Shown here: piece by piece, positions 1-64,000 of the stretch | How positions within the stretch are numbered: the first letter of the stretch is position 1 | Layout: each line of letters begins with the position of its first letter | Assembly: GCF_029269825.1 (NCBI RefSeq) | Contig: NZ_JARJHU010000008.1 | Span: forward strand, 62,001-126,000 | Direction: 5' to 3' | Length of the DNA stretch: 64,000 nucleotides | Source of the DNA: Pedobacter sp. JY14-1 | GTDB lineage: Bacteria; Bacteroidota; Bacteroidia; Sphingobacteriales; Sphingobacteriaceae | Position numbers and translations under genes: made by a program | The notes under the pieces: generated by a model | Seen by the model: only the letters and a program-made list of their open reading frames with translations | What the model was told of the DNA's origin: nothing | Databases searched by the model: none

Positions 1-1
1 G

Positions 2-586
2 GAATGGACATACGATCTGTCGTTCCGGCTCAATAAGCTACTGCCGCCGACTATAGCTGTCTTTGATATTATTCCTGTCGAAGCACACCGGCATGCTCGG
101 TTTGACGCAGTGCTCCGTTCTTATGATTATTACCTTCATACCTACAAAAACCCCTTTCTGCATCATATCAGTTCCTATTATCCTTACCCTGAACTGGACT
201 TCAGCAAAATGCAGGAGGCAGCGGCTCTGCTTCCCAAATACAAAGACTACCGGGCATTTTGCACAAGCCCGGACAAATATGAACACACCCGCTGCAACGT
301 AATGTCTGCGCAACTACACTTCGATTCCAGCGGCCAGAAAATGCGGTTTCAGATCTCGGCCAATCGTTTCCTGGGCAAGATGATCCGCATTATCATGGGT
401 GAATTGCTCAAAGTAGGACAGCACAGGTTGAGTACAGACGAATTTGAACATTACCTGAACAGCAGGACCACCCCTAAGTTGCTGTCTCCTGCCCATCCCG
501 AAGGCCTTTACCTTTCTAAAGTGAGTTATCCTTATCTCAACCTGCCCCCACGGACTGATTTTGCCCAACCTTTCCTAATTATCTGA
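2..586 (+). CDS. truA: tRNA pseudouridine synthase A, 3' part (truncated by window edge)
   Basis: This frame is open from the first bases of the window, so the true start lies outside. The 194 visible residues match the C-terminal two thirds of TruA, which converts uridines 38-40 of the tRNA anticodon arm to pseudouridine. Visible family features are RFDAVLRSYDYYL, a PFLHH stretch, a Cys/Thr-rich loop followed by R..N, and the C-terminal block ANRFLGKMIRIIMGELLKVG, which is highly typical of the family. The catalytic aspartate block (RTDAGVHA in relatives) would lie upstream and cannot be seen. The gene ends with TGA about 78 bases before the next gene on the same strand. Identification is from motifs only. 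Confidence 0.9.
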   Translation, partial: EWTYDLSFRLNKLLPPTIAVFDIIPVEAHRHARFDAVLRSYDYYLHTYKNPFLHHISSYYPYPELDFSKMQEAAALLPKYKDYRAFCTSPDKYEHTRCNVMSAQLHFDSSGQKMRFQISANRFLGKMIRIIMGELLKVGQHRLSTDEFEHYLNSRTTPKLLSPAHPEGLYLSKVSYPYLNLPPRTDFAQPFLII

Positions 587-652
587 CGACTAACAAATTG
601 CACTTGCTTTTCTGAGACTTTTTTGTTACATTGTATCTAACCAATATAAAAC

Positions 653-658
653 AGGAGG
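653..658 (+). promoter_or_regulatory. Strong Shine-Dalgarno deciding the DoxX start
   Basis: AGGAGG lies 5 bases before the ATG at 664. Such a full Shine-Dalgarno is unusual in this phylum and in this window. It argues for ATG 664 rather than the in-frame upstream start at 631. Confidence 0.7.
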
Positions 659-663
659 CATTT

Positions 664-1113
664 ATGACTGTCATTCAAAAAATTGAACATTGGGGCGACC
701 ATCATCACGCCAAATGGCTGGATATTATCCGTGTCGCACTCGGCATCCTTATTTTCAGCAAAGGCATCGCCATTGTCAGCAACACCTCGTCGCTTCAGGA
801 CTTGCTGCTGCAAAACAATGTATTCGGATTTTCCGGGATGATGGCCAGCCTCGCTGTGCACATCATCGGTTTTGTGCACCTAGTAGGCGGCATCCTGATT
901 GCTATCGGCCTGGTCACCAGGTTTGCGGTGGTTATTCAGATCCCGATCCTGCTCTGTGCAGTATTCTTTGTCAATATCGCCAATGGATTTTCGGCACTCA
1001 ATTCAGAGCTCTGGCTGTCGGTCATTGTGCTGCTGCTGCTCGTGCTGTTCTGGGTAGTCGGCTCGGGTCCCTATTCGGTCGATGAGCAAATGAAAAAGGG
1101 CGTCCGCCGTTAG
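664..1113 (+). CDS. DoxX family integral membrane protein
   Basis: A 149-residue protein with about four hydrophobic segments separated by short polar turns, and an N-terminal region rich in His (GDHHHAKW). The size and pattern (LDIIRVALGILIFSKGIAIV, then FVHLVGGILIAIGL) fit the DoxX/DoxD-like family of small membrane proteins. The biochemical role of that family is mostly unclear; some members are linked to quinone or thiol redox chemistry. Start chosen at ATG 664 because of the strong AGGAGG. Its last 111 bases overlap the end of aroK on the opposite strand, so the two genes are read tail to tail through each other. Substrate unknown. Confidence 0.85.
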   Translation: MTVIQKIEHWGDHHHAKWLDIIRVALGILIFSKGIAIVSNTSSLQDLLLQNNVFGFSGMMASLAVHIIGFVHLVGGILIAIGLVTRFAVVIQIPILLCAVFFVNIANGFSALNSELWLSVIVLLLLVLFWVVGSGPYSVDEQMKKGVRR

Positions 1114-1575
1114 GTTAAGGCCCTCCACAATCAGGGCTGCGTTTTCGTAAAATAAAGACCGTTCCGAAAGCTTTTCCCGGATGAAGGATTCCATTTGCGT
1201 TTCGTCAAGGTCTTTCAGCAGCGGACGGGTATGCTTACCGGATTCCAGTCTTTTTACCAATGCCTTTGGTGACAGGCTGAAGTACACGGTAAGCCCGTGG
1301 GCATTCATCCAATCCATATTGTCAAAAAAACAAGGCGCTCCTCCACCCGTAGCGACTACACAGTTTTCGGGATAGGAATAGGTTTTCAGCGTTTTGCTTT
1401 CCAGTTCGCGGAAACCGGATTCACCATGTGCGGCAAAGTAAGCTGCGACGGTACTTCCTGTCCGCTCCTCGACGACATGGTCCAGATCTACAAATGCAAA
1501 ACCCAGTTTACGCGCCAGTTGCTTCCCCGTCGTGGTCTTCCCGCAGCCCATAAACCCTACCAGAAATATCTTCAT
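1003..1575 (-). CDS. aroK: Shikimate kinase
   Basis: Phosphorylates shikimate at the 3-hydroxyl with ATP in the cytoplasmic pathway to chorismate. Seen in 190 residues: Walker A GFMGCGKT (7-14), the DLD pair Asp30/Asp32, GFRELE with Arg56, the shikimate-binding GGG at 77-79, and the lid block KHTRPLL near 115. The enzyme is usually about 165-175 residues. The last 20 or so residues here are a Gln/His/Asn-rich tail (EQHEQQQHNDRQPEL), which is simply the antisense reading of the Leu-rich end of the DoxX gene. The start lies 1 base after the permease stop, so it is the last gene of the leftward operon beginning at 4333. Function is secure; the role of the tail is unknown. Confidence 0.93.
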   Translation of the reverse strand: MKIFLVGFMGCGKTTTGKQLARKLGFAFVDLDHVVEERTGSTVAAYFAAHGESGFRELESKTLKTYSYPENCVVATGGGAPCFFDNMDWMNAHGLTVYFSLSPKALVKRLESGKHTRPLLKDLDETQMESFIREKLSERSLFYENAALIVEGLNLTADALFHLLIDRIGTRADYPEQHEQQQHNDRQPEL

Positions 1576-1576
1576 G

Positions 1577-2632
1577 TCAAGCTATCTTTATCCTGGGGTC
1601 GATAAGGGAATATCCTATATCTACCAGTATGTTAATGACTACAAATATAAAGGCTATGAACAGTATCGATCCCATCACCACCGGAAAATCCGACATTTCC
1701 AGGGCAGTCACCGTCGTACGCCCCAACCCATTATACCCAAATATATATTCAACGAAGAAAGAACCCGCCAGAAGCGAAGCGAACCAACCCGATATGGCGG
1801 TGATCACCGGGTTCAGCGCATTTCGCAGTGCGTGCTTGTAAATGATACTGTTCCGGCTCAGCCCTTTAGCCCGGGCTGTACGGATATAATCCTGCGCCAG
1901 TACCTCGAGCATCGTGCTGCGGGTCAGCTGAACAATAATGGCGAGCGGGCGCAGTCCCAATGTCAGCATCGGCAAGCACAGGTTTTTCAAGGTCAGTACC
2001 TCACCTTCAAAAGGATCGTAGCTATACAGGCTACCTGACATACTCAACCCTGTATAATCACTCAGTACAAAACCAAAAAACCAGGCAATGATGATCCCGG
2101 CAAAGAAGGAGGGCGCAGAAATCCCGAGAATGGCGAAAGCATTCGCAGCGCGGTCTATCCAGGAGTTCCTGTAAACCGCAGAAAGCACCCCCATGAAAAT
2201 CCCGGTCAGTGTAGCAAAAATCATTGCTGTCAGCGCAAGCACAAAGGTATTCGGTACTGTCTCCCTCAATATGGTCATCACTTCTCTTTTGGTCTGGTAA
2301 GAACGCCTCAGATAGGGCCATTTCAGCGCCACAGTCTCCTTACCCAATTGAAACAGTTTCACATAATTGTATTTTTCCCTTGCCTCCGGACTGTCCTCAT
2401 GAAGCCCAATGGGTGAAAGATCGTTCAGATACAGCATAAACTGCACTGGCCTTGACCGGTCTAGACCAAACTCCTTCCTGACGGCCTCCAGAGATTGCAC
2501 ATCTGAACGTTGCCCCAATGTCATTCTGGCCGGATCGCCAGGCAGGATATTGAAAAGAACAAACACAACCACAACCACACCAGCCATCACCGTCAGTCCA
2601 TATAATGATTTCCTGATGATGTAGTGCAGCAT
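1577..2632 (-). CDS. DppB/OppB-type ABC transporter permease
   Basis: A 351-residue inner-membrane permease of the dipeptide/oligopeptide/nickel importer type (BPD_transp_1). It starts with the typical RKSLYGLTVMAGVVVVVF helix and the family signature NILPGDPAR. There follow a periplasmic loop of about 70 residues, then further helices with the EAA-type cytoplasmic loop QDYIRTARAKGLS and ALRNALNPV. It ends in SLIDPRIKI, as DppB proteins do. No DppC partner, ATPase or binding protein is encoded nearby, so it must work with components encoded elsewhere or do something else. It sits between the DoxX/thioredoxin-like gene (5 bases) and aroK (1 base), clearly one operon. The transported substrate cannot be told from sequence. 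Confidence 0.9.
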   Translation of the reverse strand: MLHYIIRKSLYGLTVMAGVVVVVFVLFNILPGDPARMTLGQRSDVQSLEAVRKEFGLDRSRPVQFMLYLNDLSPIGLHEDSPEAREKYNYVKLFQLGKETVALKWPYLRRSYQTKREVMTILRETVPNTFVLALTAMIFATLTGIFMGVLSAVYRNSWIDRAANAFAILGISAPSFFAGIIIAWFFGFVLSDYTGLSMSGSLYSYDPFEGEVLTLKNLCLPMLTLGLRPLAIIVQLTRSTMLEVLAQDYIRTARAKGLSRNSIIYKHALRNALNPVITAISGWFASLLAGSFFVEYIFGYNGLGRTTVTALEMSDFPVVMGSILFIAFIFVVINILVDIGYSLIDPRIKIA

Positions 2633-2637
2633 AAATC

Positions 2638-3789
2638 TTATTTAGCAAAGTAAGTCTCCGAGAGTTCTTCAAAGGAAGGCATGGTATTGTAATGCCACTT
2701 ATTGACAATGACCCCATTCTTCAGCAATAATACTCCGGGGTTAGCCCTGACCATACTCTTCAATGGCACCGCATCCGCATAAAAGATCTCCATAAACAAC
2801 TTCAGCCGGTTGCTGTATTCATTTGCCTGCTGAGCAGTTCCCGAAGTCAGCAATACAGTCCTGATATTGAACTGCTCCGCAGCGTTGAGCGCAATGGCAT
2901 TGAGCTTACCTATCGCCTCTTCATGGGTATGCGCCAGGTCGTAAGCTACTACGACCAGGTTATAATATGGGTTTTCGATCAGTTCCTTTGTATAATCAGT
3001 GCCCGAAGCGTCAGCGATCATCAGGTCCCTGATCTTTGGCTGATAACCTTTCTTTACCAGTTTGCTCTCCGGCTTGCCGGTAATTTCCCAGTTTTCATCC
3101 TTCCATATCTCCGTTTTCAGATAATCCTTATCGTCCATCGTTTTAGTTTCGCCCGTAACCTTATTCTTCAGCGTATAGATGATCGAATATTCGTCAGGCT
3201 TCGCTCCCGGCGGAATCCGCATTAATTCCGGAATATTACCACCGATCTTATAGGGAAGAAAATCGATCACCGGCAACCGGGTATAAGTATACAGGCTAAA
3301 CAATACAGAAAGTACTAACACGAGCACAAACAATCCCTTTTGCAAACCTGCATTCCCGGTGACAGATCTGATCAGTTCCCGATACCTGAACAGGTAAATG
3401 ATCATAACCAGCAATACAACGTCCTTAGAAAAGGATTGCCATGGCGTCAGCGGTATCGCATCGCCGAAACAGCCACATGAAGTGACTACCTTGAAAAATG
3501 CGGAAGCAAACGTAAGTCCGGTAAAGAAAACGATCACCAGCAGCAAACCCCATGTCACCTGTTTCCGCCAAAACCCAAAGAGCAGCAATGCCCCAAGCAC
3601 TACCTCAAAAACACAAAGTGCAATGGCAATCCCCGTTGCCATACTACTGAGGAAAGGCATATGGAATACCTCAAAATATTCTTGCAGTTTATAGCCGAAA
3701 CCCAGAGGGTCATTGGCCTTAATGAGTCCTGAAAAGATAAAAAGAACGCCGACAAAAACACGGCAGAAATTGACCAGAGACTTTTTCAT
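2638..3789 (-). CDS. BT_3928-like protein: DoxX membrane domain plus thioredoxin-like domain
   Basis: A 383-residue protein with two parts. Residues 1-150 carry four membrane helices of the DoxX/MauE type, with the signature FIFSGLIKANDPLGFGYKL and a SCGCFGDAIPLTPWQ motif containing two cysteines before the fourth helix. After one further helix near 155 comes a soluble C-terminal region (about 250-383). It looks like a thioredoxin fold (LVVVAYDLAHTHEEA, then NPGVLLLKNGVIVNKWH) but lacks a CxxC motif. In the Bacteroidota this family is found beside DUF1599, as here (1-base gap). A role in envelope redox or thiol chemistry is plausible from the fold and the CGC motif, but it is inferred. Confidence 0.85.
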   Translation of the reverse strand: MKKSLVNFCRVFVGVLFIFSGLIKANDPLGFGYKLQEYFEVFHMPFLSSMATGIAIALCVFEVVLGALLLFGFWRKQVTWGLLLVIVFFTGLTFASAFFKVVTSCGCFGDAIPLTPWQSFSKDVVLLVMIIYLFRYRELIRSVTGNAGLQKGLFVLVLVLSVLFSLYTYTRLPVIDFLPYKIGGNIPELMRIPPGAKPDEYSIIYTLKNKVTGETKTMDDKDYLKTEIWKDENWEITGKPESKLVKKGYQPKIRDLMIADASGTDYTKELIENPYYNLVVVAYDLAHTHEEAIGKLNAIALNAAEQFNIRTVLLTSGTAQQANEYSNRLKLFMEIFYADAVPLKSMVRANPGVLLLKNGVIVNKWHYNTMPSFEELSETYFAK

Positions 3790-3790
3790 G

Positions 3791-4333
3791 TTATTCTACC
3801 CCCAATCTGATCAGTGCAAAAACAGCGTAATTCAGCATATCCTGGTAGTTTGCATTAACACCCTCTGAAGCCAGGGTAACCCCTTTGTTATCTTCAATCT
3901 GCTTCACCCTTAGCAGCTTCATCAGAATCAGGTCGGTAAGCGAACTGATGCGCATCTCCCGCCAGGCCTCCCCGTAATCATGGTTCTTGGCAAACATCAG
4001 TTCCCTGGTTTCCCTGATCTTTTCGTCGAATAATGCCTCTACCCGGAGCGGGTCCAGTTCATAAGGATCCTCATCGCTGAGTTCCAGCTGCATCATGGCA
4101 ATTACACAATAGTTCACAATACCGATGTATTCCGGCACGACACCATCACCTACCAGCGACACCTGCTTCTCTTCCAGTGTCCTGATCCGCTGTGCCTTAA
4201 TAAAGAGCTGATCCGTGATCGACGCCGGGCGAAGGATGCGCCAGGCCGTACCGTAATCATTGGTCTTTTTCAGAAAAAGCGATCTGCACACAACGATCAC
4301 CGCATCATATTCCAGGGAAGTATTAGTTGCCAA
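3791..4333 (-). CDS. DUF1599 (Nmad1-like) domain protein, internally duplicated
   Basis: A 180-residue soluble protein made of two copies of the same module. Residues about 8-85 read YDAVIVVCRSLFLKKTNDYGTAW..., and about 100-180 read IRETRELMFAKNHDYGEAW.... Each contains K(T/N)xDYGxAWR, an LxxKxxR helix, and an N-Y-x-V/A-A turn near its end (NYCVIAMMQL, NYAVFALIRL). The module is Pfam DUF1599, also called nucleotide modification associated domain 1; its biochemistry is not established. It is the first gene of the leftward four-gene operon and is divergent from folP, with 61 bases between the two starts. Confidence 0.88.
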   Translation of the reverse strand: MATNTSLEYDAVIVVCRSLFLKKTNDYGTAWRILRPASITDQLFIKAQRIRTLEEKQVSLVGDGVVPEYIGIVNYCVIAMMQLELSDEDPYELDPLRVEALFDEKIRETRELMFAKNHDYGEAWREMRISSLTDLILMKLLRVKQIEDNKGVTLASEGVNANYQDMLNYAVFALIRLGVE

Positions 4334-4365
4334 GTCAGTTTAAGTATTAAGTTCGAACGAATGCC

Positions 4366-4387
4366 ATGCAAATCATTAAGTTTGCAT
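4366..4387 (+). promoter_or_regulatory. folP promoter region with a 7-bp palindrome
   Basis: TAAGTTTG at 4377-4384 matches the Bacteroidota -7 element TAnnTTTG, 10 bases before the folP ATG. Its TTTG is the first half of TTTGCAT (4381-4387), which is an exact inverted copy of ATGCAAA (4366-4372) with an 8-base spacer. No clear -33 box is visible. The palindrome lies in the divergent region shared with the DUF1599 operon and could be an operator; that part is inference. Confidence 0.4.
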
Positions 4388-4394
4388 GTAAACA

Positions 4395-5255
4395 ATGGCT
4401 AAAGATACATTTTTAAACCCAAAACGCACACTAAATGCCCGCGGAAGGCTGATCGACCTGAGTACCCCCAAAGTTATGGGTATACTTAATATCACTCCCG
4501 ATTCCTTTTACAGCGGCAGCCGGATACAAAGTACCGACCAGGCGCTGTTCAATGCCGAAGCCTTCCTCAATGAAGGCGCCACCTTTCTCGACATCGGTGC
4601 CTATTCTTCCCGCCCTGGTGCCACGAACATCGGCGAGAACGAAGAACTTCGACGGCTCATCCCGGTTATTGCAGCCATCAGGGAAAAGTTCCCTGAGGCG
4701 CTGCTTTCTGTAGATACCTTCCGGGCGAGGGTCGCCTATGAAGGCATACAGGCTGGGGCCCACCTGATTAACGACATCTCCGGTGGAACCCTGGATGATA
4801 AAATGTTCGACACCGTCGCTGGCCTGAAGGCTCCGTACATCCTGATGCACATGCGGGGCAACCCGCAGACCATGCAAAAGGAAACACAGTATAAAGACCT
4901 TGTTCTCGACATTGCCACCTACTTCTCCGAACGCGTTGCCAGACTAACCGCATCGGGTGTGCACGACATCATCCTTGACCCTGGTTTCGGGTTTGCCAAA
5001 ACACTTGACCAAAACTATCAGCTCATGCAGCACCTCGAAGACTTCCATATCTTTGGCCTGCCCCTGCTCACGGGTATTTCCCGAAAAGGCATGATCTACA
5101 GATTACTGGAAACCACGCCGGAGGAAGCATTAAACGGTACTACCGTACTTCATACCATCGCCCTGTCTAAAGGCAGCTGCATCCTGCGTGTACACGATGT
5201 AAAAGCAGCAAGGCAATGTATTACTTTAACAGAAAAACTGAAGCAATCTGATTAA
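4395..5255 (+). CDS. folP: Dihydropteroate synthase
   Basis: Condenses 6-hydroxymethyl-7,8-dihydropterin pyrophosphate with p-aminobenzoate to dihydropteroate, the sulfonamide-target step of folate synthesis. All family blocks are visible in 286 residues: MGILNITPDSF (about 28-38), FLDIGAYSSRPGA (about 64-76), VDTFRA, the NDISGG loop, LMHMRG, DPGFGFAK, and the late GISRKGM and RVHDV blocks. Length is normal. It is followed 16 bases later by the diadenylate cyclase gene on the same strand, a folP-cdaA pairing that is widespread in this phylum, so the two are probably co-transcribed. Confidence 0.96.
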   Translation: MAKDTFLNPKRTLNARGRLIDLSTPKVMGILNITPDSFYSGSRIQSTDQALFNAEAFLNEGATFLDIGAYSSRPGATNIGENEELRRLIPVIAAIREKFPEALLSVDTFRARVAYEGIQAGAHLINDISGGTLDDKMFDTVAGLKAPYILMHMRGNPQTMQKETQYKDLVLDIATYFSERVARLTASGVHDIILDPGFGFAKTLDQNYQLMQHLEDFHIFGLPLLTGISRKGMIYRLLETTPEEALNGTTVLHTIALSKGSCILRVHDVKAARQCITLTEKLKQSD

Positions 5256-5271
5256 TTCCTAAATTGGCGTA

Positions 5272-6063
5272 ATGAAAGGCCTGGACTTCGATTTTCTCAA
5301 ACTCACCATCACCGATTCGGTCGATATCATCCTGGTCGCCCTGCTGATCTACTACATTTATAACCTGATCAAGAACACCATCGCCGTAAACCTCTTTCTC
5401 GGAATGGTCATCATCCTGATCATCCACTGGCTGGTAGAGCTGCTGCACATGCGCCTGCTATCGACCATCATCAATCAGTTCATCAGTGTCGGGATCATTG
5501 CACTCATTATTATTTTTCAGCCCGAGATCCGAAGGTTCCTCCTGCTCCTTGGCAAGAATACCTTCCTGCAACAAAACAAAGCCTGGTGGGGTTACATTTT
5601 CGGCAGTAAAAATATAGAACGCAATAACCTCATCCGCATCAAACCTATTATCGATGCCTGCAAGAGCATGAAGAAATCACGCACCGGCGCACTGATGGTA
5701 TTTGTTAAGTTTTATGATGACCAGTTATTCGCCAACAGCTGTGAAGTCATGGACGCAAAGATCTCTAAGCGGTTACTGGAAAGTATCTTCCAGAAATACA
5801 GCCCCCTGCACGATGGTGCAGTCGTCATTGCCGAAAACAAGATCAAAAGTGCCAGCTGTATCCTGCCGCTCACCGATAATGACAAGCTTCCACCACAGTT
5901 CGGCCTGCGCCACAGGGCAGGCATTGGTGTTTCGGAGGCAACGGATGCCGTAGCCGTCATCATTTCAGAAGAAACGGGTGAGATCGCCTATGCAAAGCAG
6001 GGCCGGGTCAGGATGAATGTATCCTTTGGCGAACTTGAGAAGCTGCTCAATAAAGATTTTTAA
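5272..6063 (+). CDS. cdaA: Diadenylate cyclase, CdaA type
   Basis: Makes the second messenger c-di-AMP from two ATP. The 263 residues show the CdaA plan: three N-terminal membrane helices (about 15-85, ending in IIIFQPEIRRFLLLLG), a linker, and the DisA_N catalytic domain from about 125. The catalytic motifs SPLHDGAVVI (DGA) and GLRHRAGIG (RHR) are both intact, and the C-terminal SEETGEIAYA block is present. No CdaR regulator follows; the downstream gene is convergent. Probably expressed with folP, 16 bases upstream. In other bacteria c-di-AMP controls potassium uptake, osmotic balance and cell-wall homeostasis; its targets here are unknown. Confidence 0.95.
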   Translation: MKGLDFDFLKLTITDSVDIILVALLIYYIYNLIKNTIAVNLFLGMVIILIIHWLVELLHMRLLSTIINQFISVGIIALIIIFQPEIRRFLLLLGKNTFLQQNKAWWGYIFGSKNIERNNLIRIKPIIDACKSMKKSRTGALMVFVKFYDDQLFANSCEVMDAKISKRLLESIFQKYSPLHDGAVVIAENKIKSASCILPLTDNDKLPPQFGLRHRAGIGVSEATDAVAVIISEETGEIAYAKQGRVRMNVSFGELEKLLNKDF

Positions 6064-6080
6064 AGGCGCCCGGAATAATA

Positions 6081-6650
6081 TCAGGCCGCAAATTCCTTCG
6101 CCCCCATCGCTATACTGTCCCTCAGGGTACGCTGCAGGATCTTCCTTGCCCTGGATACATGCACTTTAGAACAGGTTTCAGTAATATTCAGTGCCTCGCT
6201 GATCTCCTTATGAGAATAACCTTCTACGGCGTGCATATTAAAGGCGATGCGATAATGCCGCGGAAGTACACGTAAAGCTTGCGTCAGGTAATCCGTATCA
6301 CACTTGTTGTATTGAGAAGTGGAATAATCAAGTATAATATGGTCATCCATGCTTACTGTACTGACCCTGCGTTGCTTCTTCCTGTAGTTGGAAAGCGCCA
6401 CATTCACCACTACACTCCGCATCCAGCCTTCAAAAGAACCGTCACCTGTATAACTGTTTATCTTCAGGAAAATATTGGTAAAGCCGATCATCAGAAGATC
6501 CTCTGCTTCCATGTGGTCCGATGAATAACGAAGGCACACCGCAAAAAGCCTGGGCGAAAAAGCTTTGTAGATCATTTCCTGTGCCCGTCTGTCACCCGCC
6601 TTGCATTGCTCCAGAAGCACATCCGGAACCTTATTATTGAGCTTTATCAT
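6081..6650 (-). CDS. RNA polymerase sigma factor, ECF-like
   Basis: A 189-residue sigma-70 family protein with region 2 (FAVCLRYSSDHMEAEDLLMIGF, then FEGWMRSVVVNVALSNYRK) and region 4 (LPRHYRIAFNMHAVEGYSH, then KEISEALNITE). The architecture is that of the ECF class, group IV. In an unusual detail the usual Q-D-T-F of region 2.2 reads LMIGFTNIF. Start placed at ATG 6650 because the upstream in-frame extension begins only with a TTG at 6710. No anti-sigma factor or SusC/D genes lie next to it, so the signal it responds to is unknown. It ends 17 bases from the convergent cdaA gene. Confidence 0.9.
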   Translation of the reverse strand: MIKLNNKVPDVLLEQCKAGDRRAQEMIYKAFSPRLFAVCLRYSSDHMEAEDLLMIGFTNIFLKINSYTGDGSFEGWMRSVVVNVALSNYRKKQRRVSTVSMDDHIILDYSTSQYNKCDTDYLTQALRVLPRHYRIAFNMHAVEGYSHKEISEALNITETCSKVHVSRARKILQRTLRDSIAMGAKEFAA

Positions 6651-6731
6651 GTTAATTCTTGGTTTGTCAGTTTCACCGGCAAAATTACCGGGCGACTTAA
6701 AACCCAACAATCACACGTTCATGGGATTTAT

Positions 6732-7364
6732 CTAAAATAACCTGGTTTTCAACGCCTTAGCAACTGCCTCACTTTTAGAGTTAACCTGCAGCTTTTCATA
6801 AACATTTTTGATGTGCGAGCGCACCGTATCAATGGAGATAAAAAGTTCTGCCGCCACCATTTTATAACTGTAGCCGTTTACCAATAGCTTCAGCACATCC
6901 ATCTCCCTGGCAGAAAGGTCAAAGTCCTGCGTTCCCGCGTTATTTCCGGACTTTACCATATTCAGCACCTGGGTAGCGATTGAAGAGGTCATAGGTGCTC
7001 CTCCTTCCATTACGTCTGCGATATATTCCAGCAAACGGGCCGGTGGTGTCTTTTTCAGCAGATATCCGTTCGCACCGGCCTTTACCGCCTCGAATACATT
7101 TTCGTTGTCATCAAAAACTGTCAGCATCAGCACCCTCACATCACTATCCGCAGCTCTTATTTTTCTTAACCCCTCGATACCATTTACCATTGGCATATCA
7201 ATATCCATCAGCACAACATCGGGCTTTAGTTCATCCAGTTGCTGCTCCACTTCCGCACAATTCCCGAATGCCCCGGTAAGCTGAAAACCAATGCTTCCGG
7301 AAATCAGTATGCCCAATCCCTCGCGCAACTGCTGGTTATCTTCATAGATGAGTACCTTTATCAT
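6732..7364 (-). CDS. Response regulator, NarL/FixJ type
   Basis: A 210-residue two-domain regulator. The receiver domain (1-120) has the acidic pair in LIYEDNQQLR, the phosphate-accepting Asp in VLMDIDMPMVNG (about 54), Thr in MLTVFDD, and Lys in YLLKKTPP. A LuxR-type helix-turn-helix (about 148-205) has LSAREMDVLKLLVNGYSYK and ISIDTVRSHIKNVYEKL. No histidine kinase gene is adjacent, so this is an orphan regulator; a HisKA_3 kinase of the matching class is encoded at 33453-35417. The gene is 81 bases upstream of the sigma factor on the same strand, so co-transcription is possible but not shown. Confidence 0.92.
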   Translation of the reverse strand: MIKVLIYEDNQQLREGLGILISGSIGFQLTGAFGNCAEVEQQLDELKPDVVLMDIDMPMVNGIEGLRKIRAADSDVRVLMLTVFDDNENVFEAVKAGANGYLLKKTPPARLLEYIADVMEGGAPMTSSIATQVLNMVKSGNNAGTQDFDLSAREMDVLKLLVNGYSYKMVAAELFISIDTVRSHIKNVYEKLQVNSKSEAVAKALKTRLF

Positions 7365-7548
7365 ATGCCCTTTTATTCGTTACTCATGAATATAAGGTTA
7401 AAAAAGTGATCCTTCATAATACAAAACTCGCGAATAGCAGAAGTGCGGCCTATCGCATAATCATGTGATTTAGGCTGATCCGGCGTTTTCGGCTGTAACC
7501 TTTCGCCTCGTTTCCAGTCTTCTGATATATCCGATAAACGCAAAGTAT

Positions 7549-8430
7549 ATGTTTGGAAAAATCCTTAAATGGGCGGGTATCGCCCTTCTTTCATTAGTAA
7601 TCCTGCTCGCGGCAGGTTTTGGCTTCATCTCTTATAAAGTAGGCAAGAGAGTCAACAGGACATACAGCTTCAGCAAAAGAAGTATAGCTATCAGTACCGA
7701 CAGTGCAACTGTTGCCAGAGGAAAGCACCTGGTCATGATCAAAGGATGTAACGACTGCCACGGAGATAATCTTGGCGGGAAAATCATGATCAACGACTTC
7801 CCTATGGGAAAGTTAAGCGCTGCCAATCTGACTTCCGGCAAAGGCGGGCTTGGCCCGGATTATACCGTGGAAGACTGGATAACTGCACTCAAACACGGGA
7901 TAGGTACAAATGGGAAGCCGCTGCTCCTCATGCCGTCTCATGAATCTACTCAGCTTACCGATCAGGATATCGCAGCCATCATCGCGTATTGCCGGTCGGT
8001 AGCTCCTGCAGACAATAAACTGCCACCGAACCATTTGGGACCCCTGGGCAAAATACTTACCAACTTCAATAAAATTCCCTTGCTTTCAGTAGAAATGATC
8101 GATCATCAAAAGGCAGCAAAAGTGTCCAACGAAATGCCACAGACACTTGTCGAGACGGGTATGTATCTGGCAGTTTCCTGTTCAGGATGTCACCGTTCCG
8201 ATTTTAAAGGCGGACCGGCATTTATTCCCGGCGGGCCTCCGGTACCCAATATTACTGCTTCGGGTAATCCCGGCAAGTGGACGGAAGACCAGTTTCGTAT
8301 GGTGTTGCGCACCGGCAAAACCCCGTCCGGCAAACAGTTGAAAAACGAAGATATGCCCTGGAAAATGACCGCACATTATACAGATGAAGAGATCAATGCA
8401 CTATATCAGTTCCTCAGGTCTGACCTATAA
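7549..8430 (+). CDS. Dihaem c-type cytochrome, membrane anchored
   Basis: A 293-residue exported protein with one N-terminal membrane helix (residues 5-28), probably an anchor, and two cytochrome c domains. The first haem site is CNDCH (about residue 65), with a candidate Met ligand in PMGKLS or LLMPSH. The second is CSGCH (about 205), with Met in NEDMPWKMT near the end. The pattern resembles dihaem cytochromes that serve as electron-transfer subunits of periplasmic dehydrogenases. Nearby, a sugar-dehydrogenase-like lipoprotein is encoded at 14891, but no direct link is shown. The next gene follows after 9 bases, so an operon with the two secreted proteins downstream is likely. Confidence 0.9.
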   Translation: MFGKILKWAGIALLSLVILLAAGFGFISYKVGKRVNRTYSFSKRSIAISTDSATVARGKHLVMIKGCNDCHGDNLGGKIMINDFPMGKLSAANLTSGKGGLGPDYTVEDWITALKHGIGTNGKPLLLMPSHESTQLTDQDIAAIIAYCRSVAPADNKLPPNHLGPLGKILTNFNKIPLLSVEMIDHQKAAKVSNEMPQTLVETGMYLAVSCSGCHRSDFKGGPAFIPGGPPVPNITASGNPGKWTEDQFRMVLRTGKTPSGKQLKNEDMPWKMTAHYTDEEINALYQFLRSDL

Positions 8431-8439
8431 TCAAGCACA

Positions 8440-9561
8440 ATGAAAAAAATACTTCTACTAAGCGGGCTTTTGCTTGCAGCAACAGCCCCCGGTCAGGCCC
8501 AGTTCCTGAACAAGCTAAAACAAAAGGCACAGCAAGCCATTAAGAAAAATACCTCCGGAGAAGAGGAAGAAAACCAGGAACAAGCTACAACCCGGGAAAG
8601 CGATATGCCAGCACCGGCCACAAACGTTTCAGGAACACAGGCTCCTGCCAGTGCCGGGATACAGCAATATGGCAGTGCCCTGTTCAAACTTGAAAGCGGC
8701 GAAAGTTTCTGTTATAACGAACACAGCCTCAAAGTAACCAACGGAACTTCTGCGGTTAAGGTCATCACTAAAAAGAACAGGGAATTTTATCTTTATGAGA
8801 ACGATCAAAAAACCGGACCGTTCAAAACCGCACCCGTAAATCAGCTGGACGGCTGGCCCCATAAAGAAGACAGTGACAGGTCCGAAGAAAAGAAAACGGA
8901 CTGGCAGCCGTATGTAAGAGCAGGCGTACTCACTGTAGACGGCAAAAACCAGGGAAATTACATGGCGCTTGCAAGTTTCTATCACAACAAAGAAAAAAAG
9001 AAATTCTATGGGGTAGCGATGAACCTGGAGAACAACAATATGACCACCAGTCTTATCAGCGACAAGGGAAAACGTAAGCTGCCCATGACCGGTGGTGAGC
9101 TTATTATTGCTGAAAATGACGAGTTCGCCGCCGCCAAAGTAACGGCAACACAATACAATGCCAAGACGGATGAAGAAAAATTCAAGTATGTCGCAAATGA
9201 CGACTTTTACCTCATCTGTACCGACGGCCGTACACTAGGTCCATTTCAGGAAGTACAGGCTCAGGAAAGCTACCTCGACGACAAGGGACGTTTCATCCAG
9301 GTCTCCCGGAGCCGGCATGCAGTATTCATTAATGGCAAGGAAGTTATCAGATACAGCGAAAACTTCAACGGAGACGGAAAGCTGTTTATTGGCAGTGAAA
9401 CCTCATGTGCCTGGTTTGAGCGTGGCGAACTCTCCTTCACAGACGGCACCAGGATTGCGGGAGCCATCATGCCTACTATTTCCCGGATCGGAGACAAAAC
9501 TGCTGTCCACTGGATAGCCATCCAAAATCAGCAGGTATATGCTTGTAAAAAAGACCTGTAA
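8440..9561 (+). CDS. Secreted protein of unknown function
   Basis: I do not recognise this 373-residue protein. It has a clear signal peptide (MKKILLLSGLLLAATAPGQAQ), then a short basic amphipathic stretch (FLNKLKQKAQQAIKK), a Glu/Gln/Thr/Pro-rich linker (about 38-80), and a long region rich in beta-type sequence. That region has recurring short blocks such as REFYLYENDQKTGPF and DFYLICTDGRTLGPF, which look like imperfect copies of one repeat (aromatic-Tyr-Leu ... G-P-F). This could be a small beta-propeller or solenoid in the periplasm, by inference. It overlaps the following gene by 23 bases and follows the cytochrome by 9, so all three are probably one transcript. Confidence 0.8.
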   Translation: MKKILLLSGLLLAATAPGQAQFLNKLKQKAQQAIKKNTSGEEEENQEQATTRESDMPAPATNVSGTQAPASAGIQQYGSALFKLESGESFCYNEHSLKVTNGTSAVKVITKKNREFYLYENDQKTGPFKTAPVNQLDGWPHKEDSDRSEEKKTDWQPYVRAGVLTVDGKNQGNYMALASFYHNKEKKKFYGVAMNLENNNMTTSLISDKGKRKLPMTGGELIIAENDEFAAAKVTATQYNAKTDEEKFKYVANDDFYLICTDGRTLGPFQEVQAQESYLDDKGRFIQVSRSRHAVFINGKEVIRYSENFNGDGKLFIGSETSCAWFERGELSFTDGTRIAGAIMPTISRIGDKTAVHWIAIQNQQVYACKKDL

Positions 9562-10270
9562 GACCCTACTCTACCTAATACTGTGCATGGGCATTCAGGC
9601 CCATGCACTAAACTACCGCCGGATTTTCGACGACAGCTATACCAGTGCCGAACGCTACGCAGAAGGCATCAGACCGCAACTGATACAAATCGCCCGGCAA
9701 TACGGGGAAGACTGGCGGCTTATCGAGAGCATCGTTTTTCCTGAACTTATGCGTTATCACAAAGTCTACGATGCAGTGGAGACCAGTTCGCTCATCAGCC
9801 TATACACTACCCTGGGTATCCGTTATGCAGACTTTTCCATTGGCCGCTTTCAAATGAAGCCCTCATTTGCCTACTCAGTAGAACAATTCCTATGGGAAGG
9901 TAATTATGCACAACTAGCCACCCAACTTGGCTTCAAGTCTGATGATACAACAGATAACGCAAGCAACCGGTACCAGCGCATCAGCCGTCTTGAAAGCACC
10001 AACTGGCAGATCAGGTATGTCATTGGCATGGTACAATGCATGAGGTCCAGGCACAAAGCCTATCTGAAAAAGGCTGGAAATACCCATGTGCTCAGCTTCA
10101 TTGCCTCCGGATATAATTCCGGTTGGTACAGATCTGCGGCACATATACAGTATTACAGCAAGAAAGCCATGTATTCGCTCAGCAAGTGGCCTTCAAAAAA
10201 AAAATATTGTTTTGCTGATATCGCATTGTTCCGCTATCGGGAGCTGCAACAACGTACTAAATATTCTTAG
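9539..10270 (+). CDS. Secreted lysozyme/transglycosylase-like protein (putative)
   Basis: 243 residues with an N-terminal signal peptide (KTLLYLILCMGIQAHA). The segment WRLIESIVFPELMRY followed about 30 residues later by FSIGRFQMKPSFAYS recalls the lysozyme-like fold of lytic transglycosylases. There a catalytic Glu (here possibly Glu69) is followed by a G-x-x-Q-x-x-P block (here GRFQMKPSF). A later ASGYNSGWYRSA block resembles the A-Y-N-x-G motif of these enzymes. The match is by eye and the enzymatic activity is inferred. It starts inside the end of the preceding gene (23-base overlap) and its last 14 bases overlap the end of the small convergent gene. Confidence 0.65.
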   Translation: MLVKKTCKTLLYLILCMGIQAHALNYRRIFDDSYTSAERYAEGIRPQLIQIARQYGEDWRLIESIVFPELMRYHKVYDAVETSSLISLYTTLGIRYADFSIGRFQMKPSFAYSVEQFLWEGNYAQLATQLGFKSDDTTDNASNRYQRISRLESTNWQIRYVIGMVQCMRSRHKAYLKKAGNTHVLSFIASGYNSGWYRSAAHIQYYSKKAMYSLSKWPSKKKYCFADIALFRYRELQQRTKYS

Positions 10271-10547
10271 GATTGAATGATCCGTGTTCGCGGTCATTTT
10301 GATAATTGAGCGCATCGTCATGGCTTTCGTCTGCATGTTCACGCGCCTGCGGATTACCCTTGCCCTCTGCTTCTTCAGGGGTTTCATCATGCCTTGTCTT
10401 TCCTTCGCGCATTTCCTTAATGCTCAGGTTGACGTCTATATCATGTTCTCTTTTGTCTTCCCGGCCTTTCAGCGCATTGTCCCCGCCAGTTCCTTCAAAC
10501 CCCGGATCAGGGTTGCTGTTTTCAAATTCTGTTTCTTCTGTTTTCAT
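10257..10547 (-). CDS. Small acidic hydrophilic protein, unknown
   Basis: A 96-residue frame with no hydrophobic segment and a very high content of Glu, Asp, Asn, Gly and Lys (for example FENSNPDPGFEGTGGDN). Such sequences are usually disordered. It has no signal peptide and no Shine-Dalgarno. The reading frame ends in the last 14 bases of the convergent lysozyme-like gene. Its composition is that of soluble stress-type proteins, not of a shadow frame, and the 500 bases here would otherwise be empty. I do not recognise it and propose no function. Confidence 0.55.
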   Translation of the reverse strand: MKTEETEFENSNPDPGFEGTGGDNALKGREDKREHDIDVNLSIKEMREGKTRHDETPEEAEGKGNPQAREHADESHDDALNYQNDREHGSFNPKNI

Positions 10548-10765
10548 AGCTGTAAGGTTTTGATACAGTCTTATAACAACGCCGGAAGATTAAGGTTTGA
10601 CAGAGACTGATCGAAATATGCGATCATTAAAAAAGCGGGAATGGTCATTCCGACCACGCCCGCCTATCTAAATTAACGCTCTCGGATATAAGACGCTGGT
10701 GCAGAAATATTATTGTGTAACAACCGGAAAAAATAAGAATATTTTCAAATGCCTCTTTAATCAAT

Positions 10766-13342
10766 CTATTTTCGCTTCCAGGTCCTGCCTCCACTCAATA
10801 TCCCTGTGAGCATCACAATGGCAGAAATGACCATGAAAAAGCCACTTATGGCCAGCGGAGACGGCTCAAACCCCGCCTGAAATACGTACCTGGAAAGCCC
10901 CCAGGCCCCGGTAACCGCCAGCATCATACCTGCACCTGTCGCCACCATGCCCAGGAAAAAATATTCCACTGCCGTAATAACCAGCAACTGACGACGACTG
11001 GCCCCTAACGTCGTCAATAACATTTGCTCCCGGTTGCGCTGTGCATGGCTGACCAAGACAGCAGATACCAGTACGATCCAGCCCGTCACCATACTAAATC
11101 CCGCCATAAAACGGATGACAAAACCGATCTTTCCAAGTAACTCATCCAGCACACGGAGTACCAATTTCAGGTCAATCACCGAAACATTCGGAAATGTACG
11201 CACCACATCTGCCTGAAAAGCCGCAGAAACCTTGCTATCAGGTACTCTGGTCATCAACACATGAAACTGAGGTGCTTCTTCAAGCACCCCGGTCGGAAAC
11301 ACTACGCGGAAATTTGTCTGCATCCTGGCCCAGTTCACTTCTCTGATACTACCTACAACCGTACCGATCATGACTCCCTGTACGTTAAACACGATGCTGT
11401 CACCCACATCTACATGGATGCGGCGGGCATAATTTTCCTCCAGCGATACCCGGATCCTGCCGTCATCCGCGTCTCCGCGCCACACTCCCCGTAATACTTT
11501 TTCTGCCGAGGTAAGCTTCCGCTGAAATGTAACCCGCAATTCACCGTTGAAGGCCCTGCCAGGAGGTTCCTGAAAACCGCCGCGGCGACCTCCGCCTTCC
11601 TGCTTCGGTGCTCCGGGAGCAGCTTTTAGCCTGGTGTGCTTTTCAACTGCTACACTATCCGCCTTCGCCAGATTACTTGCCCGCACTCCGTTGATCTCAT
11701 CAATCCTGACGGTAATCACCGGCACCTGGCTCAACACCGGCAGCTTATACTTCCTCGTTAGCGCTGCTACCGCATCACGCTGCTCCGTCTGTATATCAAA
11801 CAATACCGTGTTCGGCTGATCCGGACCACCTGCTATCGTCACTCTTTTGATCAGCACCTGCTGTACAAAGAACAACAATCCGATAAATGCTGCCGATAAA
11901 CCAACAGACACCATCAGTACCATCGTCTGGTTTTGCGGACGGTATAAATTAGCAAAGCCCTGCCGCCACAGGTAACCGGTACGCTCAGGTAGCAAGCGCC
12001 GTAACAACCACGTCAACAGCCTGGAAAGCCCATATAACAGTAAAAAAGCGACAACAATACTTCCGGTAAAAATTCCGGCTTCCTGCCATCCCCCTATCTG
12101 CAAAGCAGTAAAGCCCAGGATAAATAATAATATGAGCAGGTAAACCAGCCATAGCAGCGGGTCCCGGCGGCGCTGCGCAGGCTCAAACGAGATCCTCATC
12201 GCGTTCAGCGGTGAAACATGCCTCACCATCAGCAAAGAAGGCAGGGAAAACAATATGGAAACGAGCAGGCCCAGGGCAAGTCCCTGCCCTATAGCCGGCC
12301 AGCTCAGACGCATGTTCATCTCAACCGGCAGTAAGTCCTTCAATACATATGGAAGCAGATATTGCAACCCTGTCCCCAGCAGGCAACCCAAAATGGCACC
12401 TGTCAGCCCGATAACCCCAATCTGTATCATAAATATCCAAAAGGCCTGCCTGGCCTTTAATCCCATACACCGCAACGTAGCAATACTCTCCAGTTTTTCT
12501 CTGATGTATACATGCACCGCGCTGCCTACACCGATACAGCCCAGCAGCAGGGCCACAAAACCCGAAAGTGACATGAACCGGTTCACATCACGGAAAGACC
12601 GGCCCGTATCCTCCTTTCTTGAAGCCACCGTTTCCGCATCAAGCCCATATTTGTCCAGATCCTTTTCCAACCTTTTTACCACCGCAGCTACCTGTGAAGG
12701 GTTGGCAAACTTGATATAATATCGGTATTTAATCCGGCTACCGATCTTCGTCAGACCGGTTTCTTCCAGGAACTGCAAAGGAATATATACTACGGGAGCC
12801 ACAGTCGAAGAAATCCCCGTCTGTCCCGGCACCTTGTGCAGCGCACCCCTGATCAGGAAATTCAATGCACCTACTTTTATCGAATCGCCAACCTGAGCAC
12901 CATATTGCAGCATCAGCGTCTGGTCTACCAATGCGCTGCGCGATGAATCCCTGAACTCCTTTGCCGCCTTTGCCGGAGTTGTTTCAATTGCCCCATAATA
13001 AGGATAGTTGCCTTGCAGCGCCCTTACCTGCACCAGCCTGCTGCCACCATCCTTTACAAAATAAATCATGGAGGCAAAGCTCCGTTCAAAGGAACGTTCC
13101 TCGCCCAGGGTATCCATCAGTGCGTTTGTGCCTTTACCCGGTGGCGAATTACCGTCCAGCACCAGGTCTGCGCCCGTTAGCTCCATAGCCTGAGTATCGA
13201 TATCCCGGCTCAGGTTATCGCGAAAGGCAGTTACTGCGACCAGTGCTGCTATCCCCATCACCACTGCAGCGATAAACAGGAACAACCGGCCCAGGTTTCG
13301 CCTGCTGTCCCGCCATGCCATTTTAAACAACCACGCCATCAT
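10766..13342 (-). CDS. ABC transporter permease, YbbP/FtsX-MacB superfamily
   Basis: An 858-residue inner-membrane protein with an N-terminal helix (about 18-40), a large extracytoplasmic domain (40-255), and a first FtsX block of membrane helices (about 260-390). A central helix pair (about 400-450 and 480-500), a second extracytoplasmic domain rich in charged residues (about 510-735), and a final FtsX block (740-850) follow. This double-FtsX plan matches YbbP of the YbbA/YbbP system. Such transporters act on lipids or lipoproteins or transmit force rather than import nutrients; the substrate is unknown. Its ATG overlaps the stop of the ATPase gene by 4 bases, so the two are translationally coupled. 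Confidence 0.92.
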   Translation of the reverse strand: MMAWLFKMAWRDSRRNLGRLFLFIAAVVMGIAALVAVTAFRDNLSRDIDTQAMELTGADLVLDGNSPPGKGTNALMDTLGEERSFERSFASMIYFVKDGGSRLVQVRALQGNYPYYGAIETTPAKAAKEFRDSSRSALVDQTLMLQYGAQVGDSIKVGALNFLIRGALHKVPGQTGISSTVAPVVYIPLQFLEETGLTKIGSRIKYRYYIKFANPSQVAAVVKRLEKDLDKYGLDAETVASRKEDTGRSFRDVNRFMSLSGFVALLLGCIGVGSAVHVYIREKLESIATLRCMGLKARQAFWIFMIQIGVIGLTGAILGCLLGTGLQYLLPYVLKDLLPVEMNMRLSWPAIGQGLALGLLVSILFSLPSLLMVRHVSPLNAMRISFEPAQRRRDPLLWLVYLLILLFILGFTALQIGGWQEAGIFTGSIVVAFLLLYGLSRLLTWLLRRLLPERTGYLWRQGFANLYRPQNQTMVLMVSVGLSAAFIGLLFFVQQVLIKRVTIAGGPDQPNTVLFDIQTEQRDAVAALTRKYKLPVLSQVPVITVRIDEINGVRASNLAKADSVAVEKHTRLKAAPGAPKQEGGGRRGGFQEPPGRAFNGELRVTFQRKLTSAEKVLRGVWRGDADDGRIRVSLEENYARRIHVDVGDSIVFNVQGVMIGTVVGSIREVNWARMQTNFRVVFPTGVLEEAPQFHVLMTRVPDSKVSAAFQADVVRTFPNVSVIDLKLVLRVLDELLGKIGFVIRFMAGFSMVTGWIVLVSAVLVSHAQRNREQMLLTTLGASRRQLLVITAVEYFFLGMVATGAGMMLAVTGAWGLSRYVFQAGFEPSPLAISGFFMVISAIVMLTGILSGGRTWKRK

Positions 13343-14034
13343 TGTATTCTGCCACCTTTCATCCGTATGACCCTCGATGTCTTCGAAGCCAGTTCAGGGT
13401 CATGTGTGACGATGACCAGTGTAGTTCCCGCTTCCCGGTTCAGTTCAAACAACATAGCTTCGATCCGCTCCCCGGTTTCCTCATCCAAATTTCCTGTAGG
13501 TTCATCTGCAAAGAGCAGCGCTGGCTGGTTAGAAAAGGCCCTGGCCAACGATACCCGTTGTTGCTCTCCGCCTGAAAGCTGTACCGGGTAATGATCCGCC
13601 CGTTCAGCCAAACCTACTTTTTCCAACAGTTCCAGCGCCCTTGTCCTGGCTCCTTTCCGGTGTCTCAGTTCCATGGGCACCATCACGTTCTCTAAAGCCG
13701 TCAACGTAGGCATCAGCTGAAAATTCTGAAAGATAAAGCCTACGTAATCGTTCCTTAACCTTGCCCTTTCATCTTCACTGAGTCCGTCAAGGAGGATACC
13801 GTTCAGTATGACACTCCCGGCACTCGCCCTGTCCAGGCCTGCACATATTCCCAGCAAGGTCGTCTTTCCACTTCCCGAAGGCCCCGTAATGGCTACCGTG
13901 TCACCCCTGGATACGGAAAAGTCTATGTCCTTTAATACCTGCAGCTCCCTGCCGGCACTTTTATAGATTTTGTTTACCTGCCGCAACTCAAGGATGGCAG
14001 CCGTGTTTTGTTGTTCTGGTGTATAATAAGACAT
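13339..14034 (-). CDS. ABC transporter ATP-binding protein, YbbA/LolD type
   Basis: About 231 residues, partner of the downstream permease. Seen: Walker A GPSGSGKTTLLG, Q-loop FIFQNFQLMP, signature LSGGEQQRVSLARAF, Walker B LLFADEPTGNLDEETG, and the switch His in VIVTHDPELA. The spacing and the LMPTLTALENVMVP block are those of the LolD/MacB/YbbA class. Start placed at ATG 14034 (MSYYTPEQQ); an ATG at 14049 is also possible and would add five residues. The gene is divergent from the GDSL esterase at 14092. The same ybbA-tesA-like divergent arrangement is known in Enterobacteria. Confidence 0.93.
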   Translation of the reverse strand: MSYYTPEQQNTAAILELRQVNKIYKSAGRELQVLKDIDFSVSRGDTVAITGPSGSGKTTLLGICAGLDRASAGSVILNGILLDGLSEDERARLRNDYVGFIFQNFQLMPTLTALENVMVPMELRHRKGARTRALELLEKVGLAERADHYPVQLSGGEQQRVSLARAFSNQPALLFADEPTGNLDEETGERIEAMLFELNREAGTTLVIVTHDPELASKTSRVIRMKGGRIQ

Positions 14035-14091
14035 GCCTGGTGAAATCATATATCGGGCCAAATCCTTACCTTAGAACTATTGATTACAGTT

Positions 14092-14790
14092 ATGTTACGA
14101 AAGAAAATGATCACCCTATTGCTCCTGTCGGCAACTTTTGCAGGATGCGGAAACAACGAGAAAAAAGAAACCCGGGCCGAAAGATTGACCGGTTCCGGCA
14201 ATGAGACGAAGCCTGCGACAGCAACACCGGCATCACAAACCAGGAACATCCTGTTCTTCGGTACCAGCCTTACAGCAGGCTATGGCCTGGACGACCCCGC
14301 TCAAGCCTATCCATCCCTCATCCAGGAAAAGATAGACGCGTTACATCTGCCCTACAGAGTGATTAACGGAGGCCTTAGCGGCGAGACCTCTGCGGCGGGA
14401 AAAGCCCGCATCGAATGGCTCCTCAAACAACCTGTCAGCATCTTTGTGCTCGAACTTGGCGCCAATGATGGTTTGCGCGGGCTGTCCGTAAAACAAACTT
14501 CGATCAATCTCCAGGCAGTCATCGACAAAGTGAGAAAAAAATATCCGGAGGCTAAACTGGTTATGCTCGGCATGCAGATGCCGCCCAATATGGGGGCAAG
14601 ATATACCAGCGAGTTCAAACAGATCTTCAGTGACCTGGCGACGAAGAACCAGATGACCTATGTCCCCTTCCTGCTTGAGGGCGTAGGGGGTGTGCCCAAG
14701 CTCAATCAGCAGGATGGCATACATCCTACAGCCGAAGGACAGAAAGTGCTGGCCGAAAATGTCTGGAGCGCGTTGAAGGGACTGCTCTAA
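14092..14790 (+). CDS. GDSL esterase / arylesterase lipoprotein (TesA-like)
   Basis: A 232-residue SGNH hydrolase. The first 19 residues form a lipoprotein signal (TLLLLSATFAGC) with the lipid-acceptor Cys19, so the enzyme is probably anchored in the envelope. Catalytic blocks: FFGTSLTAGYGL with the nucleophile Ser (block I), NGGLSGET with the oxyanion Gly (block II), LELGANDGLRG with Asn (block III), and QDGIHPTAEG with the Asp/His pair (block V). The order and sequence are those of TesA/arylesterases acting on fatty acyl or aryl esters; the natural substrate is unknown. Start at ATG 14092, since the frame upstream offers only a TTG. Confidence 0.92.
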   Translation: MLRKKMITLLLLSATFAGCGNNEKKETRAERLTGSGNETKPATATPASQTRNILFFGTSLTAGYGLDDPAQAYPSLIQEKIDALHLPYRVINGGLSGETSAAGKARIEWLLKQPVSIFVLELGANDGLRGLSVKQTSINLQAVIDKVRKKYPEAKLVMLGMQMPPNMGARYTSEFKQIFSDLATKNQMTYVPFLLEGVGGVPKLNQQDGIHPTAEGQKVLAENVWSALKGLL

Positions 14791-14890
14791 GCCTGACCGC
14801 GGCAGCCAGGGTGCAGGCCATCAGCGAAAACAACCCGGTGGCTTAGGTGTTATCATCAATGAACAATATGACAACAGCTAATTTTTTGCC

Positions 14891-16210
14891 ATGAAAACAA
14901 AGATACTCGCAGCGGCAGTCATTGTATTTACCGCAGCCTGCAACAGCCCTTCAAAAAAACAGGACACTTTAACTGATACTACAGGCAAAGACACTTCTGT
15001 CACCGGTATGGTTAAGCTTCCCGAACCGGACACCAATGCCGCAAAGACAAAATTCAGCAAAGTCATTGGCTGGCCTTCCGGCAAAACTCCTGTTGCACCT
15101 GCGGGTTTCACCGTTGCCAGGTTCGCTGAAAACCTGAAAAGCCCACGTAATATTTATATCGCCCCGAATGGCGATATTTTCGTTGTCCTTTCCAACTCAG
15201 AAAGATCATTAAAGGAAAAAGTAGCCGGGGCCATTACCGGCAAGTCTAAATCTGAAGTCACCGGGGAAAGCGCCAATACCGTTGTTCTCCTGCGCGATGC
15301 CAACAAAGACGGCATACCGGAAGTAAAAACCAATTTCCTCAGCGGCCTTAATCAGCCGTTCGGTGTCTTAATTATAGGAAACTCCTTTTACGTAGCCAAT
15401 ACCGACGGGCTATGGCAGTACCCCTATAAGGCTGGCGATACCCGCATTACTGCACCAGGCAAGAAAATACTCGACCTTCCTGCCGGGGGCTATAACAACC
15501 ACTGGACCCGAAACCTGATTGCCAGTGCCGACAATTCCAAAATATATATTGCCGTAGGTTCCGGCAGCAACAATGGCGAAAACGGGATGGAGAACGAAGT
15601 ACGCCGTGCCAACATCCTGGAAGTGAATCCAGACGGCTCAGGAGAGATCATTTATGCAAGCGGGTTGCGCAATCCGGTTGGTATGGCCTGGGCACCCGGC
15701 ACCAATACGCTTTGGACAGCTGTCAATGAACGTGACGGACTGGGTGATGACCTCGTTCCTGATTACATCACCAGCGTAAAGAAAGGTGGTTTCTATGGCT
15801 GGCCCTACGCTTATTATGGTCAGCATGAAGATCCGCGCATGAAAGGACAAAAGCCAGACCTGGTGGCCAGGGCCATCGTTCCCGATGTTGCTACTGGTGC
15901 ACATACTGCTTCTCTGGGACTTACTTTTTACAACAGCGACATATTTCCCGGAAAATACCGCAATGGAGCCTTCATTGGTCAGCACGGCTCCTGGAACCGG
16001 TCCGAACTTTCCGGTTACAAAGTTGCCTTCGTACCCTTCAGCAATAACAGTCCTTCCGGTAAACCTGAAGACTTCCTGACGGGCTTCATTGCCGACCTGG
16101 ACAAAGGCGAAGTATATGGCCGTCCGGTTGGTGTAGCAGTAGCCCCAGACGGCGCTTTGCTTGTCGCTGATGATGTCAGCGGTATGGTATGGCGGGTTGC
16201 TGCGAAGTAA
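14891..16210 (+). CDS. PQQ-type sugar (sorbosone) dehydrogenase-like lipoprotein
   Basis: 439 residues with a lipoprotein signal (AAAVIVFTAAC) and a Ser/Lys/Thr-rich linker, then a six-bladed beta-propeller of the soluble glucose dehydrogenase / L-sorbosone dehydrogenase family. Visible blocks are NLKSPRNIYIAPNGDIFV, GLNQPFGVLIIGN, NHWTRNLIASADNSKIY, the conserved ASGLRNPVGMAW, and GSWNRSELSGYKV near the end. These are the usual metal- and cofactor-binding loops of the family. Electron acceptors for such enzymes can be c-type cytochromes, and a dihaem cytochrome lies 6 kb upstream, though not in the same transcript. Actual substrate and use of PQQ are inferred. Confidence 0.88.
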   Translation: MKTKILAAAVIVFTAACNSPSKKQDTLTDTTGKDTSVTGMVKLPEPDTNAAKTKFSKVIGWPSGKTPVAPAGFTVARFAENLKSPRNIYIAPNGDIFVVLSNSERSLKEKVAGAITGKSKSEVTGESANTVVLLRDANKDGIPEVKTNFLSGLNQPFGVLIIGNSFYVANTDGLWQYPYKAGDTRITAPGKKILDLPAGGYNNHWTRNLIASADNSKIYIAVGSGSNNGENGMENEVRRANILEVNPDGSGEIIYASGLRNPVGMAWAPGTNTLWTAVNERDGLGDDLVPDYITSVKKGGFYGWPYAYYGQHEDPRMKGQKPDLVARAIVPDVATGAHTASLGLTFYNSDIFPGKYRNGAFIGQHGSWNRSELSGYKVAFVPFSNNSPSGKPEDFLTGFIADLDKGEVYGRPVGVAVAPDGALLVADDVSGMVWRVAAK

Positions 16211-16243
16211 TGATGATGTAAGATAATTTTGCGATCCGAATAA

Positions 16244-16251
16244 TATCTTTG
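16244..16251 (+). promoter_or_regulatory. Likely -7 element for the 16261 gene
   Basis: TATCTTTG fits TAnnTTTG, 9 bases before the ATG at 16261. No good -33 box at the usual 19-21 bases upstream is visible, so the assignment is tentative. Confidence 0.35.
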
Positions 16252-16260
16252 CAAATAAAA

Positions 16261-16581
16261 ATGAATCTTAACCAGGAATCCATTAACCCTTCTTATATGC
16301 CGGTAGCTTATGAATACCGGGAGATCATTGATGAGCAGATCATCAGGAAAACACGTGGCAGGATCAACTTTTTCTGCGGAGAACAGGGCATCTGTGATGC
16401 CGAAGGATCAATTAAAGAAATGAAGGAGGTCAGCAAGAAAGGAATATATATCCTGCTTGACACAGGTGTGGAGATCCGCATCGACCGTATCATTACACTT
16501 TTTGGCAAACCCGGTGCAGCCTATGATGAGTACGACGCCTACTCCAATGCCTGTATGAATTGCAATGGTGGAGAAGAATAA
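16261..16581 (+). CDS. Small conserved protein of unknown function
   Basis: 106 residues, no signal peptide or membrane segment. The middle (SIKEMKEVSKKGIYILLDTG, then VEIRIDRIITLFGKPG) looks like a compact alpha/beta or SH3-like barrel domain. The C-terminus carries a CMNC pair close to an acidic end (NGGEE), and another Cys pair sits at CGEQGIC; metal binding is possible but not shown. Start at ATG 16261; the only earlier in-frame start is a TTG inside the presumed promoter. The gene is bounded downstream by a strong terminator. I do not recognise a named family. Confidence 0.75.
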   Translation: MNLNQESINPSYMPVAYEYREIIDEQIIRKTRGRINFFCGEQGICDAEGSIKEMKEVSKKGIYILLDTGVEIRIDRIITLFGKPGAAYDEYDAYSNACMNCNGGEE

Positions 16582-16610
16582 AAAAAGCCGCTGATGCAGC
16601 GGCTTTTTTT
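16581..16610. terminator. Bidirectional rho-independent terminator
   Basis: GCCGCTG (16587-16593) pairs exactly with CAGCGGC (16597-16603) around a 3-base loop. The stem is flanked by an A-run on the left and a T-run on the right, so it can end transcripts of both the rightward unknown gene and the leftward bacilliredoxin gene. Confidence 0.9.
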
Positions 16611-16624
16611 ATTTAAGGGAGATT

Positions 16625-17035
16625 CTAGCAATACTGTTCAAATGCGCCGATCAGGCTGTCTGCGATCATTTGCGCGGGGCGGCCCTCGATCTGGTGGCGC
16701 TCAATCATGTGCACCAGTTTACCATCTTTAAACAATGCCATTGAAGGAGACGATGGCGGGAAGGGAATCATATATCCTCTGGCGCGGTCCACCGCGTCTT
16801 TCTCCATACCTGCAAATACAGTGACCAGTTTGTCCGGATGTTTTTCATTGGACGCTGCGATCTTAGCCGCCGGACGGGCATTGGCGGCAGCACAACCGCA
16901 AACAGAGTTCACTACGACAAATACAGTTCCTTCCCCGGTAATGGCCTGGTCTACCTCTTCAGGTGTCTTCAGTTCCTGGAAACCGGCTCCGGTCAGGTCC
17001 TTGCGCATCGGTTCAACTAAATATTCTGGATACAT
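16625..17035 (-). CDS. Bacilliredoxin (BrxA/BrxB, DUF1094 family)
   Basis: A 136-residue thioredoxin-fold protein. The active site SVCGCAAANARPA (about 43-55) carries the C-G-C motif characteristic of the YphP/YqiW family instead of CxxC. The MYPEYLVEPMRKDL start and the PSSPSMALFKDGKLVHMIERH block are also diagnostic. In Bacillus these proteins remove bacillithiol from mixed disulfides. Whether this organism makes bacillithiol cannot be judged from this window. The gene is alone, with its own promoter at 17080-17111 and a shared terminator downstream. Confidence 0.92.
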   Translation of the reverse strand: MYPEYLVEPMRKDLTGAGFQELKTPEEVDQAITGEGTVFVVVNSVCGCAAANARPAAKIAASNEKHPDKLVTVFAGMEKDAVDRARGYMIPFPPSSPSMALFKDGKLVHMIERHQIEGRPAQMIADSLIGAFEQYC

Positions 17036-17079
17036 ATGTTAATGTGATTAATTTCTTTTTGTATGACACTTATGTACCG

Positions 17080-17111
17080 CAAAGGTACGGTGCAATACGC
17101 TTCCGTCAAAA
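17080..17111 (-). promoter_or_regulatory. Bacilliredoxin promoter
   Basis: Read on the minus strand: TTTTG (17111-17107), a 19-base spacer, then TACCTTTG (17087-17080). This is a full match to the Bacteroidota consensus TTG-N19-21-TAnnTTTG, about 45 bases before the start codon. Confidence 0.65.
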
Positions 17112-17178
17112 CACAGCGCTACCCTGCCTTATAGTTTTGACCTTCAAATTACTATGGGTGCCGGGTTAATAACCCAGC

Positions 17179-18267
17179 TTACAACCTGAAGAAAATCTTC
17201 TTTTGGTACAGGAAATAGCACATGCCCCATTCCAGTGAGAAAATGCAAAGTGCAGTAATGACTTTTGTTAATACGTCAGGAGCATGTATAATACCGAGCA
17301 GATTGCCTGCGATAACAGAAATATACCCATTGAACCAGCGGCTGCCCACAATTTCGAAAAACAGGTAAATAAAAATGGAGTTCATACCCACAATAGTCAC
17401 AAACCTGATATCATTTTTATGGCCAAGCACATCTATCCACCAGTACAAGAAAGCGAGCAGCAGCAGTACCCAGCCACCGGAAGCCAATACGAAGGAACTG
17501 GTAGCTATCTTTTTGATGATGGGAGTGAGCCCGGCTGCATCCATACCATAACCGGTAAGCAGGCAAATCAGCCCTGTGACCAGCAATGTCCTGATCTTCA
17601 CGACCGCTGGCTTGTTTCCAAGAAGCAGTTTTCCAGCCATCATGCCCCAAATGGTATGGGCAGCAGTAGAGAGGCAGTTGATGGCCACCCAGCCGCCGCC
17701 ATTGATCTTGTTCATGAGCAGCAGGTCTATATAGTTGCCAAAATTATGTTGATCGGTAAAAGGCTGATCAAAACCCGGTACCTGTACGTACCGGTACAAG
17801 AGTTCAGTCAACAGCAGCAGGGCCAGGCTTACACCCAACTGATAACCAGCCCGAAGGTCATAGAGCAGAAAGGCGACCAGCAAAGTGAAGGAAAGCTGGG
17901 TAAGCACATCCCAAAGCTCAAAAGACAAATGTTCGCCGCGGACGGCATAGTCTAGTACACCCCAGAAAAAAAGCCAGCCGCTTCTTTTGAGCGCTTTCTT
18001 AAACGAATCACCCCAGGATACGCCATTTTGACGCTGTTTATGGAGTGAAAGTGCCAGAGCGGTACCGGCGATGAACATGAATCCCGGCTGAATCAGGTCC
18101 CAGAACCGCAGACCGTTCCATGGGTGATGCTCAAACTGGAGCATGACCGGTTCCAGCAGAGAACCGTGGCTGTATTCGCCCAAAGCCCCGTAAAGACCTG
18201 CACTTTCCAGCATCAGCAGGATCATAATGAGCCCGCGCATAAAATCAAGGGAAGCTAATCTAAACAC
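17179..18267 (-). CDS. HGSNAT/DUF5009-like membrane acyltransferase (second of a pair)
   Basis: A 362-residue protein with about 10 membrane helices. Its opening RLASLDFMRGLIMILLM and the block PWNGLRFWDLIQPGFMFIAG correspond to the two signature regions of bacterial relatives of heparan-alpha-glucosaminide N-acetyltransferase (COG4299/DUF1624). Those proteins are thought to move acetyl groups onto sugars across the membrane. I place the start at GTG 18267, which keeps the conserved RLASLD block and gives an 8-base overlap with the upstream gene. The next in-frame start upstream (18366) would overlap by 107 bases, and ATG 18240 would cut the signature. Paralogue of its neighbour; substrate unknown. 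Confidence 0.82.
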   Translation of the reverse strand: MFRLASLDFMRGLIMILLMLESAGLYGALGEYSHGSLLEPVMLQFEHHPWNGLRFWDLIQPGFMFIAGTALALSLHKQRQNGVSWGDSFKKALKRSGWLFFWGVLDYAVRGEHLSFELWDVLTQLSFTLLVAFLLYDLRAGYQLGVSLALLLLTELLYRYVQVPGFDQPFTDQHNFGNYIDLLLMNKINGGGWVAINCLSTAAHTIWGMMAGKLLLGNKPAVVKIRTLLVTGLICLLTGYGMDAAGLTPIIKKIATSSFVLASGGWVLLLLAFLYWWIDVLGHKNDIRFVTIVGMNSIFIYLFFEIVGSRWFNGYISVIAGNLLGIIHAPDVLTKVITALCIFSLEWGMCYFLYQKKIFFRL

Positions 18268-19381
18268 GGATATAGATTTTTCTTTTGTCGAGGAAATAAG
18301 CCACCAGCCAGCAGACCAGCATGAAAGTAACGGCAAAAAGCAGGGAGCCTGCAGGGCCGGGAGCAATCACCTGGAAGAAGCCGCGGTTGACCCGTCCAAA
18401 GAGATCTGCATCTGCAAAGATGGTATAGGTACAGATGACCAGCACTTCAGATACGAGATAAATGAACAGTGGATTTTTCCCCAATATGGTAAAGAAGCGT
18501 GTCCACTTCACATAGCCCAGTACTTCCACCACATAAATCAGGGCACCGATAATGACCAGGTCAAGTCCGCAGGTCAGCAGCACGAAGGTGCTGGTCCATA
18601 ATTTCTTGTTGATGGGAAATACAGGACCCAGGCACATCGCCAGCAAGATCAATGTACCGCCTGCCAGCAGCAGCTTGGCGATGGTTTCAAAACCTTTGCC
18701 CTTTTGCCGGATAAATTGCCCGGCATAGTAACCGATGATGACATTGACGCATGCAGGAATTGTGCTCAGCAGGCCCTCGGGATCAAAGGCAATGCCTTCG
18801 CCATGGTAGAGGTGCTTTTCCCCGAATAAAAAGAGGTCGAGGTACTGACCTGCGTTGCCTGTCATGCTGAAGGGATCGGCCGGATCGCCGAACAACAGTA
18901 GCAGCAGCCAGTAACCTGCCAGAAAAGCGATGGAAAGCACAAAAACCGTTCTGGAGCTGAGGTAATGAATCAGCAACGACGCAATACCGTAACAAAGGGC
19001 GATGCGCTGCAAGACACCCAATATCCGGGTATTGGCGATAGGTGAAAGTACCGGGTGGCCATCTGCCCCATAACGGAAAAACGGGAACCAGTACATCAGG
19101 TAACCGATCAGAAAGATCAGCAAAGTGCGTTTAAATATCCGGTAAAGAACTTCGCTGTTTCGCATTCGGGAAAACTTATCCATGGAAAAACTCATGGCGT
19201 TGCCAACCGCGAATAAAAAGGAGGGGAATACGAGATCTGTAGGGGTGAACCCATGCCAGGCTGCATGCTGAAGAATACTGAAAGGTTCTGCTCCGCTGCC
19301 GGGTGTATTGACGATGATCATGAAGCAGATGGTCATGCCCCGGAACACGTCGAGTGATAGAAAACGTTGTGGTTGGTCCAT
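18260..19381 (-). CDS. HGSNAT/DUF5009-like membrane acyltransferase (first of a pair)
   Basis: 373 residues, about 10 membrane helices. RFLSLDVFRGMTICFMIIVN followed by HAAWHGFTPTDLVFPSFLFA are close matches to the NagX/DUF5009 family, distant relatives of the lysosomal N-acetyltransferase HGSNAT. The conserved His of HAAWHG is in the position of the proposed acetyl-carrying residue. It is the first gene of a two-gene leftward unit; the second is a diverged paralogue translated from an overlapping GTG. No glycoside hydrolase or amino-sugar genes are adjacent, so the acceptor sugar cannot be inferred. Confidence 0.87.
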   Translation of the reverse strand: MDQPQRFLSLDVFRGMTICFMIIVNTPGSGAEPFSILQHAAWHGFTPTDLVFPSFLFAVGNAMSFSMDKFSRMRNSEVLYRIFKRTLLIFLIGYLMYWFPFFRYGADGHPVLSPIANTRILGVLQRIALCYGIASLLIHYLSSRTVFVLSIAFLAGYWLLLLLFGDPADPFSMTGNAGQYLDLFLFGEKHLYHGEGIAFDPEGLLSTIPACVNVIIGYYAGQFIRQKGKGFETIAKLLLAGGTLILLAMCLGPVFPINKKLWTSTFVLLTCGLDLVIIGALIYVVEVLGYVKWTRFFTILGKNPLFIYLVSEVLVICTYTIFADADLFGRVNRGFFQVIAPGPAGSLLFAVTFMLVCWLVAYFLDKRKIYIRV

Positions 19382-19462
19382 TGGTTTGTTTTGGTTGCGG
19401 TCGCAGCAGTGCTGCTGATTAAAGTTAACATTTAATCTGTAATCCTGGAGATGCGGGAGCGG

Positions 19463-19495
19463 TTTTGAATTTGGTTAAACTATTGGCTAACTTTG
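19463..19495 (+). promoter_or_regulatory. ahcY promoter
   Basis: TTTTG (19463-19467), 20 bases, then TAACTTTG (19488-19495), a full match to the Bacteroidota consensus. It lies 24 bases before the ATG at 19520. Confidence 0.65.
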
Positions 19496-19519
19496 CAGTT
19501 CAATTTAAAACAAAAAAAT

Positions 19520-20836
19520 ATGTCATCAGTAGAGACAACTTACGTTCCTTACAAAGTTAAGGACATTTCACTGGCAGAATGGGGCCGCAAAGAGATCGAA
19601 CTGGCAGAGGCTGAGATGCCTGGCCTGATGTCACTCCGCGAAGAATTTGGCCCTTCCAAACCGCTTAAGGGCGCGCGCATTGCAGGCTGTCTGCATATGA
19701 CCATACAGACTGCGGTGCTGATTGAGACATTGGTGGAACTAGGCGCTGAAGTGACCTGGTCATCCTGTAATATTTTTTCTACGCAAGATCACGCGGCAGC
19801 AGCAATCGCGGCAGCGGGCATTCAGGTATATGCCTGGAAAGGCATGGATGCCGAAAGCTTTGACTGGTGCATTGAGCAGACTTTATATTTTGGTGAAGGA
19901 CGCCAGCCACTGAACATGATCCTGGACGACGGCGGTGACTTGACCAATATGGTATTTGACAAATTCCCTGAGCTGATCGGGGGCATCAAAGGCCTTTCTG
20001 AAGAAACCACCACCGGCGTGCACCGGTTGTATGAGCGCATGAAGAACGGTACGCTGCACCTTCCGGCGATCAATGTGAACGACTCAGTGACCAAATCTAA
20101 GTTTGACAACAAATACGGCTGTCGTGAATCGCTGGTAGACGCGATCCGTCGCGCCACGGATGTAATGATGGCGGGTAAAGTTGCTGTAGTTGCCGGCTAC
20201 GGCGACGTGGGCAAGGGCTCTGCAGAGTCGCTGAGCTCGCAGGGCGTACGGGTGATCGTATCGGAGATCGATCCGATCTGTGCTTTGCAGGCGGCGATGG
20301 AAGGATACCAGGTACAGAAATTTGCGAACGCAGTGAAGGAGGCGGACATCATTGTGACCACTACCGGTAACTGTGACATTGTACGTGCCGAGCATTTCAG
20401 GACCATGAAGGATAAAGCGATCGTATGTAACATCGGCCATTTCGACAATGAGATCGACGTCGCCTGGCTGAACCAGAACTACGGACATACGAAAGTAGAG
20501 ATCAAGCCACAGGTAGATAAATATACAATCGATGGCAAGGATGTGATCCTGCTTGCTGAGGGCCGGCTGGTAAACCTGGGCTGCGCTACCGGACATCCCA
20601 GCTTTGTAATGTCGAACTCATTTACCAATCAGACACTGGCGCAACTGGAGCTATGGACCAATTCTGATAAATATGAGAACAAGGTTTATGTGTTGCCTAA
20701 GGCATTGGACGAGAAGGTAGCACGTTTACACCTGGCCAAGATCGGTGCCGAGCTGGATACGCTTGACCCGCACCAGGCAGCATATATCGGCGTTCCTGTT
20801 GAGGGTCCATTCAAGCCTGAGGCTTACAGGTATTAA
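19520..20836 (+). CDS. ahcY: Adenosylhomocysteinase
   Basis: Reversibly hydrolyses S-adenosylhomocysteine to homocysteine and adenosine, clearing the product of methyltransferases. The 438 residues include the substrate-binding blocks [16 protein letters not shown] and [34 protein letters not shown] with the catalytic Lys/Asp, and the NAD-binding Rossmann motif [13 protein letters not shown]. The C-terminal block ends in [10 protein letters not shown], as the family always does. Start at ATG 19520; a longer frame would start with TTG inside the promoter. A single-gene unit with its own promoter and a strong terminator. Confidence 0.97.
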
Positions 20837-20873
20837 GCAGCATTCCGGTTGAAACCGGGCTGAACAGTTAACC

Positions 20874-20903
20874 GGGCGTTGCGATTGTGCAGCGCCCTTT
20901 TTT
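20874..20903 (+). terminator. ahcY rho-independent terminator
   Basis: GGGCGTTGC (20874-20882) pairs with GCAGCGCCC (20889-20897), 9 bp with one G-U pair and a 6-base loop, followed by six T. The -33 box of the pdxJ promoter lies in the loop. Confidence 0.85.
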
Positions 20904-20914
20904 ATTTACTTTTG
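20885..20914 (+). promoter_or_regulatory. pdxJ promoter, overlapping the ahcY terminator
   Basis: TTG (20885-20887), 19 bases, TACTTTTG (20907-20914), a consensus-type Bacteroidota promoter 22 bases before the pdxJ ATG. Its upstream half is inside the terminator hairpin. Confidence 0.6.
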
Positions 20915-20936
20915 TTAAAAAACAGATTCTGCCGTT

Positions 20937-21677
20937 ATGAACGATATGCACTCCCTGGACACCACGCTCTCCGTAAACATCAACAAGATCGCTACACTGC
21001 GCAACAGCCGGGGTGGCAACAACCCGGACCTGGTTAAAGTGGCGCTGGACTGCGAACGTTTCGGAGCCCAGGGCATTACCGTGCATCCAAGGCCGGATGA
21101 ACGACATATCCGTTACCAGGACGTATATGACCTGAAAAGCGTGATCTCTACCGAGTTCAACATAGAAGGGAACTGCCGGGAACAGAAGTTTGTAGACCTG
21201 GTGCTGGCCGTCAGGCCGGCGCAGGTGACGCTAGTCCCTGATGCAGAAGGGCAGATCACTTCCAATCATGGCTGGGATACGATTAAACACAAGGACTATC
21301 TGAAAGAGATGGTGGGTATTTTCCAGGCAGCAGGCATCAGGGTATCGATCTTTGTAGATCCAGTGACAGAGATGGTAGCTGGCGCGGCAGTCACCGGTAC
21401 AGACCGGATTGAGCTGTATACTGAGGCTTATGCCCACAATTATTATGAGAACCGAGATAAGGCGGTATTGCCTTATACAGCGGCGGCTCACAAAGCCCAC
21501 GAACTGGGCCTGGGCCTGAATGCAGGGCATGATCTGGACCTGCATAACCTGAAGTTTTTCGCGCAGCACGTCCCGGGATTGCTGGAGGTAAGCATCGGAC
21601 ATGCACTGATCAGTGATGCCCTCTACCTTGGCCTGGAGAACACCATACAAATGTACCGCAGACAGTTAGAGAAATAG
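20937..21677 (+). CDS. pdxJ: Pyridoxine 5'-phosphate synthase
   Basis: Condenses 3-amino-2-oxopropyl phosphate with 1-deoxyxylulose 5-phosphate to pyridoxine 5'-phosphate in the DXP-dependent vitamin B6 route. The 246-residue TIM barrel shows [58 protein letters not shown] and [12 protein letters not shown], all diagnostic. It stands 42 bases ahead of gcvP, whose product needs the pyridoxal phosphate made by this pathway. A weak -7 element between them suggests gcvP may also have its own promoter. Confidence 0.96.
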
Positions 21678-21688
21678 GCGCATTTTAT

Positions 21689-21696
21689 TAACTTTG
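21689..21696 (+). promoter_or_regulatory. Possible -7 element for gcvP
   Basis: TAACTTTG, a TAnnTTTG match, 23 bases before the gcvP ATG. The -33 region shows only a poor GTTAG, so read-through from pdxJ may be equally important. Confidence 0.35.
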
Positions 21697-21719
21697 CGCA
21701 ACTTTTTATTCATAGATAC

Positions 21720-24602
21720 ATGAACCTAAACATTCATTACCAGGAAGATTTTAAAGACCGTCACATTGCTCCTAGTGAAAAGGACACGAAAGAGATGCTG
21801 GATGTGCTTGGCGTGGACAACATAGACCAGCTGATCGGACAGACAGTGCCCGATAAGATCAGGCTGAAACAACCTTTGAACCTTCCGGCGCCCAAGTCTG
21901 AAAAGGATTACCTGACCGCCTTACGCCAAACGGCTTCCCTAAACAAGGTATTTAAATCTTATATCGGACAGGGCTATTACGATACCGTAACGCCCGGCGT
22001 GATCCTGCGTAATGTCATGGAAAACCCAGGCTGGTATACGCAATATACGCCCTACCAGGCGGAAATAGCGCAGGGCCGTCTGCAGGCGCTGCTGAATTTT
22101 CAGACAATGGTGATTGACCTGACCGGAATGGAGATCGCGAACGCTTCATTGCTGGACGAAGGCACAGCAGCCGCTGAGGCTATGTTCATGCAGTACAGCC
22201 TGCGCAAGAACCAGCAGGCGACAAAGTTCTTTGTCTCTGAACTGGTATTCCCGCAGACGATCGATATTCTGAAGACCAGAGCCAATCCTTACGGCATTGA
22301 GCTGGTGATCGGCGACCATGAAACGGTAGCGCTGAATTCGGAGTTTTTCGGCGCGGCGATCCAGTATCCGGCCGGTAACGGTGAAGTATTTGACTATTCG
22401 GCTTTTGCACAAAAGGCCCATGATTATAATGTAAAGGTAACAGTAATTGCTGACCTGCTGAGCCTTGTACTGCTGACGCCTCCAGGTGAATGGGGTGCGG
22501 ATGTTGTCGTGGGTACAACTCAGCGGTTTGGTGTACCTATGGGTTTTGGCGGCCCTCATGCTGCTTATTTCGCGACCAAGGAAGAATACAAGCGTTCCAT
22601 TCCCGGCCGTATCATCGGAGTGACCATTGACAGCAATAACAATTATGCACTGCGTATGGCCCTGCAGACCCGTGAGCAACACATCCGCAGAGACAAGGCA
22701 ACCTCCAATATCTGTACAGCACAGGCGCTTTTAGCCATTATGGCCGGTTTCTATGCGGCTTACCATGGCCCTCAGGGCCTGAAGCTGATTGCTGAAAGGG
22801 TACATGGACTGACCGTATCGCTGGCGCGTTCCCTGGAAAACGCTGGCTACAAGGTACTGAACAACGTTTATTTCGATACCATTCAGGTAGAACTGGGTGA
22901 CCTGGCAGGCGCCATTCATGGCGAGTGCCTGAACAACGAGATCAACCTGCATTACAACGGCAGCGTAGTGGGTATTTCCCTGGACGAGACAACCTCTCCG
23001 GAAGATGTGAAACTGCTGCTTAAAGTTTTTTCTAAAGTGAAAGCGATTGCAGGGGATGCAGTGGAACTGGAAGACAAGGGCCTGCAGACCGTTATACCGG
23101 CTGCACTACAGCGTACTTCGGAATACCTGACGCACCCGGTTTTCAACACACATCACTCGGAGCATGAAATGCTGCGTTACATTAAGTCACTTGAGACGAA
23201 AGACCTATCCTTATGTCATTCAATGATCGCTTTGGGTTCCTGCACCATGAAGCTGAACGCGACCACCGAAATGATCCCGGTAACCTGGCCGGAGTTTGGA
23301 AAGATACATCCATTCGCTCCTGCCGACCAGGTATTGGGTTATTACAATGTATTTAATGAACTGGACAAGTGGCTGAGTGAGATTACCGGCTTTGCGGCCA
23401 TGAGCTTTCAGCCGAATGCAGGCGCACAGGGCGAGTATGCCGGCCTGATGGTGATCAGGGCTTATCACCAGGACCGCGGCGAAGGACACCGTAACATTGC
23501 GCTGATCCCCTCATCGGCGCACGGTACCAACCCGGCTTCTGCTGCGATGGCAGGTATGAAGATTGTGGTGGTGAAATCACTGGAAAACGGAAATATCGAT
23601 GTGGATGACCTGAAGGCAAAAGCGGAGCAATATGCTGCCGACCTGAGCTGCCTGATGGTGACCTACCCTTCTACCCACGGGGTATTTGAGGAAAGCATCA
23701 TTGACATCTGCAATATTATCCACCAGCACGGCGGGCAGGTTTATATGGACGGTGCGAATATGAATGCACAGGTCGGACTGACCAGCCCGGCAACCATTGG
23801 TGCGGATGTCTGCCACCTGAACCTGCATAAGACTTTCTGCATCCCACATGGCGGTGGCGGCCCTGGAATGGGCCCGATTGGTGTAGCCCGGCACCTTGTA
23901 CCTTATTTGCCCGGACACGCAGTAGTAGATATTAATAACGAGAAATCGATCCATGCCGTTTCTTCTGCCCCCTGGGGTTCTGCTTCTATCCTGATCATTT
24001 CACATGCTTATATTGCGATGATGGGCGGCGAAGGTCTGACCAGTGCGACCAAATATGCAATCCTCAATGCCAATTACATGAAAGCCAGGCTGGAGCAGCA
24101 CTATCCTGTGCTGTACACCGGCGAAGGCGGCCGTGTCGCGCATGAGATGATCCTGGACTGCCGCAGCTTCAAGAATTTCGGCATCGAGGTAGTGGACATC
24201 GCCAAGCGCCTGATGGACTACGGTTTCCATGCGCCTACTGTATCCTTCCCGGTAGCCGGTACGCTAATGGTAGAGCCTACGGAAAGTGAGCCGAAGCATG
24301 AGCTGGACCGATTCTGCGACGCGCTGATCTCGATCAGAAACGAGATTACCGCTGTTGAGCAAGGCATCCTGGACAAGACAAACAACCCGCTGAAGAATGC
24401 ACCGCATACTGCGGCTGTAGTGACCGGCGATAACTGGACATATGGCTACAGCAGACAAACTGCAGCTTTCCCGTTACCTTATGTTGCGGCCTATAAGTTC
24501 TGGCCTTCCGTAGGCAGGGTAAATGACTCATACGGTGACCGTTCACTGGTATGTGCCTGCCCTCCGATTGAGAGTTATGAAGAAAGCTACGCCGGCATTT
24601 AA
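21720..24602 (+). CDS. gcvP: Glycine dehydrogenase (decarboxylating), P protein
   Basis: The P protein of the glycine cleavage system: it decarboxylates glycine on pyridoxal phosphate and passes the aminomethyl group to the lipoylated H protein. The 960-residue single-chain form has two homologous halves. The N-terminal half includes [14 protein letters not shown] and [13 protein letters not shown]. The C-terminal half carries [16 protein letters not shown], the PLP lysine in [18 protein letters not shown], and [15 protein letters not shown]. Length is normal. The T and H proteins (gcvT, gcvH) are not in the window; lpd at 56176 could supply the L protein. Confidence 0.97.
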
Positions 24603-24635
24603 AACCGTTATCCTAATTTTTTAACATAGGTCACT

Positions 24636-24688
24636 CCGGCTACATTCTTGTATTGTACTTTGTAAGTCAAATTTATTAATGTAGCCGG
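24636..24688. repeat. Perfect 11-bp inverted repeat between gcvP and the YceI gene
   Basis: CCGGCTACATT (24636-24646) is the exact reverse complement of AATGTAGCCGG (24678-24688), separated by 31 bases. There is no T-run after the right arm, so it is not a normal terminator. It lies 37 bases before the YceI start and could be a leader hairpin or a binding site. Confidence 0.6.
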
Positions 24689-24724
24689 ATATACCGTCAA
24701 ACCGGAAATCAAAACCTGAAAATA

Positions 24725-25333
24725 ATGAAACTGAAATTCACTTCTTTAATATTGGTCTTCATCGCTGCTGTGACCATGGCTTTCGTCCCTCCTGTTACAA
24801 AATCTGCCTTAAAGGTGATAACTTATAAAGCTGATCCTGCAAAATCTTCGCTGACCTGGATGGGCAGGAAACTGACCGGCAGTCACAATGGCACAATTAC
24901 ACTTCAATCAGGAAACTTAGACTTTGACGGAAAGAAACTGACAGGTGGGAAATTTGTGATCGATATGACCAGTATTAAAGATGCAGATGGCAGCGACCGT
25001 CTGGAAAACCACCTGAAAGCCGATGACTTCTTCGGCGTGGACAAGTTTGCGACAGCTGCTTTCGTCATCAGAAAAGTGACCGATGCTGGCACAAATACTG
25101 TTAACGTGACCGGAGACCTGACCATTAAAGGAATAACCAACCCCGTTGCCTTTCCTGCAAAGATTACCTGGAATGCCGATGGCTCCGTGACTGCAGTCGC
25201 TGATAAGATCATCGTAGACAGGACAAAATATGGAATTAAATACCGTTCCAAGGGCATATTCCCTGACGTGGGTGATAAAATGATCTATGACGATTTCCAG
25301 CTTTCTGTAAAACTCACAGCCGGCAAATCATAA
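24725..25333 (+). CDS. YceI-family exported lipocalin-like protein
   Basis: A 202-residue protein with an N-terminal signal sequence (SLILVFIAAVTMAFVPP), then a YceI domain from about 30 to 198. Diagnostic features: YKADPAKSSLTWMGRKLTGSHNGTI near the start, GKFVIDMTSIKDAD, ENHLKADDFFGVDKFATAAF, and GDLTIKGITNPVAF. YceI domains form a beta-barrel that binds isoprenoid or other lipid-like molecules in the periplasm; the ligand here is not known. A terminator follows 30 bases after the stop, so the gene is monocistronic. Confidence 0.93.
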   Translation: MKLKFTSLILVFIAAVTMAFVPPVTKSALKVITYKADPAKSSLTWMGRKLTGSHNGTITLQSGNLDFDGKKLTGGKFVIDMTSIKDADGSDRLENHLKADDFFGVDKFATAAFVIRKVTDAGTNTVNVTGDLTIKGITNPVAFPAKITWNADGSVTAVADKIIVDRTKYGIKYRSKGIFPDVGDKMIYDDFQLSVKLTAGKS

Positions 25334-25363
25334 AGGCGGAAAGATCTAAAACCTTATAGAAAG

Positions 25364-25393
25364 GTCCTTGTTAGAAAACAGGGACTTTTTTTT
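25364..25393 (+). terminator. Rho-independent terminator after the YceI gene
   Basis: GTCCTTGTT (25364-25372) pairs with AACAGGGAC (25377-25385), with one G-U pair, followed by eight T. Confidence 0.85.
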
Positions 25394-25476
25394 ATTTTCA
25401 ACAACAACCTAGGTGTTTAAACATCATTTTATTTATTAACTTAGAACAACACATATTAACCGCTACACTGCTACCT

Positions 25477-25875
25477 ATGGAAGAAAAAGAAATCAATATG
25501 CTAGTTGTCGACGATGACGACATTAACATATTTATCGTCAGAAAGATAGCAGCAAAAACCGGCTACACGGTGAATCTTGAGGCAAAAGGCGACGGACAAC
25601 AGGCACTTGATTATCTTACCAGTCTTTTAGCAGATCACAAACCCTTTCCGGAATTGATCCTGGTCGACATCAACATGCCATTAATGAACGGATGGGAATT
25701 CCTAGAGAATTATGAGCGCCTGAATGTGCCTGAAGGGACACATGTATATATGGTTTCTTCCTCCGTATATGAAAACGATATCGAAAAAGCCAAATCCTAT
25801 AAGGCAGTAAACGGATTCATTTCAAAGCCGATGTCTCTCGATCGGTTAACGGAGCTGATCAGGCTTCTGGGCTAG
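25477..25875 (+). CDS. Single-domain response regulator (CheY-like)
   Basis: 132 residues forming one receiver domain with no output domain. It has the acidic cluster in LVVDDDDINIF, the phosphate-accepting Asp in ILVDINMPLMNG (about residue 64), Ser/Thr in MVSSSVYEND, and Lys in GFISKPMS. The kinase that phosphorylates it and the target it binds are not encoded next to it. Proteins of this type usually act inside phosphorelays or by binding a partner. It is convergent with the metallo-hydrolase gene (9 bases apart). Confidence 0.92.
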   Translation: MEEKEINMLVVDDDDINIFIVRKIAAKTGYTVNLEAKGDGQQALDYLTSLLADHKPFPELILVDINMPLMNGWEFLENYERLNVPEGTHVYMVSSSVYENDIEKAKSYKAVNGFISKPMSLDRLTELIRLLG

Positions 25876-25884
25876 CCTGATCTA

Positions 25885-26649
25885 TTATCCGATCCTGAAC
25901 TGCCCTCCGTCCAAACTGACATGGCCCATCGCCCTTGATTTGCCATGGTAAAACAGACAATTCCAGTTTTCTGAAATCGCTCTTTGGCCAAATTCCTCTC
26001 TAAGCGCCATTGCCTTGCGGCCGTCATAATCATATTTGGCTACGAACTTTCTAAGCAGTTCCTCCGGCTCAGGCAATACGTCCCCGCCAAAGAAGACCTT
26101 TTCCTTGCCTTCACTGAACAGGAAGACCTGGTGGTTGGGGGTATGCGCTCCTGTAAACTCATAGCTGATGCTGCTGGTCAGCTGTCCGGAACCTTCCAGA
26201 AAACTGAGCTGGGCATTGCGTTGCAAAAAGTCAAAAATCTCCGTCCGGTAAGACGAGGAACTGCTGGTGAAGGCCTGTTCCCACTCGCCCTGCTGGATCA
26301 CATAAGTCGCGTGAGGAAAACTTAGCTCTATATCTTCACCCTGGCGATGTACCATACCACCCGAATGATCAAAATGAAGGTGCGACATCAGCACGAGGTC
26401 AACGTCATCGGGATCAAAACCTGCCTTCCGGATATTCTGATGCAAGATCAGTTCGCCGTCTGGTCCGCTAAAGCCGAGGCCGGTATCGCAAAGCAAAAGG
26501 CTACCCCCGGTATGGATGAGAAAGGGCTGAATATGAACGAACAGTGATGCCGGACGGTCTTTAGGATTATCTTTTACTGGATCGAAAGGAATGAATTTCT
26601 TGTCTGCCGCTACGGAATAAGAGCCTTCAAATAATGGGAAAACTTGCAT
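25885..26649 (-). CDS. Metallo-beta-lactamase fold hydrolase
   Basis: 254 residues with the metal-binding motif SHLHFDHSGG (about 88-97) and further ligand positions (the His in FTGAHTPNH and the Asp in FFGGDVLPEP). The last conserved His is in FYHGKS near the C-terminus. The pattern is that of the N-acyl-homoserine-lactonase / glyoxalase-II-like branch of the superfamily, but the substrate cannot be assigned. There is no signal peptide, so it is probably cytoplasmic. It is divergent from recJ; a TATCTTTG on the minus strand at 26676-26669 may be its -7 element. Confidence 0.88.
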   Translation of the reverse strand: MQVFPLFEGSYSVAADKKFIPFDPVKDNPKDRPASLFVHIQPFLIHTGGSLLLCDTGLGFSGPDGELILHQNIRKAGFDPDDVDLVLMSHLHFDHSGGMVHRQGEDIELSFPHATYVIQQGEWEQAFTSSSSSYRTEIFDFLQRNAQLSFLEGSGQLTSSISYEFTGAHTPNHQVFLFSEGKEKVFFGGDVLPEPEELLRKFVAKYDYDGRKAMALREEFGQRAISENWNCLFYHGKSRAMGHVSLDGGQFRIG

Positions 26650-26731
26650 ATATTTACGATATCATTTGCAAAGATACGCAACCCGGCGAACTTATGAGCC
26701 GGACATACGAGCATAAAACAAGACAAGCTGG

Positions 26732-28441
26732 ATGGAAAAAAGATGGGTGCGGGCCGGAAAGGGCGATAAGGAAGCTACGGAACTGCTTGCTCAGCAACTC
26801 AACATAGATATAAGTCTCGCGGAGTTATTGGTGCAGCGCGGTATCGATACGTTTGACAAATCAAGAGACTTTTTCAGGCCGCAGCTTACACACCTGCATG
26901 ACCCTTTCCTGATGAAGGATATGAAGCTGGCCATTGACAGGATCGATCAGGCACTGGATTCAGGGGAAAAGATATTGGTTTACGGAGATTATGATGTGGA
27001 CGGTACAACGGCAGTCGCGCTGGTATTCGGTTTCTTTAATCGCATACGACCAGATACGGCATATTATATTCCCGACCGGCATAAGGAAGGCTATGGCATT
27101 TCAACAACAGGTATCAACTACGCGAAGGAAAACGGCTTCGGGCTGATCATTGCGCTGGACTGCGGTATCAAATCGGCAGATAAGGTCGCTTATGCTCGTT
27201 CAATAGGCATCGATTTCATCATCTGTGACCATCACCTGCCAGGTCAGGAATTGCCGGATGCAGTCGCAGTACTGGACCCGAAACGGCCGGACTGTCCCTA
27301 CCCCTTCAAGGAACTCCCGGGCTGCGGGATCGGTTACAAGCTGGTGCAGGCTTACAGTAGGCGTCATACCCTGCCTACCAATCGCTATGAGTGTTATCTT
27401 GACCTCGTGATGGTGAGCATTGCAGCCGATATTGTGCCTCTGGAAGGGGAAAACCGGGTATTGGCACATTACGGCCTGGCCAGGCTGAACACCACACCTT
27501 CTCCCGGATTAAAGGCCCTGATTGAAGTGTCGGGGCGTAAGGGACCACTGACACTTACCGATGTCGTGTTTGTCCTGGCTCCAAGGATCAATGCAGCAGG
27601 CAGAATGCACCATGGCAATGAAGCCGTCAAATTGCTGACCAGTACTGAAGAACAAGCGGCCAGAGAACAGAGCTATACGATTGACCTTCACAATATGGAC
27701 CGGAGAAGCTGGGACCAGGAAATGACGGCACAGGCATTGGCCCTGCTGGACGATTGCGAAATTCTGCAAAACCGGAAGACAACCGTTGTATATCATGAAA
27801 GCTGGAATAAAGGCATCATCGGCATTGTGGCCTCGAGACTGACCGAGAAATACTACCGCCCCACGGTGGTGCTCACTGCGTCTAACGGCTTGCTGACCGG
27901 ATCGGCAAGATCCGTAACAGGCTTCGACCTTTATGAGGCGCTATGTGGCTGTGAGGATCTGCTGGAACAATTTGGCGGCCATCAGTTTGCGGCCGGCCTG
28001 ACCATGCGGCCCGAGCACCTGGAATTGTTTTCGGAGAAATTTGAGCGTATTGTGGCGACTTCAATCACCGATGAACTCCTACAGCCTGAACTGCGCATAG
28101 ATTCAGACCTGGAATTTAACCGGATCACCCCGAAATTCCAGCGCATATTAGCCCAAATGGAGCCATTCGGCCCTAAAAATCCCGCGCCTGTATTCATGAG
28201 CAGCGAAGTATTCCTGGCCGGTCCCACACAGGTGGTTGGCGCAAAACATTTAAAATTACTCCTAAAACAACAAAATTCCGTTATTTTTGAAGGTATTGGT
28301 TTTGGCCTTGGGGAATATGAGCGTCTGTTACAACCAAACGTGCCATTCACTGTTTGTTATACCATTGAAGAAAATGTCTGGAAAGAACAGCGAAGACTGC
28401 AACTGAATGTTAAAGCCATTAAAACCGGAAGACCCGAATGA
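26732..28441 (+). CDS. recJ: Single-stranded-DNA-specific exonuclease
   Basis: A 5'-3' exonuclease acting in recombination and mismatch repair. The 569-residue protein has the DHH phosphoesterase motifs [15 protein letters not shown] (about 88-102), [24 protein letters not shown] with the DHH triad, and SIAADIVPL. The DHHA1 domain has [15 protein letters not shown] and [12 protein letters not shown], and a C-terminal OB-like domain follows. Length is normal. The ATG of lptB overlaps its stop by 4 bases, and GH3 follows lptB by 10 bases, making recJ-lptB-GH3 a tight operon. Confidence 0.96.
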
Positions 28442-29172
28442 TATTACGAGCGGAAAACCTGATCAAAAAATATAAGCAGCGTACAGTAGTGAACGATGTT
28501 TCCTTCGACGTAAGCCAGGGAGAAATCGTGGGACTGCTGGGACCTAACGGTGCGGGAAAAACAACCTCTTTCTATATGATCGTGGGACTGATCAAACCCA
28601 ATGAAGGTACGATCTACCTCGACGACCAGGACATTACCCAGGATCCAATGTACCGGCGTGCGCAAAAGGGGATCGGCTACCTGGCACAGGAGGCTTCAGT
28701 ATTCAGGAAGCTTTCCGTAGAAGACAACATCATGGCAATCCTGGAAATGACCAGCCTGGACAAGTTGGAACGGCAGGAAAAACTGGAGGAACTGATCAGC
28801 GAATTCAGCCTGCACAAGGTACGCCGCAACCGCGGCGACCTGTTATCAGGCGGCGAACGCAGACGTACGGAAATCGCCAGGGCGCTGGCTGCCAGCCCTA
28901 ACTTTATTTTGCTGGATGAACCTTTTGCGGGTGTCGATCCCATTGCAGTAGAAGAGATCCAGACCATTGTGGCGAAACTAAAGAAGAAGAACATTGGCAT
29001 CCTCATCACGGACCACAATGTACAGGAGACCCTGTCGATTACAGACAGGGCCTATTTGTTATTTGAGGGCAAGATCCTGGAATCAGGCACTCCCGAAGTC
29101 CTTGCTGCCAATGAGATGGTACGAAGGGTGTATCTGGGCGCTAACTTCGTGCTGCGTAGCAAAAACTTATAA
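28438..29172 (+). CDS. lptB: LPS export ABC transporter ATP-binding protein
   Basis: The cytoplasmic ATPase of the LptB2FG complex, which extracts lipopolysaccharide from the inner membrane and pushes it across the Lpt bridge. In 244 residues: Walker [15 protein letters not shown]-loop [10 protein letters not shown], signature [15 protein letters not shown], Walker [17 protein letters not shown], and the switch His in [24 protein letters not shown] and [15 protein letters not shown] are specific to LptB. The membrane partners LptF/G are not in the window. Translationally coupled to recJ. Confidence 0.96.
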
Positions 29173-29182
29173 CCCAAAGCGC

Positions 29183-30694
29183 ATGGCTATTGTCAATTCC
29201 ATATTTACCTGGTACATGAAGAAGCGCGTCCACCAGATCGAACTCTTCATGAAATATCCGCACGACGTACAGGAAGAATGGTTCCATAAACTGATCTCCG
29301 GTGCCGAGGACACCGAATGGGGCGAAAAGTACGGGTACAGGAGCATTGAAACACCAAAGCACTTCCGGGAACGGGTACCCGTCCAGAATTACGACACGCT
29401 GAAACCCTATATCGAACGGATGCTGAGAGGCGAACAGCATATTCTCTGGCCCTCAGAGATCAAGTGGTTTGCCAAATCTTCGGGCACGACGAGCGACCGG
29501 AGTAAATTTATTCCCGTTTCAGAAGAATCCCTTCAGAACTGTCATTTCAAGGGTGGCAAAGATATGCTGTCCATTTTCTGCAACAACCGGCCGGATAACC
29601 AGATCCTGACCGGCAAGGGCCTGGTGCTGGGGGGCAGCCATCAGATTAACCAGCTGAACGAAGATTCCTTTTACGGAGATCTTTCTGCAGTGCTGATCAA
29701 GAACCTGCCTATGTGGGCCGAATATTACCGGACGCCGAATATTTCCATAGCACTCATGGATAATTATGAGCAAAAAATGGAAAAAATGGCGGAAGCCACC
29801 ATCAGGGAGAATGTCACGAATATTGCAGGAGTACCCACCTGGACGATCGTACTCGCCAAGAAAGTACTCGAAATGACGGGCAAAAAGAACCTCCTGGAGG
29901 TCTGGCCCAACCTGGAACTTTACATCCACGGCGCGGTCAATTTCAAACCTTACCGCGAGCAGTTTAAAGAACTGATCCCGAGTGAGGAGATGTATTACCT
30001 GGAGACCTACAATGCTTCGGAAGGCTTTTTCGGCATTCAGGATGAAGTCAATTCCGATGAAATGCTGCTGATGCTGGATTATGGTATCTATTATGAATTC
30101 ATGCCCATGGACCAATTGGACAGGGAATACCCCGATACCATTTCCCTGGACCAGGTAGAACTGAACAAAAACTATGCGATCATCATCTCTACCAACGGAG
30201 GACTGTGGCGGTACATGATCGGCGACACCGTGCAGTTTACCTGCCTCTCTCCCTATCGCATCCGTATCACAGGCCGCACCAAACATTTCATCAACGCCTT
30301 TGGCGAGGAAGTGATCATTGATAATGCGGAACAGGCGATCTGCAGGGCCTGCGATGCTACCGGCGCCGTATTTAAAGACTATACCGCCTGCCCGATCTAT
30401 TTCAGCGGAGAAGAAGCAGGTGGCCATGAGTGGATCATTGAGTTTGATCAGCAGCCAGCTGATTTTGAACAATTTGTCGATGTACTCGATCAGACTTTGC
30501 GTGAAGTGAACTCTGACTATGACGCCAAACGGTTTAAAGACATGGCACTGCGGAGGCCAAAAGTGCACAATGCACCTGCGCATACTTTCTACAACTGGCT
30601 GAAATCGAAGGGCAAACTTGGCGGTCAGCATAAGGTACCCCGTTTGTCGAATGACCGGCAGTATGTAGAGGAGATCCTGCCGCTGTTACGCTGA
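29183..30694 (+). CDS. GH3 family acyl-adenylating protein
   Basis: 503 residues matching the GH3 auxin-responsive promoter family, plant-type enzymes that adenylate a carboxylic acid and join it to an amino acid. Visible: the ATP-binding serine/threonine loop WFAKSSGTTSDRSKFIP, YLETYNASEGFFGIQD, YEFMPMDQ, NGGLWRYMIGDTVQF with the conserved adenylate Asp, ITGRTKHFINAFGEEV, and the C-terminal Lys in KGKLGGQHKVPRL. The start at ATG 29183 is 10 bases after the lptB stop. In the Bacteroidota it is often found beside lptB, but the acid and amine substrates are not known to me. Probably cytoplasmic, in the recJ-lptB operon. Confidence 0.92.
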   Translation: MAIVNSIFTWYMKKRVHQIELFMKYPHDVQEEWFHKLISGAEDTEWGEKYGYRSIETPKHFRERVPVQNYDTLKPYIERMLRGEQHILWPSEIKWFAKSSGTTSDRSKFIPVSEESLQNCHFKGGKDMLSIFCNNRPDNQILTGKGLVLGGSHQINQLNEDSFYGDLSAVLIKNLPMWAEYYRTPNISIALMDNYEQKMEKMAEATIRENVTNIAGVPTWTIVLAKKVLEMTGKKNLLEVWPNLELYIHGAVNFKPYREQFKELIPSEEMYYLETYNASEGFFGIQDEVNSDEMLLMLDYGIYYEFMPMDQLDREYPDTISLDQVELNKNYAIIISTNGGLWRYMIGDTVQFTCLSPYRIRITGRTKHFINAFGEEVIIDNAEQAICRACDATGAVFKDYTACPIYFSGEEAGGHEWIIEFDQQPADFEQFVDVLDQTLREVNSDYDAKRFKDMALRRPKVHNAPAHTFYNWLKSKGKLGGQHKVPRLSNDRQYVEEILPLLR

Positions 30695-30759
30695 TTTTCA
30701 TTTTATTTCATATTGCTCCGGAATTTAGTTATATTGAAATAGCTAAATATGAACTGTTT

Positions 30760-31188
30760 ATGAAGAATGTACAACAAATCCTGGGCATTAAACCACTTGA
30801 AGTATTCTCTGTAACTGCCGGAACATCTGTCCTGAACGGCCTGAAACTGATGATGGAAAAGAACATCAGCGCATTGCTGGTGATCGAAGAAGGGAAATTG
30901 CTGGGCATTTTTACAGAACGGGACTACGCGCGAAAAATCGTGCTGCACGGCAAGTCTTCCGCAGAAACCCCGGTAGGTGAAGTCATGACATCCGACCCGA
31001 TCACGGTAAGTCCATCAGACAGTATAGAAGATTGTATGGAGATCATGACAGAAAAGCACATCAGGCACTTGCCTGTTGCAGATAGTTCGGGTACAATCGG
31101 TATGGTCTCTATCGGAGATGTAGTCAAATTTATCATTGCGGACCAAAAACAAACGATTTCACAACTGGAAAGCTATATCAGCAGTTGA
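30760..31188 (+). CDS. CBS-domain pair protein
   Basis: 142 residues made of two CBS modules. The first (about 8-60) has VTAGTSVLNGLKLMMEKNIS and LLGIFTERDYARKIV. The second (about 75-130) has MTSDPITVSPSDSIEDCME and HIRHLPVADSSGTI. CBS pairs bind adenosine nucleotides and sense energy state. As there is no attached effector domain the protein must act on a partner, which is not identifiable here. It starts 65 bases after the GH3 gene, so it may or may not be in that operon. Confidence 0.9.
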   Translation: MKNVQQILGIKPLEVFSVTAGTSVLNGLKLMMEKNISALLVIEEGKLLGIFTERDYARKIVLHGKSSAETPVGEVMTSDPITVSPSDSIEDCMEIMTEKHIRHLPVADSSGTIGMVSIGDVVKFIIADQKQTISQLESYISS

Positions 31189-31229
31189 TCTTAATCATAA
31201 TTCAATTTTAATCCAGGCTTAATGTAAGG

Positions 31230-32363
31230 ATGTTATCTTCGGACGTACAACAAAAAGAGCGTCTTATGATCAGTACAAAGACTGCCAGGAAGGCTGTGTT
31301 GAAATTGGGGCAAGCTGACGATTCACATAAACAACAGTCGGCCCCGCCTCCCGTAGGAAGTTATCCTTACCGGTTAGAGGTCTGTAAAAACAAGAGCAGT
31401 GCCGATAATATGGTCTTTCACCTGGCAGGAGATACCGGTGGTACCCGTTCTGCGGAAATGCAGCACAAGATAGCCGCAGAACTGACTGCCCAGGCAAAAG
31501 AAGCGCATGCTGATTTTATGTATCATCTTGGTGATATCGTCTATCATTATGGCGAGCAAGAAGGCTATGAAGCTCAGTTCCTTGCACCCTTTGCCCAATA
31601 CCCTGCCCCGATCTATGCCATTGCAGGTAACCATGACACTGATATTAACCCGGAAACCTGGGAACAGGAAAGCCTGGGTGCATTTTACACTGCTTTTTGC
31701 AGTACTACCCCAACGACGATACATTTTGCACCTCAGACAAGAAGAAAAAGCCAGGTACAGCCGAATGTCTATTGGACCATGATCTCCCCCCTGGCTATAG
31801 TGATCGGCCTTCATACCAATGTCCCCAAGTATGGTTACGTAGATCCGGTGCAGAAAAGTTGGTTTATTGACGAACTGAAGAACGCCGCGGCCTGTCATCA
31901 GAACAAGGCGATCATTGTCTGCCTGCACCATGCACCCTATTCTGCAGATGTGAATCACGGGTCAAGCGTGGCAATGATCGAACTGCTGGACGATGCCTTT
32001 AAGGCTTCAGGGGTGCGCCCTGATGTGGTATTCAGCGGACATGTGCACAATTATCAGCGCTTTACCAAGCAGTATCCGGATGGCGGGACTGTACCTTTTA
32101 TTGTCGCCGGTGCCGGGGGTTTTGACGAGCTGCATGCGCTGGCCAGCCCGGAAGATGAGGGCTATGAGGCCAGTCATGACCTTTTCAAAGGCCTGAGCCT
32201 GGAGAAATACTGCGACGACCGGCACGGTTTCCTGAAAGTGAGCCTGAAACGGACTCCTTTCGGCCTTCAAATGAAAATTGGTTATTACACCGTACCTGCA
32301 GACAGCGGCATTTATGGTGCCGCCCTGTTTGACGAGCATCATATCGACCTTTCGGGACGCTGA
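31230..32363 (+). CDS. Calcineurin-like metallophosphoesterase
   Basis: About 377 residues with the complete two-metal phosphoesterase motif set: LAGDTGGT (here a G-D-T variant), MYHLGDIVYHYG, IAGNHDTDI, VCLHHAPYS, and SGHVHNYQRF. This resembles purple-acid-type or nucleotide/phospholipid phosphodiesterases, but the specificity cannot be read. No signal peptide is evident; the N-terminal 35 residues are Lys/Gln-rich and poorly conserved. ATG 31230 is used, but ATG 31266, preceded by an A/G-rich AAAAGAGC, is an equally plausible start. Its transcript appears independent of its neighbours. Confidence 0.88.
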   Translation: MLSSDVQQKERLMISTKTARKAVLKLGQADDSHKQQSAPPPVGSYPYRLEVCKNKSSADNMVFHLAGDTGGTRSAEMQHKIAAELTAQAKEAHADFMYHLGDIVYHYGEQEGYEAQFLAPFAQYPAPIYAIAGNHDTDINPETWEQESLGAFYTAFCSTTPTTIHFAPQTRRKSQVQPNVYWTMISPLAIVIGLHTNVPKYGYVDPVQKSWFIDELKNAAACHQNKAIIVCLHHAPYSADVNHGSSVAMIELLDDAFKASGVRPDVVFSGHVHNYQRFTKQYPDGGTVPFIVAGAGGFDELHALASPEDEGYEASHDLFKGLSLEKYCDDRHGFLKVSLKRTPFGLQMKIGYYTVPADSGIYGAALFDEHHIDLSGR

Positions 32364-32440
32364 AAATGTAAATTTTATGACCTTTACCAGGTTTCTGCTT
32401 GGGTATTTGTCACTAAATTTGCGCCAGCAAACCACAATCA

Positions 32441-33331
32441 ATGACTGAATTTGACAAAAGTGTTTCTGTAATCGTATTGTTCTCCGGAGTAGCTGTACTT
32501 ACACTAGTCGAAATGTACTTCAGCTACATACATGATAAGAAACATTATACCAGGAGGGATACGTTGACCAACATTTACCTGATGGCCTCAGCGTTTGTTA
32601 TCAATCTGCTCAGCAAAACAGCCACCTTTTTCCTGCTGCAGTATGTTTACGATCAATACCGTCTTTTTGAAATATCGAACGTATACATTTACTGGTTAGT
32701 ACTTGTGCTGGCGCAGGATTTTCTATACTGGCTGCTACACTATACCGGGCATTATGTGCGCTTTTTCTGGGCAATGCATGTAACCCATCATTCCTCAGAA
32801 CATTTTAACCTGACCACCGGATTCCGGTCTACGGTGTTTGAACCACTCTACCGGGTGTTTTTTTACCTGCCGCTCGCACTCATGGGCTTTAATGCCTTTG
32901 ATATTCTTTTTGCCTACCTGATCACACAGATTTATGGCAATATCGTACATACACGTTCAGTCGGCAAACTCCATCCGGTCTTTGAATATATCTTTGTAAC
33001 TCCTTCTCATCATCGTGTGCACCATGCCAGTAATCTGCGTTACCTGGATAAGAATATGGGCATGGTCCTGATCTTGTGGGACCGCTGGTTCGGGACTTTC
33101 CAGGAAGAAATTGACGGAGAAGAAATTGCCTACGGACTGACCAAGCAACCGGAAAATACTGGTCCGGTAAACATTATTTTTCATGAGTTCATCGCGCTTT
33201 TCCAGGATATGAAAAAGTCTCCGAAATGGAGTGACAAGCTGAAATATATTTTTTATCCTCCGGGTTGGAGTCACGATGGCAGCACCCAGACTGCCCGGGT
33301 TATGCAACGGGAGCTACTTAACATGCCATAA
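32441..33331 (+). CDS. Sterol desaturase / fatty acid hydroxylase family membrane protein
   Basis: 296 residues with about four membrane helices and the histidine clusters of the di-iron fatty-acid hydroxylase superfamily. These are LLHYTGH, HVTHHSSEHFN (HxxHH) and SHHRVHHASN, plus a His in the intervening HTRSVG segment. Bacterial members hydroxylate or desaturate lipids; the lipid is unknown. A TAAATTTG at 32414-32421 may be its -7 element. A hairpin terminator-like element follows at 33356. Confidence 0.9.
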   Translation: MTEFDKSVSVIVLFSGVAVLTLVEMYFSYIHDKKHYTRRDTLTNIYLMASAFVINLLSKTATFFLLQYVYDQYRLFEISNVYIYWLVLVLAQDFLYWLLHYTGHYVRFFWAMHVTHHSSEHFNLTTGFRSTVFEPLYRVFFYLPLALMGFNAFDILFAYLITQIYGNIVHTRSVGKLHPVFEYIFVTPSHHRVHHASNLRYLDKNMGMVLILWDRWFGTFQEEIDGEEIAYGLTKQPENTGPVNIIFHEFIALFQDMKKSPKWSDKLKYIFYPPGWSHDGSTQTARVMQRELLNMP

Positions 33332-33355
33332 GCCGCTGATCGGGCCACACCGACC

Positions 33356-33388
33356 ATGGCACTTTTATGTGCCATTATCACCTTTTTT
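33356..33388 (+). terminator. Probable terminator after the sterol-desaturase gene
   Basis: ATGGCAC (33356-33362) pairs exactly with GTGCCAT (33369-33375) around a 6-base loop. TATCACC and a run of six T follow, slightly farther than usual. Confidence 0.55.
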
Positions 33389-33419
33389 ACCACGCAGTAA
33401 ACCTAACATCCTTTATACA

Positions 33420-33449
33420 TTGCATTAAACCAATTGATCACTAAATTTG
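33420..33449 (+). promoter_or_regulatory. Promoter of the histidine kinase gene, giving almost no leader
   Basis: TTG (33420-33422), 19 bases, TAAATTTG (33442-33449), fitting the Bacteroidota consensus. The ATG of the kinase is at 33453, only 3 bases after the -7 element, so the transcript would have almost no 5' leader. Confidence 0.5.
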
Positions 33450-33452
33450 GTT

Positions 33453-35417
33453 ATGCTAGTCCGTTTGATCATTGCTGCATGCTTTCTAATGGCTTGTCCC
33501 GTTGTCAGCGCCTTTCCGCAACAAAAAATGCTTCACAAGAGCAGCGATACCCTGACCGTCAGAAGGCTCTTAGACAATGCAGGCCGTCAACTGAAAAACC
33601 GTAAACTGGATTCTGCGAAGGCGCAATACCGGCATGCTCATCAACTGGCTGTGGAATACGGCGATCAAAAAAAGGTGATAGAAGCAATCGCAGGGATAAC
33701 CTCCGTACTCCGGTCAGAAAGCAAATTTAAAGAAAGCCTGAGCTATGCCAGGGAGTCGCTTAGGCTTAGCCAACAGCTGAAAGATACGACACTGATCCTT
33801 GAAGCCATGATCAGGACAGGCGCACAATACTTCCACCTTAATGATTATAAAAATGCGACTTCTGTCTGGGTCCGGGGGCTTCAACTGGCGGAAAAGGCGA
33901 ATGATAGTCTTAGGCAACTACATTTAACCTCAAATTTGTCTGCTGTATTCCTCAGCCTGAATGACAACAAGAAATCACTGTATTATACCCGGAAGGCCTA
34001 TGCATTATCGAAACAACAGCGTGATACCGTGTCTACGATCATCGCACTTGGCAATCTAGCGGACAGCGAAGGAGTAAACGGAGATTTTTCTGCGGAAATG
34101 AAATATCGTCAGGAAGTAGTGCGGCTGTCGATACTCAGCGGAAACTACAGATATCTGATCACTGCGTACCTGAACATGGGTGTATTGAGCAAAAAAAAGG
34201 GGGAGTTTAAACAGTCCCTCGATTATTACCTGAAGGCGCTGGCGGTAGCAGAAAAGCATGCTATACACGATTACCACACGTATACACTGATGGCCATTGC
34301 AGAGGGCCTGGAAAATCTGGGGCGCAATGCCGAGGGACTGGTATTTGCCAGAAAGGCCATGAAGCTCGCTGAACAGACGGGCAGCCCGGACCAGAGGAGT
34401 AAAGCTTATGAGATTACATCAAACATCCTGGAGAATCTGGGCAGCTACAAAGCATCGCTGGATTATTTCCGGAAAGGCAGAAAGATAAAGGATTCCTTGG
34501 TAGAACGGGAAACTGAACAAGAAGTGAACCGCATGGAACTGCAATATGCATCGGTGAAAAAGGAAAAGGAAATTGCCGATCAGAAACTGGTCATTTCAGG
34601 GAATAAGCTGGAACTACAGCAAAAAAACGGATATATCTTATTGTCTTCACTTGCCGTGGTATTCCTGACCTTCGTTGCCTTCTTTGTATACTTCATTTAC
34701 AAAAGCAAATACCGCCTGGTGCGCAAGGAAAAGGATATGGCCATTCTGGAAGCCATGATCAGCGGTGAGGAAAAAGAACGTTCCAGGCTTGCCCTCAACC
34801 TGCATGACGGCATTGGCGGGATATTATCTGTGGCAAAAATGCAGGTAGATGCCTTGTCAAGGGAATATCCCGCGTTATCCGGTGCACCTGTTTATCATAA
34901 AACACTGGCGATACTGAACACCGCGTCTCATGAAGCCAGGTCAATGGCACATGACCTGGCCCCGCAGGTGTTATTCCATGAAGGCCTGGAAGCTGCAATA
35001 GCGATGTTCTGTGAAAGGACAAGCAACAGTACTCTGGAGATCAGCCACTACATGATCGGGAACATCGGCCGTTTCCATATGGATTTTGAGCTGTTTATCT
35101 ACCGGGCAGTACAGGAAGGGATCAGTAATATCATTAAACATGCCCGGGCGAGAAAGGTGCTGGTGCAGTTGTCAAAAAGCGCGGGTGTACTGAGCCTCAC
35201 GATCGAAGATGATGGTGTCGGGACCGATCTTTCCAGGATCGGAACCGGAGGTATGGGTCTGAGCAACCTCAGATCGAGGACTTTCGCAAAAGGCGGGATA
35301 TTTGAATTAACCTCCGAACCCGGATCCGGCACAACGATTTATCTGGAATTTGAAACGGCCCATCTGGAGGAAGATAAGGTCAGTATATCTAATGTCAGTA
35401 TGGAAACCAGAACTTAA
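33453..35417 (+). CDS. Histidine kinase with TPR sensor domain (HisKA_3 type)
   Basis: 654 residues: an N-terminal signal peptide, then a periplasmic array of TPR repeats (about 35-370, with typical blocks such as LITAYLNMGVLSKKKGEF). A coiled linker and one membrane helix (about 390-415, YILLSSLAVVFLTFVAFFVYF) precede the cytoplasmic kinase core. The H box is LALNLHDGIGGILSV and the ATPase N/G boxes are ISNIIKHA, IEDDGVGTD and GTGGMGLSNLRSR, so it belongs to the NarL-partner HisKA_3 class. No response regulator is adjacent; an orphan NarL-type regulator is encoded at 6732-7364. Start at ATG 33453 keeps the signal peptide whole. Confidence 0.92.
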   Translation: MLVRLIIAACFLMACPVVSAFPQQKMLHKSSDTLTVRRLLDNAGRQLKNRKLDSAKAQYRHAHQLAVEYGDQKKVIEAIAGITSVLRSESKFKESLSYARESLRLSQQLKDTTLILEAMIRTGAQYFHLNDYKNATSVWVRGLQLAEKANDSLRQLHLTSNLSAVFLSLNDNKKSLYYTRKAYALSKQQRDTVSTIIALGNLADSEGVNGDFSAEMKYRQEVVRLSILSGNYRYLITAYLNMGVLSKKKGEFKQSLDYYLKALAVAEKHAIHDYHTYTLMAIAEGLENLGRNAEGLVFARKAMKLAEQTGSPDQRSKAYEITSNILENLGSYKASLDYFRKGRKIKDSLVERETEQEVNRMELQYASVKKEKEIADQKLVISGNKLELQQKNGYILLSSLAVVFLTFVAFFVYFIYKSKYRLVRKEKDMAILEAMISGEEKERSRLALNLHDGIGGILSVAKMQVDALSREYPALSGAPVYHKTLAILNTASHEARSMAHDLAPQVLFHEGLEAAIAMFCERTSNSTLEISHYMIGNIGRFHMDFELFIYRAVQEGISNIIKHARARKVLVQLSKSAGVLSLTIEDDGVGTDLSRIGTGGMGLSNLRSRTFAKGGIFELTSEPGSGTTIYLEFETAHLEEDKVSISNVSMETRT

Positions 35418-35447
35418 TGATTAGATTTACAGACCTAATTTTAGAAC

Positions 35448-36005
35448 ATGCTAAGCACCAATATTAAAGAAGCGACCAAAATGGCACATCAGGAACTGGA
35501 AGGAAAAGTAGTGAAGAAGCTGAAAGCCATCCGCAGCGAAGCAGATTATGCAGATGTCCTGAAACACTTTTATGCCTATTTCAACACCCTTGAAGCGGCG
35601 ATCAAACCTTATATCACTGAAGGATTGCTGCCTGACTATGCTTCCAGGCGCAATTCAAGCTATCTGAAACAAGACATCGAAGAATTAGGTGCTTTCATCA
35701 ATGACCTTCCCCCTGTTACCATCCCTGCCATAGGTAATGTAACCGAGGCACTCGGCGCACTGTACGTAATGGAAGGTTCTATTATGGGTGGTCCGTATAT
35801 TGTAAAGATGCTGCAGAAAAGTGGTATTGACAAAGGCTTTTCCTTCTTCTCTGGCTACGGGGAAGAAACAGGCCGTATGTGGGACAACTTCACAAGTGTA
35901 ATGAACCAGACCATATCAGCAGAGAAAGACCAGGCGATGGCCATTAAGTCTGCCAATGAAACCTTTTCCAATTTTTCCCATGTATTTGAGGTGAAGGCGG
36001 CATGA
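35448..36005 (+). CDS. Haem oxygenase (biliverdin-producing) family protein
   Basis: 185 residues with the haem oxygenase fold. There is an N-terminal helix with the proximal His (KEATKMAHQELE, His14), the distal helix GALYVMEGSIMGGPYIVKML, and the late helix EETGRMWDNFTSVM. It should oxidise haem to biliverdin, iron and CO, although some bacterial members of the fold lack activity. Such genes often sit beside bacteriophytochromes, which use biliverdin. Here the neighbouring histidine kinase (30 bases upstream) lacks GAF and PHY domains, so iron release from haem is the more likely role. It may be co-transcribed with the kinase. Confidence 0.88.
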   Translation: MLSTNIKEATKMAHQELEGKVVKKLKAIRSEADYADVLKHFYAYFNTLEAAIKPYITEGLLPDYASRRNSSYLKQDIEELGAFINDLPPVTIPAIGNVTEALGALYVMEGSIMGGPYIVKMLQKSGIDKGFSFFSGYGEETGRMWDNFTSVMNQTISAEKDQAMAIKSANETFSNFSHVFEVKAA

Positions 36006-36012
36006 ACAGCCG

Positions 36013-37347
36013 TTAATTGCCGACCGGCCTGATGTGACTTGTTTTCAGCTCGTCAACAATGTGTTTTCCTATCGCATTGCCGACATCTACCCCATTGATA
36101 ATTCCATCCTTAAAATGGATCCCGCCCCAGTACCTGCTCATCGCTGCCTCTTTCGCAGCTTCGTTAAATGAGGCGAACTTTCTGGACTTCAGCCCATATT
36201 TTTCCTCAACGTTATCCGTGTAACTGAAGTTGTCCCCAAAATAATAGGTAAGAATAGTTGCAGTGGTTGATGAAATATGTGAATGGCCGCTCATATATTC
36301 CGGAAAAGGCGGCGTCTGCAGCATCGGCTTCCATTTTGGGTCTATAAGCCTTCTGATCGCGGTTTCGGGGCGTATCCGGTTGCTCCTGTACTTTTCGTCC
36401 CAGCAACTAATGAAGCTGTCGGTCAGCCCGGCTGCAACAACTGTATAAATCTCCAGGGTTTTAGAAAAGCCCACATTCGCTTTTTGACAGGCGATGCCGG
36501 TGATGCCCACCCAATGCGCCCCCGGAGAGATCTTCTTGAGACCGATCAGTAAGTGTCCCTCATTTTTCAGCGCAAAAGGGTTGCAGTCCCAGAATGCGGC
36601 AATCTCCCGGTGTTCGGGCGTCAAGCCAGATCCCCCATCTACATAATTAGCCGTTAGCATCTTAAAGAAATCCGAGTTTTTATCCTTTGAGTAAGGCACC
36701 GGCGGGACAGACTTAAAGGCTTCCGCGGAATCGATAAAAAACGGCCGAACGGTATTGAAATAGGGCTCCACCGGTGCAAAATAGGCTGGAGGAGTCGGAT
36801 ACCAGCTGCCTTCTGTATTTAGCGGAGTATAGCGCGGATAATTGCTGATCCTGTTATAACGGTCCTTTTTAGCATAGGCCAAAATTTGCTTCACTACCTG
36901 GTTGGCATAAGATTGAGAAGCGGCAATCACCTTATCTGAGAAACCGATGTTGCGGCAGGAATCCAGGAAGCGCTGCTCGAACTTATTGAATTCCTTTCCC
37001 GACGGCTGCATTTTCTTAGCTGTCCCGGTCATGGCCAGAATTGCACTCAGCTGATAGGAATACCGGCCGGAATCCAGTGGCTTGACAACATCCGGGTATT
37101 CGTTAAGCACACCCTTTAAAGGCACAATAGTCGAGTCGTTGAGGGCAAGCACGGTATATCCGGAAATACAGGCATAGGCGTAAAACCTCGAGGCCAGGGG
37201 TGGATTGCTCACATCGTGGATCATGAGCTGTGTCATCTGTTCCAATACTTTGGCAATGTCTTTATTGGTCAGTTGCGGATCAGGTTTCTCTTTACAGCCC
37301 GCCAGGAAAGCCAGCAGCAGCAAAGCGTTAAGTAGCAATCTCTTCAT
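36013..37347 (-). CDS. Vanadium-haloperoxidase-like / PAP2 superfamily lipoprotein
   Basis: 444 residues with a lipoprotein signal (LLNALLLLAFLAGC, Cys18). The C-terminal half carries the three phosphate/vanadate-binding motifs of the vanadium haloperoxidase and PAP2 superfamily: KYRSNRIRPETA, PEYMSGHSHISSTTA and MSRYWGGIHFKDG. The His in SGHSH and the His in GIHF are the catalytic pair. The family includes bromo/chloroperoxidases and acid phosphatases; motif spacing alone cannot decide which. It converges with the haem oxygenase gene (7 bases between stops). Confidence 0.88.
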   Translation of the reverse strand: MKRLLLNALLLLAFLAGCKEKPDPQLTNKDIAKVLEQMTQLMIHDVSNPPLASRFYAYACISGYTVLALNDSTIVPLKGVLNEYPDVVKPLDSGRYSYQLSAILAMTGTAKKMQPSGKEFNKFEQRFLDSCRNIGFSDKVIAASQSYANQVVKQILAYAKKDRYNRISNYPRYTPLNTEGSWYPTPPAYFAPVEPYFNTVRPFFIDSAEAFKSVPPVPYSKDKNSDFFKMLTANYVDGGSGLTPEHREIAAFWDCNPFALKNEGHLLIGLKKISPGAHWVGITGIACQKANVGFSKTLEIYTVVAAGLTDSFISCWDEKYRSNRIRPETAIRRLIDPKWKPMLQTPPFPEYMSGHSHISSTTATILTYYFGDNFSYTDNVEEKYGLKSRKFASFNEAAKEAAMSRYWGGIHFKDGIINGVDVGNAIGKHIVDELKTSHIRPVGN

Positions 37348-37467
37348 TCGTACAGTTTCAGTAGCTGCCGCCCCCCTGAGGCAGCATGGGTTAATATTTG
37401 GTACTTACTAAGTTATTGTAAAAACCAAACAACATAAAATTTTTTATCGCATATTTACGGCTGACCG

Positions 37468-38280
37468 GTGAAAACCCGTCTGGCCAATATAATCGTGGTA
37501 ACGGAACATAAAATCTATCATACGCTGAGGATTGCCGCAGCAATGTGCCTGATCGGGCATGGAGCATTCGGGATCATTACCAAGGAAGCCTGGTGCAGTT
37601 ACCTGGCGGTCGCGGGTATCGGCCGGGACCTCGCCTATCAGCTGATGCCGGTAATCGGTTCAGTGGATATCCTCACGGGGATCATCCTGCTGGTGTGCCC
37701 TATAAGGGCTGTTGCACTATGGCTGGTGTTTTGGGGGCTGGCTACTGCAGCGATGCGCCCACTTTCCGGCGAGCCGTTTGCCGAGCTGCTGGAGCGCGCC
37801 GGTAATTTCGGTGCCCCGCTGGCATTGCTGATCTTATGTCCGCCGGGAAAGGGAATCGCCGCATGGTTTCAGCAGTTACAACCGCCGGCAGCCATCACTG
37901 AAATGCAGATGAAGCAGCTGAAACGATGCCTGCAAGTCATCGGCGCTACGCTGCTGGCCGCTCACGGATGGCTAAACCTTACCGGAAAGAAGAGTCTGTT
38001 GGCACAATACGCAAACCTCGGTTTCGAAAATACGCAGCAGGTGGCACTTTTTGCCGGAATTTTTGAAATCGCCGCTGCACTCCTCCTGCTCATCCGGCCG
38101 TTACGCCCGCTGGTCCTGTTGTTCCTGATCTGGAAGATCGGTTCCGAGCTGTTCTATCCGCAATGGGAACTGTTTGAATGGGTAGAGCGTGGCGGCAGCT
38201 ACGGAACCCTGCTGGCCTTATGGTTCCTGATGGAACCGCAGCGCCGGACTAACACATCGCAACTAACTTATAAAAGATAA
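37468..38280 (+). CDS. Membrane protein with duplicated DoxX-like halves
   Basis: 270 residues, about eight membrane segments in two homologous halves. The first (about 20-125) contains [15 protein letters not shown] and ends in [16 protein letters not shown]. The second (about 150-260) contains [16 protein letters not shown] and ends in [15 protein letters not shown]. The repeated GHG/AHG near the first helix and ER-G-(N/S)-(F/Y)-G near the end suggest gene duplication of a DoxX-type unit. Start at GTG 37468; no better ATG keeps the first helix intact. It lies 4 bases before prpB, so it is part of the methylcitrate operon, perhaps as a transporter or redox partner, which is inference. Confidence 0.8.
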
Positions 38281-38284
38281 TCAC

Positions 38285-39184
38285 ATGGAGTATTCATCAG
38301 CTCAGTCCCCAGGGAAACAATTCAGGGGAGCCCTGCAAAGGGAATCGCCCCTGCAGATTGTGGGCGCCATCAACGCCAACCATGCCCTGCTGGCGGAGCA
38401 AGCCGGGTTTCATGCCATCTATCTCTCCGGTGGCGGTGTGGCCGCAGGGTCACTGGGCATCCCCGATCTCGGCATTACTAATCTCGAAGATGTACTCATA
38501 GACGTCCGCCGCATCACCGATGTCTGCAACCTTCCTCTGATGGTGGATATAGATACGGGATTCGGGCCTTCCGCCTTTAACGTAGCGCGTTCGGTTAAAT
38601 CACTGATCAGAGCTGGTGCAGCAGCCATGCACATTGAAGACCAGGTCGGCGCCAAGCGCTGCGGCCACAGGCCCGGCAAGGAAGTGGTGAGCAGGGACGA
38701 AATGACCGACCGCCTGAAGGCAGCCGCAGATGCCAGGACAGACCCGCAGTTTGTCATCGGCGCCCGGACGGATGCCTTTGCCAGCGAAGGCCTGGAGCTC
38801 ACGCTGGAACGTGCCGTGGCCTATAAGGAAGCCGGTGCAGATTTCATTTTTGCAGAAGCCGTCCCCGATCTGTCGCATTACCGGAAGTTTGTGGAAGCGA
38901 CCGGTCTGCCCGTGCTCGCCAATATCACTGAGTTCGGCATGATCCCGATGTATACCATGGAAGAATTGCGGAATGCCGGCGTGAGCATAGCCCTTTACCC
39001 CCTATCCGCCTTCCGCGCCGCAAACAAAGCCGCATTAAATGTCTACGAACACATCCGCAGAGAAGGTACGCAGAAAAACGTGCTGCACACCATGCAGACC
39101 AGGGAAGAACTTTACCAGAGCATCGGTTATTACAGCTATGAAGAAAAATTAGATCAACTCTTTAAACAGAAAGGCAATGAGTAA
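38285..39184 (+). CDS. prpB: Methylisocitrate lyase
   Basis: Cleaves 2-methylisocitrate to pyruvate and succinate, the last step of the methylcitrate cycle. 299 residues of the isocitrate-lyase / PEP-mutase barrel: [50 protein letters not shown] with the catalytic [31 protein letters not shown] and YPLSAFRAA. Length is typical. It overlaps prpC by 8 bases and is in the operon with the membrane protein upstream. Confidence 0.96.
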
Positions 39185-40331
39185 TACAGACGGAACAACG
39201 GCTTTCAGGCCTAAAAAAAGCGTGGCGCTTTCGGGTGTCGCAGCGGGTAATACTGCACTGTGCAGCGTTGGGAAAAGCGGGAACGACCTGCACTACCGCG
39301 GTTACAATATCCTTGACCTTGCCGAGGGCGCCCAGTTTGAGGAAGTAGCCTACCTGCTGATCTACGGCGCATTGCCCGGCAAAGCGCAGCTTGTGGCCTA
39401 TAAGACCAAACTGAAGTCACTGAGGGGCCTCCCGATCTCACTGAAGAAAATATTGCAGCAGATACCGGCTTCAGCACATCCCATGGACGTACTGCGCTCT
39501 ACTGTATCTATGCTGGGCACCATACAACCGGAAAAGGACGACCACAACAGCGCCGGGGCAAGGGACATTGCCGATAAACTGCTGGCCTGCCTCGGCTCCG
39601 CCTTATTGTACTGGTACCACTTTTCGCACAACGGGAAAACAATAGACGTAGAAACGGACGATGATACGATCGGCGGACATTTCCTGCACCTGCTGCACGG
39701 CAGAAAGGCGCCGGATTCCTGGGAACGCGCCATGCAGGTATCGCTCAACCTGTATGCAGAGCACGAATTCAATGCCTCTACCTTTACCAGCCGGGTAATC
39801 GCAGGCACAGGCTCAGACATCTATTCTGCAGTAACCGGCGCCATAGGTGCACTCAGGGGACCGAAGCACGGCGGCGCCAACGAAGTTGCCTACGACATCC
39901 AGAGCAGGTATGGGTCTGCGGATGAGGCAGAGACAGACATCCGCAGAAGACTGGAAAACAAAGAGGTGATCATCGGTTTCGGGCACCCGGTATATACCAT
40001 TTCCGACCCGCGGAACGTGGTGATCAAAAAAGTAGCCAGGGAACTTTCTGAAGAGGCGGGCGACCTCCTGCTTTTCGATATCGCTGAACGCCTGGAAACA
40101 CTGATGTGGCAGGAGAAGAAGATGTTCCCCAACCTGGACTGGTTTTCGGCAGTATCCTACCATTTAATGGGTGTGCCTACATTGATGTTTACCCCGCTTT
40201 TTGTCATCTCCAGAGTGACCGGCTGGAGTGCCCATATCCTGGAGCAAAGGGCCGACGGCAAGATCATCCGGCCGAGCGCGAATTATACCGGTCCAGAGAA
40301 CAGAACCTTTATACCATTGGAATCAAGATAA
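39177..40331 (+). CDS. prpC: 2-methylcitrate synthase
   Basis: Condenses propionyl-CoA with oxaloacetate to 2-methylcitrate. 384 residues of the citrate synthase fold: [20 protein letters not shown] at the start, [19 protein letters not shown] with one catalytic His, [17 protein letters not shown] with another, [13 protein letters not shown], and the CoA-binding [17 protein letters not shown]. The short type II length and the prpB-prpC-prpD context support 2-methylcitrate rather than citrate synthesis, though many enzymes do both. Overlaps prpB by 8 bases; prpD begins 4 bases later. Confidence 0.93.
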
Positions 40332-40335
40332 AATA

Positions 40336-41787
40336 ATGTCATCTTATATATCAAACGAAAGACCTCAGCCCGACCAGGTGCTGACTGCCATAGCAGATTA
40401 TGTACTGAATTACGAGATCAAAAGTGAACTCGCCCTGAAAACGGCACATTACTGCCTGCTGGATACCTTAGGCTGCGGGCTTGAGGCCCTCACCTACCCC
40501 GCCTGCACCAAACTACTGGGCCCGGTCGTAAAAGGGACAATTGTGCCGAACGGTGCGAAGGTGCCGGGCACACAGTTCCAGCTCGACCCCATCCAGGCGG
40601 CGTTCAATATCGGCACCATTATCCGCTGGCTGGATTTTAATGACACCTGGCTGGCTGCGGAATGGGGACATCCCTCTGATAACCTGGGAGGTATACTGGC
40701 CACAGCCGACTGGATCTCCAGGACCCATATTGCAGAAGGCAAAGCCCCGCTGAAGGTAAGACAGGTACTGGAAGCAATGGTCATGGCCCATGAGATACAG
40801 GGCGTGCTGGCGCTGGAAAATTCATTCAACAAGGTCGGTCTTGACCATGTACTCCTGGTAAAAGTAGCTTCTACCGCCGTTGTCGGGAAACTGATCGGCC
40901 TGACTCGCGAAGAACTGATTAACGCCGTGTCACTGGCCTTTGTGGACGGCCAGGCCTTGCGCACCTACCGGCATGCGCCCAACACAGGCAGCCGCAAATC
41001 ATGGGCCGCCGGAGATGCGACGTCAAGGGCAGTAAGACTGGCGCTGATCGCCCGGACCGGCGAAATGGGCTACCCCTCCGTGCTGACAGCGAAAACCTGG
41101 GGCTTTTATGATGTCTCGTTCAAGGGAAATGCCTTTAAGTTTCAGCGCGACTATGGCACCTATGTAATGGAGAATGTACTGTTCAAGATTTCCTTCCCGG
41201 CGGAGTTCCATTCTCAGACCGCAGTAGAAGCTGCGATGACGCTGCATTACCAAATCAGCGCGCTTGGCAAAATCGCGGATGACATCAAAAAGATCACCAT
41301 CAGGACGCATGAGGCGGCCATCCGGATCATCGATAAAAAAGGCCCCCTGAACAACCCTGCCGACCGGGACCATTGCATCCAGTACATGGTGGCCGTACCA
41401 TTGATTTACGGCAGGCTGACGGCGGCAGATTATGAAGACAATGTCGCTGCCGATCCGCGCATAGACATCCTCAGGGACAAGATCGAATGTGTGGAAGACC
41501 CGCAGTTTACCAGGGATTATCATGACCCGGAAAAGCGCTCCATTGCCAATGCATTAACAGTGGAACTGGCAGACGGAACGGTACTGGAAGAGGTAGTGGT
41601 CGAATACCCGATCGGCCACAGACGCAGACGGGACGAAGGCATTCCGGAACTGGTCAAAAAATACAAAGTCAATCTTGCACGCATGTTCCCTGAGAAACAG
41701 CAGCAAGTCATATTGGAGCATACGCTGAATTATGAAACGATCACCGGCATGGATGTAAATCGGTTTGTGGACCTGTATGTGATCTGA
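40336..41787 (+). CDS. prpD: 2-methylcitrate dehydratase, PrpD type
   Basis: Dehydrates 2-methylcitrate to 2-methyl-cis-aconitate. 483 residues of the MmgE/PrpD fold: [71 protein letters not shown], and [17 protein letters not shown] in the active site. Start at ATG 40336; the frame is open 108 bases further into prpC but that part is a shadow of prpC. No acnB- or acnD-type hydratase for the next step is in the operon, so the general aconitase elsewhere probably does it. Confidence 0.95.
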
Positions 41788-41800
41788 GCCCGTCCGGCGG

Positions 41801-42094
41801 TTAAGCAACTTCCTCGAAGAACTCGAGCTCGATTTCCCAACCGATGCGGTCAATCACATGGTCAGTAAGTTCGATCTCGATGCGTTCGCCGACCTTGCCG
41901 GGCATGTAGCGCGGGTATTCATCAGTATAGATTAGGGTATCGGAAGTGACGCGGTCCCAGTCCCTGCCATCGAAGCATACTGCACCCAGGATACCGCCAT
42001 GGTAAAGGAGCCTGTAAATATTGTTTTCTGCCGGCAGAACTGTCAGCGACACCTCTTGAGTGCCATAAGCGATTTTAATGTCAAAGGCTTCCAT
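41801..42094 (-). CDS. Small conserved protein of unknown function
   Basis: 97 residues, acidic, with no signal peptide or membrane helix. Alternating hydrophobic stretches (MEAFDIKIAYGTQEVSLTVL, WEIELEFFEEV) point to a small beta-rich fold. Short proteins of this look occur in Sphingobacteriaceae, but I know no function and see no catalytic motif. It converges with prpD (13 bases between stops) and starts 34 bases before an A/T-rich stretch that could hold its promoter. Confidence 0.7.
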   Translation of the reverse strand: MEAFDIKIAYGTQEVSLTVLPAENNIYRLLYHGGILGAVCFDGRDWDRVTSDTLIYTDEYPRYMPGKVGERIEIELTDHVIDRIGWEIELEFFEEVA

Positions 42095-42173
42095 ATCATC
42101 AGGGATTAGTCTAACCTGATAACACAGAAGCCTTTAACTTTGTTTTGAACGATTTGAAATTAACAAAAAACCA

Positions 42174-43109
42174 TTAAGCCTCCTGGTCTGGAGCGTCGAT
42201 GGTGAAAGTACTCAGATTGACGAATTCCTGTACCCTTGCTGCTACTTCTTCCTCAGTCAGGTTGAGTATCTTCTCAGTGCCGAACTTTTCTACGCAGAAC
42301 GAGGCGAGTGCCGATCCAAAGACGATGGCATTTTTCATATTGTTGAAATTTACGGTACCCACTTTGGCAAGGTACCCGATAAAGCCGCCTGCAAAGGTGT
42401 CGCCCGCACCGGTCGGATCGAACACTTCGGCCAGCGGAAGTGCCGGTGCCGAAAAGATTTTGTCTTCATGGAACAGCAGGGCCCCGTGCTCGCCTTTTTT
42501 GATGATGAGGTACTTTGGTCCCATCGTCAGGATTTTTCGGGCAGCTTTGACCAGGGAATATTCGCCGGACAGCTGCCTCGCCTCTGCATCGTTGATGGTA
42601 AGCACATCTACCAGCTTGATGGTTTCCAGCAGGTCATCCATCATGATGTCCATCCAGAAATTCATCGTATCCAGGACGATCAGCTTAGGCCTGCTCCTTA
42701 GTCTTTTGATCACCGTAGACTGCACTACGGGGGTCAGGTTGCCCAGCATCAGGTATTCACAGTCCTGGTAACTTTCCGGAATGAGCGGATCGAAACTTTC
42801 CAGCACGTTGAGTTCAGTCACCAGAGTATCCCTGCTGTTCATGTCATTGTGGTATCTGCCCGACCAGAAAAATGACTTTTCGCCTTCCCGGATCTGTAGC
42901 CCCTCGATGTCAATCCCGTGCTGCGTAAAGGTATCGATGTTCTTCTGACCGAAGTCGTCACCGATCACGGCAACGATCTTGGTCTTATTGTAAAAGTAGG
43001 AAGCAGCCAGGCTCGCATACGTTGCAGCGCCCCCGACGATCTTATCCGTTTTTCCGAAAGGTGTCTCAATGGCATCGAATGCTACAGTTCCTATGATGAT
43101 CAGGCTCAT
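42174..43109 (-). CDS. PfkB-family sugar kinase
   Basis: 311 residues of the ribokinase fold. The N-terminal signature is GTVAFDAIETPFGKTDKIVGGAATYASLA, the sugar-lid region contains FFWSGRYHNDM, and the C-terminal PfkB motif is FDPTGAGDTFAGGFIGYL with the catalytic Asp in GAGD. Enzymes of this group phosphorylate sugars or nucleosides such as ribose, adenosine or tagatose; the substrate cannot be fixed from sequence. Start at ATG 43109; the frame is open 135 bases farther upstream, but that part is A/T-rich and does not resemble the family. No transporter is nearby. Confidence 0.9.
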   Translation of the reverse strand: MSLIIIGTVAFDAIETPFGKTDKIVGGAATYASLAASYFYNKTKIVAVIGDDFGQKNIDTFTQHGIDIEGLQIREGEKSFFWSGRYHNDMNSRDTLVTELNVLESFDPLIPESYQDCEYLMLGNLTPVVQSTVIKRLRSRPKLIVLDTMNFWMDIMMDDLLETIKLVDVLTINDAEARQLSGEYSLVKAARKILTMGPKYLIIKKGEHGALLFHEDKIFSAPALPLAEVFDPTGAGDTFAGGFIGYLAKVGTVNFNNMKNAIVFGSALASFCVEKFGTEKILNLTEEEVAARVQEFVNLSTFTIDAPDQEA

Positions 43110-43271
43110 GTTTTTGATTGTTAAGGCTTTAAAATTGACTTGGATTTTTTTTGAAAATTTTTCAGCGCAAATATTGCATAAATAATTTAAAACCCCTAAT
43201 ATTGCATTCCCAAAACGAAAGAGGCACAATGCTTTAACTGGCAAGCCAAAGCCGTTTTGATAACCGGATAC

Positions 43272-43348
43272 TCCCGAATAGCTCAGCCGGTTAGAGCATC
43301 TGACTGTTAATCAGAGGGTCGCTGGTTCGAGCCCAGCTTCGGGAGCCA
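43272..43348 (+). tRNA. tRNA-Asn (anticodon GTT)
   Basis: A complete cloverleaf: acceptor arm TCCCGAA (43272-43278) pairs exactly with TTCGGGA (43338-43344). The anticodon stem TCTGA/TCAGA frames the loop CTGTTAA with anticodon GTT at 43306-43308. A GCTGG TTCGAGC CCAGC T-arm is present, then G and an encoded CCA (43346-43348). Confidence 0.97.
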
Positions 43349-43360
43349 CAATACAAGGTC

Positions 43361-43390
43361 AGCCCCACCAGTCCGGTGGGGCTTTTTTTT
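43361..43390 (+). terminator. Terminator after tRNA-Asn
   Basis: GCCCCACC (43362-43369) pairs exactly with GGTGGGGC (43375-43382) around a 5-base loop, followed by a long T-run (43383-43391). Confidence 0.9.
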
Positions 43391-43411
43391 TATGACAACC
43401 CTAAAAATAGC

Positions 43412-43419
43412 TATCTTTG
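43412..43419 (+). promoter_or_regulatory. -7 element of the MetF-like gene
   Basis: TATCTTTG, a TAnnTTTG match, 21 bases before the ATG at 43441. The place expected for a -33 box falls in the T-run of the tRNA terminator and has no clear TTG. Confidence 0.4.
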
Positions 43420-43440
43420 CAGCTACAACTGACAATAGCT

Positions 43441-44403
43441 ATGTTCCTGAATAAGATCAAAGCCGGCGAGTCCGGGATACTGACCTATGGTATTACGCCG
43501 CCAAAATCGGAAACAAGTACGGAGAAGATTGCTGAAATTGCTGAAAAGACCATTTCAAGGCTTATACCACTGGATATCGACGCGCTGATCGTTTACGACG
43601 TACAGGATGAATCTGCACGTACTTCTGAAGAAAGGCCATTCCCTTTTCTGAAAGCATTAGATCCGTTTGAATTCGCCAGTAAGTATCTGCAAAAACTGAA
43701 AGTACCTAAAGTCATTTACCGTCCTGCGGGTAAATTCTCAAAGGAAGAATTGTCAGACTGGCTGGACGACCTTCAGCAACATCATTTCTACCCCGTTTTT
43801 GTCGGTGTACCCGCACCAGATTTTCGCGTAAAAACCAGCTTGCCGGAAGCCTATAAACTATGGAGCAGGTATGAAGCGCATTCGGTGATTGGCGCCGTTA
43901 CCATTCCCGAACGGCACGAAGTGCTCAAGGATGAAGATAGAAGGATACTGGAGAAAGCAGATTGCGGCGTCTCGTATTTCATTTCACAATGTGTCTTTAA
44001 CGTAGCTTATGCAAAGCAGGTGATAGAGGACCTTAGTCATACCTGTACTCAGGAGAACAGGAGCTTCCCTACGATCCTGTTTACACTTACGGCCTGTGGT
44101 TCGGTAAAAACACTGGAATTCATGAAATGGCTGGGTATCCACATTCCGGAAAACCTGCAGGCAGAGTTTCTGCAGGCCGAAGATATGCTGGAAAAATCAG
44201 TCAGCGTATGCCTTGACATCGCCCGTGAGCTGACTGATTTCTGCGCAGCCAGGTCCATTCCATTTGGCTTCAATATTGAAAGCGTGGCAATCCGGAAGAC
44301 CGAAATTGAAGCATCGGTGCATATCGTAAACAGGGTTTCGGAAATGATGGCCGATAAAGGCATCAGAAGACCTCAGCCTGCTTCCGTCGGACAAGAACTG
44401 TAG
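43441..44403 (+). CDS. Methylenetetrahydrofolate reductase-like protein
   Basis: 320 residues with the features of a folate-linked TIM barrel. The N-terminus ILTYGITPPKSET resembles the E-x-x-P-P opening of MetF. Further blocks are DIDALIVYDVQDES, PVFVGVP, the segment ADCGVSYFISQCVFNVAYAKQV, and a C-terminal FGFNIESVAI. The overall pattern is closest to the shorter, flavin-poor mycobacterial type of methylenetetrahydrofolate reductase rather than to E. coli MetF. Such proteins reduce methylene-THF to methyl-THF for methionine synthesis; whether this one does is inference. Start at ATG 43441, 21 bases after a TATCTTTG. Confidence 0.6.
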   Translation: MFLNKIKAGESGILTYGITPPKSETSTEKIAEIAEKTISRLIPLDIDALIVYDVQDESARTSEERPFPFLKALDPFEFASKYLQKLKVPKVIYRPAGKFSKEELSDWLDDLQQHHFYPVFVGVPAPDFRVKTSLPEAYKLWSRYEAHSVIGAVTIPERHEVLKDEDRRILEKADCGVSYFISQCVFNVAYAKQVIEDLSHTCTQENRSFPTILFTLTACGSVKTLEFMKWLGIHIPENLQAEFLQAEDMLEKSVSVCLDIARELTDFCAARSIPFGFNIESVAIRKTEIEASVHIVNRVSEMMADKGIRRPQPASVGQEL

Positions 44404-44493
44404 CGGAAACGCCTGCAATACCCTTTTATCCGAAATCACTTTATCCTGTATAATTACGAAATCAGATCGGTATCAGTTCTGCATCAATTCCGT

Positions 44494-44608
44494 CTTGAAC
44501 TATCCTTGGACTATCGTTACACTATGGTTGGACTATCCTTGGACTATCCGATAGATATTCCAACCATAGTTCAAGGATAGTTCAGAGATATAAGAACCAT
44601 AGCTCAAA
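44494..44608. repeat. Palindromic array of 11-bp tandem repeats
   Basis: In the 342-base gap between the MetF-like gene and the first DUF6266 gene. Five direct 11-base units start at 44494, 44505, 44516, 44527 and 44538 (CTTGAACTATC, CTTGGACTATC, GTTACACTATG, GTTGGACTATC, CTTGGACTATC). After five bases the same unit continues in inverted form from 44554 (GATATTCCAAC, CATAGTTCAAG, GATAGTTCAGA, GATATAAGAAC, CATAGCTCAAA), increasingly degenerate. Part of it folds as a long hairpin: 44559-44583 pairs with 44497-44532 apart from a 12-base bulge. The 11-base period is close to one helical turn. I see no open frame, tRNA or IS end in the gap. Confidence 0.85.
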
Positions 44609-44745
44609 ACTGCACTCAGCAGGTTCATACTTTGAGAACAACACAAATTTATTGCTTGTAGGAATAACACGATACGATTTGTTTTACTTACCTTCACAAT
44701 CGTAACAACTCCTGGTTGTCAAAACTTAATATAAACTAACTTATT

Positions 44746-45390
44746 ATGGCAATAGCTGAAAACGGACCTTTAGGGGTCCATCGCGGGAAAATAGAAAATA
44801 CCGTTTATTATATACTCAATGGACAACAGATCGCCCGAAAGATCGGGCGGACGACAAAACCTCCGACATCCGGGAAGCTGCAGCATTGGGCAAAGGTAAA
44901 ACTCGTCAACACGTTTTTAAGTACAATTAAGGATTTTCTGCGCACCGGTTTTGGGCCGGAAAGCCTGGGCACTACTAAAAATGCATTCAATATGGCAGTG
45001 AAGATGAATTTTCGGTCTTTGGTAAAAGGTACTTATCCCGGGCTGGAAATTGATTATCCCCAGCTGATCGTCAGCAAGGGAAAGCTCAAACCGGCACAAA
45101 ACCCATTGGTAGCGGTTGAAGATGCCGGGCTGCGTTTCAGCTGGGATACCGACCCAAGAATGTCGTTTGCAGAAGCGAACGAGCAGGCGATGTTACTGGC
45201 TTATTTTCCTGAACACGGGAAGTCGGTCAGCAAACCTTTTGGCGCGGCGAGACAATCGGGCACGGACCTGCTGGCTTTACCGGAAGCGTTGTGTACCGCT
45301 TACATGGAAGTTTACATTTCATTTATCGCTGCAGACCGGACACAGGTGTCAGACAGCCTGTACCTGGGCAGTCTCAATCAAAACGGATGA
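44746..45390 (+). CDS. DUF6266 family protein, first of a tandem pair
   Basis: 214 residues, no signal peptide, basic N-terminal third. The opening GPLGVHRGKIENTVYYILNG and the run KPPTSGKLQHWAKVKLVNTF, followed by FNMAVKMNF and YPGLEIDYPQLIVSKGKL, fit the DUF6266 family, which is abundant in Pedobacter and relatives and has no assigned function. The C-terminal half (LRFSWDTD..., then LLALPEALCTAYMEVYISFIA) looks like a beta-sandwich, which is inference. It lies 137 bases downstream of an 11-bp palindromic repeat array and 4 bases before a diverged paralogue, so the two form an operon. Confidence 0.85.
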   Translation: MAIAENGPLGVHRGKIENTVYYILNGQQIARKIGRTTKPPTSGKLQHWAKVKLVNTFLSTIKDFLRTGFGPESLGTTKNAFNMAVKMNFRSLVKGTYPGLEIDYPQLIVSKGKLKPAQNPLVAVEDAGLRFSWDTDPRMSFAEANEQAMLLAYFPEHGKSVSKPFGAARQSGTDLLALPEALCTAYMEVYISFIAADRTQVSDSLYLGSLNQNG

Positions 45391-45394
45391 AACC

Positions 45395-46099
45395 ATGGGA
45401 ATATTAGAATCGGGGCTGCTTGGCCCCTTTAGAAATAAAATTGGTCCTGCAGTGGGCCGTAAGCACAACGGACAGAATCTGATCGTAGCGGCCTACAGAA
45501 AGAGCAGAAAACCACCTACCGGGGTACAATTGTGGGAAAGAGAAAAATTCAGATTGTTAAATGGCTTTTTAAGCTGCATCCCTGACCTGGTAGCGCCGGG
45601 ATTTAAAAAATATGCAAAGAAGAAAAGCGCGCTGAATGCAGCTTATTCCTATAATTATCCCAATGCCTTTATGCCAGCCACCCCGGACAATGATCATAGT
45701 GCCACCGGTGAAAACGCGGATGAAGAAGCTAAAACCGCCGGGCCGCGGCTCAACTTTTCCGCGTTGGTATATAGCAGAGGCGACATTGCTATGCCGGATG
45801 GACTGAATGTAAGCAGACATGGCAACCATGTCGTGTTCAATTGGTCTGCGCAGCAACAATCCTTTTATTGTCAGCTCAGTGACCTGGCTTCCTTCCTGGT
45901 CTGCGCTGAAGATGAAAAAGACTTCGTGGTGAGGCTGCGTGCTGCGGAACGCCATGAACTCAGTTTTGAAATGGAGGTTCCCGCGACATTTAACGGCCCC
46001 TTACACTGCTACATGAGTTTCGCTTCTGCGGATGGAAAGCTTCCTGGCAATAGTAAATATGCGGGAGCAATAACTCACTTCAGCATTCCTACAACCTGA
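45395..46099 (+). CDS. DUF6266 family protein, second of a tandem pair
   Basis: 234 residues, paralogous to its neighbour. LLGPFRNKIGPAVGRKHNGQ matches the N-terminal signature, KPPTGVQLWEREKFRLLNGF the second block, and LNFSALVYSRGDIAMP plus GNHVVFNWSA the later ones. An extra charged segment (about 100-118, DNDHSATGENADEE) is absent from the first copy. Start at ATG 45395, 4 bases after the upstream stop; a longer open frame reaching back to 45116 is a shadow of the first gene. Its last 25 bases overlap the end of the convergent cytochrome b5-like gene. Function unknown. Confidence 0.82.
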   Translation: MGILESGLLGPFRNKIGPAVGRKHNGQNLIVAAYRKSRKPPTGVQLWEREKFRLLNGFLSCIPDLVAPGFKKYAKKKSALNAAYSYNYPNAFMPATPDNDHSATGENADEEAKTAGPRLNFSALVYSRGDIAMPDGLNVSRHGNHVVFNWSAQQQSFYCQLSDLASFLVCAEDEKDFVVRLRAAERHELSFEMEVPATFNGPLHCYMSFASADGKLPGNSKYAGAITHFSIPTT

Positions 46100-46311
46100 A
46101 ATTTTTCAAACACGGCTTCTGTATGTGGGGCATCCCCCAGTTCAGCTGTGAGGTCCTGGCCTGCCCAGTGTTCGTAATGTTTGCCGTTCCGCCAGAGGCG
46201 GCTTTCCGAAACGTCGTAGATAAAGCCTTTATAGGCTACCCAAATTTGAGGTTTGTCCTGCCCGTTGCGCAAGGCAAGTTGCTGAGGGGTATATGTGGTT
46301 AGTCCGGTCAT
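46075..46311 (-). CDS. Cytochrome b5-like haem/steroid-binding protein
   Basis: A 78-residue single-domain protein. TTYTPQQLALRNGQ, WVAYKGFIYDVSESRLW, and GKHYEHWAGQDLT with two His in the haem-ligand region match the short prokaryotic cytochrome b5 domain. It may bind haem and carry electrons in the cytoplasm; the redox partner is unknown. I start it at ATG 46311. The frame extends to 46371, but that extension lies inside the terminator hairpin of the upstream sigma gene, so it is not a real signal peptide. The stop end overlaps the second DUF6266 gene by 25 bases. Confidence 0.8.
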   Translation of the reverse strand: MTGLTTYTPQQLALRNGQDKPQIWVAYKGFIYDVSESRLWRNGKHYEHWAGQDLTAELGDAPHTEAVFEKFQVVGMLK

Positions 46312-46343
46312 ATGTTCTGCCCGAAGGCAGTGCAAAAATAGGA

Positions 46344-46393
46344 TTAAAAAAAAGAGGTGGCTTGAAATCATGATAGATTCAAACCACCTCTTT
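46344..46393 (-). terminator. Terminator of the ECF sigma factor gene
   Basis: On the minus strand a hairpin of AAAGAGGTGG and TTGAA segments (46393-46379) pairs with their complements (46365-46351), one mismatch inside the stem. A run of seven to eight T follows (46351-46344). Confidence 0.85.
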
Positions 46394-46435
46394 GTATTTT
46401 AAGCTTTACGCGATGTTATCTGACGCGCCACCTAC

Positions 46436-46966
46436 TCAGGCTACGTTTGCGCCGAGTATTTCCTTTGAGTAAGTTTTCAGGTGTTTTTTCAGGATCTGCC
46501 TGGCCACATGTATACGCGTTTTTACAGTTCCTATAGGAATATTCAATTCCTCTGCAATCTCATGATATTTGAAGCCCTCAAAATATTTGATGAACGGCAC
46601 ATAATATTCAGGCTGTAAGTTGGCCAGGGCCTTGTTGATGTCACCCATGACAAATTTACTTTCGCTGGCATTTGTAGCTGCGCTGTAGTGCAAATTTGCA
46701 GATGAGATATCTTCCGACTGCGTAATGAGGGAATTGGTTTTGACCAGCCTTCTGTAGTTATTGATAAATGTATTTTTCATTATGGTGAATAACCAACCTT
46801 TCAAATTGGTCCCCTCTTTAAACTTGCCATAATAGGTAACCGCTTTCAGCATCGTATCCTGTACCAGGTCGTTTGCGTCCTCAACGTCTCTGGTAAAATT
46901 TAAAGCGAATGACTGTAAAGAAACCGAGTGGTCATTTAACTGAAGGGCAAATTCATTCTTTGTCAT
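46436..46966 (-). CDS. RNA polymerase ECF sigma factor
   Basis: 176 residues with region 2 (FALNFTRDVEDANDLVQDTMLKAV, then LKGWLFTIMKNTFINNYRR) and region 4 (YYVPFIKYFEGFKYHEIAEELNI, then PIGTVKTRIHVARQILKKHL). The full D-A-x-D-L-V-Q-D-T core-binding block is intact. This compact form, without a linked anti-sigma factor or receptor gene, is widely conserved in the Bacteroidota; its regulon here is unknown. The gene stands alone, with a strong terminator at 46393-46344 and 171 A/T-rich bases upstream towards murB. Confidence 0.93.
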   Translation of the reverse strand: MTKNEFALQLNDHSVSLQSFALNFTRDVEDANDLVQDTMLKAVTYYGKFKEGTNLKGWLFTIMKNTFINNYRRLVKTNSLITQSEDISSANLHYSAATNASESKFVMGDINKALANLQPEYYVPFIKYFEGFKYHEIAEELNIPIGTVKTRIHVARQILKKHLKTYSKEILGANVA

Positions 46967-47137
46967 AATGTTTTAATTTTTAGGGTTTTAAAAAGCAGAC
47001 TGTCAATAAAACTACGGATTAACCGCAGATGATTTGTTTAATGTTGAACACCAAAACATATACAATTGGCATACCAAAAAACATTTTTTTGAATTATCAA
47101 ATCTCTTTTACTGCTTTTTTGTTCCTTTAAACATTTG

Positions 47138-48151
47138 TCACAGAATATTTACCTCTCTTTCCAGTCTGATGTGAAATTTGGCATATACGGATTCTATAAT
47201 CTGTTCTGAAAAACTGTACACCTCCTGACCTGTAGCATGACCATAGTTTACCAATACAAGAGCCTGATGCTTCCAGGTTCCGGTTTGTCCGCACTTCAAG
47301 CCTTTAAAACCACATTGCTCAATCAGCCAACCGGCAGCAAATTTAACCTTATCGCCCGGGGCGGGATAACACACGGCCTCAGGGAACCTCGCGAGTACTT
47401 CATCTGCTTCTGACTTTTCAACTACCGGGTTTTTAAAGAAGCTGCCGGCATTGCCAATGGTTGAGGGATCTGGGAGCTTACTTACCCTGATCTCGGAAAC
47501 TATTCTGGAGATATCGGCGATACCGGGAACGGCTATCTGCCTTTTTTTCAATTCCTCTTCGATGGCGCCGTACCGGGTATTGAGCGATGGAACGGTACTG
47601 AGCCGGAATGTTACTGACGTGATGATATATCTGCCCTTCAGTTCGTTCTTGAAGATACTTTCGCGGTATCCGAAGCGGCATTCGGCTTTGTTGAACCGGA
47701 CTACGGCCGAGGAAGCGATTTCAAAAGCAGTACAGGACTCGAAGACATCTTTCAGTTCTACACCATAAGCGCCAATGTTCTGTACGGGGGAGGCGCCTAC
47801 GGTCCCGGGTATGAGGCTGAGGTTTTCAATACCCGCAAAACCGCTCTTCACGCAAAACTGCACCAGGTCGTTCCATACTACACCGGCGCCCGCAGTCACA
47901 TATACAACTTCTTTTTCCCTTCGCGCCTCGATGCCGGGAACAGAGACCTTGATGACCAGCCCGTCAAAATCATGGGTGAATAAGATATTACTGCCGCCGC
48001 CCAGCACCAGGTATGGCTCCTGAAAAGCGCCTTGTACATACAATTGGCTGAGATCATCTTCATGGAATATCTCGGTAAATTTTCTGGCTGTAGCAGGTAC
48101 GCCGAAAGTATTAAAAGGTTTAAGGGCTTTTTGCTGCTCAATAACTGGCAT
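47138..48151 (-). CDS. murB: UDP-N-acetylmuramate dehydrogenase
   Basis: Reduces UDP-GlcNAc-enolpyruvate to UDP-MurNAc with NADPH and FAD in peptidoglycan precursor synthesis. 337 residues of the type I (E. coli) form: FNTFGVPATARKF, YLVLGGGSNILFT, the FAD-binding GIENLSLIPGTVGASPVQNIGAYGVEL region, RFGYRESIFK with the catalytic Arg/Tyr area, GNAGSFFKNPVV with the proton-donating Ser, and the C-terminal TGQEVYSFSEQI. Divergent from the TetR gene at 48255, sharing 103 bases that include ATAACACGTTAT. Confidence 0.96.
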   Translation of the reverse strand: MPVIEQQKALKPFNTFGVPATARKFTEIFHEDDLSQLYVQGAFQEPYLVLGGGSNILFTHDFDGLVIKVSVPGIEARREKEVVYVTAGAGVVWNDLVQFCVKSGFAGIENLSLIPGTVGASPVQNIGAYGVELKDVFESCTAFEIASSAVVRFNKAECRFGYRESIFKNELKGRYIITSVTFRLSTVPSLNTRYGAIEEELKKRQIAVPGIADISRIVSEIRVSKLPDPSTIGNAGSFFKNPVVEKSEADEVLARFPEAVCYPAPGDKVKFAAGWLIEQCGFKGLKCGQTGTWKHQALVLVNYGHATGQEVYSFSEQIIESVYAKFHIRLEREVNIL

Positions 48152-48254
48152 AATTTTGTGATAACACGTTATATAAATGGTACAAACTTAGATAAAAAAA
48201 TTGCCTATTTTTCCCCTGCGTTAGCAAAAGGGAGATTTAGGTTCAATATGAAAC

Positions 48255-48863
48255 ATGGAAAACCAGGACAAAAAGAAAATACTGATTATAGAAGCTGCAT
48301 TAAAACGTTTCGCCCATTACGGGCTGGCCAAGACCACAATGACCGAGATTGCCAAAGACATTTCTTTTTCCAAAGCGCTGCTGTATTACTATTTTCCAGA
48401 CAAACTAAGCCTCTATGTAAGTACCATTGAACATCTGATGCAGATTGTGAGCCGCGACCTGGTCAGGTCCATCGACAAGGCCAGCACCTGTACCGAAGGC
48501 GTGCTTAAACTGTTGCAGAAACGTCAGTCTTATATCCAGAAATACTATAATCTTTTTGAATCCAACCAGCTCATCGGCCATGAGCTGCCTGAAGGCCTGA
48601 AGGATAAGTTTCAGCGTGCGCGGACATTTGAGGCCATTATTCTCAATTCTCTTTTCAACAGGGGTATTGCCAGCGGGGAACTGAAAATAGAAGACGTAAA
48701 GCTGGCCACCGAAATCTTTATAGATGCCATATCCGGCATCCACTTTAACGTACTGACCAGGGAAAAGAGCATTTTGCCGGATAAGGAACAGTTCAGGCAA
48801 ATCTTCCTGAAGGAAAAGATGTTTGCCGAGATTTTCCTGAACGGCTTAAAAAACACGCAATAA
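48255..48863 (+). CDS. TetR family transcriptional regulator, first paralogue
   Basis: 202 residues. The N-terminal helix-turn-helix (about 8-55) reads ILIIEAALKRFAHYGLAK, TTMTEIAKDISFSKALLYYYF, PDKLSLY, a standard TetR DNA-binding domain. The C-terminal ligand domain (60-202) is of the form found beside efflux pumps. It is closely similar to the next gene (48974) in its first 55 residues, pointing to a tandem duplication. It probably represses the efflux operon or itself; the ligand is unknown. A partial palindrome ATAACACGTTAT (48160-48171) lies upstream, in the gap shared with murB. Confidence 0.92.
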   Translation: MENQDKKKILIIEAALKRFAHYGLAKTTMTEIAKDISFSKALLYYYFPDKLSLYVSTIEHLMQIVSRDLVRSIDKASTCTEGVLKLLQKRQSYIQKYYNLFESNQLIGHELPEGLKDKFQRARTFEAIILNSLFNRGIASGELKIEDVKLATEIFIDAISGIHFNVLTREKSILPDKEQFRQIFLKEKMFAEIFLNGLKNTQ

Positions 48864-48973
48864 GTCACAGCATTGTCAATTTCCGGAAGTTTTGAAAGAC
48901 AAAATTTCCTGTGAAGGTTTATGGCCTTACTTTTGACCCAAAGAATAAAAAAGTCAGAAAGTAAAAAAGTAAA

Positions 48974-49579
48974 ATGGTAGAAACTGATAAAAAGCGTGAG
49001 ATGATTATCGATGGGGCGATCAAGCGTTTTATCCACTATGGCATTAATAAGACGACGATGAATGAGATCGCCGATGACCTGTCGGTATCCAAACCTTCGT
49101 TATATTATTATTTCCCCGACAAGAGCAGCCTGGTACACGGAGTGATCGACAAGATCTTTTCCGATTACTTCGAGATTGTAGAAAGAGAAGCCGATTCAAC
49201 GGAACCGCTTGAAGAACGGCTTGCCTATTTCGCTGAGGTGAAGCACCGTTTTTTCCAGAAGTATTATATGCTCCATCTTTCAGGTGGCAGCCCGGACCCG
49301 GCACTCAATTCCGAGGAACTGAAGAACTTCTTTTTAAAAATGAAGAAAAAGAACGAGGATTTCCATGCGAGCATATTCCAGCAGGCCGTTGACAGGGGTG
49401 AGATCAAACCCGTTAATGTGAGTAAAATTGCAGAGCTTTATCTGGAAAGCCAGGCGGGCATCACTTCGCTCTGTATCCTTCATGGCAATAAGGAACTTTT
49501 TCCCAGCAAGAAGGAAATGAAATTAATGCTTGAAAAGCAGCTGGACCTCTCCGGCATATTTATTAAAGGATTACAATAG
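48974..49579 (+). CDS. TetR family transcriptional regulator, second paralogue
   Basis: 201 residues, a paralogue of the preceding regulator. MIIDGAIKRFIHYGINK, TTMNEIADDLSVSKPSLYYYF and PDKSSLV form the helix-turn-helix. The ligand domain diverges (acidic EREADSTEPLEERLAYFAEV) from that of the first copy, so the two may sense different molecules. The TolC gene starts 14 bases after its stop, which suggests it is the first gene of the efflux operon. It is preceded by TACTTTTG (48928-48935), a TAnnTTTG-type -7 element. Confidence 0.92.
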   Translation: MVETDKKREMIIDGAIKRFIHYGINKTTMNEIADDLSVSKPSLYYYFPDKSSLVHGVIDKIFSDYFEIVEREADSTEPLEERLAYFAEVKHRFFQKYYMLHLSGGSPDPALNSEELKNFFLKMKKKNEDFHASIFQQAVDRGEIKPVNVSKIAELYLESQAGITSLCILHGNKELFPSKKEMKLMLEKQLDLSGIFIKGLQ

Positions 49580-49593
49580 ATTCCACTTATCAT

Positions 49594-50937
49594 ATGAAAA
49601 CTGTAATGAAACAGATAAAGACCATACCACTGCTGATCCTGGCGATGGTACTGGCAGTTACGGCAGATGCACAGCAGACACTGACGCTCAGGGATGCCTT
49701 GAACTATGCGGTCCAGAACAATGCCAACGCACGGAAAGCCAAGCTTGACATTGACGGCGGCAAGTATAAGACCCAGGAGGTAAGGGCTCAGGCGCTGCCG
49801 CAGATCACGGGAACTACAGGGCTGACCTATAACCCGATCATCGGGCAGCTGGTCGCGAACTTCGGAGGACAGACTCAGTCGATCCAGCTGGGCCAGGCCT
49901 GGAATTCCAGTGCCGGAGTACAGCTTTCGCAGCAGCTGTTCAACCAGCAGGTATTCACCGGCCTTCAGGCAGCAAAATCAAGTGAGGAATACTATGCGCT
50001 TTCTTCACAGCTTACTGAAGAGCAGGTGATTGAACTGGTAGCTAACAACTATTACCAGGTGCTGGTAAACAGGCAGCAACTGAATGTGATCGACACCAAC
50101 TTAAAAAACATCAGGGTGGTTGAAAAGATTATTACCAACCAGTATGCCAACGGCCTGGCAAAAAAGATCGATGTGGACCGCATCAAGGTGAACATTACTA
50201 ATCTGGAAACACAACGTACACAAATCATTAACGCGGTCACACAGCTTGAAAACCAGTTGAAGCTTTCTATGGGTATGCCCGTGACTACGGTGATTGAGCT
50301 GCCTAAAACGGAACTGACCGAGGTGAGCCAGTTGCCGGAACTCGCAGAATCGGTAAACCTGGATAACCGTACAGAGATCAGGTTACTGGATATACAGGAC
50401 AAGCTGTTGTCACTGCAACGAAAGGCCTATGTTTCGGAATACTTTCCCAATCTTTCTCTTTCGGCCAATTACATGTATTCGAGCCAGGCTAACCGCTTTG
50501 ATTATCTGAAATCGAATATGGCGGCCATTGGCTATGATGCTTCGGCCATAGGGCTGACGCTTAGGGTACCGATCTTTAACGGCTTTCTCACCCGCTCAAA
50601 GATACGCCAGGCCGATATTGATATTAAAAAAGCGAATGAAGACCGCAGACAGGCGGTAAATTCACTGAACCTGGCCTACGAAAATGCCAAGATCGCTTTG
50701 CGCAACAGTGTGAGCACAATCAATGCACAGAGAAAGAATGCACAGCTTGCCGATGAGATCTACAGGAGCACGCAAAACAATTACAACAACGGGCTGGCCA
50801 GCCTGACCGACCTGCTGGATACTGAGAATGCACTTACAAACGCACAGAACAGTTATACCCAGGCGCTGCTGAACTATAAGGTAGCGGAAATACAATTAAT
50901 CAAATCAAAAGGAAATATCAAATCACTCTTACAATGA
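49594..50937 (+). CDS. TolC-family outer membrane efflux protein
   Basis: 447 residues with a signal peptide (LLILAMVLAVTADAQQ) and two OEP repeats of long helices and beta hairpins. Indicators are LTLRDALNYAVQNNANARKAKLD at the start of the mature protein, and the paired blocks VELVANNYYQVLVN-like and AVNSLNLAYENAKIALRNSV. A late NNYNNGLASLTDLLDTENAL is the family's typical end. It forms the outer membrane channel of the tripartite pump. Its stop overlaps the ATG of the adaptor by 4 bases, so translation is coupled. Confidence 0.94.
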   Translation: MKTVMKQIKTIPLLILAMVLAVTADAQQTLTLRDALNYAVQNNANARKAKLDIDGGKYKTQEVRAQALPQITGTTGLTYNPIIGQLVANFGGQTQSIQLGQAWNSSAGVQLSQQLFNQQVFTGLQAAKSSEEYYALSSQLTEEQVIELVANNYYQVLVNRQQLNVIDTNLKNIRVVEKIITNQYANGLAKKIDVDRIKVNITNLETQRTQIINAVTQLENQLKLSMGMPVTTVIELPKTELTEVSQLPELAESVNLDNRTEIRLLDIQDKLLSLQRKAYVSEYFPNLSLSANYMYSSQANRFDYLKSNMAAIGYDASAIGLTLRVPIFNGFLTRSKIRQADIDIKKANEDRRQAVNSLNLAYENAKIALRNSVSTINAQRKNAQLADEIYRSTQNNYNNGLASLTDLLDTENALTNAQNSYTQALLNYKVAEIQLIKSKGNIKSLLQ

Positions 50938-52001
50938 AAAGAATAGTTATAACAGTCTTGGTGGTCGTGCTTGCCTTAGGTGGCATTGCATTGGTATTGA
51001 CCAATAATAAGAAAAAGAACGAAGCAAAGACGGCCTTCATTGCTAAGGGCGGCGGTGCCGTTGCGGTTCGTGTGGCCCAGGTAGAAAAAAAGGTAGTGGA
51101 CCAGGACTTCAGTGCGAACGGTAATTTTGCACCTAACAAGGAACTGAACCTGCTGAACGAGAACTCGGGCCGGGTAACCCGGATATTTGTAGATGAAGGT
51201 GACCGTGTGAGCAAAGGCCAGGTACTGGCCCGCATTGATGCTGAAATTATCAATACTGACAGGGAAACTGCACAAGTTACTTACCAGAATGCACTCAAGG
51301 ACCTGGCCAGGTATGAGAGTTCGTTCAAGACCGGCGGCGTGACCCAGCAGCAACTGGACCAGGCAAGGCTGAGTGCTGAAAGCGCAAAGCTACGCCTCCA
51401 GGCTTCGCAGCGCAGGGTAAGCGATGCGAACATCAAATCTCCGATCAATGGCGTGGTAAACAAACGGTATATTGAAGTTGGTGCTTTCGTCAACTCACAG
51501 GGAACCCAGTTGTTCGAACTGGTAGACGTATCTAAACTGAAGCTGAAAGTGAACGTAAATGAAGCCCAGGTGGCCAACCTGAAAATCGGGGACCGTATCG
51601 AGATTCAGTCTTCGGTATTTCCTGACGAGAAATTCTCGGGCAAGGTGACCTTCATAGCGCCCAAAGCTGATGCTACGTTGAACTTCCCGGTTGAAATTGA
51701 GGTGGAAAACACCCACAAGAACAGCCTTAAAGCGGGAATGTATGGCACTGCGGTATTCAAGTTTCCTAAACATGCGCCATCTATCCTGATTCCGCGCACC
51801 TCATTTGTAGGCAGCGTGAGCAGTAACGAAGTATTTGTGCTGGACAGGGCCAGTAACACCGCGAAGGTCAGAAAGGTGGTCAGCGGCCGCATCCTGGGTG
51901 ACAATGTGGAGATCCTGGATGGACTGAAAGAAGGCGAAACAGTGATCACCAGCGGCCAGATCAACCTGACCAACGGTACCGCTGTGACGATCGTTAAGTA
52001 A
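50934..52001 (+). CDS. RND efflux periplasmic adaptor (membrane fusion protein)
   Basis: 355 residues: an N-terminal membrane segment (IVITVLVVVLALGGIALVLT) and a lipoyl-like/barrel-sandwich hybrid (VFVDEGDRVSKGQVLARID, where the mRNA reads IFVDEG...). There follow a helical hairpin (RETAQVTYQNALKDLARYES), then the returning half DANIKSPINGVVNKRYIEVGAF and the beta-barrel and membrane-proximal domains. It links the RND pump in the inner membrane to the TolC channel. Coupled to the TolC gene upstream and 21 bases before the pump gene. Confidence 0.94.
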   Translation: MKRIVITVLVVVLALGGIALVLTNNKKKNEAKTAFIAKGGGAVAVRVAQVEKKVVDQDFSANGNFAPNKELNLLNENSGRVTRIFVDEGDRVSKGQVLARIDAEIINTDRETAQVTYQNALKDLARYESSFKTGGVTQQQLDQARLSAESAKLRLQASQRRVSDANIKSPINGVVNKRYIEVGAFVNSQGTQLFELVDVSKLKLKVNVNEAQVANLKIGDRIEIQSSVFPDEKFSGKVTFIAPKADATLNFPVEIEVENTHKNSLKAGMYGTAVFKFPKHAPSILIPRTSFVGSVSSNEVFVLDRASNTAKVRKVVSGRILGDNVEILDGLKEGETVITSGQINLTNGTAVTIVK

Positions 52002-52022
52002 ACCACCCCAACAGAAAGAAAA

Positions 52023-55000
52023 ATGAAAATAACAGACATATCCATAAAAAGGCCCTCGCTGGTAATTGTGGTATTTACCGCGCTTACCCTCCTAGGGCTG
52101 CTGAGCTACTTTTCGCTGGGTTATGAATTACTTCCTAAATTCTCCCCGAACGTAGTCTCTATATCGACCATCTACCCCGGCGCTTCGCCGAGTGAGGTGG
52201 AGAATACCGTAACTAAAAAGGTCGAGGATGCGGTATCTTCGATGGAAAATATCAAGAAGATCAATTCGGTATCTTTCGAGGGCATTTCCAACGTAACCAT
52301 TACGCTTACAGATGCGGCTAACATTGACATTGCGCTCAATGACGCCCAGCGTAAGGTAAATGCCATCCTGGCTACCCTGCCTGAAGATGTGAAAACACCA
52401 TCACTGAGTAAGTTTTCACTGGACGACCTTCCCGTGATCACCATGACCGCAGCGGCAAACATGGACGACGTGAGCTTTTATGACCTGATTGACCAGCGCA
52501 TTGCCCCGGTGATCTCCAGGGTAAGCGGTATTGCCCAGGTGAACCTGGTAGGCGGGTCTGAGCGCGAGATACAGGTTTCCCTGGACGCCAACAAAATGCA
52601 GGGCTATAACTTATCGGCCCCTCAGGTGCAGCAGATGATCCTGAACTCTAACCTTGACTTTCCAACCGGAAGCGTAAAGACCCAGAGCCAGGATGTACTG
52701 ATCCGTTTATCGGGTAAATACAGGAGTATTGAAGAATTGAGGAACCTGGTATTGACGACCGGCAAGGACGGGGCACAGATCCGTCTGGGCGATATCGCCG
52801 ATGTTCAGGACGCTAAAAAAGAAACGGAGAAACTTGCACGTGTAGACAGGCAGGCTTCCATTGCGATCCAGATCATCAAGCAAAGCGACGCAAACGCGGT
52901 TGAAGTGAGTAAAGGTGTACATGCGATCATAGAAAAACTTCAGACCGAATATGCCGCCAGCAAACTTCAGCTCAGGATCGTCAACGACAGCTCTATATTT
53001 ACGCTGCAATCTGCGGACGCGGTAATCCATGACCTGATGATCGCGGTGGTCCTGGTGGCCTTCGTGATGCTGTTCTTCCTTCATAGTCTGAGAAACGCGG
53101 TGATCGTGATGGTATCCATCCCGGCATCGCTGATCGCGACATTTATTGGTATTAAACTGTTTGGCTTTACGCTGAACCTGATGTCCCTGCTGGGTCTCTC
53201 ACTGGTGGTAGGTATCCTTGTGGATGATGCTATCGTGGTACTGGAAAACATCCAGCGCCACATGGAAATGGGTAAAAATAAGGTACGCGCGGCATCTGAC
53301 GCGACCCGTGAGATCGGCTTTACGGTAGTGTCCATCACCTTTGTAATCGTGGTGGTATTCTTCCCGATCGCGATCAGTACCGGCCTGGTTTCCAACGTAC
53401 TTCGCCAGTTCTGTGTAGTGGTGATTATCGCTACCCTGCTTTCCCTCCTGGCTTCGTTTACGATTGTGCCGCTGCTTTTCTCACGTTACGGTAAACTGGA
53501 ACATATTGAAGGCAAGAACATGTTCGGCCGTTTCATCCTCTGGTTCGAGAAACAACTGAAGAAGTTTACGATATGGATCACTGGTATCCTGAACTGGTCG
53601 CTAAACCATAAGGCCATTACCTTAGTTGGCGTATTTATACTGTTCCTGAGTTCATGCGGGCTTTTAGGTGCAGGCTTTATCGGGACAGAGTTCTTTCCCA
53701 AGTCAGATAAAGGAGAATTCCTGGTACAGATCGAATTACCGAAAGATGCCTCTCTGGAACAGACCAACTTCTTTACACAAAGGGCGGAGGCCTTCCTGGA
53801 GAAACAGCCGGAAATTACCCAGCTGATCACGACCGTAGGCCAGGCCAGCGGTGATATGGGTGGTACACAGGCTACAGCCTATAAATCGGAGATCAATGTA
53901 AAGCTTGTTGAACGTGACCAGCGCGAAGGGGTATCGTCCGATATCTTTGCCACAAAGATGAGCCGTGCCCTGGCCAAGGAACTGGTGGGCGCAAAGGTGA
54001 AGACCGTGCCGATCAGTATCCTGGGGATTGCAGAAAATGCACCGATCAGCCTGGTGGTAACGGGTTCTGACCTGGACAGCGTACTGAAATATGCTCAGGG
54101 TGCGAAAGACCTGCTGTCAACGATTTCAGGTGCCACGGAACTTAAGCTCTCGGTGGAGAAAGGAACCCCTGAGATCAACGTCCAGGTAGACCGGGATAAA
54201 ATGTCGGCGATGGGCCTCACACTGGCTACGGTAGGTTCTACCATGCAGACCGCCTTTGCGGGCAATACCGACGGAAAGTTCAGGAAGGGTGAATATGAAT
54301 ATGATATCAATATCCAGTTCCAGGATTTTAACCGGAAGAATATAGATGACGTGCGGAACCTGGTATTTATCAATGACAAGGGTGCGCAGGTTAAACTGTC
54401 CCAGTTTGCCAGTATCACGGAAGGCTCCGGTCCGAGCCAGCTGGAGCGTATGAATAAGTCTACATCTGTAGCCGTTCAGGCCCAGTCTATAGGCAGACCT
54501 ACCGGATCCATTGTGGAGGAATTCAGGACCAAGCTGGAAGAATATCAGAAAAACGGAAAGCTGAAGGCACCTCTAGGTGTTGGCTATACCTGGGCAGGTG
54601 ACCAGGAAAACCAGAGCGAAGGCTTCGGAACACTGGGTATTGCCCTGATCTCTGCCATTATCCTGGTATACCTGATCATGGTGGCACTTTATGATAGCTT
54701 CGTGTACCCGCTGGTAGTCATGTTCTCACTGCCGCTGGCGATGATCGGTGCGCTTCTCGCACTGGCGCTGTCCAACAACTCACTGGGTATTTTCACGATC
54801 CTCGGTCTGATCATGCTGATGGGTCTGGTAGCGAAGAACGCGATCCTGATTGTCGACTTTACCAACCATCAGAAGGCCGAAGGCAAAACGACACGTGAGG
54901 CATTGGTGCTGGCTAACCACGCCCGTTTGCGGCCGATCCTGATGACTACTATTGCGATGGTATTTGGTATGCTCCCGATAGCGATTGCCAGCGGAGCGGG

Positions 55001-55217
55001 TGCAGAATGGAAAAACGGATTGGCCTGGGTAATCATCGGCGGTCTGATCAGTTCCCTGTTCCTGACCCTGGTAGTGGTACCGGTGATCTATCTGATCTTT
55101 GACCGGATGCTGGATAAGTTTGGATTCAATAAGAAAGGAAAGACCATTGATGAACTGATGGTAGAGCCTTATGATCATAAGGACGTGCTGGAATACGACG
55201 CAGACCTCATTAAATAA
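52023..55217 (+). CDS. RND efflux permease, HAE1/AcrB type
   Basis: 1064 residues, the proton-driven inner-membrane pump. The architecture is that of AcrB: an N-terminal helix (KRPSLVIVVFTALTLLGLLSYF), a large periplasmic domain, and helices TM2-6 with GLSLVVGILVDDAIVVLENIQRHME carrying the two Asp of the proton relay. A second periplasmic domain and TM8-12 ending in GAEWKNGLAWVIIGGLISSLF follow. Single-component hydrophobe pumps of this type export drugs, bile salts or secondary metabolites; the native substrate is unknown. The operon is TetR-TolC-adaptor-pump, closed by a terminator at 55241. Confidence 0.95.
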   Translation: MKITDISIKRPSLVIVVFTALTLLGLLSYFSLGYELLPKFSPNVVSISTIYPGASPSEVENTVTKKVEDAVSSMENIKKINSVSFEGISNVTITLTDAANIDIALNDAQRKVNAILATLPEDVKTPSLSKFSLDDLPVITMTAAANMDDVSFYDLIDQRIAPVISRVSGIAQVNLVGGSEREIQVSLDANKMQGYNLSAPQVQQMILNSNLDFPTGSVKTQSQDVLIRLSGKYRSIEELRNLVLTTGKDGAQIRLGDIADVQDAKKETEKLARVDRQASIAIQIIKQSDANAVEVSKGVHAIIEKLQTEYAASKLQLRIVNDSSIFTLQSADAVIHDLMIAVVLVAFVMLFFLHSLRNAVIVMVSIPASLIATFIGIKLFGFTLNLMSLLGLSLVVGILVDDAIVVLENIQRHMEMGKNKVRAASDATREIGFTVVSITFVIVVVFFPIAISTGLVSNVLRQFCVVVIIATLLSLLASFTIVPLLFSRYGKLEHIEGKNMFGRFILWFEKQLKKFTIWITGILNWSLNHKAITLVGVFILFLSSCGLLGAGFIGTEFFPKSDKGEFLVQIELPKDASLEQTNFFTQRAEAFLEKQPEITQLITTVGQASGDMGGTQATAYKSEINVKLVERDQREGVSSDIFATKMSRALAKELVGAKVKTVPISILGIAENAPISLVVTGSDLDSVLKYAQGAKDLLSTISGATELKLSVEKGTPEINVQVDRDKMSAMGLTLATVGSTMQTAFAGNTDGKFRKGEYEYDINIQFQDFNRKNIDDVRNLVFINDKGAQVKLSQFASITEGSGPSQLERMNKSTSVAVQAQSIGRPTGSIVEEFRTKLEEYQKNGKLKAPLGVGYTWAGDQENQSEGFGTLGIALISAIILVYLIMVALYDSFVYPLVVMFSLPLAMIGALLALALSNNSLGIFTILGLIMLMGLVAKNAILIVDFTNHQKAEGKTTREALVLANHARLRPILMTTIAMVFGMLPIAIASGAGAEWKNGLAWVIIGGLISSLFLTLVVVPVIYLIFDRMLDKFGFNKKGKTIDELMVEPYDHKDVLEYDADLIK

Positions 55218-55240
55218 CACATATAGATCTGAAAACCGGA

Positions 55241-55269
55241 AAGGGACCTTTTACAGGTCCCTTTTTTTT
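55241..55269 (+). terminator. Terminator of the efflux operon
   Basis: GGGACC (55243-55248) pairs with GGTCCC (55256-55261) around a 7-base loop, followed by eight T. Confidence 0.88.
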
Positions 55270-55310
55270 GTACTAAACAATTATCGCTATTTTGCAATAT
55301 TGTTAAAGTC

Positions 55311-56132
55311 ATGCTTAAATACTGCTGTACCCTGCTTTTGATCCTGGCCACACTTTCCGCAAAGCCGCAGCATCCGCCGGTTTTTGATGGAATAAAAACA
55401 GATACCGTTGCGCTGAAGCTTTACGACCTGGACATCAAACTGGTCAGATACAGCTACCGCATGCCCAACGTCAATTTCCTGGTCATTCATGATGATGAGG
55501 ATACGGGTGTGAAGGCAGCTTTTGAATACATTCAGTTCAGCGGGGGCAGCATCATTGACTGCCAGTACGGATCTGTCCGGAACTTTAGGTTCAGTCATCG
55601 GTCATCTGGTTTTATGACCGATCCGAACAGTATCTATTCTTATCAGGGTATCGTCTCCGCACTGGTGAAGTATGAGAACACCGATAATGACAGTGTCATC
55701 GACAAACTGGAAGACATAGGCAAAAAGATACTCGAATACTACGACGGTGCAAAACATGGCTATTTCTTTACCCTTCATAATAACGCCGATGGCGGTTTTG
55801 GCATTAACTCTTACCAGGAAGGCGAAGACCTTGAACTCACTGCTGATTCCGTTCATGTAAACCCGGAGATGGACGCTGATGATCTGGTACTGGTAACTGA
55901 TCCTGCTTTATTCCGACATCTGAAGGTGCAAAATGTGAATGTCATCCTGCAATCTGACCGGGGGCCGGAGGACGGCTCACTCTCCGTTTACGCAATGGCC
56001 CATAAAATTCCCTACATTAATGTCGAAGTACAGCATGGGCATCAGCAGGTGCACCTGGAACTGATCGAAAAAGCCATAAAGGCACTCTTTGAGGTTTACC
56101 CGCATTTAAAGCAAAAAAAGGCCGCAGAATGA
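55311..56132 (+). CDS. Secreted protein with an amidase-like zinc-site pattern (putative)
   Basis: 273 residues with a short signal peptide (CCTLLLILATLSAKPQ). I do not recognise a named family. Three spaced motifs, LVIHDDEDTG (HxxE), FFTLHNNADGG and INVEVQHGH, are in the order and spacing of zinc ligands and the catalytic Glu of N-acetylmuramoyl-L-alanine amidases or related zinc peptidases. That assignment is by eye and unproved. The upstream neighbour is the efflux operon terminator. Its last bases contain the hairpin that serves as lpd terminator on the other strand. Confidence 0.7.
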   Translation: MLKYCCTLLLILATLSAKPQHPPVFDGIKTDTVALKLYDLDIKLVRYSYRMPNVNFLVIHDDEDTGVKAAFEYIQFSGGSIIDCQYGSVRNFRFSHRSSGFMTDPNSIYSYQGIVSALVKYENTDNDSVIDKLEDIGKKILEYYDGAKHGYFFTLHNNADGGFGINSYQEGEDLELTADSVHVNPEMDADDLVLVTDPALFRHLKVQNVNVILQSDRGPEDGSLSVYAMAHKIPYINVEVQHGHQQVHLELIEKAIKALFEVYPHLKQKKAAE

Positions 56133-56140
56133 CCGCGGCC
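56113..56140 (-). terminator. lpd terminator lying in the end of the convergent gene
   Basis: On the minus strand GGCCGC (56140-56135) pairs with GCGGCC (56125-56120), followed by seven T (56119-56113). Its right half contains the stop codon region of the plus-strand gene that ends at 56132. Confidence 0.8.
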
Positions 56141-56175
56141 CTTATGGTATTGTTTATTTTAAATGCTTTTCCGGA

Positions 56176-57582
56176 TCATATATGAATAGCCCTGTTTTCC
56201 GTTGCCGCAAGCGCAGCTTCCTTAAGCGCCTCGGTATAGGTTGGATGAGCATGACAAATCCTGGCGATATCTTCCGCTGAGGCGCGGAATTCCATGGCTA
56301 CGACAGCTTCGGCAATCATATCTGCGGCACGCGGCCCGATCATATGAACGCCTAATACTTCATCTGTAGCCGTATCGGCAAGCACCTTCACGAAGCCGTC
56401 TGTATCCATACTTGCCTTTGCGCGTCCACTGGCCTTGAAGGGGAAAGAACCAGACTTATAGGTGATGCCCTTTTCCTTGAGCTGCTCTTCGGTATAACCT
56501 ACTGAAGCTACTTCCGGCCAGGTATAAACGACACCTGGGATGAGGTTATAATTAATGTGTGGTTTCTGACCGGCGATGCGCTCGGCCACATAGATGCCTT
56601 CATCTTCTGCCTTGTGGGCAAGCATGGCACCTTTAATCACGTCACCAATTGCATAAACGCCAGAAACGCTGGTTTCCAGATGTTCATTGACCGGGACTTT
56701 ATTACCGCGCTCTTCTGTCTTAATGCCGATATTCTCCAGACCAAGACCTTCGGTATAGGCAGTACGTCCTACTGCAACAATACAATAGTCGGCCTCGAAG
56801 CTCACCTGCTCACCTTTTGCGTTATCCGCTGTAACGGTGACCTTCTTCCCTTTCACGGTAGCTCCGGTTACCTTGTGCCCCATGAAGAATTCCATGCCCA
56901 GGGATTTTTTCAGCACGCGCTGAAGTTCCTTGCCCAGGCCGCCGTCCATAGTCGCAATGATAGAGGGCATAAATTCAATCACGGACACCTTTGTGCCGAG
57001 CCTTGCATATACGGAACCCAGTTCCAATCCGATGACACCGCCACCGATCACGACCAGTTGTTTGGGTACTTCGGTAATGTTCAGCGCCTCTGTAGAGGTG
57101 ATGATCCGCTTTTTGTCGATGGGCAGGAAAGGCAAAGCGGTAGGTTTGGAACCTGTCGCAATAATGACATTTTTTGCCGTAACGGTTTCAGATGAACCGT
57201 CCTGCCTGGTAACCCTGATGGTGTTTTTATCCACAAAGGAACCTACGCCTTCGAAGGCATCGATCTTGTTCTTTTTAAAGAGGTACTGGATACCTGCGGT
57301 ATTTTGTGCGACAACATCGTTCTTACGGGCGATCATCTGTGCCATATCTACCTTAAGGTCTTTCAGTTCAATACCATGGGTCTTAAACGTGTGTGCTGCA
57401 TTGTGGAAGTGCTCTGAAGAATCCAGCAGGGCCTTTGAGGGAATGCAGCCTACATTCAGGCAGGTACCGCCAAAGGTTTTATATTTCTCGATAACCGCGG
57501 TTTTCAGGCCCAATTGCGCACACCGGATCGCTCCTACATAACCACCAGGTCCGGAGCCAATGACAACTACATCGTATTGCAT
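56176..57582 (-). CDS. lpd: Dihydrolipoyl dehydrogenase (E3)
   Basis: 468 residues. The FAD-binding VVVIGSGPGGYVGAIRCAQL is at the N-terminus, and the redox disulfide is in GGTCLNVGCIPSKALL. The NAD domain has VVIGGGVIGLELGSVYA, a second FAD block has VYAIGDVIKGAMLAHKA, and the C-terminal His-Glu pair is in HAHPTYTEALKEA. It reoxidises the lipoamide of the 2-oxoglutarate dehydrogenase, pyruvate dehydrogenase and glycine cleavage systems. Start at ATG 57582; the frame is open to 58278 but that part is antisense to the next gene. odhA and odhB lie 4 kb away in the same orientation. Confidence 0.96.
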   Translation of the reverse strand: MQYDVVVIGSGPGGYVGAIRCAQLGLKTAVIEKYKTFGGTCLNVGCIPSKALLDSSEHFHNAAHTFKTHGIELKDLKVDMAQMIARKNDVVAQNTAGIQYLFKKNKIDAFEGVGSFVDKNTIRVTRQDGSSETVTAKNVIIATGSKPTALPFLPIDKKRIITSTEALNITEVPKQLVVIGGGVIGLELGSVYARLGTKVSVIEFMPSIIATMDGGLGKELQRVLKKSLGMEFFMGHKVTGATVKGKKVTVTADNAKGEQVSFEADYCIVAVGRTAYTEGLGLENIGIKTEERGNKVPVNEHLETSVSGVYAIGDVIKGAMLAHKAEDEGIYVAERIAGQKPHINYNLIPGVVYTWPEVASVGYTEEQLKEKGITYKSGSFPFKASGRAKASMDTDGFVKVLADTATDEVLGVHMIGPRAADMIAEAVVAMEFRASAEDIARICHAHPTYTEALKEAALAATENRAIHI

Positions 57583-57684
57583 ATAATGGATTTTTTTATG
57601 ACGCCCTAAGTTAAGAAACCTATCGGTAAATCCTGAACAAATGCGGGTATTTGCTATCTTTAACCACCTAAACCTTATTATTTC

Positions 57685-59562
57685 ATGACAACCACTTTCA
57701 AATACACCTGGCTCTTGGTCCTGCTGCTGAGCTGCGCATTGCATTCGGCCGCCCAGCTGAGCGATTCGGCTTATGTGCGGGCCAACTACACCAAGCTGGA
57801 AAGACAGATCCCGATGCGGGACGGCGTAAAGCTGTTTACGTCCATTTATATCCCTAAAGACCAGAGCAGGAAATACCCTTTCCTGGTCAACAGGACGCCC
57901 TATACTGTTGCTCCTTACGGCGCTGATAAGTATAAGACCAGTCTGGGTAATTTCCCGGCGATGATGCGTGAAGGATTTATCTTTGTTTATCAGGATGTAC
58001 GCGGGAGGTGGATGAGCGAGGGTACCTTTGATGACATACGCCCCCAGGTTGCCAGCAGAAAAAGTAAAAAGGACACCGACGAAAGTACGGATACCTATGA
58101 CACCATAGACTGGCTGGTCAAAAATATCAAAAACAACAATGGGAAAGCAGGTATCTATGGTATATCCTACCCAGGCTTCTATTCGACAACTTCCCTGCCT
58201 GGCGCTCACCCGGCACTGAAAGCAGTCTCTCCGCAGGCGCCGGTAACAGACTGGTACAGGGGCGATGACTTTCACCACAATGGCGTGCTCTTTCTGGCCG
58301 ATGCCTTTGGCTTTATGAGTACCTTTGGTGTCCCGAGACCAAAACCGATCACCCCAGACCAGGGTCCGAAGGGGTTCGAGTTTCCGATATCAGACAATTA
58401 CCGTTTTTACCTGGAATCCGGAACGGCAAAGAACCTGAAAGAAAAATACTTCGCAGACAGTATCCGGTTCTGGAACAATCTTTTTGCACACCCCGACCTG
58501 GACACTTTCTGGAAGGCGCGCAATATCCAGCCCCATCTCCGAAATGTCAAACCTGCAGTGATGGTGGTCGGCGGCTTTTTTGATGCGGAAGATGCCTATG
58601 GCACCTTTGCGACCTATCAAAGCATTGAAAAGCAGAATCCCGGTGCGAACAATATCCTTGTAGCAGGCCCGTGGTTTCACGGTGGCTGGGTACGCAGTGA
58701 TGGCAGCAGCTTCGGAGACATCAGTTTCGGGAGAAGCACCAGCATTGACTATCAGACCCAGTTTGAACTTCCATTTTTTAAGTATTACCTGAAAGGAGAG
58801 GGCGATTTCAAACCGGCAGAAGCCAATATTTTCATTACCGGCAGCAACGAATGGAAGGGTTTTGCGACCTGGCCGCCAAAAGAGACGGAGAACAGGACAT
58901 TATATCTTCAGCCAAACGGAAAGCTTGGCTTTGAAAAGGTAGGCCGTACCGACAGCTGGGATGAATATGTGAGTGATCCCAACCACCCGGTACCTTATCA
59001 GGACGGCATACAGGCCAGGCGAACCCGGGAATATATGATCGATGACCAGCGCTTCGCGGCACGCAGGCCTGATGTGATGACTTATCAGACCGATCCGCTC
59101 AGCGAAGACATTACACTGACCGGGCCGGTGCTGGCCAGCCTTGCCGTATCTACCACCGGCACCGATGCAGATTATGTGGTCAAGCTCATCGACGTTTATC
59201 CGGAAGATGCCCAAAACACCGTAAACAATCAGAAGAACATTATTATGGGCGGATACCAGATGCTGGTGCGTGCGGAGATCATGCGCGGAAAATACCGCAA
59301 CAGCTTCGAAAAACCAGAGCCCATGCAACCGGGAGTAGTCACAAAGATCAGTTATACCTTGCCTGATGTTGCACACACCTTTAAGAAAGGCCACAAGATC
59401 ATGGTACAGATTCAGAATACCTGGTTTCCCCTGGCAGACAGGAACCCCCAGCAATTCATGAATGTCTATGAGGCCGAACCTTCCGACTTCAGGAAAGCTA
59501 CCCACCGTATTTTCCATGATGTCCACAATGCATCGTCCATTACTATTCCTGTGCTCAAATGA
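57685..59562 (+). CDS. CocE/NonD family hydrolase (X-Pro dipeptidyl peptidase-like)
   Basis: 625 residues with a signal peptide (LLVLLLSCALHSAAQ). The alpha/beta-hydrolase core begins with QIPMRDGVKLFTSIYIP, the oxyanion area is VYQDVRGRWMSEG, and the nucleophile is the Ser in GKAGIYGISYPGFYS. The catalytic His is probably in AGPWFHGGW, and the C-terminal jelly-roll domain (about 430-620) ends in ITIPVLK. Members hydrolyse acyl bonds in cocaine esters, glutaryl-cephalosporins or X-Pro dipeptides. A periplasmic or secreted peptidase/esterase role is likely; the substrate is unknown. It overlaps the next gene by 4 bases. Confidence 0.93.
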   Translation: MTTTFKYTWLLVLLLSCALHSAAQLSDSAYVRANYTKLERQIPMRDGVKLFTSIYIPKDQSRKYPFLVNRTPYTVAPYGADKYKTSLGNFPAMMREGFIFVYQDVRGRWMSEGTFDDIRPQVASRKSKKDTDESTDTYDTIDWLVKNIKNNNGKAGIYGISYPGFYSTTSLPGAHPALKAVSPQAPVTDWYRGDDFHHNGVLFLADAFGFMSTFGVPRPKPITPDQGPKGFEFPISDNYRFYLESGTAKNLKEKYFADSIRFWNNLFAHPDLDTFWKARNIQPHLRNVKPAVMVVGGFFDAEDAYGTFATYQSIEKQNPGANNILVAGPWFHGGWVRSDGSSFGDISFGRSTSIDYQTQFELPFFKYYLKGEGDFKPAEANIFITGSNEWKGFATWPPKETENRTLYLQPNGKLGFEKVGRTDSWDEYVSDPNHPVPYQDGIQARRTREYMIDDQRFAARRPDVMTYQTDPLSEDITLTGPVLASLAVSTTGTDADYVVKLIDVYPEDAQNTVNNQKNIIMGGYQMLVRAEIMRGKYRNSFEKPEPMQPGVVTKISYTLPDVAHTFKKGHKIMVQIQNTWFPLADRNPQQFMNVYEAEPSDFRKATHRIFHDVHNASSITIPVLK

Positions 59563-61226
59563 GGAAAACGAACCTAGCTTTCTGCTTTATTCTGGCAATA
59601 TCGGCCCTTTTCTGCGGTATGGATGCCGCAGCACAACAGCCACAGCGTTTCACCAAAGCTGACACCCTGAGGGGCTTGCTGACCCCGCTCCGAAGCTGCT
59701 ACGACATCAACTACTATCACCTGGATATCAAAATAAATATTGAGGAGCAATCTATAGCCGGCAGCAATGAATTTACCTTTACGGCCACTCAGGATTTTGA
59801 CAGGCTTCAGTTTGATCTTTTCGAAAACCTGGAGATCAGCAAGGTCGTTTACCGGGGCGCAGAACTCCATTTTACCCGTGAGTTCAATGCGGTTTTTCTG
59901 ACCTTCCCCAAGCAGATTAAAAAAGGAGAAAAACAAAGTTTTAAGGTTTTCTATGCCGGTAAGCCGGTCATTGCCAAGAGGCCGCCCTGGGACGGGGGCT
60001 TTATCTTCAGCAAAGACAACTCCGGTAATCCCTGGGTTTCCGTTGCCTGCCAGGGACTTGGTGCCAGTTCCTGGTGGCCAAACAAGGACCATCAAAGCGA
60101 TGAAGTGGACAGCATGCTCATCAGCATCAGTGTCCCCGGACAGCTCCGCGAAGTGTCTAACGGCCGTCTCAGAAGTGTCATTCCCGCCGATGAGGGATAT
60201 AACCAATACAATTGGTTTGTCGCCAGTCCCATTAACAATTACAATATCAGCCTTTATATCGGCAAATACGCGCACTGGTCAGATCAGTATAACGGTGAAA
60301 AAGGAAAGCTAAGCCTCGATTTCTGGTCGCTGGAATCTGACAGTGCTCAGGCCAGGCCACACTGGGAAGCTGATGTTAAAAGAATGCTCAGGTCTTTTGA
60401 ATACTGGTTTGGCCCCTACCCTTTCTATAAGGATGGCTACAAACTCGTACAGGCGCCACACCTGGGCATGGAACATCAGAGCGCGGTTGCCTATGGCAAT
60501 CTCTTCAGGCAGGGCTACCTTGGAAAGGATCTTTCCGGCAGCGGATGGGGCCTGAAGTTTGATTTCATTACCATTCATGAAAGCGGACACGAATGGTTCG
60601 GCAATAACATCACTTCCAAAGACATTGCCGACATGTGGATACATGAGGCTTTTACCTGTTATTCAGAAACACTGTTTACCGAATCTGAATATGGTAAAGA
60701 TGCCGGGACCGCCTATGTTTCCGGCATCCGGCAGAATATCATGAACGACATGCCTATTATCGGGCCTTACCATGTAAACACTGAAGGCTCTGGTGACATG
60801 TACTACAAAGGGGCAAATATGATCCACAACATCCGCCAGCTGATCCATAACGACGAAAAGTTCAGGGCCATACTGAGGGGCCTTAACCAGACTTTCCATC
60901 ACCAGACCGTAACCACGCACCAGATTGAAAACTATATAGCCGTCCAATCCGGACTGAACCTGAACAAAGTTTTCGATCAGTACCTGCGACACAAGGACCT
61001 ACCTGTACTTGAATATGACATCAGTAAGGGCAGGCTAAGCTATCGCTGGAGAGCTGATGTCAGAAACTTCGATATGCCGGTAAAGGTTAGCCTGAAACCG
61101 GGCCGTTATGACTGGATCTATCCAAGCAGTACCTGGAAGGCCGTGCCGCTGGCTTCAGGTATCAGTAAAAACAATTTCAAGGCAGACCCCAATTTTTACA
61201 TCGGATTAGAGGAAAAAGCCAGGTAG
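59559..61226 (+). CDS. M1 family aminopeptidase-like metallopeptidase
   Basis: 555 residues with a signal peptide (FCFILAISALFCGMDAAAQ). The N-terminal beta domain precedes a thermolysin-like catalytic domain with LGMEHQSAVAY (the GxMEN equivalent), the zinc site FITIHESGHEWFGNN (HExxH) and the third ligand in WIHEAFTCYSE. A Tyr in YYKGANMIHNIR is the usual transition-state stabiliser. The C-terminal helical domain is short, as in bacterial leukotriene-A4-hydrolase-like M1 enzymes. Translationally coupled to the CocE-type hydrolase upstream; both are exported, perhaps acting together on peptides. Confidence 0.94.
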   Translation: MRKTNLAFCFILAISALFCGMDAAAQQPQRFTKADTLRGLLTPLRSCYDINYYHLDIKINIEEQSIAGSNEFTFTATQDFDRLQFDLFENLEISKVVYRGAELHFTREFNAVFLTFPKQIKKGEKQSFKVFYAGKPVIAKRPPWDGGFIFSKDNSGNPWVSVACQGLGASSWWPNKDHQSDEVDSMLISISVPGQLREVSNGRLRSVIPADEGYNQYNWFVASPINNYNISLYIGKYAHWSDQYNGEKGKLSLDFWSLESDSAQARPHWEADVKRMLRSFEYWFGPYPFYKDGYKLVQAPHLGMEHQSAVAYGNLFRQGYLGKDLSGSGWGLKFDFITIHESGHEWFGNNITSKDIADMWIHEAFTCYSETLFTESEYGKDAGTAYVSGIRQNIMNDMPIIGPYHVNTEGSGDMYYKGANMIHNIRQLIHNDEKFRAILRGLNQTFHHQTVTTHQIENYIAVQSGLNLNKVFDQYLRHKDLPVLEYDISKGRLSYRWRADVRNFDMPVKVSLKPGRYDWIYPSSTWKAVPLASGISKNNFKADPNFYIGLEEKAR

Positions 61227-61257
61227 TCGGCAGCCACCTGCCACATCTCCCATAAGA

Positions 61258-61283
61258 AAGGGCCGCATCAAGATGCGGCCCTT
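61258..61283. terminator. Bidirectional terminator
   Basis: AAGGGCCGCAT (61258-61268) is the exact reverse complement of ATGCGGCCCTT (61273-61283) with a 4-base loop. It lies between the convergent M1 peptidase and odhB genes and can serve both, though T-runs on either side are weak. Confidence 0.75.
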
Positions 61284-61313
61284 ATCACTTTATAAATTAT
61301 CTTCTTATTCTGG

Positions 61314-62546
61314 TTATACCCCCAGCAGTAATCTTGCGGGGTCTTCCAGCAATTGCTTCACCCTTACCAGGAAACCTACTGATTCCCTGCCATCGATTAT
61401 ACGGTGGTCGTAAGACAAGGCTACATACATCATCGGCCTGATCACAACTTCTCCTTTTTCCGCAACCGGGCGTTCTACGATGTTGTGCATACCCAGGATG
61501 GCAGACTGAGGCGCGTTGATGATCGGCGTAGACATCATTGAGCCAAATACCCCGCCGTTGGTGATGGTAAAGGTACCGCCGCTCATCTCTTCAATGGTCA
61601 GCTTGCTGTCACGTGCCTTGGTAGCCAGTTCCACAACTGCCTTTTCAATCTGCGCGAGGCTCATGCTTTCCGCATTTCTGATTACCGGCACCACAAGTCC
61701 CTTAGGGGCAGACACCGCAATGCTTACATCCGCAAAGTCATTATAAACAACCTCTTCACCTTCAATGCGTGCGTTCACCGCAGGGAAATCCTTCAAAGCT
61801 TCACACACCGCTTTGGTGAAGAAACTCATAAAACCAAGTCCTACACCATGTTTCTCCTTAAACTGATCTTTGTATTTTCCGCGCAGATCCATAATGGGCT
61901 TCATGTTCACCTCGTTAAAGGTAGTGAGCATCGCTGTCTCGTTCTTGACCGTCACCAGACGTTTGGCCACTGTTTTACGCAATGGCGACATCTTCTCCCT
62001 ACGCTCATTTCTCGAACCAGCAACAGCTGCGGGAGCTGCAGCCTTAGAACTTTCAGCCTTCGCAGCAGCAGGAGGCGTCTTCTGCGCACCGAGCGCATCT
62101 GCCTTAGTGATGCGGCCATCCACCCCGGTACCCTTCACATCAGTAGCTTCAATCCCTTTTTCCGCCAGTATCTTTCCGGCAGCAGGAGAAGGTGAGCCTT
62201 TAGCATAGCTGTCGCCGGCCTTTTCTGCTGTGGGTACCGCAGTAGCTTTGTCTGCTATTGCAGCAGGCTTTTCTTCCTGAGCAGGCTCCTTTTCTTTCGG
62301 AGCGGCAGCACCGCCCTCCTCTATTGTACAAACAACGGCACCAATAGGAAGCGTGTCGCCTTCGGCAGCTACAGTTTTCAAAGTTCCGGCTTGTTCAGCA
62401 GTCAGTTCAAATGTAGCCTTGTCCGATTCCAGTTCGGCGATAACCTCATCCATTTCCACAGATTCACCATCAGCCTTTACCCAGCGGGACAAAACAACTT
62501 CCGTGATCGACTCGCCTACCGGCGGAACTTTAATTTCTATACTCAT
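61314..62546 (-). CDS. odhB: Dihydrolipoyllysine succinyltransferase, E2 of 2-oxoglutarate dehydrogenase
   Basis: 410 residues. The lipoyl domain (1-78) has the lysine to be lipoylated in [11 protein letters not shown] (Lys43). An Ala/Pro/Glu/Lys-rich linker follows, then the E3-binding domain (about 118-155, [22 protein letters not shown]). A second linker and the catalytic domain (about 185-410) complete it, with the HxxxDG motif in [15 protein letters not shown] and [13 protein letters not shown]. It transfers the succinyl group from E1 to CoA. It follows odhA by 16 bases in the same direction, so they form one operon; lpd is encoded 4 kb downstream. Confidence 0.95.
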
Positions 62547-62562
62547 AACAGGTTATTATTTT

Positions 62563-64000
62563 TTAATCAACATTGTAAACTTTGCTTACAGACTTTTTCG
62601 CGATCTTCTGTTCTTTTTCGGTAACCGGGGTCTCAAAAGCTTTTGCCAGAATATAAGCCTGCTGGTTGGCATGCTGCTTAGCATATCCTGTAGCTGTACT
62701 GCTGCTTTCTTTTCTGGAGATCACTTCGATATCATTAAATAACGTTCTTCTCAGCCTGCGAAGCAAATATGGCCAGGCCCCCATGTTTTCTGGCTCTTCC
62801 TGAACCCATACCATCTCACCGGCATTTTTGTATTTCTTATAAACTGCCTCCATCTGTACCACTGGTGTAGGGTACAACTGCTCTACGCGAACAATGGCCA
62901 CATCTCTGATCTGGTCCTTCTGTTGCTTTTCCAGTAATTCGTAATAGATCTTGCCAGTACAGAACAGCACACGTTTTACATCAGCCGCCTTTACGTTAAC
63001 ATCGTCAATGACCTCCTGGAATTTCCCACTTGTGAATTCCTGCAGCTTAGATACGCAGGATGGGTGGCGCAGCAGGCTTTTCGGTGTAAACACAATCAGG
63101 GGCTTTCTGAAATCACGCTTAAACTGCCTGCGCAAGGCATGGAAAAAGTTAGCCGGCGTAGTACAGTTGGTCACCTGCATATTATAATCGGCGCAAAGCT
63201 CCATAAAACGCTCGATCCGTGCAGAGGAGTGTTCAGGTCCCTGGCCCTCATAACCATGAGGCAGCAACATTACCAGGCCATTCTCCCGCTGCCATTTGGT
63301 TTCCGCACTGGCTACATACTGGTCCACTACGATCTGGGCGCCGTTAAAGAAGTCGCCAAACTGTGCTTCCCATATCGTCAGGGCATTTGGATTTGCCATG
63401 GCATACCCATATTCGAAACCGAGTACACCATATTCTGACAAATGTGAATTGTAAATATCAAAAGGTGCCTGCTGATCTGATATATTTGCCAGCGGGATAT
63501 ATTCTTCTTCCGAATCTTCCAGCGTAAGTACCGCATGACGGTGAGAAAAGGTACCCCTTTCTACATCCTGTCCGCTCAGACGCACGCGCTTGCCTTCAGC
63601 TAACAAAGTACCATAGGCCAGCTGTTCGCCCATTGCCCAATCAAAGACATGTGTCTTATTTGCCATCTTGCTTCGCTCCTCAAACAATTTCTCAATCTTT
63701 TTGAAGAATTTCTTATCGGAAGGCAGGGTGCTGATCCTTTTTGCAATTTCCAGCAATGTAGACTCTTTTACGCTGGTATCCGGCGATTCCTCAAAGTCTT
63801 TAGGCGTCGCGATGCGCATATCTGCCCATGCGCCACCGAACTTTACATCGGTATAGGTAGAGGTCAGTTCCTTTACCTCATTCAGACGTTCCTGCAATAA
63901 GCCACGGAACTCCTTCTCCATTTCCTTAGCCTCTTCAGCGTTCAGCTTGCCTTCCCCGACCAGTTGCTGGATATATATGTCCCTGGTATTGGCATGCTTC
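62563..64000 (-). CDS. odhA: 2-oxoglutarate dehydrogenase E1, 3' part (truncated by window edge)
   Basis: The frame runs unbroken from the stop at 62563 to the right edge (last full codon ends at 63999), so the 5' part is outside. About 478 residues are visible out of the usual 900-930. They hold the end of the thiamine-binding part and the transketolase-type pyrimidine domain (AMGEQLAYGTLLAEGKRVRLSGQD, GVLGFEYGYAMANPNALTIWEAQFGDF) and the C-terminal domain (VLFCTGKIYYELLE, VWVQEEPENMGAWPYL). The enzyme decarboxylates 2-oxoglutarate and hands the succinyl group to OdhB. It is the first visible gene of the odhA-odhB operon. Confidence 0.95.
   Translation of the reverse strand, partial: KHANTRDIYIQQLVGEGKLNAEEAKEMEKEFRGLLQERLNEVKELTSTYTDVKFGGAWADMRIATPKDFEESPDTSVKESTLLEIAKRISTLPSDKKFFKKIEKLFEERSKMANKTHVFDWAMGEQLAYGTLLAEGKRVRLSGQDVERGTFSHRHAVLTLEDSEEEYIPLANISDQQAPFDIYNSHLSEYGVLGFEYGYAMANPNALTIWEAQFGDFFNGAQIVVDQYVASAETKWQRENGLVMLLPHGYEGQGPEHSSARIERFMELCADYNMQVTNCTTPANFFHALRRQFKRDFRKPLIVFTPKSLLRHPSCVSKLQEFTSGKFQEVIDDVNVKAADVKRVLFCTGKIYYELLEKQQKDQIRDVAIVRVEQLYPTPVVQMEAVYKKYKNAGEMVWVQEEPENMGAWPYLLRRLRRTLFNDIEVISRKESSSTATGYAKQHANQQAYILAKAFETPVTEKEQKIAKKSVSKVYNVD

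What the first reader, a model, noticed from the sequence alone, without database searches (positions are those of the whole stretch)
44494..44608. Palindromic array of 11-bp tandem repeats in front of the DUF6266 gene pair
Seen directly: five tandem copies of an 11-base unit (consensus CTTGGACTATC), then, after five bases, the same unit running in inverted orientation for five more, increasingly degenerate copies. The 11-base step places each unit on nearly the same face of the helix. The head-to-head design suggests a protein-binding platform or a strong RNA hairpin, or a replication-slippage product. It lies in the only gene-free stretch above 300 bases, 137 bases upstream of two tandem genes of unknown function. 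I know of no named element with this structure.
Basis: partly seen in the sequence, partly recalled or inferred. Interest (0 to 1): 0.6.

Follow-up and report, generated by a model that had tools for sequence, protein, structure and literature searches.

The report
DUF6266 genes' private 11-base palindromic arrays
In Pedobacter, genes of one unstudied protein family (DUF6266) are repeatedly preceded by a head-to-head array of 11-base repeats whose lettering differs by species and by gene, and the same lettering recurs before ribosomal RNA operons and other genes, pointing to an undescribed protein-DNA recognition system.

Summary
The array is real: five 11-bp units, a 5-base spacer and five inverted units (44494-44608). 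It belongs to a genus-wide family of ~150-bp palindromes. The own genome has two more copies, in front of rRNA-type promoters; 28 of 109 good Pedobacter genomes have hits. Arms hold 4-5 units with skeleton TTG-NNN-TA-N-SS, in species-specific words.

The DUF6266 link holds. Thirteen of 86 genes whose start faces an element are DUF6266 (one per genome, one subfamily, including window 44746-45390); 0 of 49 genes ending at an element are. Of 26 top-scoring genes of that subfamily, 25 have an 11-bp array upstream, against 0 of 200 control upstreams. Twelve of 38 other DUF6266 genes carry their own, differently worded array. Dispersed arrays share words with the DUF6266 array of the same genome. 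In two complete genomes arrays precede every leading rRNA operon. Y1 transposases (REP/RAYT) are absent from eight array-bearing genomes. Arm covariation beyond shared words is not seen, so RNA-hairpin selection is unsupported.

Best reading (inferred): a word-specific DNA platform bound by the cognate DUF6266 protein, self-regulating, with rRNA operons among its targets. A REP-like dispersed element is the main rival.

The parts
44477..44618 (.). Whole palindromic element, including flanks shared with other copies in the genome
   Evidence: Ungapped 142-bp alignment at 79% with the copy at G000:C8:577-718; CM hit to all 160 model positions, G000:C8:106468-106627
44494..44548 (+). Left block: five 11-bp units, CTTGGACTATC consensus
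44549..44553 (.). Spacer CGATA between the blocks
44554..44608 (-). Right block: five inverted units, decaying outward
44651..44682 (+). Possible Bacteroidota-type promoter between array and gene (weak)
   Evidence: Best consensus match only 7 of 10 bases; not evidence of function
44746..45390 (+). DUF6266 gene of the array-linked subfamily, proposed cognate binder
   Evidence: PF19781 E 6.6e-30; groups with array-linked DUF6266 of 12 other genomes
45398..46099 (+). Second DUF6266 gene of the tandem pair, outside the array-linked subfamily; role in the system unknown
   Evidence: PF19781 E 1.7e-21; tree

Best explanation
The array is a DNA-level, multi-site binding platform for the DUF6266 protein encoded just downstream. 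Units 11 bp apart lie near one face of the helix, and two head-to-head blocks of four or five let the protein assemble cooperatively and symmetrically. The protein recognises its own word (here TTGRACTATSS) and regulates its own gene. Copies with the same word upstream of rRNA operons and other genes are its further targets. Other DUF6266 paralogues have private words, so a genome holds several parallel protein-word pairs. Shown: the arrays, their architecture, their upstream link to DUF6266, sharing of words within a genome, and sites before rRNA operons. Inferred: that DUF6266 binds DNA, that it binds these words, and that binding changes transcription.
For: DUF6266 is 13 of 86 head genes and 0 of 49 tail genes. 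25 of 26 subfamily genes have an upstream array, 14 of 15 among genes not used to build the profile; 12 of 38 other DUF6266 genes have one; controls 0 of 200. Dispersed arrays share words with the DUF6266 array of the same genome: mean 78 nine-mers against 3.7 across genomes. Subfamily and model-R1 arrays co-occur: 18 of 19 genomes against 11 of 100. A site flanked by orthologues keeps its element while its words follow the genome (L175/L160). Arrays precede every leading rRNA operon in G361 and G809, in G809 with two word families. Divergent intergenic regions are over-represented against convergent ones, 27:8 versus 5:7 in control (p 0.03, crude gene calls). N-terminal 100 residues basic in all 12 proteins.
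Against: No DNA-binding fold was recognised: the C-terminal half resembles fibronectin-III domains and the N-terminal part has no match. About 8 of 70 arrays lie between convergent genes. In the own genome's rRNA loci the array lies over 100 bp upstream of the promoter-like sites. G317 and G814 have no array before 16S genes. No expression or binding data.
Confidence: 0.45

Rival explanations
1. A REP/MITE-like dispersed element: the arrays are short non-autonomous elements moved or copied by a partner, perhaps DUF6266 itself, as REPs are by RAYT transposases; the copy beside the gene is the master.
For: Dispersed copies share words within a genome and homology beyond the units. Some lie between convergent genes, where an operator makes little sense. 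One gene with adjacent copy per genome resembles RAYT organisation.
Against: No Y1 transposase in eight array-bearing genomes. DUF6266 resembles no transposase or nuclease. Copy number is low. Elements persist at orthologous sites (L123/L164/L176, L175/L160). No empty site with target duplication was found, though none could be sought properly.
Confidence: 0.32
2. Selfish or neutral minisatellite: slippage, unit-level gene conversion and palindrome correction make and homogenise the arrays, which do nothing; the link to DUF6266 is hitch-hiking.
For: Whole-unit replacement and loss of unit-sized blocks between rRNA paralogues in G809. Outward decay of units.
Against: Four or five units per arm kept across species. 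Upstream link to one gene family, 0 of 200 controls. Conserved sites whose words follow the genome.
Confidence: 0.12
3. A transcribed RNA hairpin (terminator, mRNA stabiliser or protein-binding leader); 11 bp is also one turn of A-form RNA.
For: Strong predicted fold, -48.8 kcal/mol, z -6.6. The first six copies follow a stop codon of a co-directional gene.
Against: No compensatory excess: RNAalifold covariation term +1.44; same-element arms match no better than arms of different elements. Divergent contexts are common. No U-run follows. Promoter-like sites lie downstream of the arrays before the own genome's rRNA loci. No Rfam match.
Confidence: 0.07

Closest known systems
REP/REPIN elements with RAYT (TnpA-REP): PMC2817692, PMC3116915, PMC8266576
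   Same: Dispersed intergenic palindromes whose sequence is genome-specific, with a copy beside one gene that is the proposed partner.
   Different: REPs are 20-40 bp (abstract of PMC3733652); these are ~150 bp, built of 11-bp units, 3-17 hits per genome; the partner is DUF6266, not a Y1 transposase, which is absent.
BrickBuilt minisatellite MITE of Porphyromonas gingivalis (PMC4596501)
   Same: Bacteroidota, intergenic, tandem units inside an element, about 19 copies per genome.
   Different: 23-nt units in one direction, leader and tail with small terminal inverted repeats, 1 to 22.8 units; here 11-bp units in two inverted blocks of constant size, linked to one gene family.
Pho-box-like arrays of OmpR/PhoB-type regulators (own knowledge)
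   Same: Direct repeats with an 11-bp step, upstream of genes.
   Different: Two or a few half-sites in one orientation; no head-to-head 5+5 blocks; the linked gene here is not a response regulator.
Iteron arrays of plasmid origins (own knowledge)
   Same: Tandem helically phased sites beside the gene of their binder.
   Different: Chromosomal, several loci per genome, inverted halves, no replication protein seen.
ERIC and similar enterobacterial intergenic repeat units (RU-1, 127 bp; PMC2759123)
   Same: Imperfect palindromes of 100-170 bp in intergenic regions.
   Different: Not described as built of short tandem units or tied to a gene family.

Membership tests
REP/RAYT | Y1 (TnpA-REP) transposase in the genome | tested here: not met
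   PF01797: 0 of 8 array-bearing genomes; positive in 5 of 14 control genomes
REP/RAYT | Palindrome units of 20-40 bp | tested here: not met
   ~150-bp palindromes of 11-bp units; size definition from abstract of PMC3733652
REP/RAYT | Partner gene flanked by copies of the element | tested here: inconclusive
   Element upstream of DUF6266 in 25 of 26 subfamily genes; downstream side not examined
MITE | Terminal inverted repeats matching an autonomous transposon, and target-site duplications | not tested
   Outer end motifs exist, but no autonomous partner or empty site was identified; one comparison of rRNA paralogues gave no clean empty site
BrickBuilt | 23-nt one-directional repeat with leader and tail | tested here: not met
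   Period 11, two inverted blocks against the description in PMC4596501
Transcription-factor operator array | Upstream of genes | tested here: met
   89 heads against 51 tails; DUF6266 heads only; but 8 convergent sites
Transcription-factor operator array | A cognate protein binds the units | not testable with these tools
   Needs purified protein
Transcription-factor operator array | Recognised DNA-binding domain in the candidate regulator | tested here: not met
   No such domain by Pfam or by fold; basic N-terminus only
Structured RNA element | Compensatory pairing between arms beyond shared words | tested here: not met

The most novel reading that the evidence does not exclude
DUF6266 is a large, fast-evolving family of sequence-specific DNA-binding proteins. 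Each paralogue reads its own 11-bp word in head-to-head arrays; words are rewritten in concert across a genome as the protein diverges, and rRNA operons are recurrent targets. This would be a growth-linked regulatory or selfish system of Bacteroidota with no described counterpart.
Probability: 0.4. Interest if true: 0.87.

Novelty: new variant of a known kind. Interest (0 to 1): 0.74.

Why it matters
DUF6266 is a multi-copy family (about 20 genes in this genome) with no known function and no paper in the library searched. A recurrent link between these genes and private 11-bp words gives a direct, testable handle on its function. Recurrence of the same words before rRNA operons would tie the family to control of ribosome synthesis, which is poorly known in Bacteroidota (own knowledge). 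Changing words at conserved sites offer a natural experiment in protein-DNA co-evolution.

Tried and rejected
Exact-word searches across the family and phylum found almost only the own genome and P. frigoris; it looked like a rare element until a covariance model relaxed the words. Early one-mismatch hits in other Pedobacter (L026-L029) look like coding sequence and chance. A terminator role was considered because the first six copies follow a stop codon, and dropped when divergent contexts and head-only DUF6266 links appeared. Word-for-word pairing of arms seemed visible by eye in G364; the test over 68 elements did not support it. Plasmids, phages and viral contigs: nothing. PADLOC and PHROGs: marginal hits only. 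The first scan of own DUF6266 upstreams took minus-strand loci in the wrong orientation and was redone; the tree contains rows misread for the same reason or too short (L039, L041, L043, L048, L053) and lacks several own paralogues, so 'apart from the other paralogues' rests on the plus-strand ones. DUF6266 genes in other families (L308-L313) show no long array.

Full report
OBSERVATION. The sequence at 44494-44608 reads as five 11-bp units, the spacer CGATA, and five inverted units that decay outward. It is far beyond chance: lag-11 score 35/44, against at most 27 in thirty 64-kb Markov sequences, and 0 of 2000 random 600-bp window stretches at 27 or more.

SAME GENOME. The window lies in a 4.08-Mb genome (G000) of the genus that holds Pedobacter frigoris (G219:C1 has the length and the hit position of NZ_SWBQ01000001.1). 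A pattern search finds two further copies, both within about 700 bp of contig ends. They lie in a region shared at 93% over 520 bp, followed by two Bacteroidota-like promoters (TACTTTTGCA, TACCTTTGCAAT) of the kind expected before rRNA operons (the rRNA identity in this genome is inferred). The window copy aligns with one of them without gaps over 142 bp at 79%, so these are dispersed copies of a ~150-bp palindrome.

GENUS. P. frigoris has three copies, one of them in front of a DUF6266 pair. A covariance model from the six copies finds hits in 28 of 109 good genomes of the genus. Eighty elements were fetched with flanks. Autocorrelation in the arms peaks at lag 11 (0.56; other lags 0.21-0.31). 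Each arm mostly has four or five units (43 of 86 elements are 4+4). Positions 1-3 (TTG), 7-8 (TA/TG) and 10 (C/G) are conserved and the rest vary; the phase was chosen by TTG, so positions 1-3 are partly circular. Words differ between species: TTGRACTATSS here, TTGGAATGACC in G361/G337/G013, TTGCTTTACCC in G012/G811, TTGGTATACCC in G364.

DUF6266 LINK. Among genes flanking the elements, 13 of 86 whose start faces the element are DUF6266, one per genome, and 0 of 49 whose end faces it. These 13 group together, apart from the correctly read other DUF6266 genes of the own genome. A profile of 12 of them, run over 119 genomes, gave a ranked list. Of the 26 best with fetched upstream DNA (229 bits or more), 25 have an 11-bp array upstream, including 14 of 15 not used to build the profile and cases where the covariance model saw nothing (G032, G023, G006, G311). 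In 200 other upstream regions none was found; the one hit was the window element itself. Twelve of 38 other DUF6266 genes also have an array, with other words, five of them in the own genome (L032, L033, L045, L046, L049).

SHARED WORDS. In 12 of 13 genomes the dispersed arrays are far closer to that genome's DUF6266 array than the average array of other genomes (means 78 against 3.7 shared nine-mers; G014 is the weak case). Genomes with the subfamily (265 bits or more) have R1 arrays in 18 of 19 cases, others in 11 of 100; leaving out genomes used for the profile, 7 of 8. At one site flanked by orthologues (90% and 72% identical) G012 and G810 both have an element, each in its own genome's words.

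RIBOSOMAL RNA OPERONS. Seven elements of G361 and G809 lie about 810-880 bp before a 16S gene. G361 has five 16S genes; the four leading operons carry the array, the one second in tandem does not. In G809 all four leading operons carry two arrays of different words, one copy shortened by unit-sized losses. One of these words is the word before a DUF6266 gene of G809 (L258). In G019 two rRNA arrays have the word of that genome's array-linked DUF6266 gene (L240), and a third (L303) has a word seen before a DUF6266 gene of G809 (L259). G317 and G814 show none, and G370 only a weak run.

WHAT IT IS NOT SHOWN TO BE. Compensatory pairing of arms is not supported. No Rfam family matches the array. 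No Y1 transposase occurs in eight array-bearing genomes. No phage or plasmid relative was found.

PROTEIN. The AlphaFold2 model (pLDDT 80) has an N-terminal beta hairpin and helices, then a beta sandwich. Foldseek matches only fibronectin-III-like domains, weakly. The N-terminal 100 residues are basic in all 12 proteins, compatible with nucleic-acid binding but no proof.

MECHANISM. Most likely a DNA platform read by the cognate DUF6266 protein, with self-regulation and further targets. A REP-like dispersed element with DUF6266 as partner is the main rival; conserved sites argue against it, convergent-gene locations for it. Distribution beyond the genus is open: Chitinophaga rhizophila has one-directional 11-bp arrays with closely related words (CTTGGACTAYS) at many loci, with no DUF6266 among the six neighbours scanned.

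Noticed in passing
L056, L057, L070, L072 (Chitinophaga rhizophila): Many one-directional 11-bp arrays with words such as CTTGGACTACC, CTTGGACTATG and CTTGTTCGTCG, not palindromic, with no DUF6266 among six neighbours scanned.
   Followed up: partly
L032, L033, L045, L046, L049 (own genome): Five other DUF6266 genes have private 11-bp arrays with different words, some apparently one-directional.
   Followed up: partly
L281, L288, L301, L307 (G809 rRNA upstream regions): Paralogous rRNA upstream regions differ by whole-unit replacements and unit-sized deletions in the arrays, a sign of unit-level conversion.
   Followed up: partly
L099, L100, L241: Outside the TTG units the 11-bp periodicity continues with a second, A/T-rich word (e.g. 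GAGAAATACTT, TAGGGAATAAG).
   Followed up: no
L308, L309 (distant families of the class): Suggestive three-unit 11-bp run (CAAGTCCGNNN) about 60-80 bp before a DUF6266 start.
   Followed up: no
L058 4820-4870 (Alicyclobacillus), L054 445-475 (Anaerolineae): Short TTGGACTATCG / TTGAACTATCG tandem runs in unrelated phyla, probably chance given the size of the collection.
   Followed up: no
window 43417-44403: The gene before the array has only a sub-threshold match to methylenetetrahydrofolate reductase; a tRNA lies at 43272-43345.
   Followed up: no
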